A stretch of DNA of 44,052 bases from Betaproteobacteria bacterium (lineage in GTDB: Bacteria > Pseudomonadota > Gammaproteobacteria > Burkholderiales > SG8-41). The notes under the pieces were generated by a model. The model searched no databases. It was not told where the DNA came from and saw nothing but the letters and a program-made list of their open reading frames with translations. Both the position numbers and the translations under genes were made by a program. Below are positions 1-44,052 of the stretch, one piece after another (within the stretch, counting starts at the first letter, position 1; every line of letters begins with the position of its first letter). Where the stretch lies: NCBI GenBank assembly GCA_016868015.1, contig VGIF01000010.1, forward strand, positions 1 through 44,052. The letters run 5' to 3'.

Positions 1-80
1 TAGCGCGCCACGCAACGACGAAACGTCGTCAACGGAATGTGCTGCGTGAGTTGCGCGAACACGAGTTTGCCCAGGTTCAT
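1..80 (-). CDS. IS4-family transposase, N-terminal 26 residues (partial)
   Basis: Reading leftwards from the ATG at 80-78 gives a peptide starting MNLGKLVFAQLTQHIP and continuing through TTFRRCVAR. It lines up with the start of the transposase at 2621 (MYQGTLVFSQVMAYLP, then STFRRCVAA). This is the usual beginning of IS4-family transposases carrying the DUF4372 N-terminal domain. A good ribosome-binding site (AGGAG) lies just upstream on the minus strand. The rest of the gene is beyond the window edge, so activity cannot be judged. Confidence 0.8.
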   Translation of the reverse strand, partial: MNLGKLVFAQLTQHIPLTTFRRCVAR

Positions 81-204
81 CGATATCTCCTGCGAGTGAG
101 TTGCTCGCAGGATCGCAAATCGAGAAAACGCTGTTCAAATCGAGACCAGAAAAAATCATCTGTTATTTATTTACAATCAACCAATTAGCACGTTTCGGGC
201 ACTC

Positions 205-222
205 AACGTCCGGACACTACTG
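205..222. repeat. terminal inverted repeat of the left IS4-family copy
   Basis: The 18 bases read AACGTCCGGACACTACTG. The matching end of the complete IS at 2743-2760 reads AACGTTGGGACACTACTG, so 16 of 18 positions agree. It marks the right boundary of the left element. Confidence 0.75.
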
Positions 223-432
223 CAACCGGATATAAGTGCAGGCGATGTTAACCATAGCCCTGAAATTTTTTGAGAGCTTTGCATATCGGGTGGCGCCACA
301 TCTCTACTCTATCGGGCAGCCCGAATAGCGCTTGCATCGAACACTACACTAGCGGGGAAGGAGGGCAAATCTGGAAACCCTGCGCTATGATTGCGTCTTC
401 CGTATCGTTTTCGCCCCAAAGGACGCGTGATC

Positions 433-1233
433 ATGCAAGTTGTTTCCAGTCTCGATGTCGCCGCGCGGCAGCGTGAGATTACATTGCCGCTGGGTGGCGG
501 CAAGGCGACCAAGACCCTGTTCATCGGCACTTGGGAGAAGCCGCAAACACCGGTCGTCGGCATCTCGCCACAGGCCTACACCGTGCACCAGGCCTGCGAA
601 AACATTACCCACCCGCACTATCACCAGACCGAACAGTGGCAAGTGATCGTCGAGGGCGCGGGGAAGCTGGGCCGCACGCCTGTCGAGTCGGTGGCGTTGC
701 ACTTTACCGATCCGTATACGGCGTACGGCCCGATTGTGCCGGAGAGGCAAGGGGTCACCTACTTTACCCTGCGCGCCCGCTCCGACCCCGGGGCGTGCAT
801 GCTTGCCGATCGTGGCGTCAAGGAAGCAATCCGTCCCTCGAAGCGGCGCTTCATCCTAAAGGGGCAGGACGATCTTCGCATCAGTGCGGCCGACGCGATG
901 AGATCAAGGATCGAGACCGCGCTCGACGTGGTCGTCGAACCGCACTCTGACGGGCTCGCCGCCTGGATGTTGCGCTTGCCGCCGGGCGCGAAAGCTCAAT
1001 GGCCCGCGGAATGCGGCGGCGCCGGAAGGCACCTGATGGTTGCAGCAGGAACATTGCTTTACAACAACAAGCCCCTGCCTTACGAATCGATCGCCTTCGC
1101 GTATCCAGCCGAGGGCGGTCCGCACGCACACGCGGGACCGGACGGTGCTGAAGTGCTGATCATGCAGTACCCGCAACCGGATCCGGCATTACTCGATGGC
1201 GCCTGCGCGCCCTACTCAACGGACGGGCGCTAA
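433..1233 (+). CDS. cupin-domain protein (probable bicupin), function unknown
   Basis: The 266-residue protein has a cupin-like metal site in the first half: HPHYH at about residues 60-64, followed by a Glu two residues on (HQTEQW) and a glycine-rich turn (EGAGKLG). A second, more degenerate barrel seems to lie at about 170-255, with GPHAHAGPDGAEV resembling the second cupin motif. A TTG at 391 in the same frame would add 14 residues, but the ATG at 433 follows AAAGGA at a suitable distance and is preferred. No signal peptide or membrane segment is visible. The gene sits alone between two IS4-family copies with no operon partner. Cupins range from dioxygenases to sugar isomerases and pure binding proteins, so no substrate is assigned. 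Confidence 0.65.
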   Translation: MQVVSSLDVAARQREITLPLGGGKATKTLFIGTWEKPQTPVVGISPQAYTVHQACENITHPHYHQTEQWQVIVEGAGKLGRTPVESVALHFTDPYTAYGPIVPERQGVTYFTLRARSDPGACMLADRGVKEAIRPSKRRFILKGQDDLRISAADAMRSRIETALDVVVEPHSDGLAAWMLRLPPGAKAQWPAECGGAGRHLMVAAGTLLYNNKPLPYESIAFAYPAEGGPHAHAGPDGAEVLIMQYPQPDPALLDGACAPYSTDGR

Positions 1234-1434
1234 ACCAGTCGCGCTGCACGGTGATTGTTTCCATAAAACCCGAAAAGCGAAGCGAGATATTCGGAACTCG
1301 CCGCATTTTCGGAAATTGCAGCACGTTGCGTAAAATGCGGATCCTTGCCGAGAGCGCTGTGCGCAGGACTCCGGCCACAGCGATAGTTCAGGTCCCGAGT
1401 GCGCATCCCGTCCCCGATACTTGATAAACTGTTT

Positions 1435-1443
1435 ATGTTCCGT
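1435..1443. repeat. target-site duplication, left copy
   Basis: ATGTTCCGT directly precedes the first base of the IS and recurs exactly at 2761-2769 after its last base. Nine bases fits the range known for IS4-family insertion. Confidence 0.9.
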
Positions 1444-1461
1444 CAGTAGTGTCCCAACGTT
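1444..1461. repeat. IS terminal inverted repeat, left end
   Basis: CAGTAGTGTCCCAACGTT is the exact reverse complement of 2743-2760. The match breaks at the next base inward. Confidence 0.92.
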
Positions 1462-1463
1462 TT

Positions 1464-2621
1464 TCATAGGAGAGGGAGCTGATTTTGCCCAATCGCCTCG
1501 TCTGTCGTTGGCATAAGTAGTTGATGCAAAGGTGCTTTCTCAAATACGTTCAAGCTCAAGATTTGTAGAATTTCATACAGGCTCTGCGGCAAATGCAAGC
1601 GCTTCTTGACGATGGCGATCAGCACGTAGGTGCACACCGCAATCCAGATTTGCGTCTTCACGGCGTTCTCGGTCGTGCCCAGGAACGCCTTGATACGCAA
1701 ATGCTGCTTGACCCACTTGAAGAACAGCTCGACTTGCCAGCGCTGCCGGTAGAGCGCAGCGATCAATTCGGGCTTGAGCGCCAGATTGTTGGTCAGAAAC
1801 ACCAGCCGCTTGCCGGTATCGTCCTTGGCCACCACCCGTCGCAGCACGCTGGGGTAATCCTTGCGCGAGTAAAACACCGTCAGCATCCCGGTTTGGTCGC
1901 AAATAACCGGGGTGTTGGTCCGATCCACCGGCAGGGAATAACGTCGCTTGAATCGGGTGTTGCCCTTGGCGCGGGTGACGAAGAAGGCTTGCGCCTGATG
2001 AATGGCATACAGGCGGCGGAAATCCAGATAGCCCCGGTCCATCAGATAATAGGCGCCCGGCTCGATGGTGAGCTCGTCCAGTGCGTTGACGTCGTGAGTC
2101 TTGCCATCGGTAATGTGAATGAAGCTGGGAATCGCCCCGCGCAAATCGAGCAGGGTATGCAGCTTGATGGCGGCCTTGGTGGAACGAAACGGCGCCCACG
2201 GGTAAACCGACAGGCACAGGTCGATGGTGGTGGCATCGAAGGCATACACCGTGGCGTCCAGATCGACGGCCAGCGGATCGGTGGCATACAGCGGGCGCGC
2301 CATGCCAATCAGGTGCTGGGCCAGATCGGCTTAAATCTGCCACGGGCGAGTAGCATTGGCATTGGCGAGCGTGTTGCGCGAGACCGTCTTGCAGCGAAGT
2401 CCCATGTGGTAGAGCAGCTTGGCACGCGCGCGCAAATTCACTTCGATGTCGCGCAGGGACTCGCGCCCGGTCATCTGGGCAAACGCCATGGTCAGGAATT
2501 GATCCAGACAGGAGAAGTCCTTGACCTTGTGTTCCCCGTCGTAAGCCGCCACGCAACGGCGAAACGTACTCAACGGCAGGTAGGCCATCACTTGCGAAAA
2601 CACCAGCGTTCCTTGATACAT
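1464..2621 (-). pseudogene. IS4-family transposase interrupted by one nonsense codon
   Basis: Transposases of this group cut and paste the element through a DDE active site. The start at 2621 follows AAAGGA and gives a DUF4372-like N-terminus (MYQGTLVFSQVMAYLP). The frame stops at TAA 2333-2331 after ATRPWQI and continues in the same frame with ADLAQHLIGMARPLY. Only one codon is wrong; relatives usually have a tyrosine or similar residue there, so a single base change is likely. Downstream, the catalytic Asp residues appear in YAFDATTIDL and YLMDRGYLDF, and the Glu in YRQRWQVELFFKWVK, which fits Y-(2)-R-(3)-E-(6)-K exactly. Full length would be about 385 residues. A sequencing error at the stop is possible. 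Confidence 0.9.
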
Positions 2622-2742
2622 GGCGGTCCTTTGCAATCCAATGCAAACGACCATCAAGCCCGTTCTCGCTGTTCAAGTCGAGACCAGAACAAAATGCCAC
2701 TTTCTCAAGCAAATTCATTAACCTATAACCGTCTTGACCGCT

Positions 2743-2760
2743 AACGTTGGGACACTACTG
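2743..2760. repeat. IS terminal inverted repeat, right end
   Basis: AACGTTGGGACACTACTG is the exact complement of the left end at 1444-1461. Confidence 0.92.
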
Positions 2761-2769
2761 ATGTTCCGT
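2761..2769. repeat. target-site duplication, right copy
   Basis: ATGTTCCGT is identical to 1435-1443 and abuts the last base of the IS. Confidence 0.9.
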
Positions 2770-2894
2770 CTCTTCAATTGCGGCTTTGCACCTGGGGTTG
2801 AACAAGCCTCAAGCTTAAGACGCCTCTGTTGAGGCACGGCAGATCAATCCATGATGTCTATCCCCTCGGCGCACGTCACTGACCAGGAACACAG

Positions 2895-3869
2895 ATGAAA
2901 ACTCGCGTAACCGAAATGCTAGGCGTGCGTTATCCGATCGTGTGCGGCGGCATGATGCGGGTCGGCCGCGCGAAGCTCGCCGCCGCGGTATCCAACGCCG
3001 GTGGACTGGGCATCATGACTGCGCTTTCATTGCCCACGCCCGAGGAAGTGATCAAGGAAGTCGAGCTGTGCCGCACCATGACTGACCAGCCGATCGCGGT
3101 GAATCTCACCATCCTGCCTACGATTAAGCCGGTGCCTTATGAGGATTACGCCCGTGCTATCGTCGCGAGCGGGGTGAAGATCGTCGAGACCGCAGGCAAC
3201 AATCCCCAGCGCGTCATGCCGATCCTCAAAGAAGCCGGGATCAAGGTCATCCACAAGTGCACCTCCATCCGGCATGCGAAGAAGGCCGAGACGCTCGGTT
3301 GCGACATCATCAGTGTCGATGGTTTCGAGTGCGCCGGCCACGTCGGCGAAGACGACGTACCGAACATGCTGCTGCTACCGCTCGCCGCCGAACAGCTCTC
3401 GGTGCCGTTCATCGCCTCCGGCGCGATTGGCAGCGGCCGTCAGCTTGCCGCCGCGTTGGCCCTGGGTGCGGACGGCATCAACATGGGAACGCGCTTCCTC
3501 GCCACCCAGGAGTGCTGGATACACGACAACGTCAAGCAGGCGCTGGTGCGAGGCACCGAGCTCGACACGCAGCTCGTGTTTCGGCGTCTGCGCAATTCTT
3601 CGCGCCTGTTCAAGAACGCGATTACCAAGGAGCTGGTTGCGCTTGACGCCGACCCGACCAAGACGTTCGAGGACATGAAGCACCTGGCCGCGGGTTCGCG
3701 CTCACCCGCGGTGTTCGAGAAGGGCGAGCTCGATGCCGGCACCTGGAGTTCCAGCGGGGTGATAGGCTTGATTCACGACGTGCCCACTTGCGCGGAGCTG
3801 ATCGAGCGCATTGTTGCCGACGCCACCGAAATCATCCGCAAGCGCTTGCCTGCGATGGTGGCGGGTTGA
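2895..3869 (+). CDS. nitronate monooxygenase family FMN enzyme (2-nitropropane dioxygenase-like)
   Basis: The 324-residue protein is a TIM-barrel FMN enzyme of the nitronate monooxygenase family, whose members oxidise alkyl nitronates or act as NAD(P)H:quinone or enoyl reductases. It shows YPIVCGGMMRVG near the N-terminus, AVSNAGGLGIM at about 31-41, the active-site segment GFECAGHVG at 143-151 with the family His at 149, and the FMN-phosphate loop SGAIGSGRQLAAALALGADG at about 175-194. The length is normal. It stands alone on the plus strand, about 130 bp after the IS, so the insertion may have separated it from its original upstream region. The physiological substrate cannot be told; the SDR, LLM and nitroreductase genes nearby suggest a redox neighbourhood but are not co-directional with it as an operon. 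Confidence 0.88.
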   Translation: MKTRVTEMLGVRYPIVCGGMMRVGRAKLAAAVSNAGGLGIMTALSLPTPEEVIKEVELCRTMTDQPIAVNLTILPTIKPVPYEDYARAIVASGVKIVETAGNNPQRVMPILKEAGIKVIHKCTSIRHAKKAETLGCDIISVDGFECAGHVGEDDVPNMLLLPLAAEQLSVPFIASGAIGSGRQLAAALALGADGINMGTRFLATQECWIHDNVKQALVRGTELDTQLVFRRLRNSSRLFKNAITKELVALDADPTKTFEDMKHLAAGSRSPAVFEKGELDAGTWSSSGVIGLIHDVPTCAELIERIVADATEIIRKRLPAMVAG

Positions 3870-4201
3870 TTGGGAATACGCGGCTGGGGGGGGCAGGCTT
3901 TGCGGTCAGCTTTTGTGCTTCGCAACCCTCGGGTTTATCGAATTAATGGTAAGGCCGATTGCGCTCACGTCCGCAGTCGTGGACGGGTTGTTTCTGCGCA
4001 CGAGTTTTAACACTGCAGCTTGACGCATTGTCGCTGGACGGATTGAAATTCATCTTGGGGAAACCCAAATAGCACAATGTGCGTGTCCGCAAAGCGCACG
4101 CTCTCAAAAGGCATCGCAGAGCACATCAAAATCGATACGCGTTGACCGCAATCACGCGCCAAGGCGCCGGCCGCGCGCCGAAGTGTCGGCGCCGCCCTCG
4201 C
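3870..4201. other. intergenic region, no gene recognised
   Basis: These 332 bases separate the convergent nitronate monooxygenase and luciferase-like genes. They contain a run of eight G at 3886-3893 and a GC-rich tail near 4160-4200. No convincing reading frame, terminator or RNA structure was recognised. Confidence 0.6.
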
Positions 4202-5044
4202 TTAGTGCGCAGGCGCGTGTTGCTTGAGCAGCGCGCGTATCGCCGGTAGCGCTTCGGCGGACTGTTGCGGGCCCATCACCAGCAGTACGTCGTCGATGCC
4301 GAGTTCGGCCAGTTGCTGCAGGCGCGCTGCCGCTTCTTGCGGCCCACAGCGCAGGTTAAAGGGCTCGTCGTCGGCCAAAGACTTGTTCGGCGCCGTGAGG
4401 TCAATGCCGACGGTGGCGATGAGCGCGCGCTTGCCGCCGTGGTCGCGATACACCTTCAGCCCTTCCGCCAGGGTGCGAAACTGGTTGTTTGCGCGGCCGG
4501 AGGATATCCATCCGTCATAGTCTTGCGCGGCGCGCTTGACCCAGATGCCGCTCACCCACGCGCCGATCAGCAGAGGCGGGCCGCCCGCCAGCGGCGGCCA
4601 CGGGCGAAAGTTCGCCGCGCCGACTTGCTCGCCGTTGCAAAGCCGCCGCACCTGCGGCAGCGCCGCCGCGAACAGCTTGAAGCGATTTTCGTAATCGATG
4701 CCGCAGGCATCGAAGTCGAGCTTGGTGGATCCGGCGCCCAGGCCGGCGACGAAGCGCCCGCCGCTTAACGCGTGCAGTGTCAGCAGCCGCAGGGCCAGTT
4801 CCGCCGGCGGGCGCAGCGGCACCTGCAGCACCGCTGTCCCAATCTCGACGCGGCTGGTGGCGGCCGCCGCGACCGCGAGCACCGCCAGCGTGTCGACGGA
4901 GGGCCGGCCGCGGTTCATGCTCTCGCCCATCCATATGCCGTCAAAGCCCGCCGCTTCGATGGCGCGTGCCCGCGCCATCACGTCGGCGGCGCTGTAGGGG
5001 CGGCCGTCCGCGTGTTCGCGTGGTATGTTCATACCCAGTCGCAT
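4202..5044 (-). CDS. luciferase-like (LLM class) flavin/F420-dependent oxidoreductase
   Basis: The 280-residue protein has the bacterial luciferase TIM-barrel pattern: the opening MRLGMNIPRE, AIEAAGFDGIWMGES at about 28-42, EIGTAVLQVPLRPPAELA at about 66-83 and the LHALSGGRFVAGLGAGS segment near 89-105. Enzymes of this class use reduced FMN or coenzyme F420 to reduce or monooxygenate small organic substrates. The sequence does not decide between the cofactors; close relatives are usually labelled F420-dependent. It is transcribed leftwards and diverges from the SDR gene at 5199, with 154 bp between that may hold both promoters. A DDN-like protein, another potential F420 user, is encoded at 12261. 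Confidence 0.85.
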   Translation of the reverse strand: MRLGMNIPREHADGRPYSAADVMARARAIEAAGFDGIWMGESMNRGRPSVDTLAVLAVAAAATSRVEIGTAVLQVPLRPPAELALRLLTLHALSGGRFVAGLGAGSTKLDFDACGIDYENRFKLFAAALPQVRRLCNGEQVGAANFRPWPPLAGGPPLLIGAWVSGIWVKRAAQDYDGWISSGRANNQFRTLAEGLKVYRDHGGKRALIATVGIDLTAPNKSLADDEPFNLRCGPQEAAARLQQLAELGIDDVLLVMGPQQSAEALPAIRALLKQHAPAH

Positions 5045-5198
5045 AAGAGCCTCCTCAACGGTAGCGGCAACAGGATGGCGAGGGCGCGCGCGCTTGTCAA
5101 TGTCGGGCGCTGCCGCCGCGCAGTGTTAGAGTGCGATATTTTCGCGGCCGATGGCGCCGCGCTTGCCGCCGCGCGCGGCTTAACGGGGAGTGAATCGC

Positions 5199-5975
5199 AT
5201 GAAAGGCAATGTTGCAATCATTACGGGGTCGGGTTCGGGCATCGGTGCGGCGAGCGCGGTGATGCTGGCGCGCCGCGGCTGGAACATCGTGATCAACTAC
5301 GCGAGCCGCGCCGATAACGCCAAGGCGGTGGCCCAAGCGTGCGAGGAGGCCGGCGGCCAGGCGCTGCTATGCAAGGCCAATGTGGCGCAAGACGCGGATT
5401 GCCGGCGCATGGCCGCGGAGGCGATGGCCAAGTGGGGGCGCATCGATGCGCTGGTCAATTCGGCGGGCACCACCAAGTTTGCCGACCATGCCGATCTCGA
5501 AGCGCTCTCGGGGGATGATTTTCTTAACGTCTATCGCATCAACGTGGTGGGGCCGTGGCAGATGACGCGCGCGGTGGTGCCGCACATGAAAGCGGGCGGG
5601 CGCGGCGCCATCGTCAATATTTCCTCGGGGGCGGGGCTGCGCGGCACCGGCAGTTCAGTGGCGTATGCGACGTCGAAGGCAGCCTTGAACGCGATGAGCC
5701 TGTCGTTCGCGCGCAATCTCGGGCCGGAGATACGCACCAACGTGGTGTGCCCGGCGATGGTGACGGGCCGCTGGTGGCGCGAACACCTGGGCGAGGAAAA
5801 ATACGAAGCGCAATTCACTAATTTCGCCAATTCCACGCCGTTAAAGCGCCGTGTGAACCCCGAAGACATCGCCTCCACGGTGGTGTGGCTGATCGAGGGC
5901 GCGGATGCGGTGACCGGGCAGGTGATCGTCGTCGATTCGGGCGCGGCGCTGGGCGCGCCGGTGCGCCGAAAATAA
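5199..5975 (+). CDS. short-chain dehydrogenase/reductase (SDR), FabG-like
   Basis: The 258-residue classical SDR is an NAD(P)-dependent oxidoreductase. Visible features are the nucleotide-binding motif TGSGSGIG at 9-16, NSAG near 87-90, the catalytic Asn in INVVGP at about 114-119, Ser 142/143 in NISSGAG, and Tyr156/Lys160 in YATSK. An in-frame GTG at 5190 overlaps the ribosome-binding site GGGGAG, so the ATG at 5199 with proper spacing was chosen. The substrate is unknown; sequences like this are often annotated as 3-oxoacyl-ACP reductase without proof. It diverges from the LLM gene and is followed after 114 bp by an NHL-repeat protein in the same direction. Confidence 0.9.
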   Translation: MKGNVAIITGSGSGIGAASAVMLARRGWNIVINYASRADNAKAVAQACEEAGGQALLCKANVAQDADCRRMAAEAMAKWGRIDALVNSAGTTKFADHADLEALSGDDFLNVYRINVVGPWQMTRAVVPHMKAGGRGAIVNISSGAGLRGTGSSVAYATSKAALNAMSLSFARNLGPEIRTNVVCPAMVTGRWWREHLGEEKYEAQFTNFANSTPLKRRVNPEDIASTVVWLIEGADAVTGQVIVVDSGAALGAPVRRK

Positions 5976-6089
5976 TTCGCCGCGGCCAATCTTCACGCGC
6001 ATCGTGCGCCGGGGCATACTGTGCATACGCCGGCATCCGGCGTTGCAATTTTTGGTAGCCAACCCACTCTCACGCCATGGAGGTGTCAC

Positions 6090-6965
6090 ATGAAAGTCGG
6101 ATCCGGCGCATACACCTACGAACTGATCGAGGATTTCGCCAAGCTGCCCGCGGGCGAAACCTTCGGCAATATCAGCCGCGTCGCCACCGATGCGCGGCGC
6201 CGGCTCTATGTGTTTCAACGCAAGGATCCGGCGGTGCTGATATTCGATGCGGACGGAAAATTTGTCAGTTCATGGGGCGCGGGGCTATTCAAACGCGCGC
6301 ACGGCTTCAAGATCGTCAACGACGTGGTTTACCTCACCGATCAAACCGACAACGTGGCGATGATCTACACGCTGGAGGGCAAATTGTTGAAACAGCTTGG
6401 CACGCGCGGGCAGCATTCCGATACCGGCTGCGAGGATTGGCACAACTTGCCGTTGCGCGCGGCGGGGCCGTTTAATCACCCGACGGAAATACTGCCCGGC
6501 CCCTCGGGCGATTTGTATGTGACCGACGGTTACCGCAACAGCCGCGTGCATCGCTTCAGCAAGGATGGGGAGCTGATCCAATCGTGGGGGCAGCCCGGTA
6601 AAAGTGCGCCCGGCGATTTTCATTTGCCGCACAGCCTGGCGATCGCGCCCGATGGCACTATTTACATGAGTGATCGCGCCAACCAGCGCGTGCAGATTTT
6701 TACGCCCGACGGTCAATTCAAGGGCATGTGGACCGGCATGGGCGGGCCCAACGACATGGCGCTCGACAACAACGGCATTTTCTATCTCGTCGAGCAGGCC
6801 ACCGACAGCAGCAAACCGGTGGTCAGCGTGCGCGATGGCAACGGCGCGGTGCTCGCGCGCTGGGAAGTGCCGCCGGTGCACGGCATGGGCATCGACTCGG
6901 CGGGCAATGTATACGTGGGGCTGACCAGCCTGGGCAAGGTCAACAAGTATGCGCGAGTGCATTAG
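6090..6965 (+). CDS. NHL-repeat beta-propeller protein (peptidyl-glycine lyase-like)
   Basis: The 291-residue protein consists of repeated NHL-type blades: DARRRLYVFQRKDPAVLIFD, GDLYVTDGYRNSRVHRFSKD, GTIYMSDRANQRVQIFTPDG and a final SAGNVYVGLTSLGKVNKYA. The fold is a six-bladed propeller, seen in peptidyl-alpha-hydroxyglycine lyases, gluconolactonase-like proteins and scaffold proteins. No signal peptide is visible from the chosen ATG, which lies six bases after a strong GGAGGTG; an upstream in-frame ATG at 6021 lacks this site. In bacteria such genes often accompany catabolic oxidoreductases, and here it follows an SDR. No catalytic function is claimed. Confidence 0.8.
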   Translation: MKVGSGAYTYELIEDFAKLPAGETFGNISRVATDARRRLYVFQRKDPAVLIFDADGKFVSSWGAGLFKRAHGFKIVNDVVYLTDQTDNVAMIYTLEGKLLKQLGTRGQHSDTGCEDWHNLPLRAAGPFNHPTEILPGPSGDLYVTDGYRNSRVHRFSKDGELIQSWGQPGKSAPGDFHLPHSLAIAPDGTIYMSDRANQRVQIFTPDGQFKGMWTGMGGPNDMALDNNGIFYLVEQATDSSKPVVSVRDGNGAVLARWEVPPVHGMGIDSAGNVYVGLTSLGKVNKYARVH

Positions 6966-7251
6966 TGCGATAGGGGCAACGCCCGGAACGCCGCGGTAAG
7001 CGCCATGCCGATAGTCGGCTAGCTCAAGCGGCCGGTAAGAGGCCGGAAAGAATCACGTTATCATAGGCCACTCTTCAGGGAAGCTGGTCCTCGCTTTTTG
7101 GTTCCCCTGAGACCTCTCTGTGGCAATCGATTTTTAGGTAACCGATGCCCACGCGACGAGTCACCGCCAACGATGGCTACTTCGATTACCAAGCCGTCAT
7201 CATCGCACCGTGAACACGGCGGAACGAAGGCGGCGCCTTTATCTATCGCGG
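6966..7251. other. intergenic region between convergent genes, possible gene remnant
   Basis: This gap separates the NHL protein from the nitroreductase. A 22-codon open frame at 7144-7212 (MPTRRVTANDGYFDYQAVII then AP) has no clear ribosome-binding site and may be a leftover of an older gene. Nothing else could be recognised. Confidence 0.35.
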
Positions 7252-7821
7252 CTACTTAAACGCCGCGCCGTAGTTATCGGTGTAGGTAAATTCGCCGACC
7301 GTCTTGCGCGTGCGCGGTTTCAAATCCTTGGCGCGCACTTCCTCGATCAAGTCCTCGACGCGGCCGCGATAGCCCGCGGCGATCAGCGCCACCGGTTTGG
7401 CGCTGGCGGGGATGTTAAAGCCCTTGACGATTTTGTCGTAGTCCCAGCCCGCCATGGCGTGGATGGTGAGCCCCATGGCATAACCTTGCACCATCATGTT
7501 TTCCATGGCAAAGCCCACGTCGAGCAAATAATTTTGCGTGCCGTTTCTTTCCGGCTGCTCTTCGGGCACGCCGATGATGACCAGTTTAAGCGGCGCCACC
7601 GGCGCCCATTGCTTGTTACCGGCGGAAAGTGCGTCGTCAAAAATGCGATGGGCTTCTGGGCTGGACGCCATCACGATGCGCCACGGCTGGCGGTTATTGG
7701 AGGAAGGCGCCCAGCGGAACGCTTCGAGCAGCGTCTGGACGACTTCGGGTTCCAGCGGCTTGTTGGGGGCGAAGTGGCGATCGCTGCGGCGCTCGCGGAT
7801 GGCGTCGAGTAGTTTGCTCAT
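7252..7821 (-). CDS. nitroreductase-family FMN oxidoreductase
   Basis: The 189-residue protein begins with the family's FMN-phosphate segment IRERRSDRHF (about 8-17) and continues with RWAPSSNNRQPWRIVM at about 36-51, which contacts the flavin in NfsB/NfnB-type enzymes. The conserved central region DVGFAMENMMVQGYAMGL at about 101-118 and a C-terminal GYRGR are also present. Such enzymes are FMN dimers that reduce nitroaromatics, quinones or enones with NAD(P)H. The length is typical and no transmembrane segment is present. It is transcribed leftwards; a candidate small RNA lies just upstream on the opposite strand. The natural substrate is unknown. Confidence 0.9.
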   Translation of the reverse strand: MSKLLDAIRERRSDRHFAPNKPLEPEVVQTLLEAFRWAPSSNNRQPWRIVMASSPEAHRIFDDALSAGNKQWAPVAPLKLVIIGVPEEQPERNGTQNYLLDVGFAMENMMVQGYAMGLTIHAMAGWDYDKIVKGFNIPASAKPVALIAAGYRGRVEDLIEEVRAKDLKPRTRKTVGEFTYTDNYGAAFK

Positions 7822-7989
7822 GTCGTAGCTTTCGGGGTATCCGGGGAATCCGTAAAAAGTTGCGTGCTGAATCGCGACGACGCGTATTGTGCGGCCTTTG
7901 GGGCCAATGTCAAATGACCGGGCGTTGCCGCAGCCTAAACCGATTTTGCCGCGTTGTGATGCAGTTCACAGACAAATCGGCGTGGCCGT

Positions 7990-8080
7990 GGGACACTTCT
8001 TCTAACGCAACCGACCCCCCCTCCTCCTTAGTAGGTTGCGTCCTTCACCGCGCTGGCTTTGCCAGCGCGGTTTTTCTTTT
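7990..8080 (+). ncRNA. candidate small RNA with anti-Shine-Dalgarno loop
   Basis: An 8-bp stem (ACGCAACC at 8005-8012 with GGTTGCGT at 8034-8041) encloses a 21-base loop containing seven C followed by TCCTCCTTA, the same kind of sequence as the 3' end of 16S rRNA. Seven bases later comes a strong intrinsic terminator on the same strand. The nearest plus-strand gene ends more than 1 kb upstream, so this terminator needs a transcript of its own. The 5' end is a guess because no clear promoter was found. The design resembles C-rich-loop sRNAs known from Neisseria and alphaproteobacteria, and the Rfam family of betaproteobacterial toxic small RNAs, but no search was run. Confidence 0.5.
8048..8080 (+). 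terminator. intrinsic terminator of the candidate sRNA
   Basis: CCGCGCTGG at 8048-8056 pairs perfectly with CCAGCGCGG at 8062-8070 across a five-base loop and is followed by TTTTTCTTTT. The T tract gives the plus-strand direction. Confidence 0.85.
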
Positions 8081-8132
8081 GGCGGCGCACCGTCCGCGAG
8101 CGGGCTCGGCAGTGCTGCTACGATGGCTTAGA

Positions 8133-8165
8133 CTATTTAAAAAAATCAATAAAATCAATAACTTA
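8133..8165 (-). repeat. AT-rich dispersed repeat, copy a
   Basis: On the minus strand it reads TAAGTTATTGATTTTATTGA followed by a T-rich tail. It begins ten bases after the stop codon of the GST gene at 8176, in the same sense as that gene. See the finding on the 11-copy family. Confidence 0.8.
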
Positions 8166-8175
8166 CAATTTTCAT

Positions 8176-8784
8176 TTAGTTCGCCGCTGTTTGCGCGAAT
8201 GACGGCCGCGCAAACAGTTTATCGGCGTAGCGTTTCAGGTCCGGATACTTGGCTCGCCAATCGTATTGGGCGTAGGCGCGGTCAAGATAACCCAGCGCCA
8301 TGCCGATGCAAATGTCGCCGAGGCTAAACGCGTTGCCGTAACAAAATTCGTTGGCGCCGATATCGCGCTGCGCGGCGGCCAGGCCGTTTTCGATTTTTTT
8401 AAGTTGCTTTTGGTACCAGTCGGCGCTCACCTCGCACGTGGGTGTGTAGCGCGAGTCGTGTGTCAACGCCACAATGGCATCGGTGATGCCGTCGCCCAAC
8501 GCTTCCCATTGGCGCACTGCGATGCGGGCGTTGAATTCTTGTGGGATCAACTTCGCGCCGCCGCCGATGCCGTCGAAGTATTCGGCGATCACCGAGGAAT
8601 CGATCATGCCTTTGTCGTTATCCAGCACCAGCACCGGCACTTTGGACAGCGGGTTGTATTTGGGCACTTGCGTGCCGGGGTTTGCCGGCCGGTCGGGCAC
8701 GAACTCGCAGTCGACGTTTTTTTCGATCAGCGCGATGCGTGCCTTGCGCGCGTAGGGGCTGGTGGGGGAGCCGAGCAGTTTCAT
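8176..8784 (-). CDS. glutathione S-transferase family protein
   Basis: The 202-residue protein has an N-terminal thioredoxin-like domain (MKLLGSPTSPYARKARIAL, with the likely catalytic Ser in SPTSPY), the cis-proline turn KVPVLVLD and the glutathione-contacting DSSVIAEYFD at about 62-71. The C-terminal helical domain includes FSLGDICIGMALGYLD, the N-capping motif of GSTs. It resembles the bacterial YibF-like group. Such enzymes conjugate or reduce electrophiles with glutathione in the cytoplasm. The gene lies 59 bp downstream of the ABC exporter on the same strand, so the two could be co-transcribed. An AT-rich repeat follows its stop codon. Confidence 0.88.
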   Translation of the reverse strand: MKLLGSPTSPYARKARIALIEKNVDCEFVPDRPANPGTQVPKYNPLSKVPVLVLDNDKGMIDSSVIAEYFDGIGGGAKLIPQEFNARIAVRQWEALGDGITDAIVALTHDSRYTPTCEVSADWYQKQLKKIENGLAAAQRDIGANEFCYGNAFSLGDICIGMALGYLDRAYAQYDWRAKYPDLKRYADKLFARPSFAQTAAN

Positions 8785-8843
8785 GGTTATCCTCAGATTG
8801 ACAGTGGCGATAGTATCAGACGCTTTGCGCGAAATCTTGTGGC

Positions 8844-10793
8844 CTAAGCGCGCGTCACCACCGGCGTATCATCCGTAGCCGGCTCCGGCGTAACCGCATC
8901 ATGAATTTCCTCGGCGACGTCTGCCCCAGGCGTGTCTTCCGCCGTTTCAACCGCCACCCCATCAGGCGCCAAAAACCCGCCCGACTGGTGCCGCCACAAC
9001 TTTGCGTAATGGCCGTTCAGGTGCAGCAATTCCTCGTGCGACCCTTGTTCGATAATGCGTCCCGCGTCCAAAACAATCAGCCGATCCATGCGCGCGATGG
9101 TCGATAAGCGATGCGCAATCGCGATCACGGTTTTGCCTTCCATCAAGCCTAGCAGTTGTTCTTGAATCGCAAGTTCCACTTCACTGTCGAGCGCGGAGGT
9201 GGCTTCATCTAACACCAGTATCGGCGCGTCTTTCAACACCACGCGCGCGATGGCGATGCGTTGGCGTTGGCCGCCGGAAAGCTTCACACCGCGTTCGCCG
9301 ACGTGCGCCTCGTAGCTCTTGCGGCCGGTCCAATCCTGCAGCCCGATGATGAAATCATGCGCTTGCGCCTTGTGCGCGGCGGACTGCACTTGCTCGTCGG
9401 TGGCGCCCGGTTTGCCGTAGCGAATGTTGGCTGCAATCGAGCGATGCAGCAGCGACGTATCCTGCGTCACCATGCCGATCGCCGCGCGCAGGCTTTCTTG
9501 CGTGACGCCGTATAAATCCTGGCCGTCGATAAAAATTTTGCCTTGCTCCAACTCGTAAAACCGCAGCAGCAAATTCACCAGCGTCGATTTGCCCGCGCCC
9601 GAGCGCCCGACCAGGCCCACGCGCTCGCCGGGGCGGATGGTAAAGCTCACGTGATCGAGCACCGCGTGTGCGTCCTGCCTGCCGTAGGTAAATGACACAT
9701 CCTCGAAGCGGATTTCGCCGCGCGTGGGCGTGAGTTCACGCGCGCAGGGTTTGTCCACGCCCGCCAGTGGCACGGCGATGGTTTGCATACCCTCCTGCAC
9801 CACGCCGATGTTCTCGAATATGCCAGTGACTTCCCAGCTCACCCAGCCCGCAACGTTGGCGATTTGCCACACCAGCGGCAGCGCGGTCGCCACTGTGCCC
9901 GCGCTCACCACGCCTTGCGCCCACAGCGTAATGCCGATGGCCGCGGTGCTGGTTAACAGCAGGGCGTTCATCGTCGAGAGCCAGAACATGAATTGCGTGA
10001 TCAGCCGCATGTGCTTGCCGATCGCGGCCTGATGTTCGTCGATCACTTCGCGCACGTACGCATCCTCGTCGGCGAGCCGCGCAAACAGTTTCACCGTGAG
10101 TATATTGGTGTAGCTATCGACCACGCGCCCCATCACCAGCGAGCGCACTTCGGAACTGGCTTTGGCCAGATCGCGCAGTTTGGGCACGAAGTAGCGCAAG
10201 AAAAAGAGGTAGGCGCAAAACCACAGCAACGTCGGCACGCCGAGGCGCCAATCGACCAGCGCCATCAGCACAAAAGCCGTGACGCCGTAGACGACGATGT
10301 ACCACACCGCGCGGATCGCCGACATCACGCTCTCGCGCAGCGCATTGGCGGTTTGCATCACGCGCTGCGCGATGCGCCCCGCGAAATCGTTCTGGAAAAA
10401 CGACCAGTTTTGCCGCACCACATGCCAATGACTTTGCCAGCGGATCAGGCTGGTCGCGCCCGGCAGCAAGACGTTTTGGCGCACCGCGATATCGGCGAGC
10501 AGCACGATCGGCCGCACCAGCAGCACCAGCACCACCATGCCGATCAACAGCGGCGCTTCGCGCGCGAGCGCCGCGTGGCGGTCGGCCGCTTCCATCAGCG
10601 ATACCAGCTTGCCGATGAACACCGGAATGACGGTGTCGATCAGCGCCACGGCCAGGCTGGTGGCGAACATCGCGCCGTACCAGGCCTTGGTCTGACGCAC
10701 AAAATGCCAGTAAAACGGCAGCAACCCGCGCGGCGGCTGGCCGGGGCCGGTAACGGCGGTGCCGCGTATGCGCGATTGAAGGTAGTTGAACAT
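8844..10793 (-). CDS. ABC exporter half-transporter, fused membrane and ATPase domains
   Basis: The 649-residue protein has an N-terminal membrane domain (about 30-330) with hydrophobic segments near 42-60, 82-104, 165-200 and 270-295, followed by an ATPase domain. Walker A GRSGAGKST is at 396-404, the Q-loop in MVTQD near 442-446, the signature LSGGQ at 505-509, Walker B ILVLDE at 525-530 and the switch His at 561. This is the MsbA/LmrA-type exporter architecture, which works as a dimer to move lipids, drugs or peptides. An acidic, alanine-rich tail of about 45 residues follows the ATPase domain and is not part of the core. A GST gene follows on the same strand. The cargo cannot be deduced. 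Confidence 0.93.
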   Translation of the reverse strand: MFNYLQSRIRGTAVTGPGQPPRGLLPFYWHFVRQTKAWYGAMFATSLAVALIDTVIPVFIGKLVSLMEAADRHAALAREAPLLIGMVVLVLLVRPIVLLADIAVRQNVLLPGATSLIRWQSHWHVVRQNWSFFQNDFAGRIAQRVMQTANALRESVMSAIRAVWYIVVYGVTAFVLMALVDWRLGVPTLLWFCAYLFFLRYFVPKLRDLAKASSEVRSLVMGRVVDSYTNILTVKLFARLADEDAYVREVIDEHQAAIGKHMRLITQFMFWLSTMNALLLTSTAAIGITLWAQGVVSAGTVATALPLVWQIANVAGWVSWEVTGIFENIGVVQEGMQTIAVPLAGVDKPCARELTPTRGEIRFEDVSFTYGRQDAHAVLDHVSFTIRPGERVGLVGRSGAGKSTLVNLLLRFYELEQGKIFIDGQDLYGVTQESLRAAIGMVTQDTSLLHRSIAANIRYGKPGATDEQVQSAAHKAQAHDFIIGLQDWTGRKSYEAHVGERGVKLSGGQRQRIAIARVVLKDAPILVLDEATSALDSEVELAIQEQLLGLMEGKTVIAIAHRLSTIARMDRLIVLDAGRIIEQGSHEELLHLNGHYAKLWRHQSGGFLAPDGVAVETAEDTPGADVAEEIHDAVTPEPATDDTPVVTRA

Positions 10794-10852
10794 GCGCGAC
10801 TATAATCGCATATCGATAGTTTGATCCATTACCTACTCATCCAGGAGTAAGC

Positions 10853-12238
10853 ATGGAAGGACCACAAACACGACAACTGGCCGAACACATCGCCGGCAGT
10901 AAATTCAGCGATCTACCGAAATCGGTGGTGCAGTTCGCCAAGCTGCTGGTGCTCGACACGTTGGGCGTCGGCATCTACGGTACCACGCTGCCGTGGAGCG
11001 AGCGGCTGCGTGCCACCGCGCAAGCGATGGAGGCACCGGGCGATGTGGCGGTGTGGTGCGCGCCACTGGCGTTGTCCGCGCCGACGGCGGCGATGGTCAA
11101 CGCCACCGCGGTGCACGCGTTTGAGCTCGACGACGTGGGGCCGGGCGGCCACAACGGCTCGGTCACACTAAGCTCGGCGCTGGCGATGGCGCCGCATCTC
11201 GCCAAACAAGGCCGCAAGCTAAGTGGCGCGGACCTGATCAACGCCATCGTGCTGGGCGTGGAAACCGCCGCGCGCGTGGGCAATTGCGTCGGGCGCGTGC
11301 CGCACGAGGGGCTGGGCTTTCACGGCCCCGGTTTGTTCGGCACGTTTGCTTCCGTGGCGAGCGCGTCGAGCGCGCTGGGGTTAAGCGCGGATCAATTGGT
11401 GCACGCGTTGGGGCATGCCGGCCAGCAAGCTGCGAGCCTGATGTTCACGCACCATGGCGGCATGGGCAAACGGCTGCTTGCGGGTCAAGCGGCGCGCGCC
11501 GGCACCTTCGCCGCGCTGCTCGCGCAAAACGGCTTTACCAACGCGCCCAACGTGTTCGAGGCCGAGTATGGCGGCTTCTGCGCCGCGCACACCGGCAACC
11601 AACGGCCTGCGACGTACGATCTTGACCAGATCACACTCGACTGGGGCCGCAACTATCACACCGAAAAAATCCGCTTTAAGATGTGGGCGACGCGCGCGCC
11701 CAATCACGGCTCGCTCGAAGCGATCCGCCATTTGCGAAAAGGACGCCCGATCCCGGTGGAGCAGGTGAAACAACTGCGCATCCGCCTGGGCAAAGGCTAT
11801 TTGCAAAACGTCGCGTGGGCGTACACGCCGACAACGATTACCTCGGCGCAACTCAACTTGTATTTCGTCGCCGCCATCATGCTGCTCGAAAACGACGTAT
11901 TTACCGGGCAATTCACCGAGCAGAAGATCCGCGACCCCAAAGTGCTGGACGTGATTAAACGCATCAGCATCACCCGCGACGCGGCACTCGACGGCAAAGG
12001 CTACGTCGAAGGCAACCCAGTGGAAATCGAATTGACCGATGGCACGGTGTTGTCGGCCTGGGGCAAGGCGCGCGGTGACGCGGATAACCCGGTGCATATG
12101 AATGACGTGGTGGAGAAATTTTATAAGCTGGTCGCGGGGCGCATCGCGCCGGATAAACAGAAAAAAATGGTCGAGCTGTGCGAGCAACTTGATACGATTC
12201 CCGACGTGTCAGTGTTGATCGATTTGCTACGCACGTAA
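10853..12238 (+). CDS. MmgE/PrpD family protein (2-methylcitrate dehydratase-like), copy 1
   Basis: The 461-residue protein belongs to the family of 2-methylcitrate dehydratase PrpD, cis-aconitate decarboxylase and iminodisuccinate epimerase. Family features are LLVLDTLGVGIYGTTLPW at about 30-47, the active-site stretch ATAVHAFELDDVG with HAFELDD near 85-91, GVETAARVGN, and a second-half segment with HGSLEAIRHLRKGRPIPVEQ. A GGAGTAAGC ribosome-binding site precedes the ATG. The next gene, a DDN-like protein, starts 22 bp downstream and is probably in the same transcript. No prpB or prpC gene is nearby, so a methylcitrate-cycle role is not supported. A second, rather different family member lies at 33232. 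Confidence 0.9.
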   Translation: MEGPQTRQLAEHIAGSKFSDLPKSVVQFAKLLVLDTLGVGIYGTTLPWSERLRATAQAMEAPGDVAVWCAPLALSAPTAAMVNATAVHAFELDDVGPGGHNGSVTLSSALAMAPHLAKQGRKLSGADLINAIVLGVETAARVGNCVGRVPHEGLGFHGPGLFGTFASVASASSALGLSADQLVHALGHAGQQAASLMFTHHGGMGKRLLAGQAARAGTFAALLAQNGFTNAPNVFEAEYGGFCAAHTGNQRPATYDLDQITLDWGRNYHTEKIRFKMWATRAPNHGSLEAIRHLRKGRPIPVEQVKQLRIRLGKGYLQNVAWAYTPTTITSAQLNLYFVAAIMLLENDVFTGQFTEQKIRDPKVLDVIKRISITRDAALDGKGYVEGNPVEIELTDGTVLSAWGKARGDADNPVHMNDVVEKFYKLVAGRIAPDKQKKMVELCEQLDTIPDVSVLIDLLRT

Positions 12239-12260
12239 ACGAGAGATACAAGGAGACACC

Positions 12261-12698
12261 ATGGCCCAGTACATCCCCAGCCCGCGCGATTGGGTGCGCG
12301 AACAAGTCGACCTTTACGAAAAAAGCGGCGGCACCCAAGGCACCACGCTGCGCGACACCGGCTTGCCGGTGATCATCGTCACCCACACCGGCAACAAATC
12401 CGGCGCGGTGCGTAAAACACCGTTGATGCGCGTTAAGGACGGTGCCAATTACGTGCTGATCGCCTCGCAAGGCGGCGCGCCGCAAGACCCCGTGTGGGTG
12501 CATAACTTGCGCGCGAACCCGGCGGTGGACATTCGCGATCTGAGCGTGGTGCAACCGATGCGCGCGCGCGAAGTCACGGATGACAATGAACGCGCGCGGC
12601 TGTGGGCGCTGGCCGTGGCCGCGTATCCGCCGTATGCGGATTATCAGACGAAGACCACGCGCAAGATTCCGGTGTTTGTGGCGGAGCCGCGGGCTTAA
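12261..12698 (+). CDS. DDN-like nitroreductase (deazaflavin/F420-type) family protein
   Basis: The 145-residue protein matches the small split-barrel family typified by mycobacterial Ddn. It shows VTHTGNKSGAVRKTPLM at about 40-56, ASQGGAPQDPVWVHNLRANP at about 73-92 and the C-terminal RKIPVFVAEP. In the characterised members these motifs bind coenzyme F420 and the enzyme reduces quinones or nitroimidazoles. F420 is unusual in betaproteobacteria but has been reported in some, so use of another flavin is possible. A strong AAGGAGACACC site precedes the start, and the 22-bp spacing to the upstream MmgE/PrpD gene indicates an operon. Confidence 0.85.
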   Translation: MAQYIPSPRDWVREQVDLYEKSGGTQGTTLRDTGLPVIIVTHTGNKSGAVRKTPLMRVKDGANYVLIASQGGAPQDPVWVHNLRANPAVDIRDLSVVQPMRAREVTDDNERARLWALAVAAYPPYADYQTKTTRKIPVFVAEPRA

Positions 12699-12762
12699 CA
12701 ATCGATTCCCATCGCTGCATGCTATAGTTTCCGCCCCCCCAACTTCACACACGAGGTGCATC

Positions 12763-13455
12763 ATGCTCTACGAACTGCGTCGCTACGATGTGGCCCCCGG
12801 AAAATTGCCGGCACTTCTCGAACGCTTCGGCGGCTTTACCGTGGGTAAGTGGAAGGAGTATGGCTTTCGCTTGATCGGCTTTTGGACGCCGATGCTGGGC
12901 GAGAGGAGCAACCAAGTTGTCTACATCTGGGGCTGGGAGAGTTACGAAGAACGCACGCAAAAAAGCGCCAAGTGGCGCAACGACCCGGAGCGCGCCAAGG
13001 TGTGGGCGGAGTCGGAGAAGAATGGCCCGCTGGTGAATCGCGTCTACAACCAGTTGATGGAGCCGACGCCGTACTCGCAGATCGACAAGGGCGAAGCCTA
13101 TGGCCCGGATGCCTCAAGCCGCGCGCCGTATTTTTTTGAGTTGCGCGAGTATGAGGCGATGCCGCAAAAAATCCAGAACATCACCGACCGCTTTGGTAAT
13201 TTTACGATCGGCGCGTTCAAGAAGTTCGGCTTCAGGCAAGTGGGTTATTGGCGCAACGCCATGGGCGGCAACGACCATCAGCTGATTTACATGCTGGCGT
13301 GGGAAACCATGAGCGAGCGCGTGGAAAAGTTCGACGCGTTCGGTAAAGACCCGGATCGCGCGCGCGTGTTCGGCGAGAGTGAGAAGAATGGGCCGATCGT
13401 CGCGCAAGTGACGACCACGATATTGCGGCCTACGGCGTTTTCGCCGATGAAGTAA
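12763..13455 (+). CDS. NIPSNAP family protein, two tandem domains
   Basis: The 230-residue protein is an internal duplication. Each half opens with a YELRRYD or FELREYE strand and contains FGGFTVGKWKEYGFRLIGFW or FGNFTIGAFKKFGFRQVGYW, then WGWESYEER or LAWETMSER and a closing AESEKNGPLV or GESEKNGPIV. NIPSNAP folds are dimeric alpha-beta barrels of the ferredoxin-like superfamily, and bacterial members have no settled function. The ATG at 12763 follows GAGGTG; the open frame extends 61 codons further upstream but overlaps the previous gene and lacks the duplicated pattern. It lies 64 bp after the DDN-like gene, perhaps in the same transcript. Confidence 0.88.
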   Translation: MLYELRRYDVAPGKLPALLERFGGFTVGKWKEYGFRLIGFWTPMLGERSNQVVYIWGWESYEERTQKSAKWRNDPERAKVWAESEKNGPLVNRVYNQLMEPTPYSQIDKGEAYGPDASSRAPYFFELREYEAMPQKIQNITDRFGNFTIGAFKKFGFRQVGYWRNAMGGNDHQLIYMLAWETMSERVEKFDAFGKDPDRARVFGESEKNGPIVAQVTTTILRPTAFSPMK

Positions 13456-13482
13456 GGTGACGCAAGGCGCGATAGATCATGG

Positions 13483-13515
13483 CCGTTCGCCCTGAGCTCG
13501 TCGAAGGGTGAACGG
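13483..13515. repeat. REP-like palindrome (TTCGCCCTGAGC type)
   Basis: CCGTTCGCCC at 13483-13492 pairs with GGGTGAACGG at 13506-13515 apart from one G-T position. The centre CTGAGCTCGTCGAAG is a very widespread bacterial repeat sequence. A part of the same type recurs at 31754-31771. Confidence 0.75.
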
Positions 13516-13587
13516 TTATTTTGTAGTTTACGCTTGGCGGTATATTCCGCCGCCGCAACCGCGCAGCCCGCATCAGGCGGTAGAAAA

Positions 13588-13620
13588 ATATTTAAAAAAT
13601 TCAATAAAATCAATCACTTA
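13588..13620 (-). repeat. AT-rich dispersed repeat, copy b
   Basis: On the minus strand it reads TAAGTGATTGATTTTATTGA plus a T-rich tail. Its first three bases are the stop codon of the glycerophosphodiesterase gene. With the preceding coding bases it forms the palindrome CACTTATAAGTG (13615-13626). Confidence 0.85.
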
Positions 13621-14571
13621 TAAGTGAACCTCGCTGGGCGTTGGCGTAGGCAGCGCATAGCCCGCCTCACCCGCCACACGCCGCAGCACATCGGGGTAAT
13701 CGCTGATGACGCCGTCGACGTCGAGCGCCAGCATGCGCTGCATCTCGGCTTCGCTGTTGACCGTCCACGCCACAACTTTGAGGCCGAGCGTGTGCGCTTC
13801 GCCGATCGCCGGGGCATCGACATCGTTGAAATGCGGTGACCAAATTGTTTCCACCGCGTTGCCAGATAAAGCGCGAATCATGCGCGGCACCGAGCCGCCA
13901 AATTGGCGCACATGCAAACCCGCGTTCCACGGCGAAGCGGTTTCGCGAGCGAGGATCGTGTCCTCAAACGCTTGCTGCACCGACAGATAAGCCGTGGCGA
14001 TGCGCGGCGCTTCGCGCTGCACCACGACGAGCGTGCGCCAGTCGAAGGATTGGATGATCGCGCGCGCTTCGAGTCGGTGCTGTTCGATCACGGCAATCAG
14101 CGTGCGTGCAAATGCCTGCGGCCCGACCGTGCGTGTGGGGTGCAGCGGCGAAATCTTGGTTTCGATGTTAAAGCGCACCGTGTCGTTACGCGCTTTGCGC
14201 GCGAGCGCTAACACGTCGGCGAGCTTGGGCATGCGTGTGCCATCGATGGGCTGCTGATGCGGGAAACGTTTCGCGTATTCCGATGCGGGGTCGATGCGGC
14301 CGACGTCGAAGCGCTGCAGTTCTTCGAAAGTAAGCTGCGCTATCGGCAAATCGTTGCGCGTGATCCACGCGCCGCCTGCGTCGCGCGTGATTTCGGGATT
14401 CAAGGTCGAATCATGACTCACCACCACCACGCCATCGCGCGTGATCGCGCAATCGAGTTCCAGTGTGGTAACGCCGATCGACAACGCGCGCGCGAATGCG
14501 GGTAGCGTGTTCTCCGGCAATAGCCCGCGCGCACCGCGGTGGGCTTGGAGGTCGAGGGGGGGGGGCACCAT
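13618..14571 (-). CDS. glycerophosphodiester phosphodiesterase family protein
   Basis: The 317-residue protein has the GDPD barrel: AHRGARGLLPENTLPAF at about 10-26 (catalytic HRG with the metal-binding E in PENT), TTLELDCAITRDGVVVVSHD at about 35-54 (E-L-D and the second catalytic His in SHD), FNIETK near 135-140 and the closing WTVNSEAEM and DGVISDYPD. Such enzymes cleave glycerophosphodiesters to glycerol-3-phosphate and an alcohol. No signal peptide is visible, so it is probably cytoplasmic. The chosen ATG at 14571 and a GTG at 14589 are both possible; neither has a good ribosome-binding site. A run of ten C follows the start codon by three bases and may allow phase variation. Its stop codon lies in an AT-rich repeat. 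Confidence 0.85.
   Translation of the reverse strand: MVPPPLDLQAHRGARGLLPENTLPAFARALSIGVTTLELDCAITRDGVVVVSHDSTLNPEITRDAGGAWITRNDLPIAQLTFEELQRFDVGRIDPASEYAKRFPHQQPIDGTRMPKLADVLALARKARNDTVRFNIETKISPLHPTRTVGPQAFARTLIAVIEQHRLEARAIIQSFDWRTLVVVQREAPRIATAYLSVQQAFEDTILARETASPWNAGLHVRQFGGSVPRMIRALSGNAVETIWSPHFNDVDAPAIGEAHTLGLKVVAWTVNSEAEMQRMLALDVDGVISDYPDVLRRVAGEAGYALPTPTPSEVHL
14556..14565. repeat. C10 homopolymer tract inside the 5' end of the glycerophosphodiesterase gene
   Basis: Ten G on the plus strand encode Pro-Pro-Pro and part of a Leu codon right after ATG GTG on the coding strand. A change of one base would put the whole protein out of frame. Confidence 0.85.
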
Positions 14572-14656
14572 CCTAGCCGTCGTTTGCACGATTTACGTGT
14601 GCCAGTCACTCGAGTTACGAATGCAAAACTTATGTCTAAACTGCGTGCACAAGGCC

Positions 14657-14715
14657 GTAGGGCGCGCATCGCGCACGCGTTATCGGCGTGTCTGCGTGCG
14701 CGGTGCGCACCCTAC
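14657..14715. repeat. palindromic intergenic element (GTAGGG...CCCTAC)
   Basis: GTAGGGCGCGCATCGCGCAC at the left faces GTGCGCGGTGCGCACCCTAC at the right, giving an imperfect stem of about 20 bp. A shorter relative occurs at 41896-41916. Confidence 0.6.
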
Positions 14716-14823
14716 TAACTTTTGCGCCTGCGGCGCAGGTTACCGCCTGGGTTCCAGCCTTCGCTAGAACGACGGTAGTGGGTGCGCGCCGCTTTCAGGG
14801 ACCCGGCAGCTTTCGACAAAACA

Positions 14824-15450
14824 CTACGACAACGGCACCACCGCCACTTGTCCCTTAAACGCCGCCCGCGCGCAAACCGCCGCATACCAACGATCGAGAT
14901 TAGGCGTAGACGGTCGCTCGGGAATCAACTGCATGTAGCGATAGATCATGATGCCGACGGGGATGTCGCCGTAAGAAAACTCATTCCCGGCGAGGTACGC
15001 CGTCTTGCCCAATTGCTCATCCATGATCTTCGCGGCCGCAACGGTTTTTTCCTTGCCCGCCTCGATCGCCTTGGCGTCGCGCTGCTCGGCCGGGGTGCGG
15101 ATCAGCCCCCAGAATACCGGCGTGATCGCCGGGCCCATCACCGAGAGTTGCCAATCCATCCACTTGTGCGCCAGCGCGCGCGTCTTGAGATCGGCGGGTT
15201 CGAGCGTGCGGTTGGTGTGCTTGGCGGCTAGATAGCGAATGATCGAATTCGATTCCCACAGCGTGAAGCCGTCTTCCTCTTCCAGTGTGGGTACCAGCGA
15301 ATTCGGATTCATCGCGAGATAAAACTCGTCCTTGGTTTTGCCGAACGCGCCGCCGACGTCGATGCGTTCGAACGGCAGTTGCATTTCGCCCAGTGCCCAC
15401 AGCACTTTTTGTACGTTCGACGAGGTATTGCGTCCCCAGATTTTCAGCAT
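14824..15450 (-). CDS. glutathione S-transferase family protein, second copy
   Basis: The 208-residue protein is a GST with thioredoxin-like N-terminus MLKIWGRNTSSNVQKVLW (likely catalytic Ser in TSSNVQK), the cis-proline turn LVPTLEEEDG at about 52-61 and the glutathione-binding WESNSIIRYLA at about 64-74. The helical domain has WMDWQLSVMGPAI and FSYGDIPVGIMIYRY. It is clearly different from the GST at 8176, so the two are not a recent duplication. The pattern N-x-x-S-x-N-V-Q-K-V is common in bacterial GSTs of the theta/beta-like type. The gene is monocistronic here; the next gene, a Gfo/Idh/MocA protein, diverges from it. Its substrate is unknown. Confidence 0.88.
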   Translation of the reverse strand: MLKIWGRNTSSNVQKVLWALGEMQLPFERIDVGGAFGKTKDEFYLAMNPNSLVPTLEEEDGFTLWESNSIIRYLAAKHTNRTLEPADLKTRALAHKWMDWQLSVMGPAITPVFWGLIRTPAEQRDAKAIEAGKEKTVAAAKIMDEQLGKTAYLAGNEFSYGDIPVGIMIYRYMQLIPERPSTPNLDRWYAAVCARAAFKGQVAVVPLS

Positions 15451-15569
15451 GATGATGGTTCCTTCACAGAGCGGCGATTCGCGACACGCCGAAACGATGG
15501 CGTGGTGTAGCGGTTAAGACGACGTGACGCAAGATTATCGCTGAAAACTTCGCTCTCAGTGGGTCAACG

Positions 15570-15602
15570 TAAGTATTTGATTTTATTCAATATTTTATTT
15601 TC
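15570..15602 (+). repeat. AT-rich dispersed repeat, copy c
   Basis: It reads TAAGTATTTGATTTTATTCA with a T-rich tail, and ends three bases before the ATG at 15606, so it covers the whole ribosome-binding region of that gene. Confidence 0.85.
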
Positions 15603-15605
15603 GAT

Positions 15606-16700
15606 ATGACGCAAGAAAAAACGTATCAACGCCAACCCCTCGGCATCGCCGTCATCGGCGCGGGCCGCATCGGCACCATGCGCGCGCGGCTGGCATCGCA
15701 ACACCCGGCGGTGAATTTCATCGCGGTGTCGGATTTGAATCGCGATGCCGCGCAGGCGCTTGCCGAAAAAGCCGGCGCGCAATTCGTCGCGGCTAGCAAC
15801 CGTGAAGCGATCGCGCACCCGTCGGTGAACACGGTGATCGTGTCCACCAGCGAGCATCAGCACACCGAAGCAATTTTGCTGGCGCTCGAACTCGGCAAGA
15901 AGGTGCTGGTGGAAAAACCCATCGCGCTAAAACTCGAAGATGCCGATGCGATTTTGCGCGCACTGGAAAAATCCGCCGGCAGCCTGCACGTGGGCTACAG
16001 CCGGCGTTTCAAGCGGCGCTATTTGCTCGCCAAGGAGCAAATCGCACAAGGGCGGCTGGGTACTGTCACTGGCCTGTCGCTGCGCATTTACAACTCGCGC
16101 GCGCAAGTGTTTGCGCAGCTAAAGCGTGACCCGCACGCCACGCCGGTGGTGGATTCGCTCACCTACTTTATCGACTTCGTCAACTGGTGGCTGCCGGGCA
16201 ACCCGGTGCGCGAAGTGTGGGCACGAGGGCAAGGCGGCGTGATCCGCGAGGCGGGTTACGACTGCGATGATGTCACGCAAGCGGTGTTAACCCTTGACGA
16301 CGGCGCGCTGGTTAGCTGCAACGTCAGTTCCGCGCTGCCCGAGCATTACCCGTCGCTGGGCTATTGCGCGCGCATCGAAATCATCGGCAAGGACGGCGTG
16401 CTGCTGATCGACGACGATCACATGGAGCAGTTGCTCTATACCAACAAAAGCATTCCGCACATTTATCTGCCGGAAGTGAAAGTCAACATGGCCTTCCTCG
16501 GCAGCAGCGCGCCCGGCGACTGGGCCGAGGGCGAGTTCTGGGGCCCGCTCGCGAACGAGACGCGTAACTGGCTGGATCATGTCGCCACCGGCAAACCCTG
16601 CACGCTCACAAGGCCGCAGGAGGCGCGCAGTAATTTGGAGGTGACGTTGGCGATTGAGGAGGCGGTTAGGATGGGGGAGGTGGTGAGGTTGGCGAGGTAG
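15606..16700 (+). CDS. Gfo/Idh/MocA family NAD(P)-dependent oxidoreductase
   Basis: The 364-residue protein has the Rossmann motif GIAVIGAGRIGTMRA at about 13-27, the sugar-dehydrogenase landmark VEKPIAL near 102-108 with the catalytic Lys of EKP, and a C-terminal domain with YFIDFVNWWLPG and the conserved DCDDVTQAVLTLDDGALVS. It resembles myo-inositol 2-dehydrogenase-like enzymes, which oxidise sugars or cyclitols. No sugar transporter or other inositol gene is present nearby, so the substrate is open. The segment before its start codon is an AT-rich repeat, leaving no ordinary Shine-Dalgarno sequence; AAGAAAAAACG follows rather than precedes the ATG. An alternative start is not obvious. Confidence 0.88.
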   Translation: MTQEKTYQRQPLGIAVIGAGRIGTMRARLASQHPAVNFIAVSDLNRDAAQALAEKAGAQFVAASNREAIAHPSVNTVIVSTSEHQHTEAILLALELGKKVLVEKPIALKLEDADAILRALEKSAGSLHVGYSRRFKRRYLLAKEQIAQGRLGTVTGLSLRIYNSRAQVFAQLKRDPHATPVVDSLTYFIDFVNWWLPGNPVREVWARGQGGVIREAGYDCDDVTQAVLTLDDGALVSCNVSSALPEHYPSLGYCARIEIIGKDGVLLIDDDHMEQLLYTNKSIPHIYLPEVKVNMAFLGSSAPGDWAEGEFWGPLANETRNWLDHVATGKPCTLTRPQEARSNLEVTLAIEEAVRMGEVVRLAR

Positions 16701-16878
16701 CCCGAAGATGGGGCTGACGAGGAGCACGGTTCTCCTAAAGGCTGGTTTTCAGCGTGTGGCGTCGCTATCTATCGGAATTGCTGTATGTAATTCATTTAAT
16801 CGCGTTTTTATTGCAGGTATTCCACCGCAACTGTAGTTCGCCGCCTTCGCGCTGTCCCAAACCGATTACAATATTCGT

Positions 16879-17112
16879 ATGAGCAATATTTCAGTAGCAG
16901 AAATTCTTGAGCTGCCGGTGCAAGAGCGCATCAAGCTCGTCGAGCTTATTTGGGACAGTGTGGCAGCAGTGCCCGAGGCCGTCGAGATTTCGCCCGAGCT
17001 CAAAGCCGAACTCGAAGCGCGCTTAAAAGAATTCGAGGCGAATCCCGACGCAGGTTATGCGTGGGACGAAGTAAGGGCGCGTCTTAAAGACGGTTCATGG
17101 CGTACCGCCTGA
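16879..17112 (+). CDS. antitoxin, putative addiction module component
   Basis: The 77-residue protein opens with VAEILELPVQERIKLVELIWDS, the signature of the short addiction-module component family (TIGR02574-like), and ends with a YAWDEVRARL segment expected to wrap the toxin. Such antitoxins neutralise RelE/ParE-type toxins and usually repress their own promoter, although this group lacks an obvious DNA-binding fold. The gene overlaps the toxin gene by 16 bases, a typical coupled arrangement. The region upstream (16701-16878) probably contains the promoter, but no operator was recognised. Confidence 0.9.
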   Translation: MSNISVAEILELPVQERIKLVELIWDSVAAVPEAVEISPELKAELEARLKEFEANPDAGYAWDEVRARLKDGSWRTA

Positions 17113-17393
17113 AGTTTTCGCCGCGCGCTGTGCGCGAGACCGGCGAAGCCCAGGCGTGGTACGAAACCCAAACCCCCGGTCTTGGTGACGAGTTCGTCGC
17201 CGCGCTGGAATTGCAGCTTAAGCGGCTAGAGCAAGCGCCACTGCTGTATGCCGAAGTAATCCCTGGCGTGCGACGGGCACTACTGCCGCGATTTCCCTAT
17301 GGCGCGTTTTATGTCGTGCGCGGTGAACTCGTGCATGTGCTAGCCGTGTTGCATGATGCGCGCAATCCACGGCAATGGCCGCGAGGCCGTTAA
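17097..17393 (+). CDS. RelE/ParE superfamily toxin
   Basis: The 98-residue protein shows the RelE/ParE pattern: LKFSPRAVRETGEAQAWYE at the start, a helical pair GLGDEFVAALELQLKRLEQAP, then VRRALLPRFPYGAFYVV and the closing VHVLAVLHDARNPRQW. The last motif (H-x-x-R-x-P-x-x-W) is typical of the ParE-like branch that pairs with the TIGR02574-type antitoxin. ParE toxins act on DNA gyrase, RelE toxins cut mRNA on the ribosome; the sequence does not settle which applies. It overlaps the antitoxin gene by 16 bases. The full-length frame suggests a functional module. Confidence 0.92.
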   Translation: MAYRLKFSPRAVRETGEAQAWYETQTPGLGDEFVAALELQLKRLEQAPLLYAEVIPGVRRALLPRFPYGAFYVVRGELVHVLAVLHDARNPRQWPRGR

Positions 17394-17396
17394 GCG

Positions 17397-17987
17397 CTAC
17401 ACATGCCCAAACCGCCACCGTTCCATCGTCACCCATTCATAAACCCCCGCGCGGTTAAACGGCTCGTTGGCCCAAAACGCTTCGGCTTCGGCTTTGTTGG
17501 CGACATCGAGCATGATCAGGCTGCCGATACTGCGTTCGCCTGCGTCATCGAGCAGCGGCCCGCGGGCGATGAAGATTCCCTCGTGCCGCTTCAAATACGC
17601 TTCATGCGCCTCGCGTAGCGGCGCGCGGCGCGCGCTGCCGTCCGCTTGATCATGCGCGTGGATCACAAACTGCAGGGTGTCCGGTTTGCGCGGGTAGTCG
17701 CGTTGTCTGACTTCGAGGCGCGGCATCCAGCGTTCGATGGCGATGGATTGAAAAATGCCGGCCTTGGTGTAAGGGTCGGCATTGATGTAGGTGTTGGCCG
17801 CTTCGCGATCCGGGAATTCAATCAAGCGCAGGCTGCCGAGAGCATTTTTGTTGTCGTCGGTGAAAATCGGGCCGGAGTACCAAGTCTCTTTTGCGTAGCC
17901 GTCGAGAAATTTGGTGTGTGCCGGTAAGGTGGCGGCGCGCAGTTCGTCGATCGCCGGCTTGGCGCGGCATTTGATGAGCCAGTGCAT
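17397..17987 (-). CDS. YCII-domain protein, two domains fused in tandem
   Basis: Each half of the 196-residue protein resembles a complete YciI protein of about 95 residues. The first has MHWLIKCRAKP, LPAHTKFLDGYAKETWYSGP and a DPYTKAGIFQSIAIERW ending; the second has LQFVIHAHDQ, REAHEAYLKRHEGIFIARGP and EPFNRAGVYEWVTMERW. YCII domains have a ferredoxin-like fold with a conserved His-Asp pair; one characterised relative is a dehalogenase, but most have no known function. The first half lacks some usual histidines (AHTKFL versus AHEAYL). The gene lies 29 bp upstream of the Bug receptor gene on the other side, with three bases separating its end from the toxin gene. Confidence 0.85.
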   Translation of the reverse strand: MHWLIKCRAKPAIDELRAATLPAHTKFLDGYAKETWYSGPIFTDDNKNALGSLRLIEFPDREAANTYINADPYTKAGIFQSIAIERWMPRLEVRQRDYPRKPDTLQFVIHAHDQADGSARRAPLREAHEAYLKRHEGIFIARGPLLDDAGERSIGSLIMLDVANKAEAEAFWANEPFNRAGVYEWVTMERWRFGHV

Positions 17988-18016
17988 GTGCGGTTCCTGT
18001 AAGTCAGCGTGAGCGT

Positions 18017-19012
18017 TTATTGGGGCTGAATGCCCGCCGCTTTCACGATTTCGCTCCAGCGTTTGATTTCCGCCAGGTGATATTTCTGGAATGCTTCGGG
18101 CGTGCCGCCGACGATATCCATGTACGCACGGCGGTAATGTTCGCGCCCCGCCGCGGATTTGAGAAAGCGGTTAATGCTCTCGTTCCAGCGTTGGATCAAC
18201 GGCCGCGGCAGCGTCTGCGGGCCATAGATGCCATACCACAGGTAGGCCTCGAAGCCGGGCAGCGCGGCTTCTGCGATGGTGGGGATGTCGGGCAAGTAAT
18301 CGGCGCGTTTGGCGCTGGTTATGCCCAGCGGACGCAGCCGGCCGGCATTAATGTGCGGCAGCGCCGTACCGGGCGTATTGAAAAACAGTTGCACTTGTCC
18401 ACCGATCAAATCGGCGAACGCCGGCGCGCCGCCCTTGTAGGGCACGTGCAGGATGTTGACCTTGGCGGCGTGTTTAAACATCTCCAGATGCAGGTGCGTG
18501 GTGGTGCCGACACCGGACGACGCGCCGGCGAGCTCGCCCGGCCGCGCGCGCGCGTGTGCGATCAGCTCTTGCACCGTTTTCGCGGGCACGCTGGGATGCA
18601 CCACCAGCAGGCCCGGCGAGTTGGCGATTTGCGCCACGGTGCTCAAATCGCTCGCGGGATCAAAGCGCATTTTGCGGTAGATGCTGGTGAGTATCGAAAT
18701 CGCCGAGCTGGTCACCATCATGGTGTAGCCGTCGGGCTCCGCGCGCACCACGATCTCGGTGCCGATTTGCGTGCCGGCGCCGGGGCGGTTATCGACGATG
18801 ACTTGCTGGCCCCAGATTTCCGTCAGGCCGTGCGCCAAGGCGCGTCCCACCAGATCGACCGAGCCGCCCGGTGTGTAGGGGTTGATCATGCGCACCGGGC
18901 GCGTGGGGAAGCTTTGCGCGTCGCGCTGGGCGATAACCTCGGCGCTCGCGCCCAGCAGCGTGGCCGCGCAGGTTACGCCGACCATCCATTGTCGTTGAAA
19001 CAGGCTTTTCAT
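18017..19012 (-). CDS. Bug-family periplasmic receptor of tripartite tricarboxylate transport
   Basis: The 331-residue protein starts with a signal peptide (MKSLFQRQWMVGVTCAATLL, cleavage probably after the AQ near 29). It then shows the Bug motifs: FPTRPVRMINPYTPGGSVDL at about 35-54, VDNRPGAGTQIGTEIVVRA near 76-94, and MVTSSAISI. Bug proteins bind small carboxylates, amides or related acids and usually pass them to TctA/TctB membrane subunits. No such subunits are in this window, so it is an orphan receptor, as is common in Burkholderiales. It is transcribed toward the YCII gene and could be co-transcribed with it (29 bp gap). Confidence 0.93.
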   Translation of the reverse strand: MKSLFQRQWMVGVTCAATLLGASAEVIAQRDAQSFPTRPVRMINPYTPGGSVDLVGRALAHGLTEIWGQQVIVDNRPGAGTQIGTEIVVRAEPDGYTMMVTSSAISILTSIYRKMRFDPASDLSTVAQIANSPGLLVVHPSVPAKTVQELIAHARARPGELAGASSGVGTTTHLHLEMFKHAAKVNILHVPYKGGAPAFADLIGGQVQLFFNTPGTALPHINAGRLRPLGITSAKRADYLPDIPTIAEAALPGFEAYLWYGIYGPQTLPRPLIQRWNESINRFLKSAAGREHYRRAYMDIVGGTPEAFQKYHLAEIKRWSEIVKAAGIQPQ

Positions 19013-19091
19013 TACCCCTCCTCGGTTTTGTTGATGACAACCGCCGTGCCGGGTGCGGCCCGGCTACAGCTTGTCCTAACACGAATTAACG

Positions 19092-19124
19092 TAACTATTT
19101 GATTTAATTTATTTTTTTAAATTT
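19092..19124 (+). repeat. AT-rich dispersed repeat, copy d
   Basis: It reads TAACTATTTGATTTAATTTA plus a T- and A-rich tail, and abuts the stop codon of the PilZ gene from the opposite side. It also lies upstream of the Bug receptor gene. Confidence 0.8.
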
Positions 19125-19125
19125 C

Positions 19126-19482
19126 CTATAGGCGTCCCAGTGGTTTGCGGCGCAGCCGCTGGGCCACAAATTCTTGGATGTAATGCGTATAAGCGTTTTG
19201 ATCCGCCTTGGAAATCGTGGCGATTTCGACACCCGTGCCCAAATCGTTACTGTGCCGCACTTCGACCACGCATTCGATGATGGGGCCATCGAATAACTGA
19301 AACTTCAGTCGCAACCGCTGGCCGGGTTTAAACGCGCGCGTGCACACCAACAGCAAACCTTCGTCGCTGACATCTTGAATGATCGCTTTGTAGGAGGTAA
19401 CACCGTCGGATAACTCGGCCTTGGGTGTTAAAGCAATGCGTTGCGTGCGGCGCAGATCGGTTTGTGACTTGTCGTTGGTCAT
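19126..19482 (-). CDS. PilZ-domain protein, predicted c-di-GMP receptor
   Basis: The 118-residue protein is essentially one PilZ domain. The two parts of the c-di-GMP site are present: RRTQR at about 11-15 (RxxxR) and DVSDEG near 38-43 (DxSxxG), with FKPGQRLRLKFQL and VEVRHSNDLGTGVEI forming the rest of the barrel. Single-domain PilZ proteins translate c-di-GMP levels into changes of motility, secretion or polysaccharide formation through partner proteins. A ribosome-binding sequence AAAGGAGC precedes the ATG. The gene lies 27 bp after a secreted protein of unknown function on the same strand, so the two may form an operon. Confidence 0.9.
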   Translation of the reverse strand: MTNDKSQTDLRRTQRIALTPKAELSDGVTSYKAIIQDVSDEGLLLVCTRAFKPGQRLRLKFQLFDGPIIECVVEVRHSNDLGTGVEIATISKADQNAYTHYIQEFVAQRLRRKPLGRL

Positions 19483-19509
19483 TGATGCTCCTTTGCGGCT
19501 GCGTGCATT

Positions 19510-20244
19510 TTAGCCACCGAGATATTCTATGCCCAGCACGTATTCCATCATGCGCCAGCCTTCGCCGGTCTTGCCAAAACACGCGCGATATTCGATCGCG
19601 CTGCGAATGTGCTCCTCGGGGATGTAGCCGTTCAAGCCGCCGTGGCGGATTCTGACCCAGCGTTGTTGCAAGCGCTCCTCGCGGTCGGCGACTTCCCAGT
19701 CGCGCACCGGTACGATGTCGTAGCTTAAGCGCCCGATGGTTTGCCCGCCGTGCGACGGGCGGTCTTTGACCAGCGCCTCTTTCACCACAATGGCGCCGCT
19801 GTTGTAGGGGTCGACATCATCGAGCGGCCACTTGATCGGCACGTACGGCGCGCACAGCATGCGCGGCCCGTTCTTGGGCTGGTACCACACGCTGCCCAAT
19901 TGCATCAGCACGGGCAAATCGTGCATCAACTTTTCATCTCGGCCTTCCACATCCCAGATTTTGCGAAAAGTCGCGACACCGCGCGGTGCTTCCAGCGGAT
20001 TCAAAATATTGGCATCGAGGATGCTCACCAGCGCTTTGCGGTCGCCGCGCCGCAACGCCTCTTGCAGCCACGCGCGAAACTGCACCCATGACGGATCGGC
20101 CGCGCCCTCATCCACCGGCATCAGCTTGCGCGCGGCGCCGGGTTTGGCGGGCGATTGCGCGGCGGCCGGCAAGGCGAGGGCAGCCACGACTAGCGCGAGC
20201 GCCAAGCCCAACGGTTGCGTGAGTGTCATGCGGGGCGGTCCCAT
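19510..20244 (-). CDS. exported protein of unknown function with SH3-like C-terminus
   Basis: The 244-residue protein begins with a signal peptide (LGLALALVVAALALPAAAQ, cleavage after AAAQ near residue 30). A helical region (SWVQFRAWLQEALRRGDRKA) follows, and the C-terminal part contains WVRIRHGGLNGYIPEEHIRS, the pattern of a bacterial SH3 domain. The family is not recognised with confidence and no catalytic residues stand out. The start is uncertain between 20244 and the ATG at 20229; neither has a clear ribosome-binding site. It is followed by the PilZ gene, which hints at an envelope-related process, but this is inference. Confidence 0.7.
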   Translation of the reverse strand: MGPPRMTLTQPLGLALALVVAALALPAAAQSPAKPGAARKLMPVDEGAADPSWVQFRAWLQEALRRGDRKALVSILDANILNPLEAPRGVATFRKIWDVEGRDEKLMHDLPVLMQLGSVWYQPKNGPRMLCAPYVPIKWPLDDVDPYNSGAIVVKEALVKDRPSHGGQTIGRLSYDIVPVRDWEVADREERLQQRWVRIRHGGLNGYIPEEHIRSAIEYRACFGKTGEGWRMMEYVLGIEYLGG

Positions 20245-20381
20245 GGTGGTAGGTAAAAGGCCTCATATGGTAAGCGCTGCGTCAGGGCCACACAATGAGC
20301 GCAATAGGCGTGCCGCCTCGCCACGCGCGCCGCGATATAATTATGCCCTTTGTGAACCAGCGGACAGGGACAGGGGCGGAA

Positions 20382-20603
20382 ATGGCGCGTATCGAAGTGA
20401 AATCGGAAATCACCGGCACCGTGTGGCAGTTGAAATCCAAGCCCGGCGACAAGGTTGAATCGGGCGACACGCTGATTGTCATCGAATCGATGAAAATGGA
20501 AATACCAGTCATTACCGAAGACGCCGGCGAGGTGAAGGAAATCCTGGTTAAAGAAAAAGACCCGGTGGCGGAAGGGCAGGTGGTGGCGGTGTTGGAAGGA
20601 TGA
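20382..20603 (+). CDS. biotin (biotinyl/lipoyl) carrier protein, short stand-alone form
   Basis: The 73-residue protein is a single biotinyl domain. The modified Lys lies in ESMKMEIP (about residues 34-41), with SMKM instead of the more usual AMKM, and the hairpin partner GEVKEILVKEKDPVAEGQVV is complete. It would carry carboxybiotin between biotin carboxylase and carboxyltransferase. Those subunits are encoded at 25818 and 24191, so a three-part acyl-CoA carboxylase is likely even though a molybdoenzyme and ETF genes lie between. The ATG at 20382 was chosen because GGGGCGG precedes it and the domain starts there; an open frame extends to 20295 without family similarity. Confidence 0.9.
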   Translation: MARIEVKSEITGTVWQLKSKPGDKVESGDTLIVIESMKMEIPVITEDAGEVKEILVKEKDPVAEGQVVAVLEG

Positions 20604-20739
20604 GCGTACGGTGCCGCCGCGCGGAGCTTAGCGTCCGGCGTCCGGCGGTGAGGGTAACCCGAGCCGCACGGTTTCGTTGACGCTCGCTCTCGACTCTCGG
20701 CGCTAAACGCTCGACTCGAATCTCATAACGGAAACTCTC

Positions 20740-21984
20740 ATGGCAAGACCAGAAATCGAAGGCGATTGGGTCATGGGCTGGCCCGACCGCAAGCGCGCGG
20801 CGATCGCTGCGGGCAAGGATGCGCAAGGGCGCGTGATCAACGGCCGCTCACCGGTGACCCAGCTCGAAGGCCTGCTCACGCCCACCGACGCTTATTACGT
20901 GGTGAACCAACTCGAAGTGCCGGAGCCGATACACCCCGATGACTGGGTGTTGCAAATCGGCGGTCTGGTCGAGCGGCCTTTCGAGATGTCGTTGAAGGAT
21001 CTGATGAAATTCCCCGGCCGTACCGTGCGTGCGGTGACCGAATGCGCGGGCAACGACGCGGGGTTTTTCGATTATCAGCAACGCAAAGCGAAAAAGCCCT
21101 CGCGCATCAACCAGCAAGACATGCAAGCGCGTGCGGCGCAGCGCGAAACCAACGCCGTGCCCAGCAGCGATGCGATTAGCAACGAATCCACCACGACTTG
21201 CGCGGTGAGCGCGGGCGAATTCACCGGTGTGCCGCTGGCCGAAGTGCTCAAAAAAGCGGGCATCAAACCCGGCGCGGTGTCGGTGCGCTTTCGGGGCTTC
21301 GACCGCGGCCAGCCCGATCTCGCGGTGCAGTACCGCTCGGTCGGCCGCTCGGATTTTAAACTGGTCGACCCCGGCGTGATCAATTACGAAAAAGGCATGC
21401 CGATGGTCAAGGCGCTGCATCCGGACACGCTGCTGGCGTGGTCGATGAACGGCGAGTGGCTGACCCACATCCACGGCGCGCCGGTGCGCGTGGTGACGCC
21501 GGGCTGGAGCGGCAACTGGTGGGTGAAGTGGCTCGAGCAAATCGAAGTGCTCGATCACCTGCCGCAGTGTTATTACCAGCACCACTACTTCACCTATGGC
21601 GAAGGCCCCGACGACCCCAAAAAAGAAATGATCACGTCGATGGGCGTGCGCTGCATTATTTTGAATCCGCTGGATGAAGATAGCCCGTTGGAGCGCGGCT
21701 CGCATAAAGTGCAGGGCCGCGCGTGGAGCGGCATGGGCATGATCAAACGCGTGGAAGTTAGCGTCGACAGCGGCAAGACCTGGCACGACGCGCACCTTGA
21801 AGAACCTGTCGAGCGCTGGCTGTGGGTGCGTTGGTCGTGGCTGTGGGAGGTCGATAAACCCGGCCAGTATCAAATCATGGCGCGCGCCACTGATGAAACC
21901 GGGCGCGTGCAGCCGCAGATTCCGTGGAATTATCAGCGCAAGCATTTTGATGGGATAGTGCCTACCGACGTGACCGTCGAGTGA
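20740..21984 (+). CDS. sulfite-oxidase-family molybdopterin enzyme (SoxC-like)
   Basis: The 414-residue protein has the sulfite oxidase fold: a Mo-cofactor domain with the molybdenum-ligand Cys102 in TECAGN and WSMNGEWLTHIHGAPVRVV near 225-250, followed by the dimerisation domain with VQGRAWSGMGMIKRVEVSVD and WVRWSWLWEVDKPG. It resembles SoxC of the thiosulfate oxidation complex. Unlike SoxC and SorA it has no twin-arginine or other signal peptide, and no cytochrome partner (SoxD or SorB) or other sox gene is nearby. Sulfite as substrate is therefore only one possibility. It starts 136 bp after the biotin carrier gene and precedes the ETF genes. Confidence 0.85.
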   Translation: MARPEIEGDWVMGWPDRKRAAIAAGKDAQGRVINGRSPVTQLEGLLTPTDAYYVVNQLEVPEPIHPDDWVLQIGGLVERPFEMSLKDLMKFPGRTVRAVTECAGNDAGFFDYQQRKAKKPSRINQQDMQARAAQRETNAVPSSDAISNESTTTCAVSAGEFTGVPLAEVLKKAGIKPGAVSVRFRGFDRGQPDLAVQYRSVGRSDFKLVDPGVINYEKGMPMVKALHPDTLLAWSMNGEWLTHIHGAPVRVVTPGWSGNWWVKWLEQIEVLDHLPQCYYQHHYFTYGEGPDDPKKEMITSMGVRCIILNPLDEDSPLERGSHKVQGRAWSGMGMIKRVEVSVDSGKTWHDAHLEEPVERWLWVRWSWLWEVDKPGQYQIMARATDETGRVQPQIPWNYQRKHFDGIVPTDVTVE

Positions 21985-22087
21985 GGCGTTAGGCGTGAGG
22001 GGTGAGGCGTAATGCATCGCGAGCGACTAGTCGTCTCTTTACCTGAACACTACACCTCACGCCTAACTCCGCACCCCTCACGCATTG
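21985..22087. repeat. long imperfect inverted repeat before the ETF beta gene
   Basis: GTTAGGCGTGAGG near 21988-22000 pairs with CCTCACGCCTAAC near 22056-22068, and a GTGAGGGGTG block at the left pairs with CACCCCTCAC near 22073-22082. It fills the whole gap between the molybdoenzyme and the ETF beta start at 22091, so it replaces any normal ribosome-binding site. Confidence 0.7.
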
Positions 22088-22090
22088 AAA

Positions 22091-22894
22091 ATGCATCTCG
22101 CCGTTTGCATCAAATACATCCCCGACCCCGAAGCCGCCTTCAGCATGTTCAGCATCGACGAAGCGGCGAAAAAGGTCGTGCCTGCTTCGGGCTTGAAACA
22201 CGTGGTGAGCCCGTTTGACGAGCAGGCGATCGAGGCGGCGTTGCGCATCCGCGAAGCGCACGCCGGCACGCGCATCACGGTGATCACGTTCGGCAACGAA
22301 CTCTCGCGCAACGCGTTAAAGCACGGCTTGGCGATGGGCGCGGACGATGGCGTATTGCTCTCGGACGCGGCGTTTGATGATGGCGATAGTTACACAACCG
22401 CGTCGGTGTTATCGGCGGCGCTAAAAAAACTCGGCGTAATCGATTTGGTGCTTACCGGCCGCCAAGCGGCGGATGGCGACGCCGGCATCGTTGGCGCGGG
22501 CATTGCCGAGTTGCTCGACCGTCCGCTGCTCACCTTCGCCAAAAGCGTGGCGATTGAAAACAGTGTGGTTCGCGTGGAGCGTGTGCTGGAGGACGGCACG
22601 GAAACCCTCGAAACCGATTTGCCGGCGGTGGTGACGGTGTCCAACGAAATCGGCGCGCCGCGCGCACCCAGCCTGCGCGAGACCATGCGCGCCGCGCGTA
22701 AACCGGTGCAGATGTGGAAGGCAGCGGACTTGGGCTTGGATGCTGCAATGGTCGGCGCCGCCGGCGCGCGCAGTGTGCGCGAAAAACTGTTTGCGCCTTC
22801 AAAGACCGTGCAGTGCGAGTTCATCGAGGCGGTGACGCCGGAAAAGCAAGGTGCGCGGCTCGCTGCGCGGTTGCGAGAGGCGAAGGTGGTGTGA
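22091..22894 (+). CDS. etfB: electron transfer flavoprotein, beta subunit
   Basis: The 267-residue protein begins MHLAVCIKYIPDPE, the usual ETF beta start, has TGRQAADGDAGIVGAGIAEL at about 120-139 and the ETF beta signature VSNEIGAPRAPSLRETMRAA at about 182-201. ETF accepts electrons from acyl-CoA dehydrogenases and similar flavoenzymes and passes them to the quinone pool. A TTG at 22085 is in frame but the ATG at 22091 fits the family. No good ribosome-binding site precedes it because the gap is filled by an inverted repeat. The alpha subunit follows after 181 bp, an unusually large gap for this pair. No acyl-CoA dehydrogenase gene is in the window. Confidence 0.95.
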   Translation: MHLAVCIKYIPDPEAAFSMFSIDEAAKKVVPASGLKHVVSPFDEQAIEAALRIREAHAGTRITVITFGNELSRNALKHGLAMGADDGVLLSDAAFDDGDSYTTASVLSAALKKLGVIDLVLTGRQAADGDAGIVGAGIAELLDRPLLTFAKSVAIENSVVRVERVLEDGTETLETDLPAVVTVSNEIGAPRAPSLRETMRAARKPVQMWKAADLGLDAAMVGAAGARSVREKLFAPSKTVQCEFIEAVTPEKQGARLAARLREAKVV

Positions 22895-22950
22895 TGTTGA
22901 CGCTCGGTGGTTGTGCACGAGTTGTTACGAAAGCAAGGCCAAATTTCTCT

Positions 22951-23041
22951 GTCGTTCCCGCAATTGCACACAAATGCGCGGGAACCCATAGGGTGTCGCA
23001 AGGGCTGCGGTGTTATGGGTTTCCGCCTGCGCGGGAACGAC
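22951..23041. repeat. palindromic repeat between ETF beta and alpha genes
   Basis: GTCGTTCCCGC at 22951-22961 is the exact complement of GCGGGAACGAC at 23031-23041. Within it, GAACCCATA and TATGGGTTTC face each other around AGGGTGTCGC. The same inner block recurs at 29440-29530. Confidence 0.8.
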
Positions 23042-23075
23042 ACCTGGGGTTTACAGTGCCGGGTTGGATTCGAGC

Positions 23076-24041
23076 ATGACTGTTCTGGTCATCGTAGAGC
23101 ACGCTGACAACAAACTCGCAACCGCCAGCTTCGAACAGCTGGCGCTTGCGCGCGGGATCGCAGGAAAACAAAATGTCATCGCGCTACTCATCGGCGGCGA
23201 AAGGCCTGTTGCGCAAACGCTGCTTGCACGCGGCGCCGACAGCGTTATCGTCGGTTCCGCGGCGGTTTTCAACGGCTACAACAGTGACGGTTGGGTCACT
23301 TGCGCGGCCCAGGTTGTACGCGAACACAACGCATCGCTGGTGCTCGCCGCGCATACGCCGAGCGGCGCCGACCTCGCGCCGCGTCTCGCGTTCCGATTAA
23401 ACGCCGGTTGCGCCACGGGTTGCGTGAAAATCGAAAACAACAATGGCACGTTGCTGTTCACTCGCGCGGCCCACGGCGGCAACGTGCGCGAGACGCTGCA
23501 CTTTAAAACCGACACCGCGGTCGCCACCGTGCGCGCCGGCGTCTACGATGCGTTGCCCGCAGACACCACGCGCCGTGGTGAAATCGTCGAACTCAGTGAC
23601 GCGCCAGCGTCACGCATCCGCGTCATCGAACGCAAGCGCGAAGACAGCGCGGGACTACGTCTTGAAGACGCCAAAGTCATCATCGCCGGCGGCCGCGGCA
23701 TCAACGGGCCGGAAGGATTTGAAGTATTAAAGCCGCTCGCTGAACTTCTCGGTGGCGTAGTCGGCGCGAGCCGCGTGCCGTGTGATCTGGGTTGGTGCTC
23801 GCACGCGATGCAAATCGGCTTGACCGGCAAAACGGTGACGCCGGAGTTGTACATCGCGGTCGGCATTTCCGGCGCGAGCCATCATCTCGCCGGCTGCGGC
23901 AACGCCAAGACCATCGTCGCGATCAACACCGATAAAGACGCGGCGATATTTCGCGAGGCGAAGTTTGGTGTGGTCGGCGATTTTGCTAAAGTGGTGCCGG
24001 CGTTGACGGCCGCGATTAGCGCTTTGCCGAAAACAATTTAA
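23076..24041 (+). CDS. etfA: electron transfer flavoprotein, alpha subunit
   Basis: The 321-residue protein begins MTVLVIVEHADNKLA, a normal ETF alpha start, and has the C-terminal FAD-binding domain with AGGRGINGPEGFEVLKPLAE at about 208-227, GASRVPCDLGW, GLTGKTVTPELYIAVGISGA and INTDKDAAIFREAKFGVVGD. It binds the catalytic FAD and pairs with the beta subunit upstream. An open frame extends back to 23010 but the added residues come from the palindromic repeat. The stop codon TAA is the first three bases of an AT-rich dispersed repeat (copy e). Confidence 0.95.
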   Translation: MTVLVIVEHADNKLATASFEQLALARGIAGKQNVIALLIGGERPVAQTLLARGADSVIVGSAAVFNGYNSDGWVTCAAQVVREHNASLVLAAHTPSGADLAPRLAFRLNAGCATGCVKIENNNGTLLFTRAAHGGNVRETLHFKTDTAVATVRAGVYDALPADTTRRGEIVELSDAPASRIRVIERKREDSAGLRLEDAKVIIAGGRGINGPEGFEVLKPLAELLGGVVGASRVPCDLGWCSHAMQIGLTGKTVTPELYIAVGISGASHHLAGCGNAKTIVAINTDKDAAIFREAKFGVVGDFAKVVPALTAAISALPKTI

Positions 24042-24071
24042 GTATTTGATTTTAAACAATATTTTTTGACG
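24039..24071 (+). repeat. AT-rich dispersed repeat, copy e
   Basis: It reads TAAGTATTTGATTTTAAACA followed by ATATTTTTT, and its TAA is the stop codon of the ETF alpha gene. Confidence 0.85.
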
Positions 24072-24156
24072 CAGATTTACGCAGATGGACGCAGATTACA
24101 AACCAGTGTCGGGGTTAATCTGCGTAAATCTGCGTAAATCTGCGTTAATCCGCGTC
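24068..24156. repeat. inverted repeat built from ACGCAGATTT units
   Basis: GACGCAGATTTACGCAGAT at the left is mirrored by ATCTGCGTAAATCTGCGT at the right, with further units on both sides. It lies between the ETF alpha and carboxyltransferase genes; its end is 34 bases before the next start. Confidence 0.8.
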
Positions 24157-24190
24157 GAAAAGTTTTTGAAGTTTGCTTTTGGAGAACCAC

Positions 24191-25726
24191 ATGGCATCTG
24201 AAACATTGTTAGCCGAATACGAAGCGCGCCGCGCCAAGGCGCTAGCCGGCGGGGGCGCTGACAAATACGCCAAGCGCACGGCGAAGGGCATTTTGAATGC
24301 GCGCGAACGCATCACCAAATTAGTCGATGGCGATTCGTTTATCGAATCGGGGTTGTTCGGCACTTCGGCGGTTGAGCCGCATCTGGCCGATGAGACGCAG
24401 ACGGACGGCAAGATCGCGGGCTACGCCAAGATCGGCGGGCGTGATGTGGCGATCGTGGTCAATGACTTTACTGTCAAGGGCGCGTCGACCTCGTATACCA
24501 ACGGCCGCAAAGTGGGCCACATGAAGCGCACTGCCACCGAGCGCGGCATGCCCTTGGTGTGTCTGGGCGAATCCACTGGCGCGCGCCTGCCGGACGCGAT
24601 GGGCGGTTATGGCATGGGCATGCTTCTGGGCAACGACAACACACAGTTTCGCCGCACGCGTGAGACGCCGATGGTGGCGGCCGCCTTCGGCCCTTCGTTC
24701 GGCTCGTCCACCTGGATGATGTGCATCAGCGATTTCGCGGTGATGCACAAGGGCGCGACGGTGGCGGTGTCGAGCCCAGGGCTGGTGTCTATGGCGCTGG
24801 GGCAAAAAGTTACCGCCGAGGAACTGGGCGGCTGGCGTTTGCATTCCGACATCACCGGCCTCATCGATCAGGCGGTGGATACCGAAGAAGAAGTGTTCGA
24901 GGCAATCCAAAAATTCTTGTCCTACATGCCCAGCCACCACAACGAAGCGCCGCCGGATGCGCCGGTGCCGGCAGGCTCGGGCACGGACATGGACAAAGTG
25001 TTCGGCATGCTCCCCGAGAGCCGCACCCAGGTCTATGACATGAAGCGCATCATTCGTTGCGTGGTGGACAAAGACACGATGTTTGAATTGAAGCCGCGCT
25101 TTGGCAAGAGCGCGGTGACCACGCTGGCGCGGCTCGGGGGAAAAAGCGTGGGCATTGTCGCCAACAATCCGCTGCATCGTGGTGGGTCGCTGGATGCCGA
25201 CGCGTGCCGCAAGATCGTGGATTTTCTGGTGCTGTGCGATTCGTTTAACGTGCCGGTGGTGCTGCTGGTGGATACGCCGGGCTTCCAAATCGGCACCGAA
25301 GCCGAAAAAGCCGGCGCGCCGGGACGCATCATGAATTTCATGAATGCGATGACCCTGCTCACCGTGCCGCATTTATCCGTGATCATCCGCAAGAGTTACG
25401 GCCGCGCCTATGTGTGCATGGGCGGCGGGCGCCACTCCGACGACATCGCCGCGTGGCCCAGCGCGGAAATCAGCTTCATGAGCCCGGAGTTCGCCACCAA
25501 GATCGTGCACGGCGTGGCTTTCGGCGAACCGGGTTATGAGGAAAAGTTAAAGGACATCGAAAAAGGCGCCGACGTGTGGGGCCTCGCCTCGGTGTATGCG
25601 GCGCAGGCGGTGATCCGCCCGCAAGAAACGCGCGATTATCTGATACGCATGCTTGATGTGTATAAGCTGCGCATCAGCAAGGGCGTGGGGCAGCATTTGA
25701 TGCGTACGTGGCCGACGAGCTACTAA
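24191..25726 (+). CDS. acyl-CoA carboxylase, carboxyltransferase (beta) subunit
   Basis: The 511-residue protein has both halves of the carboxyltransferase crotonase fold. The second half is canonical for propionyl/acetyl-CoA type enzymes: VDTPGFQIGTEAEKAGAPGR near 360-379, RKSYGRAYVCMGGGRH and AWPSAEISFM. The first half deviates: GESTGARLPDAMG at 126-138 stands where propionyl-CoA carboxylases have a GGARIQEG loop, and GPSFGSS at 167-173 replaces the CAGGA oxyanion loop. The acyl-CoA substrate may thus differ from propionyl- or acetyl-CoA. The ATG at 24191 follows GGAG; biotin carboxylase follows 91 bp downstream across a palindrome. Confidence 0.92.
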   Translation: MASETLLAEYEARRAKALAGGGADKYAKRTAKGILNARERITKLVDGDSFIESGLFGTSAVEPHLADETQTDGKIAGYAKIGGRDVAIVVNDFTVKGASTSYTNGRKVGHMKRTATERGMPLVCLGESTGARLPDAMGGYGMGMLLGNDNTQFRRTRETPMVAAAFGPSFGSSTWMMCISDFAVMHKGATVAVSSPGLVSMALGQKVTAEELGGWRLHSDITGLIDQAVDTEEEVFEAIQKFLSYMPSHHNEAPPDAPVPAGSGTDMDKVFGMLPESRTQVYDMKRIIRCVVDKDTMFELKPRFGKSAVTTLARLGGKSVGIVANNPLHRGGSLDADACRKIVDFLVLCDSFNVPVVLLVDTPGFQIGTEAEKAGAPGRIMNFMNAMTLLTVPHLSVIIRKSYGRAYVCMGGGRHSDDIAAWPSAEISFMSPEFATKIVHGVAFGEPGYEEKLKDIEKGADVWGLASVYAAQAVIRPQETRDYLIRMLDVYKLRISKGVGQHLMRTWPTSY

Positions 25727-25734
25727 TGCTTTAG

Positions 25735-25801
25735 CCACAGATTACACAGATTTTCACAGATAAAAACCAGCGAAGATTTGGGTTATCTGTGTAATCTGTG
25801 G
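25735..25801. repeat. perfect 17-bp inverted repeat (CCACAGATTACACAGAT)
   Basis: The left arm is 25735-25751 and the right arm 25785-25801, with a 33-base loop. It lies eight bases after the carboxyltransferase stop and ends 16 bases before the biotin carboxylase start. Confidence 0.88.
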
Positions 25802-25817
25802 CGGAAAAAGGGTTTCG

Positions 25818-27164
25818 ATGTTTAACAAAGTCATAGTAGCCAACCGCGGCGCAGTCGCCGCCCGCGTCCTGCGTGCTCTCAACGAAATGCGCATCCACGC
25901 CGTCGCGCTGTATTCCGAAGTCGACGCCGGTGCACCGTACCTCGCGATGGCGAGCGAAACCTACGCGATTGGCCCCGCGCCCGCGCGCGAGAGTTATCTC
26001 AATCAGGCTTTGATTATCGACATCCTCAAAAAATCGCACGCCGATGGGCTGCACCCCGGCTACGGTTTTCTGTCTGAGAACGCCGCGTTCGCGCAAAAGG
26101 TGGTGGACGCCGGCGCGCGTTTTATTGGCCCGTCGCCCAAGTGGATTGACGCCATGGGCCACAAAACGCGCGCGCGCGAACTCGCCGCGCAATACGGCAT
26201 GCCGATGGCGCAAGGCTCGCCGGTGTTGCCGATGGATAACGATGCGATCCTCAAAGCCGCGCGCGGCATCGGCTACCCGGTGCTGGTGAAGCCCGCGGGC
26301 GGCGGCGGCGGCATCGGCATGCTGCCGGCGAAAGATGAGGCGCAGTTGCTGGAAACCGTGGAGCGCTCGCGCTCGATGGCGAGCCGCGGCTTTGGCAACG
26401 CCGAGGTGTATTTGGAAAAATTGTTCGAGCGCCCGCGCCACGTCGAATTTCAGGTGCTGGGCGATCAACACGGCAACGCCGCGCATTTGTTCGAGCGCGA
26501 TTGTTCGACGCAGCGGCGTAACCAGAAGGTAATCGAGGAAGCGCCGGGCCCGCTGATCGCGCGCGACAAGGCGCGGGAAACCGCGGATCACATCGCCGGC
26601 ATCATCAAAAAACTCGGCTACGACAACATCGGCACGGTGGAAATGCTGTTGGGCGCGGACGGTTCGTTCAACTTTTTGGAGATGAACACGCGCTTGCAGG
26701 TGGAGCATGGCGTGACCGAGGAGGTCACGGGTGTCGATTTGGTCAAAGCGCAAATCCGCTCGGCCGCGGGCGAAAAGCTCGCGGACATACTGCCGTCGAA
26801 AATCGAAGTTAACGGCCACTCCATCCAGGCGCGCGTTTACGCCGAAGACCCGAAAAATTTCTTCCCCTCACCGGGCAAATTGAACGTGTTCCGCCCGCCG
26901 CAGGATAAATCGGTGCGCGTGGAAACCGGTTTTGCCGAGGGGCGCGACGTGACGCCGCATTATGACCCGATGATCGCGAAAGTCATCGTGCACGCCGAGA
27001 CACGCGCCGCCGCCATTGATAAACTCATTACCGCGCTGGAAGCCTTCGAGATTCAAGGTTTGAAACACAATATCCCTGCGGTGCTCACCATACTGCGTTC
27101 GGAGCCGTTCCGCGCGGGGGATGTGCATACGGGATTGATACCGGAAGTAATGAAGCGGAAGTAA
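25818..27164 (+). CDS. biotin carboxylase subunit of acyl-CoA carboxylase
   Basis: The 448-residue protein is a complete biotin carboxylase. It has VIVANRGAVAARVLRAL at the start, HPGYGFLSEN near 79-88, the ATP-grasp lysine K158 and glycine loop GGGGG at 161-165, ERDCSTQRRNQKVIEEAP at 226-243, and EMNTRLQVEH at 288-297. The residue after VEH is Gly rather than the usual Pro. It lacks the fused carrier domain of PccA-type alpha subunits, so it needs a separate carrier, probably the protein encoded at 20382. It carboxylates carrier-bound biotin using ATP and bicarbonate. Confidence 0.95.
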   Translation: MFNKVIVANRGAVAARVLRALNEMRIHAVALYSEVDAGAPYLAMASETYAIGPAPARESYLNQALIIDILKKSHADGLHPGYGFLSENAAFAQKVVDAGARFIGPSPKWIDAMGHKTRARELAAQYGMPMAQGSPVLPMDNDAILKAARGIGYPVLVKPAGGGGGIGMLPAKDEAQLLETVERSRSMASRGFGNAEVYLEKLFERPRHVEFQVLGDQHGNAAHLFERDCSTQRRNQKVIEEAPGPLIARDKARETADHIAGIIKKLGYDNIGTVEMLLGADGSFNFLEMNTRLQVEHGVTEEVTGVDLVKAQIRSAAGEKLADILPSKIEVNGHSIQARVYAEDPKNFFPSPGKLNVFRPPQDKSVRVETGFAEGRDVTPHYDPMIAKVIVHAETRAAAIDKLITALEAFEIQGLKHNIPAVLTILRSEPFRAGDVHTGLIPEVMKRK

Positions 27165-27189
27165 GGGACTGCGGCATTTCAGTTACTGC

Positions 27190-27252
27190 TGCCCTCTCCC
27201 GGCCTTTCGGCCACCCTCTCCCGCTTGCGGGAGAGGGGCTGGAGGAGAGGGT
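27190..27252. repeat. REP-like nested palindrome (CCCTCTCCCG...CGGGAGAGGG)
   Basis: CCCTCTCCCG at 27214-27223 and CGGGAGAGGG at 27228-27237 form a perfect 10-bp stem with loop CTTG, and outer CCCTCTCC and GGAGAGGG arms extend it. This type is very common between bacterial genes. Confidence 0.85.
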
Positions 27253-27274
27253 CACGAATATTAAGGAGCCGATC

Positions 27275-29386
27275 ATGAGCGAACCCGAAGTAGTGCATTA
27301 CGAAGTCGTCGATGGCGTTGCCGTTATCACGGTTGACAACCCGCCGGTGAATTCACTGGGGCCGGGCGTGCGCGAGGGCATCATTGCCGGCGTGGAAAAA
27401 GCCGAGGCCGACGCCAACGTTAAGGCGATGGTGTTGATCGGCGCGGGGCGCAGCTTTATCGCGGGCGCCGACATCCGCCAATTCGGCAAGCCGCGCGCGG
27501 TGCTCAAAAAATCCAGCGTCGATGTGCTCGACGATGCGACCAAGCCGACGGTGGCGGCGATCCACGGTTTTGCGCTGGGCGGTGGTTTGGAACACGCGCT
27601 GGGTTGCCACTATCGCATCGCGGTGCTGAGCGCGAAGGTGGGTTTGCCCGAAGTGCTGATCGGCATTTTGCCCGGCGGCGGCGGCACGCAGCGTTTGCCG
27701 CGCTTGATTGGGCCGAAAGCCGCGATGGAGTTGATCGTTAGCGGCCGTCATGTGCCGGCTGAAGAAGCCAAGACGCTCGGTATCGTCGACGCCATCACAC
27801 CGGGCAAGGATCTGCGCGCCGAGGCGATTGCGTATGCCAAAAGCGTTGCGGACAAACGGCCGTTGTCGCGCATCCGCGATCGCAAGGCCGATGCCAGCGC
27901 CGACCCCGGCATGTTCGAGGCCATGCGCAAATCCATCGCGCGCCGCGCGCGCAATCAAAAAGCGCCGTATCACTGCATCGCCTGCGTCGAAGCCGCAGTC
28001 AAGCAGCCGTTCGATGAAGGCATCAAAACCGAGCGCCGTTTGTTCGGCGAACTGGAAAATGCCGATGAGGCACGCGCGCTGCGCTACGCGTTTTTTGCCG
28101 AGCGCGAAGTGGCGAAAATCCCCGGCGCGCCCAAGGATTTTAAACCGGGCAAGATCAAAACCGCGGCAGTGATCGGCGCCGGCACCATGGGCGGTGGCAT
28201 CGCGATGAGCTTCGCCGATTACGGCATCCCGGTGAAAGTGCTCGATGCCTCGCGCGACGTGCTGGATAAGGGCCTGCAGCGCATCAAAGACAACTATGCG
28301 ATCAGCGTCAAGCGCGGCAGCTTGAAGCAAGAGCAGATGGACAAGCGGATGGCGCTGATCACGCCCGTAGAGCGCTATGAAGACATTGGTGATGCCGACG
28401 TGGTGATCGAAGCGGTGTTCGAGCGCATCGATGTCAAAAAAGACGTGTTCGCCAAACTCGACGCGGTGATGAAGCCGGGCGCGTTGCTGTTGTCGAACTC
28501 CTCGGCGATCGACACCGACATCATGGCCGGCGTGACCAAACGCCCGCAAGATGTCGCCGGCGCGCACTTTTTCGCGCCCGCAAACGTGATGAAGCTCTAC
28601 GAAGTGGTGAAAGGCACCAAGACCTCGGTCGAAACCATTTTGCGCACCATGCAGGTCGGGCGCGACATCGGCAAAATCGCGGGCGTGGCCGGCACTTGCG
28701 ACGGCTTTCTCGCCAACCGCAGCCGCGCGCCGTTCGGCAACGAAATGCAACTGATGCTGGAAGAAGGCGCGCTGCCGGAGCAGATCGACAAGGTGATGGT
28801 CGATTTCGGTTACCCCATCGGCCCGTTCGCGGTCAGCGATTTGTCGGGCCTCGATATCAGCTACGACACGCGCAAACGCCGCGCCGCGGCCGACCCCAAT
28901 TTCCGTAAGCTGTTGATACCGGACCGCCTGGTGGAGATGGGGCGCAAGGGCCAGAAGACCGGCGCGGGCTGGTTTCGTTATGAAAAAGGCGACCGCACGC
29001 CGCACCCCGACGAGGTGGTGAAGAGCGTGATCGCCGACGTGGCGCGCGAGCTGGGCATTGCGCAACGCACCTTCACCGACGATGAAATTTTGAAGCGTTT
29101 GCTGTTTGCGTCGGTGAACGAAGCCTGCAAAATCCTGGAAGAAGGCAAGGCGTTGCGCGCGAGCGACATCGATGCGATGTGGCTGCACGGCTTTGGCTTC
29201 CCGCGTTACCGCGGCGGTTTGATGTTCTGGGCCGATGGTATCGGCGTAAAAGAGGTGTATCGCCAGATCGAGGAATGGCATCAGCGCTATGGCGCGCGCT
29301 GGAAGCCCAGTGCGTTGCTTAAAGAGTTGGCGGACAGTGGCACGCCGTTGCGCGAGGCTAAGCCCAAGATTGCGATGTTTGGATGA
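27275..29386 (+). CDS. bifunctional enoyl-CoA hydratase / 3-hydroxyacyl-CoA dehydrogenase
   Basis: The 703-residue protein joins two enzymes of beta-oxidation. The N-terminal crotonase domain (about 5-190) has both hydratase glutamates, E106 in GGGLEHALG and E126 in GLPEVLIGILPGGGGTQRLP, plus the oxyanion residues in GRSFIAGADI. The dehydrogenase part has the NAD motif VIGAGTMGGGIAMSFADYG near 299-317, catalytic His in GAHFFAPANVMKLYEVV near 430, and two C-terminal helical domains ending at about 690. The order matches FadB/FadJ and peroxisomal multifunctional enzymes, although FadB is longer. An AAGGAGCC site precedes the ATG. It would convert enoyl-CoA to 3-ketoacyl-CoA; no thiolase is present in the window. 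Confidence 0.95.
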   Translation: MSEPEVVHYEVVDGVAVITVDNPPVNSLGPGVREGIIAGVEKAEADANVKAMVLIGAGRSFIAGADIRQFGKPRAVLKKSSVDVLDDATKPTVAAIHGFALGGGLEHALGCHYRIAVLSAKVGLPEVLIGILPGGGGTQRLPRLIGPKAAMELIVSGRHVPAEEAKTLGIVDAITPGKDLRAEAIAYAKSVADKRPLSRIRDRKADASADPGMFEAMRKSIARRARNQKAPYHCIACVEAAVKQPFDEGIKTERRLFGELENADEARALRYAFFAEREVAKIPGAPKDFKPGKIKTAAVIGAGTMGGGIAMSFADYGIPVKVLDASRDVLDKGLQRIKDNYAISVKRGSLKQEQMDKRMALITPVERYEDIGDADVVIEAVFERIDVKKDVFAKLDAVMKPGALLLSNSSAIDTDIMAGVTKRPQDVAGAHFFAPANVMKLYEVVKGTKTSVETILRTMQVGRDIGKIAGVAGTCDGFLANRSRAPFGNEMQLMLEEGALPEQIDKVMVDFGYPIGPFAVSDLSGLDISYDTRKRRAAADPNFRKLLIPDRLVEMGRKGQKTGAGWFRYEKGDRTPHPDEVVKSVIADVARELGIAQRTFTDDEILKRLLFASVNEACKILEEGKALRASDIDAMWLHGFGFPRYRGGLMFWADGIGVKEVYRQIEEWHQRYGARWKPSALLKELADSGTPLREAKPKIAMFG

Positions 29387-29439
29387 AAACGCGGTGTCGC
29401 TCCCGCCTTGGATTTAAACACTCCAGGGCAGGCTGCGGC

Positions 29440-29530
29440 GGGAGCCCATAGGGTGTCGCCGGTGGCACGTGTGTTATGGGTTCCCGTCCTCGACTAAAGC
29501 ATTCGAGGACAGGCTCTGCGTGGGAACGAC
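29440..29530. repeat. palindromic repeat, same family as 22951-23041
   Basis: It shares the block CCCATAGGGTGTCGC at 29446-29460, GTGTTATGGGTT and the ending GGGAACGAC with the repeat between the ETF genes, but has an extra CCTCGA...TCGAGG hairpin near 29487-29510. Confidence 0.75.
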
Positions 29531-29557
29531 AGGATGGTTTTACAGATGTTCGCAGTA

Positions 29558-30274
29558 ATGAATGACATTCCAAAAATGATTCCACAGAAATTGATTGAGG
29601 CCGCGCGCGCGCAACAACGCAGCGCGCTGGACGAGCAAGCCGGCAAGTCGCTGCTAGCGAGTTACGGCATATCAGTGCCGCAATCCCTCACCGTAAAAAA
29701 CGCCGGCGAAGTCGACGCCGCCATGACCAAGCTGCGCGCCCCGGTGGTGGTGAAAATCATGTCCCCCGACATCCTGCACAAAAGCGATGCCGGCGGCGTG
29801 AAGGTCGGTTTGAAATCGGCAACAGAAGTCAAAGACGCGATCAACGCCATGGCCGCGTCACCGCAAATCAAAGCCGCGCGCATCGATGGTTATCTGATCG
29901 AGGAAATGGCGCCTGCCGGGCAGGAGATCGTTATCGGCGGGCTGCGCGATCCGTACTTCGGTCCGCTGGTGATGGTGGGCTTGGGCGGCATCTTCGTTGA
30001 AGTGCTGCGCGATGTGTCGTTTCGCATTTGCCCGATCACGCGTCTCGACGCCGAGGAGATGCTCGATGATCTGAAGGGCGCGGCGGTGCTCGCCGGCGCG
30101 CGCGGGCGCAAGCCTGCTTCACGCGCGGCGATCGTCGATGCGTTGCTCAAAGTCGGCGGTGAAAACGGTTTGTTGATGACCCATGCGGATGACATTGCGG
30201 AGGCCGACATCAACCCGATGATCGTCTCCGATAACGCCGCGGTGGCGGTTGATGCGCGATTCATCCTGAAATAA
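29558..30274 (+). CDS. acyl-CoA synthetase (ADP-forming), ATP-grasp beta-type subunit
   Basis: The 238-residue protein has the ATP-grasp domain of NDP-forming acyl-CoA synthetases: LLASYGISVPQSLTV, then VVVKIMSPDILHKSDAGGVK near 62-81 with the conserved lysine and HKSD, EEMAPAGQEIVIGGLRDPYF near 114-133 and EADINPMIVSD near the end. It supplies the nucleotide-binding half; the CoA-binding half is encoded by the next gene, five bases further on. Together they would make an acyl-CoA from a free acid with ATP, or the reverse. The start is uncertain: ATGs at 29534 and 29546 lie in the end of a palindromic repeat, so 29558 is given. Confidence 0.88.
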   Translation: MNDIPKMIPQKLIEAARAQQRSALDEQAGKSLLASYGISVPQSLTVKNAGEVDAAMTKLRAPVVVKIMSPDILHKSDAGGVKVGLKSATEVKDAINAMAASPQIKAARIDGYLIEEMAPAGQEIVIGGLRDPYFGPLVMVGLGGIFVEVLRDVSFRICPITRLDAEEMLDDLKGAAVLAGARGRKPASRAAIVDALLKVGGENGLLMTHADDIAEADINPMIVSDNAAVAVDARFILK

Positions 30275-30300
30275 AAAATATGAATAAAATCAATAACTTA
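30268..30300 (-). repeat. AT-rich dispersed repeat, copy f
   Basis: On the minus strand it reads TAAGTTATTGATTTTATTCA plus a T-rich tail. On the plus strand the same bases supply the stop codon of the ATP-grasp gene (30272-30274), the next ATG (30280) and the residues MNKINNL. Confidence 0.85.
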
Positions 30301-31734
30301 CAGGATTTCACGCCTTTTTTCGAGCCGCAGACCGTGGCGGTGGTGGGCGTTTCCACGCGTAACACCCATGCGCTGCCCAACGTGTTCATGCGGCGCATTC
30401 GCGATTATGGTTTCACTGGCGACATCTATCCGATCAACCCGACGGCGGATGAGGTCGAAGGTTTTCGCTGCTACAAATCGCTGGCCGATACCCCCAAGCC
30501 GGTGGATTACGCCTACATCGGCGTGGGCGGCGCGCAAATTCCGGCGATGCTGGCCGCAGCCAAGGGGCGCACGCGTTTTGCGCATGTGGTGTCCAGCGGT
30601 TTTGCCGAAGTGGATGAAGGCAAAGCCCTGCAAGAGGAGCTGGTTGCCGCCGCGCGCGCGGGTGGCATGCGCCTGGTCGGTCCCAACTGCATGGGACTTT
30701 ATTCGCCGCGCGGCCGCATCACCTTCGCCGAAGTCGGATCGAGGGAGCTGGGTCACGTCGGCGTGGTGTCGCAAAGCGGGGGGCTGGGCACCGACATCAT
30801 TCGCCGCGGGCGCAATCGCGGCGTGAAGTTTTCCGCGCTGGTAACGGCGGGCAACTGCGCCGATGTCACGCCGAGCGAGTTTGTCGAATACTACTTCGCC
30901 GATGAGCACACGCATGTGATCGGCTTGTATCTGGAAACCGCCAAGGATGGCCGGCGCTTGTTCGAGTTGCTGCGCGAGCGCAAAGCCTCCAAACCCGTGG
31001 TGATTTTGAAAGGTGGCCGCACGCAACAAGGGCTGGCGGCAGCCGCTTCGCACACCGGCTCGCTTGCGGGCGATGACCGCGTGTGGGTCGCGCTCTCCAG
31101 GCAAACCGGCGTGGTGATCGTCGATACGCTGGATCAGTTCGTCGACACGCTGCTGCTGTTTCAATCGGTCAAACCCAATACGGCGCAGCCCACCAAACGT
31201 GTCACGCTGTTCGGCAACGGCGGCGGCACCAGCGTGCTCGCCACCGATTATTTCGCGCGGCTGGGCTTGGATGTCACGCCGTTCGAGCAAAAAGCCATTG
31301 ATGAGTTGGCGGCGTTGCAACTGCCGCCCGGCACCAGTATCACCAACCCGGTCGATTGCCCGGTGGGCACGTTGTCGCAGGACGAAGGCCGCGTCGCCGA
31401 AAAAATTCTCGATATCATTTTTTCCAGCGGCAAGCCCGATGCGCTGGTGATGCATTTGAATTTGTCGGCGTTCGTTGGCCGCGTCAAACCTGAAGTGCTG
31501 GATAACCTGATGGCCGCGGCGTTGAGAGTGCGCGACAAATATCCGGGCCAGGCGCACTTCATGCTGGCGCTGCGCTCCGACGGCGAACCGAATTTGGAAG
31601 AGCGCAAGCGCGAGTTTCGTGTGAAGGCGTTGGCCAACGGCGTGCCGGTGTACGATGAAATGACCAACGTCGGCCACGCGCTGGCGGCGCTGGCGGCGCA
31701 TGAGCGGTTTGTGAGTTCGCGTGCGCAGCACTGA
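30280..31734 (+). CDS. acyl-CoA synthetase (ADP-forming), CoA-binding alpha-type subunit
   Basis: The 484-residue protein has an N-terminal CoA-binding Rossmann domain (VAVVGVSTRNTHALPNVFMR near 18-37, then GPNCMGLYSPRGRITFAEVG at about 132-151) and a succinyl-CoA ligase-like domain. His258 in the motif SHTGSLAGDD is the residue phosphorylated in ADP-forming acetyl-CoA synthetases. It pairs with the ATP-grasp gene five bases upstream. Its first seven residues (MNKINNL) are encoded by an AT-rich repeat, so the start codon appears to have been supplied by that element, and no Shine-Dalgarno sequence is visible. Translational coupling to the upstream stop codon is likely. Confidence 0.92.
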   Translation: MNKINNLQDFTPFFEPQTVAVVGVSTRNTHALPNVFMRRIRDYGFTGDIYPINPTADEVEGFRCYKSLADTPKPVDYAYIGVGGAQIPAMLAAAKGRTRFAHVVSSGFAEVDEGKALQEELVAAARAGGMRLVGPNCMGLYSPRGRITFAEVGSRELGHVGVVSQSGGLGTDIIRRGRNRGVKFSALVTAGNCADVTPSEFVEYYFADEHTHVIGLYLETAKDGRRLFELLRERKASKPVVILKGGRTQQGLAAAASHTGSLAGDDRVWVALSRQTGVVIVDTLDQFVDTLLLFQSVKPNTAQPTKRVTLFGNGGGTSVLATDYFARLGLDVTPFEQKAIDELAALQLPPGTSITNPVDCPVGTLSQDEGRVAEKILDIIFSSGKPDALVMHLNLSAFVGRVKPEVLDNLMAAALRVRDKYPGQAHFMLALRSDGEPNLEERKREFRVKALANGVPVYDEMTNVGHALAALAAHERFVSSRAQH

Positions 31735-31739
31735 CACCC

Positions 31740-31835
31740 GTAGATGGGTGGAGCCCTTCGACAAGCTCAGGACAGGCTACGCGGAACCCATCTCGCGATT
31801 GATGGGTTACGGCCCGCGGCCTCCACCCATCCTAC
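31740..31835. repeat. palindromic element with GTAGATGGGTGGAG arms
   Basis: GATGGGTGGAG at 31743-31753 pairs with CTCCACCCATC at 31821-31831. The interior contains CCTTCGACAAGCTCAGGACA (31755-31774), the widespread repeat seen also at 13483. It lies between the synthetase and the Fe-ADH-like gene. Confidence 0.75.
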
Positions 31836-31861
31836 GAAGCTACGGCACTTAAGGAGCACTT

Positions 31862-33085
31862 ATGACCATCGCAGCCCAATACAACAACGACTTTCGCGCG
31901 GTGACGTACCCCGTGCGCCTCTACAGCGGCGAGAACACGCTGGAAAATCTGCCCGCCGAGTTAAAACGCAACCGCGCCAAGCGCGCCTTTATCGTATGCG
32001 GCCGCACCGTGTCGCGCAAGACCGATCTCATCAATCACATGCGCCGCATCCTGGGGGACAACTGCGCCGGCGTGTACGACGAGATGGACAAAGACACCTC
32101 GATCGCGGCGGTCACCGCGGCCGCGCAAGCGGCGAACGCGGCAAAGGCGGATATGCTGATTAGCGTCGGCGCCGGCAGCGTCACGCAGGGCACGCGCGTG
32201 GTGGCGATTTTGATGGCGGAAAAGCGCCCGGTCGATGAGTTGATCACGCAGTATCCGGAGAATGCACCCGCGATCAGCCCCAAGCTCATGGAACCCAAAG
32301 TGCCGATCATCAACGTGTTGACCGCGGGCACCTCGGCGCAAAACCGTGCGGGCTCCGCGGTGAAAGATCCGAACCGCAATCACCGCATGGAATTTTTCGA
32401 TCCGAAAACACGCCCGGTGGCGGTGTTTTGGGATAACGAAGCGCTGATGACCGCGCCCCTGTCGCTGGTGAAAACCACCACCATCTCCTCGGTGTGGCGC
32501 AGCACCATGAATCTGGGCGCCACGCGCGTGGCACCCTTGTCCGAAGGTGACCGCTTGCAGGCGTTTCGTTTATCGCGTTACGCACTCGAACATTTGCACG
32601 ATGCCAGCGACGTCTCGCCGCGCATCGCCATCTGCGCCGCGGCGTTTTTACAAAACCGCGATGCCGACGACGGCGGCATGTCCGCCGGCAAGCATTGGGT
32701 GGAGCGCGTGGTGTACGCGTTCGGCACTGCGCTGTTCCAAATGCACGCGCAGGTGGGCCAGGGCGAAGCCAGCGCTGCGTTGTCGCCCACCGTGCTGCGC
32801 CAATTGGGTGCGCGTAACCCGCAATCGATGGCGCTGATCGCGCAGGGCATGGGCGTGTGGCAGGAGGGCGATCCGATCGAGGCCGCGCCGGAACGTGCCG
32901 CCGCCGAGTTGGAGCGCTTGTTCAACAGCATCGGCGCGCCCACGCGCGTGTCGCAACTGGGCATCCCGCGCGAAACGTTGCCGCAAATTTGCGACAACGC
33001 GATGAAAAATTTCAACGCCGATCCCAAGCGTGAGTTCATCAAGGAGCGCGACATGCTGCAGGCGCTGATACAAACGTGCTGGTAA
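31862..33085 (+). CDS. iron-containing alcohol dehydrogenase-like protein, metal site degenerate
   Basis: The 407-residue protein follows the Fe-ADH fold from VRLYSGENTLENLP to the C-terminus, with NVLTAGTSAQNRAGSAVKDP at about 151-170 in place of the usual TTAGTGSEVT loop. The key residues are missing. The GGGSxxD cofactor motif is SVGAGSVTQGTR (101-112). The segment TTISSVWRSTMN (206-217) stands where other members have the metal-binding Asp and His of MDAL-x-HA-x-E. The PHG motif is replaced by GQG near 299-301, leaving one His (296). Iron-dependent alcohol oxidation therefore seems unlikely as described for the family. A strong AAGGAGCACTT precedes the ATG. An AT-rich repeat begins 22 bases after the stop. 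Confidence 0.8.
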   Translation: MTIAAQYNNDFRAVTYPVRLYSGENTLENLPAELKRNRAKRAFIVCGRTVSRKTDLINHMRRILGDNCAGVYDEMDKDTSIAAVTAAAQAANAAKADMLISVGAGSVTQGTRVVAILMAEKRPVDELITQYPENAPAISPKLMEPKVPIINVLTAGTSAQNRAGSAVKDPNRNHRMEFFDPKTRPVAVFWDNEALMTAPLSLVKTTTISSVWRSTMNLGATRVAPLSEGDRLQAFRLSRYALEHLHDASDVSPRIAICAAAFLQNRDADDGGMSAGKHWVERVVYAFGTALFQMHAQVGQGEASAALSPTVLRQLGARNPQSMALIAQGMGVWQEGDPIEAAPERAAAELERLFNSIGAPTRVSQLGIPRETLPQICDNAMKNFNADPKREFIKERDMLQALIQTCW

Positions 33086-33106
33086 CGCTGCTCCATCGAA
33101 TTTACA

Positions 33107-33139
33107 TAAGTATTTGATTTAATTGATAATTTTTTAATG
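33107..33139 (+). repeat. AT-rich dispersed repeat, copy g
   Basis: It reads TAAGTATTTGATTTAATTGA followed by TAATTTTTTAATG, in the sense of the preceding Fe-ADH-like gene. Confidence 0.85.
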
Positions 33140-33231
33140 GTCTGGCACCGGCCCGGCGCGCACCTTGCAGCCGGCGGTGTATCATTAATGGCTCACCTTC
33201 TTACCTTTTAACCCAGTCACAGGAGACTACG

Positions 33232-34632
33232 ATGCTCACCCAACGCCTGGCCGAATTTGTGATCAACACGCCCACCCACGCGATCCCCGCCGCTGTGATG
33301 GATGCGGCGCGCGACGCGCTGATCGACACCGTCGGTTGCGCTTTGGTGGGCTCCATCGATGAAGTCGGCGAAATCGCGCTCAAATACGTGCGCGACATGG
33401 GCGCTAAGCGCGAAGCCACCATTTGGGGCACGCCGGTGGCCACCACCATGGCGGAAGCCGCGTTTGTGAACGGCGTGTTCGGCCACGCGCTCGATTTCGA
33501 CGACGTGCATGCCAACGTGCATGGGCACCCGAGCACCACCCTCATCCCCGCGGTCATCAGCGTGGGCGAGGCCGTGGGCGCATCGGGCAAGGATGTGCTG
33601 GCGGCGTACGCGATCGGCCTTGAAGTGGGTGCCAAGCTCGGCGTCGCGCTCGGCACCGGCCACTATCAGCGCGGCTGGCACGCCACCGCCACCACCGGCG
33701 TGTTTGCCTCGGCCGCAGCCGTCGGACGCCTGCTAAAGCTTGACGTCGCGCAACTCAAATACGCGCTGGCCCTGGCGGGCTCGCAGGCCTCGGGCTTGAT
33801 CCGCAACTTCGGCACCATGACCAAGCCGTTTCATGCCGGCCACGCCGCGCGCTGCGCGGTGCAATCGGCGTTGCTCGCGCGCGCGGGCTTCACCGCGGAC
33901 GCCAACATCTTCGATGGCAAAGGCAACTTCATCGACACCTACGCCGACAAAAACCCCGAGCCGCTGGAACCCTTGATTGCCGAGCTCGGCAAAAACTGGG
34001 AAGCCATCACGCCCGGCATCAGCTTCAAGCGCTGGCCGTGCTGCTACTGCAACCACCGCTCCATCGGCGCGATGTTGCCGTTCTTGCAACAGCACGACAT
34101 CAAGGCCGAGGAGGTGGAAAAAGTCGAAATCGGCTTCCCGCCGGGCAGCGACACCGCGTTGATCCACACCAACCCGCAGACCGGGCTCGAAGGCAAATTC
34201 AGCATCGAGTACGTCGCCACCGCGATGCTGCTCGACCGCAAGGTCAACATCGACACCTTCAGCGACGTGATGGTGCAGCGGCCCGAAGTGCGTAAGTTGA
34301 TGCCCAACGTCAAGCGCTATCGCATCAACGACGACAAAATGTACACCGGCGCCGTCGGTTACAACGAGATTTACATCAAAACCAAAAACAACGAATACCG
34401 CTTGCGCGAAGACCGCGCGCCGGGTTCGCCGCAATGGCCGGTGCTGGCGGACGAGCGCGACGAAAAATTCCTCGATTGTTCCGGCCGCGTGCTGGGCAGC
34501 GCGGGTGCGAAGCGCGCGCTGGAACTGGCGGTGAAGACACAATCGCTGGCCAACATCGCGCAGTTCGCGCGCGCCTTGGTGCCCACGCAAACCACCGCCA
34601 CTGCGCCGCAAGCCGCCGCGCTGGCTAAGTAA
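33232..34632 (+). CDS. MmgE/PrpD family protein, copy 2
   Basis: The 466-residue protein shows the MmgE/PrpD pattern: ARDALIDTVGCALVGSIDEV at about 24-43, the active-site region NGVFGHALDFDDVHANVHGHP at about 80-100, LEVGAKLGVALGTGHYQRGW and a C-terminal domain containing FKRWPCCYCNHRSIGAMLPF. It is only distantly similar to the copy at 10853 (HALDFDD against HAFELDD at the same site), so it is not a recent duplicate. GGAGACTACG precedes the ATG. In this setting, behind acyl-CoA enzymes and before a thioesterase, it may hydrate or isomerise an unsaturated di- or tricarboxylate; no substrate is certain. Confidence 0.9.
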   Translation: MLTQRLAEFVINTPTHAIPAAVMDAARDALIDTVGCALVGSIDEVGEIALKYVRDMGAKREATIWGTPVATTMAEAAFVNGVFGHALDFDDVHANVHGHPSTTLIPAVISVGEAVGASGKDVLAAYAIGLEVGAKLGVALGTGHYQRGWHATATTGVFASAAAVGRLLKLDVAQLKYALALAGSQASGLIRNFGTMTKPFHAGHAARCAVQSALLARAGFTADANIFDGKGNFIDTYADKNPEPLEPLIAELGKNWEAITPGISFKRWPCCYCNHRSIGAMLPFLQQHDIKAEEVEKVEIGFPPGSDTALIHTNPQTGLEGKFSIEYVATAMLLDRKVNIDTFSDVMVQRPEVRKLMPNVKRYRINDDKMYTGAVGYNEIYIKTKNNEYRLREDRAPGSPQWPVLADERDEKFLDCSGRVLGSAGAKRALELAVKTQSLANIAQFARALVPTQTTATAPQAAALAK

Positions 34633-34645
34633 TCGGTAAGCCTAA

Positions 34646-34674
34646 GTAGGCCGCGCAGCCGACGCGCGGCCTAC
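34646..34674. repeat. perfect 11-bp hairpin (GTAGGCCGCGC)
   Basis: GTAGGCCGCGC at 34646-34656 and GCGCGGCCTAC at 34664-34674 are exact complements with a seven-base loop. No T tract follows, so it is not a typical intrinsic terminator. Confidence 0.8.
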
Positions 34675-34709
34675 GCTAAAATCGCCGCTTTGCAAAAACG
34701 AGAGCGCTT

Positions 34710-35099
34710 ATGGACACCCTAAAAGTCGGCCTAAAACACACCGAAACCTGGGAAGTCACCGAGCCGCGCACCACCCAGCGCGGCCCCTATCGTGTGTTCG
34801 CCACCTGGGCGATGACGCATTTTGTCGAGAGCACCGCCAACAACCTGCTGCGCCCGCATTTGAAGCCGGATCAGGGCCAAGTCGGTGTCGGCATCACCGT
34901 GCGCCATATGGGCCCCACGCCGATCGGCAAAACCGTGCGCGCGCAAGCGGAGTTGATCGCCATCGACCGGCGTAGAGTGAGCTTCAAAGTCAAAGTGTTC
35001 GACGATACCGAGCAAGTCGGTGAATCCGAGCACGAGCGGTTTATTGTCGATCTGGATAAATATTTCGCGCGGCTGGAGGAAAAGCTGGGTAAGAAGTAA
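34710..35099 (+). CDS. hotdog-fold acyl-CoA thioesterase, FlK-like
   Basis: The 129-residue protein looks like fluoroacetyl-CoA thioesterase-type hotdog proteins. It has FATWAMTHFVESTANNLLRP at about 30-49 with a candidate catalytic Glu, then VGVGITVRHMGPTPIGKTVR at about 57-76, in which the His and the TP-x-G motif match the FlK family. Such enzymes hydrolyse small acyl-CoAs and release CoA. It is the last gene in the plus-strand cluster that starts with the biotin carrier. A bidirectional terminator 25 bases downstream separates it from the convergent PEP-CTERM gene. The specific acyl-CoA is not known. Confidence 0.82.
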   Translation: MDTLKVGLKHTETWEVTEPRTTQRGPYRVFATWAMTHFVESTANNLLRPHLKPDQGQVGVGITVRHMGPTPIGKTVRAQAELIAIDRRRVSFKVKVFDDTEQVGESEHERFIVDLDKYFARLEEKLGKK

Positions 35100-35120
35100 T
35101 GCCGTGGGCCACAAAAAATA

Positions 35121-35150
35121 AAAAGCCTCGGCTTGCCGAGGCTTTTTTTT
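35121..35150. terminator. bidirectional intrinsic terminator
   Basis: AAAAGCCTCGG at 35121-35131 pairs with CCGAGGC at 35136-35142 followed by TTTTTTTT. The A run on one side and T run on the other make it usable by both the thioesterase gene and the PEP-CTERM gene. Confidence 0.9.
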
Positions 35151-35164
35151 CACGCGTCGAAGGT

Positions 35165-35812
35165 TTAGCCGCGTTTGCGCGCGAAGCCCAGCACACCAAG
35201 CAGGCCCAAGCCGAGCAAGGCGAGAGCACTCGGCTCCGGCACCGCGGTTGGCTGGCAGGTGCGGCACCAGAAGCTGACGTTATCGACAATGACACCGAAG
35301 TTGTCGTTGCTGGAGGTTTCCATGAATAATTGCACAATGGCGTCAGCGGCAACCGTCAATGTGAGGACCCTGGGGCTGAATAGCAAATCCCACGCAATGT
35401 TATTTTGTACAATCGTGACGTTGAGGTCACCAATAGTCCCAAAAATAAAGTCGTCTACCGCGCCACCCCTCTGATTGCCGGAAACCTGGACGCTAAATTC
35501 ATACGTGTTGTCGGCCAGAAGATTGAAACTCATTATCGATGTCATGCGTCCGCCATTGAGGGTCGAGCCATCCAGATCGACGCAGCCGCCGGTGCCGCCA
35601 ACGCAGCTAATGCCAAAGCCGCCGCTGCGGATGTAATCCACCGTGCCGTTGCTCACCGTCCAGTTGTTGAAGGCGCTGAAGTTGAGCACCGTGGTTGCGT
35701 TGTCGGTGTCAAAGTTGTCCTCCAACAGGAGCACGGCCGCGTGCGCCGAAACGGCAGTTAAGCCGAATGCGGTGATCATTACCGCAATTAATTGGTGGAA
35801 ATAACGTTTCAT
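35165..35812 (-). CDS. exported protein with PEP-CTERM sorting signal
   Basis: The 215-residue protein has an N-terminal signal peptide (MKRYFHQLIAVMITAFGLTA, then VSAHA) and ends with VPEPSALALLGLGLLGVLG followed by FARKRG. This is the complete PEP-CTERM pattern: VPEP, a hydrophobic helix and a basic tail, recognised by exosortase. The middle part, with DNFDTDNATTVLNF and NGGRMTSIMSFNLLADNTYE, resembles extracellular beta-sandwich domains and has four Cys residues (GISCVGGTGGCVD, WCRTCQP). Such proteins are sorted to the cell surface in species that make exopolysaccharide. No exosortase is encoded in the window. The gene is convergent with the thioesterase and has its own terminator. Confidence 0.92.
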   Translation of the reverse strand: MKRYFHQLIAVMITAFGLTAVSAHAAVLLLEDNFDTDNATTVLNFSAFNNWTVSNGTVDYIRSGGFGISCVGGTGGCVDLDGSTLNGGRMTSIMSFNLLADNTYEFSVQVSGNQRGGAVDDFIFGTIGDLNVTIVQNNIAWDLLFSPRVLTLTVAADAIVQLFMETSSNDNFGVIVDNVSFWCRTCQPTAVPEPSALALLGLGLLGVLGFARKRG

Positions 35813-35983
35813 ATTGCAATCCTCCGTCTTGTGAGTTAGTGCCCAGAGCTGCAGGCAAGATTCGCACCATTATCATAACCGAATGATTTGATTAGAAATT
35901 TTATTTAGAGACGCTTGTTTTTCAGAAAAAGTGTAAAAAATTCCGACACCAAGCGGTCATGAGCGGGGTGGATGGGTGCATCC

Positions 35984-36016
35984 AATTCAATAAAGTTTTT
36001 TAAATTCAATCACTTG
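35984..36016 (-). repeat. AT-rich dispersed repeat, copy h (most diverged)
   Basis: On the minus strand it reads CAAGTGATTGAATTTAAAAA and then CTTTATTGAATT. It begins about 35 bases after the stop codon of the ornithine-cyclodeaminase-like gene and matches the family least well. Confidence 0.55.
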
Positions 36017-36051
36017 CTTCAGGTGCGCAACTGTAAAAACTCGACAGGCTG

Positions 36052-37098
36052 CTAGGGAATCAAATCCTCGGTAAACCACTCCATCGGCAACTGATGCCCG
36101 CGCCCGGCATCGAGTGCTTTGCGATACAGCAGCGCGCCGACGGCCGCGAATTGCAGCCCGATGCCGGGCAGATTCACAAAACAGGTTTTTTGCTCCGGCG
36201 AGGTTCTGCCCGCGGCCTTGCCGGCGATGACATCGGCCAAACTCGGTGTCGCGCGAAAATCCAGGCCGTCTATCGAATGCCGGCCCTTGGGCATGCGCAC
36301 GCCTTCGGCCGCCGCGGTTGACTGGTGCGGCGTTTGTTCGTGCACCACCACCACATCGCATTGGCGGACCGTCGCGGGCTCGAGCTCCGGGCCGCGGATG
36401 GTGCTTACGAACATGCCCGGTTCGAGCCACTCGGCGCGGAACACCGGTGCCGAGGTGTTGGTCGCGCACAGCACCACTTGAGCGCCGCGCACCGCTGCTT
36501 GCGGCGAGTGCGCCGGCGTGACCCGCACGCCGGTTTGCGCGGAAATTTCCCGGCAAAACGCGACGCACTTATCCGCGCTGGGGCTGTAGCAGCGCACACT
36601 CGCGCGAGGATAGGTATCCGCCAGCGCCATCACTTGCCCGCCCGCTTGCCAGCCGGCGCCGATCAAGGCGACTTCCTCGACATCGGGCCGCGCGAGAAGG
36701 CGCGCGCCCAACAGCGAGGTCGCGCCCACGCGCATGCGCTGCAATATGCCGTCCGGGAAAATCGCCAGCGGCGCGCCGGTTTCGCTGTCAAACAGCAGCG
36801 CCAGCCCGGTGTAGCGCCCGCCCGGCGCCAGCGGCAATTTGGTTTGGCGCGAGGCGGCAAAGCTAAGAATGTCCGAATTCAGCCGCACCACGGCCACACG
36901 CTGGGCAGGCAGCACCGCGCCCATTAGCTTTAACGAATACACCGCGTCCGCGCGCTGCGTGGGTGTCAACGCGTCGCTGCGCGCGGTGTTCACCGCGTGG
37001 CCGTGAGCGAGGTCGCGGTAGGCGGCTTCGAGCACCTCGATGCATTCGCGCATCGACAGCAATTCGCGCGCGTCGTCATTGGAGAGAATCAGTGTCAT
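36052..37098 (-). CDS. ornithine cyclodeaminase / mu-crystallin family protein
   Basis: The 348-residue protein has the family's N-terminal domain (LSNDDARELLSMRECIEVLE) and an NAD(P)-binding Rossmann domain with VALIGAGWQAGGQVMALADT at about 142-161. LGARLLARPDVEEV, VLCATNTSAPVFRAEWLEPG and the C-terminal VNLPGIGLQFAAVGALLYRK also fit the family. Members include ornithine cyclodeaminase, alanine dehydrogenase and ketimine reductases. The ATG at 37098 matches the family start; an open frame extends to 37182 but the extra residues look noncoding. No amino-acid genes are adjacent, so the substrate remains open. Confidence 0.9.
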   Translation of the reverse strand: MTLILSNDDARELLSMRECIEVLEAAYRDLAHGHAVNTARSDALTPTQRADAVYSLKLMGAVLPAQRVAVVRLNSDILSFAASRQTKLPLAPGGRYTGLALLFDSETGAPLAIFPDGILQRMRVGATSLLGARLLARPDVEEVALIGAGWQAGGQVMALADTYPRASVRCYSPSADKCVAFCREISAQTGVRVTPAHSPQAAVRGAQVVLCATNTSAPVFRAEWLEPGMFVSTIRGPELEPATVRQCDVVVVHEQTPHQSTAAAEGVRMPKGRHSIDGLDFRATPSLADVIAGKAAGRTSPEQKTCFVNLPGIGLQFAAVGALLYRKALDAGRGHQLPMEWFTEDLIP

Positions 37099-37277
37099 GG
37101 GTTGCGCCTGCTGATGTGAGCGTGGGGGGCAATGCATTGCGTACCCGAAATGATTGCCGCGGTTACGGGCCGCTGTGCGCAACTGGACCCTTGATGCGCT
37201 ATCTTAGCTTTTTCAGCGCCATTTTGCGCGCCGCCGATGGGCGCGTCTGGCGCCGCGCAAGTTCGGCCACGGGCTGC

Positions 37278-37304
37278 AAAAAAACGGCGGGCTCGCGCCC
37301 GCCG
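37278..37304 (-). terminator. intrinsic terminator of ompW
   Basis: On the minus strand CGGCGGGC pairs with GCCCGCCG across GCGA and is followed by seven T. It lies about 50 bases after the ompW stop codon. Confidence 0.88.
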
Positions 37305-37353
37305 CAGGAGCCGGCCTTAAACGCAACCAGGCCGGTGTCGCCTCCACTTAAGT

Positions 37354-37950
37354 TTAGAACTTGATCCCCACGCCGATACCGAAGATCCACGGATTGATTT
37401 TTAAGTTGGCCAACGTTGCGCCAGTGGCTTTGGATTTAACATCGGTGTCGATCCAAATGCGTTTGATATCGAGGTTAAGAAAGAGCGTCTTGGTCAGGCC
37501 GATATCGGCCCCCGCCTGCACGGCGCCGCCCCAACTGTTTTTATCCACGGTGAGCGTGCCGCCGCCCAGGTTGATGTCGTAAAAGCGTGTGTAGTTAAGC
37601 CCGACGCGGACGTAGGGCCGGAACGTCGCCTGCGGCATGAAATGATATTGCAGCGTGATCGTGGGCGGCAGATGCTTGACGCTGCCCACCGCTGTGCCGC
37701 CCGCGGTGACTTGGTGTTTTTTGGTGGCCAGTATCAGTTCCAGCGCCACGTTGTTGTGGATGAAGTAGCTGAAATCCGCTTCGAGCGTGGTTCTGGAGTT
37801 GACATCCAGGTTCAGCGCGGATGAACTGGCATCGGGGTTGATGTTGATCACGCGCGCGCGGGCGAGCCAATCGCCTTGTGCCGCCTGCGCGGCGCCGCCG
37901 AGCAAAAATGCAACCACAAAAAAAAGCCCCGCTGATCTGAACCTGCGCAT
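37354..37950 (-). CDS. ompW: OmpW family outer membrane protein
   Basis: The 198-residue protein has a signal peptide (GLFFVVAFLLGGAAQA, cleavage after AQA near 24) and an eight-stranded barrel pattern. WLARARVININPDASSS, TTLEADFSYFIHNNVALELI, TLQYHFMPQATFRPYVRVGL and the ending NPWIFGIGVGIKF are characteristic, and the final Phe is the usual outer-membrane insertion signal. OmpW forms a narrow hydrophobic channel for small molecules. GGGAG precedes the ATG. Upstream is a well-formed FNR-type site with a matching -10 box, and an intrinsic terminator follows, so it is a single-gene unit probably induced when oxygen is low. Confidence 0.93.
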   Translation of the reverse strand: MRRFRSAGLFFVVAFLLGGAAQAAQGDWLARARVININPDASSSALNLDVNSRTTLEADFSYFIHNNVALELILATKKHQVTAGGTAVGSVKHLPPTITLQYHFMPQATFRPYVRVGLNYTRFYDINLGGGTLTVDKNSWGGAVQAGADIGLTKTLFLNLDIKRIWIDTDVKSKATGATLANLKINPWIFGIGVGIKF

Positions 37951-37987
37951 AACAATTTCTCCCGACTGGTGTTGAAGTTCAAGGTGC

Positions 37988-38035
37988 GCATACGAGGATA
38001 AAAAAGCGTCGCGCGCGGCGGTTGATGTAAATCAA
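37988..38035 (-). promoter_or_regulatory. FNR/ANR-type promoter of ompW (predicted)
   Basis: TTGATGTAAATCAA at 38022-38035 matches the FNR consensus TTGATNNNNATCAA at all ten fixed bases. On the minus strand TATCCT at 38000-37995 can serve as the -10 box and puts the transcript start near 37988. The centre of the FNR site is then about 40.5 bases upstream, the usual place for a class II activator site. Activity is inferred; ompW is known to be under FNR control in enteric bacteria. Confidence 0.78.
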
Positions 38036-38226
38036 TCGACGGCGTTTTTTGATAAAAACAACACAACATTTTTGCCGGTTTGGAAACACTGTTTTTCGTG
38101 CCGGCGCTGCAATGGGGTTGGCGTAATGGGGGGGCGCAGCGTAAAAACCCCGTCGGTCGCGGCTGATGGCACAATGACTACAACGCGAGAGCGCCTGCCA
38201 CACAGGCATCAGCCGCCACTCTGTCC

Positions 38227-38259
38227 CAAAATAAAATATTCAATTAAATCAAATACTTA
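38227..38259 (-). repeat. AT-rich dispersed repeat, copy i
   Basis: On the minus strand it reads TAAGTATTTGATTTAATTGA plus ATATTTTATTTTG. It lies seven bases before the ATG of the CocE/S15 hydrolase gene and forms the palindrome TACTTAAGTA (38254-38263). Confidence 0.85.
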
Positions 38260-38266
38260 AGTAAAA

Positions 38267-40069
38267 ATGCCCCCACAACCCGCCGATTCGTTTTACCGCA
38301 CTGAAATCCGCGACAACATGCGCATCACCTGGCATCAGCCGATCACGGTGGATGACGGGCTGACGCTGCGCGCCGATGTCTATCGCCCCGTCGATGACAA
38401 CGCCAAATGCCCCGTGATACTCACCTACGGCGTCTACGGCAAAGGCGTCGCCTATCAGCAAGGCTACCCGCTGCAGTGGGAGAAGATGGTCACCGATCAT
38501 CCCGGCATTCTCGAAATCTCCAGCAATAAATATCAAAACTGGGAAACCACCGATCCCGAGTGGTGGGTGCCGCACGGCTACGCGATCGTGCGCGTGGATT
38601 CGCGCGGCGCGGGCTGGTCGCCCGGCTTCATGGACCCGGCGAGCCATCGCGAAACGCTCGATCTTTATCAATGCATCGAGTGGGCGGGCACGCAGCCGTG
38701 GAGCAACGGCAAGGTGGGCATGCTGGGCATTTCGTACTACTCAAGCAACCAGTGGCGCGTGGCGGCGATGGCGCCGCCGCCGCCGCACTTGGCGGCGATC
38801 ATTCCGTGGGAAGGGCAGAACGACCGTTACCGCGACTCCGGTTATCACGGCGGCATTTTGTGCGAGTTCCAAAAAGTGTGGGCCAAGCACCAGGTGGTGC
38901 ACGTGCAGTACGGGCGCGGCGAACACTCGGCGAAAAACCCGAACACCGGCGAACCCATCGCGGGGCCGGTGACGTTGAGTGAAGAAGAGCTCGCCAAGAA
39001 CCGCGTCGATGCGTTTGAAGAGTTGAAAAAACACCCGTTCTACGACGACTGGCACAAAGCGCGCACGGCCGATTTATCAAAAATCAAAACGCCGCTCCTC
39101 ACCTGCGCCAACTGGGGCGGCCAAGGCATCCACCCGCGCGGCAACTTTAACGGCTTTACCGAAACGCCCGCCGATACGCCCAAATGGCTGGAAGCGCACG
39201 GCGATTCGCACTGGTCGCAGTTCTCCACGCCGTATGGTCTGGATTTGCAAAAGCGGTTTTTCGACTGCTTCTTGAAAGGCGAAAAATCCGGCTGGGAAAA
39301 ACAACCGCGCGTGCAACTGAACATTCGCCACCCCGGCGAGAAATTCGTGCGCCGCACGGAAAACGAATGGCCGCTCGCGCGCACGCAATGGACTAAGTTT
39401 TATCTCGATGCGTCGAATCAGAGCCTGAACGCCACACCGGTTGCGCAAGCAGGCCAAATCACGTACGACGCATTGGGCAAAGGCCTCACCTTCACCCTGC
39501 CGCCGCTCGACAAAGACACCGAAATCACCGGCCCGATGATGGCCAGGCTGTTTGTGTCATCGGCCACCAGCGACACCGATTTGTTTTTGATCGTGCGCGT
39601 GTTCGATCCGCAGGGCAAGGAACTCACCTTCATGGGCAGCACCGACCCCAACACACCGATCGCCAACGGCTGGCTGCGCGCCTCGCACCGCGCGCTCGAC
39701 CCCGCGAAAACCAAACCCTATCGCCCGTATCACCCGCACGACAAAGCCGAGCCGTTAACGCCGGGGCAAGTTTACGAATGCGATGTCGAAATCGTCACCA
39801 GTTGCATCGTCGTGCCGGCGGGTTGGCGCATCGCGCTGACGGTCAAAGGCTGCGACTACGAATACGAAGGCGAGATTGCCGAATTCGCCAAAAAGTTTCA
39901 CTACGGCACGCGCGGCACCGGCGGCATGACACATGCCGACCCCGATAGCCGGCCGGCCAGTGTTTATGGTGGCCAGGTGACGTTGCATACCGGCGGCGTC
40001 AATGGAGCTTATTTGCTGTTGCCGATCGTGCCGGCGAAGGGTTGGCACGCGTCGGGCGTTTCATCTTAA
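38267..40069 (+). CDS. CocE/NonD-type hydrolase (peptidase S15, X-Pro dipeptidyl-peptidase family)
   Basis: The 600-residue protein is an alpha/beta hydrolase with the S15/CocE architecture: an N-terminal catalytic domain to about 340 and a C-terminal jelly-roll domain from about 375. The probable nucleophile is Ser156 in GMLGISYYSSNQW. The motif is GISYYS where relatives mostly have G-x-S-Y-x-G. The catalytic His is probably in EAHGDSHW near 310, and VRVDSRGAGWSPG at about 108-120 is the conserved stretch before the nucleophile. Members hydrolyse esters, amides or prolyl dipeptides. No signal peptide is visible. Its start follows an AT-rich repeat and lacks a normal ribosome-binding site, and its stop codon is the TAA of another copy of the repeat. 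Confidence 0.88.
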   Translation: MPPQPADSFYRTEIRDNMRITWHQPITVDDGLTLRADVYRPVDDNAKCPVILTYGVYGKGVAYQQGYPLQWEKMVTDHPGILEISSNKYQNWETTDPEWWVPHGYAIVRVDSRGAGWSPGFMDPASHRETLDLYQCIEWAGTQPWSNGKVGMLGISYYSSNQWRVAAMAPPPPHLAAIIPWEGQNDRYRDSGYHGGILCEFQKVWAKHQVVHVQYGRGEHSAKNPNTGEPIAGPVTLSEEELAKNRVDAFEELKKHPFYDDWHKARTADLSKIKTPLLTCANWGGQGIHPRGNFNGFTETPADTPKWLEAHGDSHWSQFSTPYGLDLQKRFFDCFLKGEKSGWEKQPRVQLNIRHPGEKFVRRTENEWPLARTQWTKFYLDASNQSLNATPVAQAGQITYDALGKGLTFTLPPLDKDTEITGPMMARLFVSSATSDTDLFLIVRVFDPQGKELTFMGSTDPNTPIANGWLRASHRALDPAKTKPYRPYHPHDKAEPLTPGQVYECDVEIVTSCIVVPAGWRIALTVKGCDYEYEGEIAEFAKKFHYGTRGTGGMTHADPDSRPASVYGGQVTLHTGGVNGAYLLLPIVPAKGWHASGVSS

Positions 40070-40099
40070 CTATTTGATTTTATTATATATTTTATGATG
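40067..40099 (+). repeat. AT-rich dispersed repeat, copy j
   Basis: It reads TAACTATTTGATTTTATTAT then ATATTTTATGATG. Its TAA is the stop codon of the CocE/S15 hydrolase gene. Confidence 0.85.
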
Positions 40100-40608
40100 G
40101 CGTTTGTTTGCAACGTGGTGCCTTACGCTTTGCAATGATGCATGACTTGGATTATCACCAGCGCCCGTCATGAACTTGCGGGGATTGAAAAAGCGATACC
40201 TGCCTTCGGCCCCTCGCTTCGCTCCCCCCGCCGTTCACCTGGAGGAGAAGGGGTGCAAACCCCTCACCGGGCTGATTATCAGCCAGAGCTTTGCAGCAAA
40301 TATCCAGCGCACCCTACGCCGAACAAATGCCCGTGCGCTTTTGAAGCGGCGTAAGAAAATGTGGGTAATGATCAGCCCACCGGGAGAGGCGCAGGGGTGA
40401 GGGAAAATGCATTGCCGCAAGCGTTTGAATTTGCAGAGTCCGCGCTGCTCAATGGCCGCGCCTGACTCAAACGCTAACGCTAAACAAGCGTAGTGCCGCC
40501 GCTCACGTTGCGCGCGCGCGCGGTGCCCTTGGGCAAGGCGGGGAAGCGGGTAAACTCGCGCGAGCCCACCCACACCCGGCTCCGCGAACGGGGCCACACC
40601 GCCACCGC
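40100..40608. other. intergenic region of about 0.5 kb, no gene recognised
   Basis: Open frames here have no recognisable similarity and no ribosome-binding sites. GGGGTGCAAACCCC near 40249-40262 is a short palindrome. CGCAAGCGTTTGAATTTGC near 40419 and CAAACGCTAACGC near 40467 hint at weak inverted repeats. It probably contains the promoter of the following methyltransferase gene, but none was clear. Confidence 0.5.
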
Positions 40609-41799
40609 ATGCATAAACTCATCCTCAAACCCGGCCGCGAAAAATCGCTGGAACGCCGCCACCCGTGGCTGTTCGCCGGCGCCATCGCGCGGGTCGACGG
40701 CAAGCCCGAAGCGGGCGACACCGTCGAGGTGCGCGCCGCCGATGGCGGGTTACTTGCGCTCGCCGCCTATAGCCCGCATTCGCAGATCCGCGCGCGCGTG
40801 TGGGATTGGCGCGCTCGCCAAATCGATGCCGCGTTCTTTAACGAGCGCATCGCACGCGCCGCGCAAGCGCGTGCGATGCTCATCGCGGGCGGCGCAAGCG
40901 ATAGCGTGCGTTTGGTGCACGGCGAAGCGGATGGCTTGCCCGGCGTTGTCGCCGATTGCTACGCCGGCACCGTGGTCGTGCAATTAAACAGTGCCGGCGC
41001 CGAACGCTGGCGCGAGGCGATTGCGGATGCGCTGGCGGCGTTGCCGAATGTGGCGCGCGTGTACGAGCGCTCGGATGCCGATGTGCGCACGCTCGAGGGT
41101 TTGCCCGCGCGCAGCGGTCTGTTGCGTGGCCCCGCCCTGGGCGCACCCGGCGCGCTACTCATCATTCACGAGCACGGCCTCAAATTCAAAATTCAAATCG
41201 AGGCTGGCCACAAAACCGGCTACTACCTCGACCAACGCGATAACCACGCGCGGTTAAGAACCATCGCGCCGGGCCGCGTGGTGCTCGATGGTTTTTGCTA
41301 CAGCGGCGGTTTTGCATTAAACGCGCTCGCCGGCGGCGCGGCAGCGGTCACCGCGGTGGACAGCAGCGCCCCCGCGCTCGCCGCCGCGCGCGAAAACGCG
41401 CGGCTGAATCATTTGCCCGACGCCGATTGGATCGAGGCGGACGTGTTCCAACAGCTACGCAAGTTTCGCGATCAGAACCGGCGCTTCGACATCATCGTGC
41501 TCGATCCGCCCAAGCTCGCGCCCACCGCCGCACACGCCGAAAAAGCCGCGCGCGCGTACAAAGATGCCAACCTGCTCGCGTTCAAACTGTTGAACCGCGG
41601 CGGCGTGTTGATGACCTATTCGTGTTCCGGCGGCGTGTCGGCCGAGCTGTTCCAAAAAATCGTCGCCGGCGCCGCGCTCGATGCCGGTGTCACGGCGTGC
41701 ATAGAAGCCTGGCTGCACGCTGCGGCGGATCATCCGGTGGCGCTCAATTTCCCGGAAAGCGAGTACCTCAAGGGTTTGATGTGCCGTGTTGGTGCATAG
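40609..41799 (+). CDS. rlmI: 23S rRNA (cytosine-C5) methyltransferase, RlmI-like
   Basis: The 396-residue protein has an N-terminal PUA RNA-binding domain (LILKPGREKSLERRHPWLFA at about 4-23), a central EEHD-like domain with LVHGEADGLPGVVADCYAG and GHKTGYYLDQRDNHARL, and a C-terminal Rossmann methyltransferase. Motif I is VLDGFCYSGGFALNALAGGA at about 225-244, motif IV VLDPPKLAPT near 302-311, and the catalytic Cys lies in TYSCSGG near 343-349. RlmI methylates C1962 of 23S rRNA in Escherichia coli. The length equals that of the E. coli protein. No clear Shine-Dalgarno sequence precedes the ATG. It is convergent with yidD. Confidence 0.93.
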   Translation: MHKLILKPGREKSLERRHPWLFAGAIARVDGKPEAGDTVEVRAADGGLLALAAYSPHSQIRARVWDWRARQIDAAFFNERIARAAQARAMLIAGGASDSVRLVHGEADGLPGVVADCYAGTVVVQLNSAGAERWREAIADALAALPNVARVYERSDADVRTLEGLPARSGLLRGPALGAPGALLIIHEHGLKFKIQIEAGHKTGYYLDQRDNHARLRTIAPGRVVLDGFCYSGGFALNALAGGAAAVTAVDSSAPALAAARENARLNHLPDADWIEADVFQQLRKFRDQNRRFDIIVLDPPKLAPTAAHAEKAARAYKDANLLAFKLLNRGGVLMTYSCSGGVSAELFQKIVAGAALDAGVTACIEAWLHAAADHPVALNFPESEYLKGLMCRVGA

Positions 41800-41895
41800 T
41801 GCTTAGAGCCTGTCATGTCTGTCATGATCCTGCGGCATTTAAAAGGCGTATCCCTCATCCCAGCCCGTCTCCCACCGAGCTGACCATTAACGAGT

Positions 41896-41916
41896 AGGGT
41901 GCGCGATGCGCACCCT
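41896..41916. repeat. perfect palindrome AGGGTGCGC-GAT-GCGCACCCT
   Basis: The 9-bp arms flank a three-base centre. It lies between the convergent rlmI and yidD genes and resembles the longer element at 14657-14715. No T tract is present. Confidence 0.8.
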
Positions 41917-41930
41917 GCGTTGATCAAATT

Positions 41931-42152
41931 CTAGCGCTTGGTCGGCGGCACTTCGTCAATGCCGCCCGGATGCCACGGCGCGCATTTGACGATGCGTTTC
42001 ACGGCGAGCCAGCCGCCATGGAGCGAACCGTGGCGTTCGATCGCTTCCTTGGCGTAATTCGAGCACGTCGGGTAAAAGCGGCATTGCTGGCCGAAAAACG
42101 GCGACAGCAGCAGTTGATAGAGCGCGATTAGTTTCAGTAGCACGGTCTTCAT
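41931..42152 (-). CDS. yidD: membrane protein insertion efficiency factor YidD
   Basis: The 73-residue protein starts [19 protein letters not shown] and has the family motifs [19 protein letters not shown] and a closing [14 protein letters not shown]. YidD is a small, membrane-associated protein that helps insertion of inner-membrane proteins with YidC. In most proteobacteria it lies between rnpA and yidC near the replication origin; neither gene is present here. An in-frame ATG at 42167 would add five residues, but the family begins at MKT. The gene is convergent with rlmI. Confidence 0.93.
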
Positions 42153-42313
42153 GGCGGGCAAAATCACTATAGCATGGTGTTTTGCGCGCCAGGGTTAAGC
42201 CGCTTTACGCTCATGCGCGGCGTAACGCTCCTGCCTTAGTGCCGCAGCTGCAGAACGTTGTTGGGTGCGGGGTGCGGCAGCGCGCGCCCAGGCGATACAT
42301 ACGCGGGCGCGAC

Positions 42314-42346
42314 GGATATTAAAAATATAATAAAATCAAATACTTA
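42314..42346 (-). repeat. AT-rich dispersed repeat, copy k
   Basis: On the minus strand it reads TAAGTATTTGATTTTATTAT then ATTTTTAATATCC. It lies ten bases after the chemotaxis-receptor stop codon and is joined to it by the palindrome ATACTTACGTAAGTAT (42340-42355). Confidence 0.85.
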
Positions 42347-42356
42347 CGTAAGTATC

Positions 42357-43911
42357 TTAGAATTCTTTCCACTCGCCCTCGGTTTTTTGCGCGGCGGTGG
42401 CTGCACGCGGCGGCAACGCGGTGCGCGCAGCGGCGGGTGCCAACGCGGGCTCTTGCTTGACCGTGGGTGCGGTGGTTTTGGGCGCGGCTTCACGCGCGGC
42501 TTGCGTGCGTGGCGCGTTGGCGAACACGGCATGGGCCATGGTGGTGTGCAACTTAAAGCGCGCCACCGCGGCGACCAGTTCACGCGCCTGATCGGCCATG
42601 TGCGTGGCGGCGGCGGTGGATTGCTCCACGATCGCAGCGTTTTGCTGGGTGGTGCCGTCGATGTCGGTGATGGCGCGGTTGACTTGCTCGATGCCGTCGA
42701 GCTGTTCGGTGCTGGCGGTGGAAATGTTGGCGATGATGGCGCTCACTTCCTTTACCGCGGTGACGATGTCGTCCATGGTCTTGCCGGCATCACCTACAAA
42801 GCGCGAGCCGGTTTCCACTTTTTCCACCGACGCCTGAATCATCGATTTGATTTCGCGCGCCGCTTGCGCCGAGCGTTGCGCCAGCGCACGCACTTCACTC
42901 GCCACCACCGCGAAGCCGCGGCCTTGTTCGCCGGCGCGCGCGGCTTCCACCGCGGCGTTAAGCGCGAGGATGTTGGTCTGAAACGCAATGCTGTCGATGA
43001 CGCCGATGATATCGGCGATCTTGCGCGACGCTTCCGAGATGTCGTTCATCGTCGACACCACGCCGTTCACCGTTGCGCCGCCACGCTCGGCCACCAACGA
43101 AGCGCCTTGCGCAAGATCACGCGCGCGCTGCGCGTTCTCGGCGTTGCGCTTCACCGTGCTGGTGAATTGCTCCATGCTGGCGGCGGTTTCCTCGAGGCTC
43201 GCCGCTTGCGCCTCGGTGCGCGCGGACAGGCTGCGGTTACCGTGCTCGACTTGTTGCGAGCTCACGCCGATGCTCGCGGCGTTGTCGCGCACGCGCGCCA
43301 CGATATCGTGCAGCCCCGCGATAAAGGCGTTGAGCGAGTTGCGCAGCGTCTCGAATTCGCCCTTCATCGGCGGCAGCCGGTGGGTGAGGTCGGCCGTGCC
43401 GGTGCGCAAATCGTCCACCGCACGTTGCACGCCGCCGATCGAGCCGGTGACGTTTCGCAACACCAGCAATCCCAGTAGTCCGATCACCCCCACGCCCGCC
43501 AGCGTCATCACCAAGGTCAGCCATTCGGAGAGCTTTGTTGCGGCATCCACCGCTTCCTTGCGCTGCTTGACCTGCTCCTCGAGATGGTCGCTGAACGCGG
43601 CCATGGGTTTTTCCAGCGCTTCGTACGCCTGTTGAAAGCCCTTTAACTGCTGCTTCGCCTGGTCCTTATCGGCCGCCACGCCGATCAGCGTTTCCGATGA
43701 GCGGATGTAGGCTTCGAGCGGGACTTTTAATGCGTCGTGCCGCTTGCGTAAGTCGGCGTCCAGATCTAGTTTGCCGATAGCCTCGATGCGCTCGTTGAAG
43801 TTCTTGGCGTGGTCGGTGAATTCCTTTTTAAGGATACGCTGATCAAGTAGGTAAAAGGTGCGCCCGAGGAAAGCGATGATGCCGATTATGCGAAATGAAT
43901 GCTGATTTCAT
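42357..43911 (-). CDS. methyl-accepting chemotaxis protein, N-terminus probably frameshifted
   Basis: The uninterrupted frame runs from 43907 to the stop at 42357 but has no ATG, GTG or TTG before a GTG at 43679. An ATG at 43911 (MKSAFIS) is one base out of frame and would fit the usual receptor start if one base were changed near 43895. The protein has a short first membrane segment ([11 protein letters not shown]), a periplasmic helical part, a second membrane segment ([19 protein letters not shown]), a HAMP-like linker and the signalling hairpin with [20 protein letters not shown]. It ends EWKEF, fitting the xWxxF tether for CheR and CheB, after an Ala/Pro-rich linker. If started at the GTG it would lack the first membrane segment. 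A sequencing error is possible. Confidence 0.85.
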
Positions 43912-43978
43912 CAGGCCGAAGGCGCTTTCGATGTTTAATTCGGTGTTTTTCGCCGTTTTAGGCTTCCGCTGCACGCAC

Positions 43979-44052
43979 TTATCCCGTGAGCGGCCTATCC
44001 CATTTGTAAATGTTCACCATCGCCAGCATCGCAAAGGCGCGATTGGCGTTCT
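43979..44052 (-). CDS. transposase-like C-terminus (partial)
   Basis: The last 24 codons of a minus-strand frame read NANRAFAMLAMVNIYKWDRP and then LTG before TAA. The R-AFAMLAMVN-Y pattern resembles the last helix of IS5-type transposases, but the piece is too short for a firm family call. The rest lies beyond the window. No inverted repeat was recognised between it and the chemotaxis gene. Confidence 0.4.
   Translation of the reverse strand, partial: NANRAFAMLAMVNIYKWDRPLTG

Follow-up and report, generated by a model that had tools for sequence, protein, structure and literature searches.

A predicted CRP-controlled small RNA gene with an anti-Shine-Dalgarno loop in an uncultured betaproteobacterial genus

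A 44,052-nucleotide stretch of betaproteobacterial DNA (the window, by which the whole stretch is meant throughout) carries at positions 8004–8079 what its sequence almost certainly marks as a stand-alone small RNA (sRNA) gene; the case for an anti-Shine-Dalgarno loop that is exposed, and for a terminator belonging to the gene, is strong. The RNA is likely to be a CRP-activated anti-Shine-Dalgarno sRNA that resembles CyaR in its action, without detectable homology to CyaR.

In the mechanism that we propose, a CRP-like protein charged with its ligand (cAMP, possibly c-di-GMP) would bind at −41.5 and start transcription of the sRNA, a class II CRP/Vfr-type promoter thus driving a trans-acting RNA of about 76 nt (window 7955–8079). 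The hairpin loop of this RNA would mimic the 3′ end of 16S rRNA, and its sequence CUCCUCCUUA would pair with Shine-Dalgarno sequences that read (A)GGAGGAG, with Hfq probably bound to the U-rich tail. Such pairing would keep ribosomes off the mRNAs, mainly those of periplasmic solute-binding Bug/TctC proteins and of some catabolic enzymes.

Anatomy and Genomic Context of the sRNA Gene

The features of the locus, in window coordinates, are as follows.

7252–7821, minus strand: divergent nitroreductase-family gene (PF00881), which shares its intergenic region with the sRNA gene
7955–7970, plus strand: CRP/Vfr-type operator TGTGATGCAGTTCACA, a perfect TGTGA-N6-TCACA; centre at 7962.5, predicted to be −41.5
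7992–7997, plus strand: −10-like hexamer GACACT, 29.5 bp from the operator centre
8004–8079, plus strand: predicted sRNA gene, transcript of about 76 nt, the ends placed from the −10 hexamer and the terminator
8005–8012, plus strand: stem 1, 5′ arm ACGCAACC, pairing with 8034–8041
8013–8033, plus strand: loop of 21 nt, GACCCCCCCUCCUCCUUAGUA, unpaired in the centroid structure except for one weak pair
8021–8028, plus strand: anti-Shine-Dalgarno core CUCCUCCU, with 100% identity in 12 of 12 orthologs
8034–8041, plus strand: stem 1, 3′ arm GGTTGCGT, pairing with 8005–8012
8047–8079, plus strand: intrinsic terminator from the terminator scan, with a hairpin of 11 pairs at 8047–8071 and a U-rich tail
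8176–8784, minus strand: convergent glutathione S-transferase (GST) gene (GST domains)

An earlier note on this DNA had claimed a stem-loop with an exposed loop, a terminator within seven bases of it, and a distance of more than 1 kb to the nearest upstream gene on the plus strand, and all three are borne out. Stem 1 comprises 8 bp, formed by ACGCAACC with GGTTGCGT, and closes a loop of 21 nt that contains CUCCUCCUUA and has CCCCCCCTCCTCCTTA at 8015–8030; within it, CCUCCUUA at 8023–8030 is what we take to be the usual 3′ end of 16S rRNA. A linker of 5 nt leads from stem 1 to the terminator hairpin (11 bp, 3-nt loop), and a T-rich tail follows to 8079. The plus-strand ORF upstream, which encodes NHL repeats, runs to 6965, leaving 1.04 kb up to the predicted sRNA start. 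The start of the element, put at 7990 in the note, has to be moved, as the predicted transcript begins at about 8004 and positions 7992–7997 are the −10-like hexamer.

The segment 8004–8080 folds with −34.5 kcal/mol as compared with −15.5 ± 2.6 kcal/mol for its shuffles (z = −7.26; 0 of 200 shuffles as good). When the flanks are included (7960–8100), z is −2.88 and 2 of 200 shuffles are as good.

The nitroreductase gene starts 183 bp from the predicted sRNA start and is a neighbour of all 11 genus orthologs of the sRNA. Matches to the GST gene come from 5 of the 11 ortholog loci, which are short, and from 5 longer records. The locus is also present in two metagenome assemblies (L054 and L060), the nitroreductases of which are 76% and 85% identical to that of the window; the title Bordetella parapertussis that these assemblies bear looks wrong.

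Between the sRNA and GST genes, at window 8140–8165, lies an AT-rich motif that reads approximately TAAGTATTTGATTTTATTGATTTTTT on the minus strand. Motifs of this kind have 183 matches in the 1.24-Mb genome sample, about one per 7 kb (reversed control, 1), with 133 of the 183 copies between called genes; elsewhere there are 14 in 286 kb of G001, 10 in 400 kb of G005, and 11 in 400 kb of G010 (controls, 0). The motif is perhaps a 3′-end element or a DNA-binding repeat.

Conservation and Compensatory Changes

A BLASTN survey of 60 genomes (E ≤ 0.01) found orthologs of the sRNA gene in 11 of the 13 other genomes of the genus, and conservation of the loop and stem, the check proposed in the earlier note, held in these 11; 3 further matches cover only the terminator or its downstream side. 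The window and the 11 orthologs were aligned (alignment A1, 12 sequences) after minus-strand loci had been turned. Mean pairwise identity in this alignment is 93% and 100% in the operator half-sites (the TCACA half being the one with 100%), 85% in the −10 hexamer, 83% and 78% in the stem arms, 100% in CTCCTCCT, 83% in the terminator, and 87% in the U-tract. The corresponding values are 34% for the sequence before the operator, 39% for the spacer that follows it up to the −10 hexamer, and 31% for the downstream sequence.

The pairing itself is also conserved. Standard base pairs occupy 93.0% of the pair cells in A1, as compared with at most 46% for slid structures, and the covariation score is above those of all 500 shuffles. 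Five pairs show changes on both sides (3 of the 8 stem 1 pairs and 2 of the 11 terminator pairs), a number that is reached in 1 of 500 shuffles; further pair types are unremarkable in number (38 of 500 shuffles). The innermost stem 1 pair counted forms in 4 of the 12 sequences, the window not among them, and a terminator pair fails to form in 4 of the 12. It is hardly credible that 8004–8079 is a chance hairpin and terminator with no gene: terminator-like sites are indeed expected by chance (5 in 2 kb, as compared with 3.5 ± 2.0 in shuffles), but a z of −7.26, the conservation, and the compensatory changes contradict such a reading.

The distribution of identity also bears on what the loop binds. 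C-rich loops can bind proteins, and the sequence alone would be compatible with a loop that mainly binds a protein or acts as a sponge for G-rich RNAs rather than pairing with Shine-Dalgarno sequences. The invariant part of the loop is CUCCUCCU, whereas the C run that precedes it varies, and we regard the protein-binding or sponge function as very improbable.

In two of the 14 genus genomes, G005 and G009, no ortholog was found. A covariance model built from A1 (R1) finds nothing in G005, and its only match in G009 (28.9 bits) is at the site of an RNA that resembles the toxic sRNA family RF02278; the gene is either dispensable in these two genomes or was missed there. The scores of R1 on its own 12 sequences (73.8–96.1 bits) are no independent evidence. 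There is no second copy in the source genome: at E ≤ 10, BLASTN gives 40 other matches, of at most 33 bases and with E values of at least 0.046.

The Promoter and Its Putative Regulator

The earlier note had called an sRNA with its own terminator, and the gene itself stands; the account of its surroundings fell short, with no mention of the CRP-type palindrome at 7955–7970 or of the divergent nitroreductase gene. The distance from the centre of this palindrome to the −10-like hexamer is 29.5 bp in 13 of 13 sequences, with no gap between the two elements in the 12-sequence alignment, and this fixed spacing places the operator centre at −41.5. The hexamer varies to GATACT, GAAACT, and CATACT in the orthologs and to GATAAT in another genus. 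By eye, no clear −35 element is seen upstream of the sRNA, as at class II sites. The thirteenth sequence, L084 (the same place as L062), is from another genus (g4) and a different locus; it keeps the operator, the spacing, a stem-loop with CTCCTCCTCC, and the terminator, and no nitroreductase match is found with this copy at 1e-10.

The source genome encodes one CRP/FNR protein over the Pfam cut-offs (PF00325 and PF13545 give the same protein; the assembly is 97% complete). Its closest sequences in the PDB are Vfr (7.6e-35) and other CRP-type proteins, and its segment SREMVSRV, which is presumably the recognition helix, aligns with SREMVGRV of Vfr. The protein scores 165 bits against the NCBIfam CRP model, under the cut-off of 266 bits. 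The perfect operator pattern occurs in 3 places in the 4.5-Mb genome, with 1 in the reversed control, which is no clear excess, and sites with at least 9 of the 10 consensus bases number 14 in 1,243,137 sampled genome positions. The other perfect palindromes (the pair L102 and L103) lie, by eye, between genes for a PEP-CTERM-like protein and a ttcA-like protein and upstream of a PilZ-like protein.

From the operator and its geometry, control of the sRNA by a CRP-type protein is very probable, and the position of the operator would predict activation rather than repression. The site could instead serve the divergent nitroreductase gene, or act in repression, with the sRNA expressed constitutively or driven in another way. 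The nitroreductase gene is adjacent in 11 of 11 genus orthologs and the class II distance is itself a prediction, both of which suit this alternative; the distance between operator and −10 hexamer is nevertheless constant across all 13 sequences, in spite of a spacer identity of only 39%, and the operator, this distance, and the sRNA persist in L084/L062, for which no nitroreductase is matched at 1e-10. We therefore consider a nitroreductase operator or a repressing site improbable and retain predicted activation of the sRNA.

Comparison with Known RNAs

The window has no match in Rfam at gathering thresholds and none with ARAGORN. At E ≤ 10, the segment 7840–8180 gives only a match to mmgR/suhB (23.6 bits) and a terminator-like match on the other strand. 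Among the titles and abstract openings of open-licence literature, no CRP-activated anti-Shine-Dalgarno sRNA of Betaproteobacteria was found.

The closest comparison in function is with the enterobacterial sRNA CyaR (also RyeE; RF00112), which is described as CRP-dependent and as pairing with the Shine-Dalgarno sequence of ompX (PMC11795201; CyaR is also treated in PMC9002310). In both RNAs the operator centre lies 29.5 bp before the −10 element, a likeness of geometry only; the E. coli MG1655 cyaR operator, picked by eye, is TTAGA-N6-TCACA (8 of 10 consensus bases), and the annotated start of cyaR is one base after the predicted start. Both have a seed containing CCUCCUUA (accacctccttagcc in E. 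coli cyaR) with a terminator directly downstream. They differ in architecture: in the Rfam consensus of CyaR, a long stretch at the 5′ end is unpaired and the seed lies at a short hairpin, whereas the RNA predicted here begins with the stem and has its seed in a 21-nt loop. They differ also in targets, which are OmpX for CyaR and, by prediction, solute-binding proteins for the 8004–8079 sRNA. Membership in CyaR was rejected, as the model (cut-off 47 bits) does not report the window at E ≤ 10; the same model gives 100.7 bits on E. coli cyaR as a positive control, and R1 does not match E. coli cyaR at E ≤ 10. With no cross-match in either direction, the RNA would work like CyaR but cannot be called a CyaR.

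A second comparison is with the RNAs of RF02278, the betaproteobacterial toxic sRNA family. The Burkholderia cenocepacia RNAs ncS03, ncS05, ncS27, and ncS62 are described as double-hairpin RNAs with CU-rich regions predicted to lie over ribosome-binding sites (PMC5688073, PMC4603805, PMC10987360); cells that over-express ncS27 grow more slowly, and the targets predicted for ncS27 belong to uptake and metabolism (PMC5688073, PMC10987360). Like these, the RNA described here is short, with a CU-rich loop predicted to act on ribosome-binding sites in the first of its two hairpins and an intrinsic terminator as the other. The RF02278 RNAs have two CU-rich unpaired stretches, one of them a single-stranded CUCCUCC stretch at the 5′ end (UGUCUCCUCC at and before the stem); the 8004–8079 sRNA, which is predicted to start with AACGCAACC, has one, together with a CRP-type promoter. 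The word CRP is absent from the main text of PMC5688073, which deals with RF02278 RNAs.

The earlier note had pointed to this family and to an Rfam check, which did not support membership: RF02278 (cut-off 50 bits) finds nothing in the window at E ≤ 10. At E ≤ 1 the model matches 8 of 14 control genomes besides 53 of 60 relatives, and its scores alone were therefore used. The RNA could still be a diverged member of the RF02278 double-hairpin family (ncS03, ncS05, ncS27, and ncS62, related to Bordetella S17S) that does the same job from another promoter. Consistent with such kinship, 3 of the 11 orthologs are matched by RF02278, at 28.0, 24.5, and 21.8 bits (the rest are unlisted at E ≤ 10), R1 gives 17–31 bits to RF02278-type loci, and the two-hairpin layout and CUCCUCC loop are common to both. 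Against it, the window is unmatched and the matching orthologs are all under 50 bits; the 5′ CUCCUCC stretch is absent, since the stem opens the predicted RNA; and the same genome has a separate RF02278-like RNA with a different upstream region. This RNA, L045 (G000 C85:10261–10327; 33.7 bits, under the cut-off), has TCCTCCAAAACCTCCTCCTTTGGTGGA and the 5′ CUCCUCC stretch and, by eye, no CRP palindrome in the 75 bases upstream. Descent from the RF02278 family appears unlikely on this evidence, if less so than the alternatives considered above, and we continue to treat 8004–8079 as a separate CyaR-like sRNA. The layout of L045 is also seen, by eye, at loci of 18 genomes of the family.

Other known sRNAs share single traits with the window RNA. 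S17S of Bordetella is a betaproteobacterial sRNA with C/U-rich sites predicted to lie over ribosome-binding sites, and it is linked to many transporter genes; it resembles RF02278 and is thought to be processed from a longer RNA (PMC11722255), whereas the 8004–8079 sRNA is predicted to be a primary transcript with a promoter of its own. In two alphaproteobacterial sRNAs, mmgR/suhB (RF00519) and ar14 (RF02344), a CUCC stretch precedes a terminator hairpin; both were rejected as families: mmgR/suhB gives 23.6 bits on the window (E = 0.0078; cut-off 41), and ar14 is unlisted for the window at E ≤ 10 and gives 22.5–29.1 bits on 3 orthologs (cut-off 58.8). VcdR of Vibrio cholerae, in which four C pair with the translation start sites of sugar-uptake mRNAs, and Spot 42 are sRNAs through which the control of carbon metabolism is connected to CRP; CRP represses both, whereas the operator position here predicts activation (PMC8672173).

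Wider Distribution

An operator-plus-CTCCTCC pattern is present in 10 of 399 genomes of the order, near chance level (reversed control, 4); the positives are 3 genomes of this genus, from which 5 were sampled, and 7 others. A stricter pattern gave 13 stretches in a collection of named genomes, 10 betaproteobacterial and 3 unrelated; the latter, in Streptomyces, Pseudoruminococcus, and an archaeon, were rejected, as they have no such stem by eye.

The R1 model matches 30 of 74 genomes of the family at E ≤ 0.01, the 12 strong matches being its source sequences. The 18 weaker loci that were read by eye (L083–L100, 17 of them outside the genus) show the promoter layout only in L084, and the others were set aside as other sRNAs, terminators, or weak matches; 4 further R1 matches had no locus. 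Two groups recur among these loci. In L083, L085, L088, L095, and L100 (genus g2), a stem-loop of the approximate form GGTAACC..TCTCCTTACGAGTGGTTACC is followed by a terminator, and this is possibly a further class of anti-Shine-Dalgarno sRNA. In L087, L091, L093, and L097, a CCGG..CTCCTCC..CCGG hairpin lies directly 3′ of a gene, the frame of which seemingly ends in PS(L/I/V)KH, an anti-Shine-Dalgarno element in a 3′ UTR.

Candidate Targets

Candidate targets were sought with the pattern AGGAGGAG-N4-9-ATG, in which AGGAGGAG is the exact complement of the anti-Shine-Dalgarno core. The source genome has 14 such sites, as compared with 2 for the reversed pattern. Seven of the 14 belong to TctC frames above the cut-off, 1 to a weak TctC match, and 2 to NMT1-like binding proteins, the Pfam scan having covered 10 of the 14 frames, with the other 4 not Bug by eye; one of the 7 TctC frames (L111) probably starts further downstream. 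Among the simple ORF calls of the background (60 stretches of 20 kb and the window), 87 of 1123 are Bug genes, which gives a binomial p of 3.5e-5 for the AGGAGGAG sites. In all, the 14 genomes of the genus contain 139 such sites, as compared with 32 for the control. Of 28 loci taken from the 125 sites in the 13 other genomes, 10 are Bug genes (background, 70 of 967; p = 1.5e-5), at least 4 frames are too short for genes, and others look by eye like uptake or catabolic genes (TctB-like, PQQ-dehydrogenase-like, and TauD-like proteins). G005, without the sRNA gene, yet has 9 sites (control, 5), and 1 of the 10 Bug loci (L257) comes from it.

The Bug/TctC family is very large, with 395 first-look candidates in the 4.5-Mb genome G000; the 150 of these that were scored are all over the Pfam cut-off.

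The spelling of the Shine-Dalgarno sequences was compared for 15 words in the source genome, with uncorrected p values and with gene starts chosen by 16S-tail pairing, a choice that biases Bug and other genes equally towards strong Shine-Dalgarno sequences. GAGGAG precedes the start in 26 of 87 Bug genes as compared with 28 of 1036 others, and AAGG and GAGGTG show no Bug enrichment in this genome. The words AAGGAG (8 of 87 vs. 36 of 1036, p = 0.016) and GGAGG (24 of 87 vs. 76 of 1036) are enriched in Bug genes as well, which weakens the argument for a specific spelling. Bug genes have stronger Shine-Dalgarno sequences in general, with a median 16S duplex of −9.3 as compared with −7.3, and the difference between sRNA and 16S duplexes is not significant between Bug and other genes (p = 0.06). 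A canonical control, AAGGAGGT-ATG, had too few sites to compare (5, of which 1 is Bug; reversed control, 3). Ranking of single targets by duplex energy (−30 to +6) was useless, as the top consisted of G-rich coding sequence and doubtful starts.

In the relatives, enrichment of GAGGAG failed in G001 (0 of 16 Bug vs. 4 of 254 others) and in G005 (1 of 30 vs. 8 of 310). It is weak in G010 (3 of 24 vs. 6 of 333, p = 0.017), where control words are raised too (AAGG, p = 0.042; AAGGAG, p = 0.017). One G010 gene with GAGGAG (L274) is similar to a gene at L136:19052–19966 that appears to encode an amino-acid-binding protein. When GAGGAG is mapped onto a FastTree tree of the 87 Bug proteins, with branch support left out of account, the 26 positives require at least 23 changes, so one inherited leader is no explanation.

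The target signal is indistinguishable from that of the toxic-sRNA-like RNA L045, which has a similar loop. Taken together, the relatives in which the enrichment failed, the strong Shine-Dalgarno sequences of Bug genes, and this similar RF02278-like loop make a regulon of Bug/TctC uptake genes a hypothesis. Broad blocking of mRNAs by the sRNA is plausible on what the sequences offer, and a candidate target class can now be named for it. That CRP would activate the sRNA and the sRNA in turn repress uptake genes is, as a combined prediction, fairly probable.

Discussion

The locus provides, in a betaproteobacterial genus without cultured members, an anti-Shine-Dalgarno sRNA predicted to be driven from a class II promoter of the CRP type. 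A further-reaching interpretation, which we put forward tentatively and consider rather doubtful, is that the CyaR circuit was invented here a second time and independently, with a regulon that would be marked by the Shine-Dalgarno spelling GGAGGAG in place of the ordinary one, acquired separately by many Bug genes, and not by gene-specific seeds.

If that interpretation is true, one RNA would lower dozens of uptake proteins at once, and a CRP site at −41.5 driving an anti-Shine-Dalgarno RNA would have arisen separately in gamma- and betaproteobacteria. It would also link a betaproteobacterial sRNA directed at ribosome-binding sites to a named regulator and would give a testable rule, by which Bug/TctC genes are switched together through the spelling of their Shine-Dalgarno sequences.
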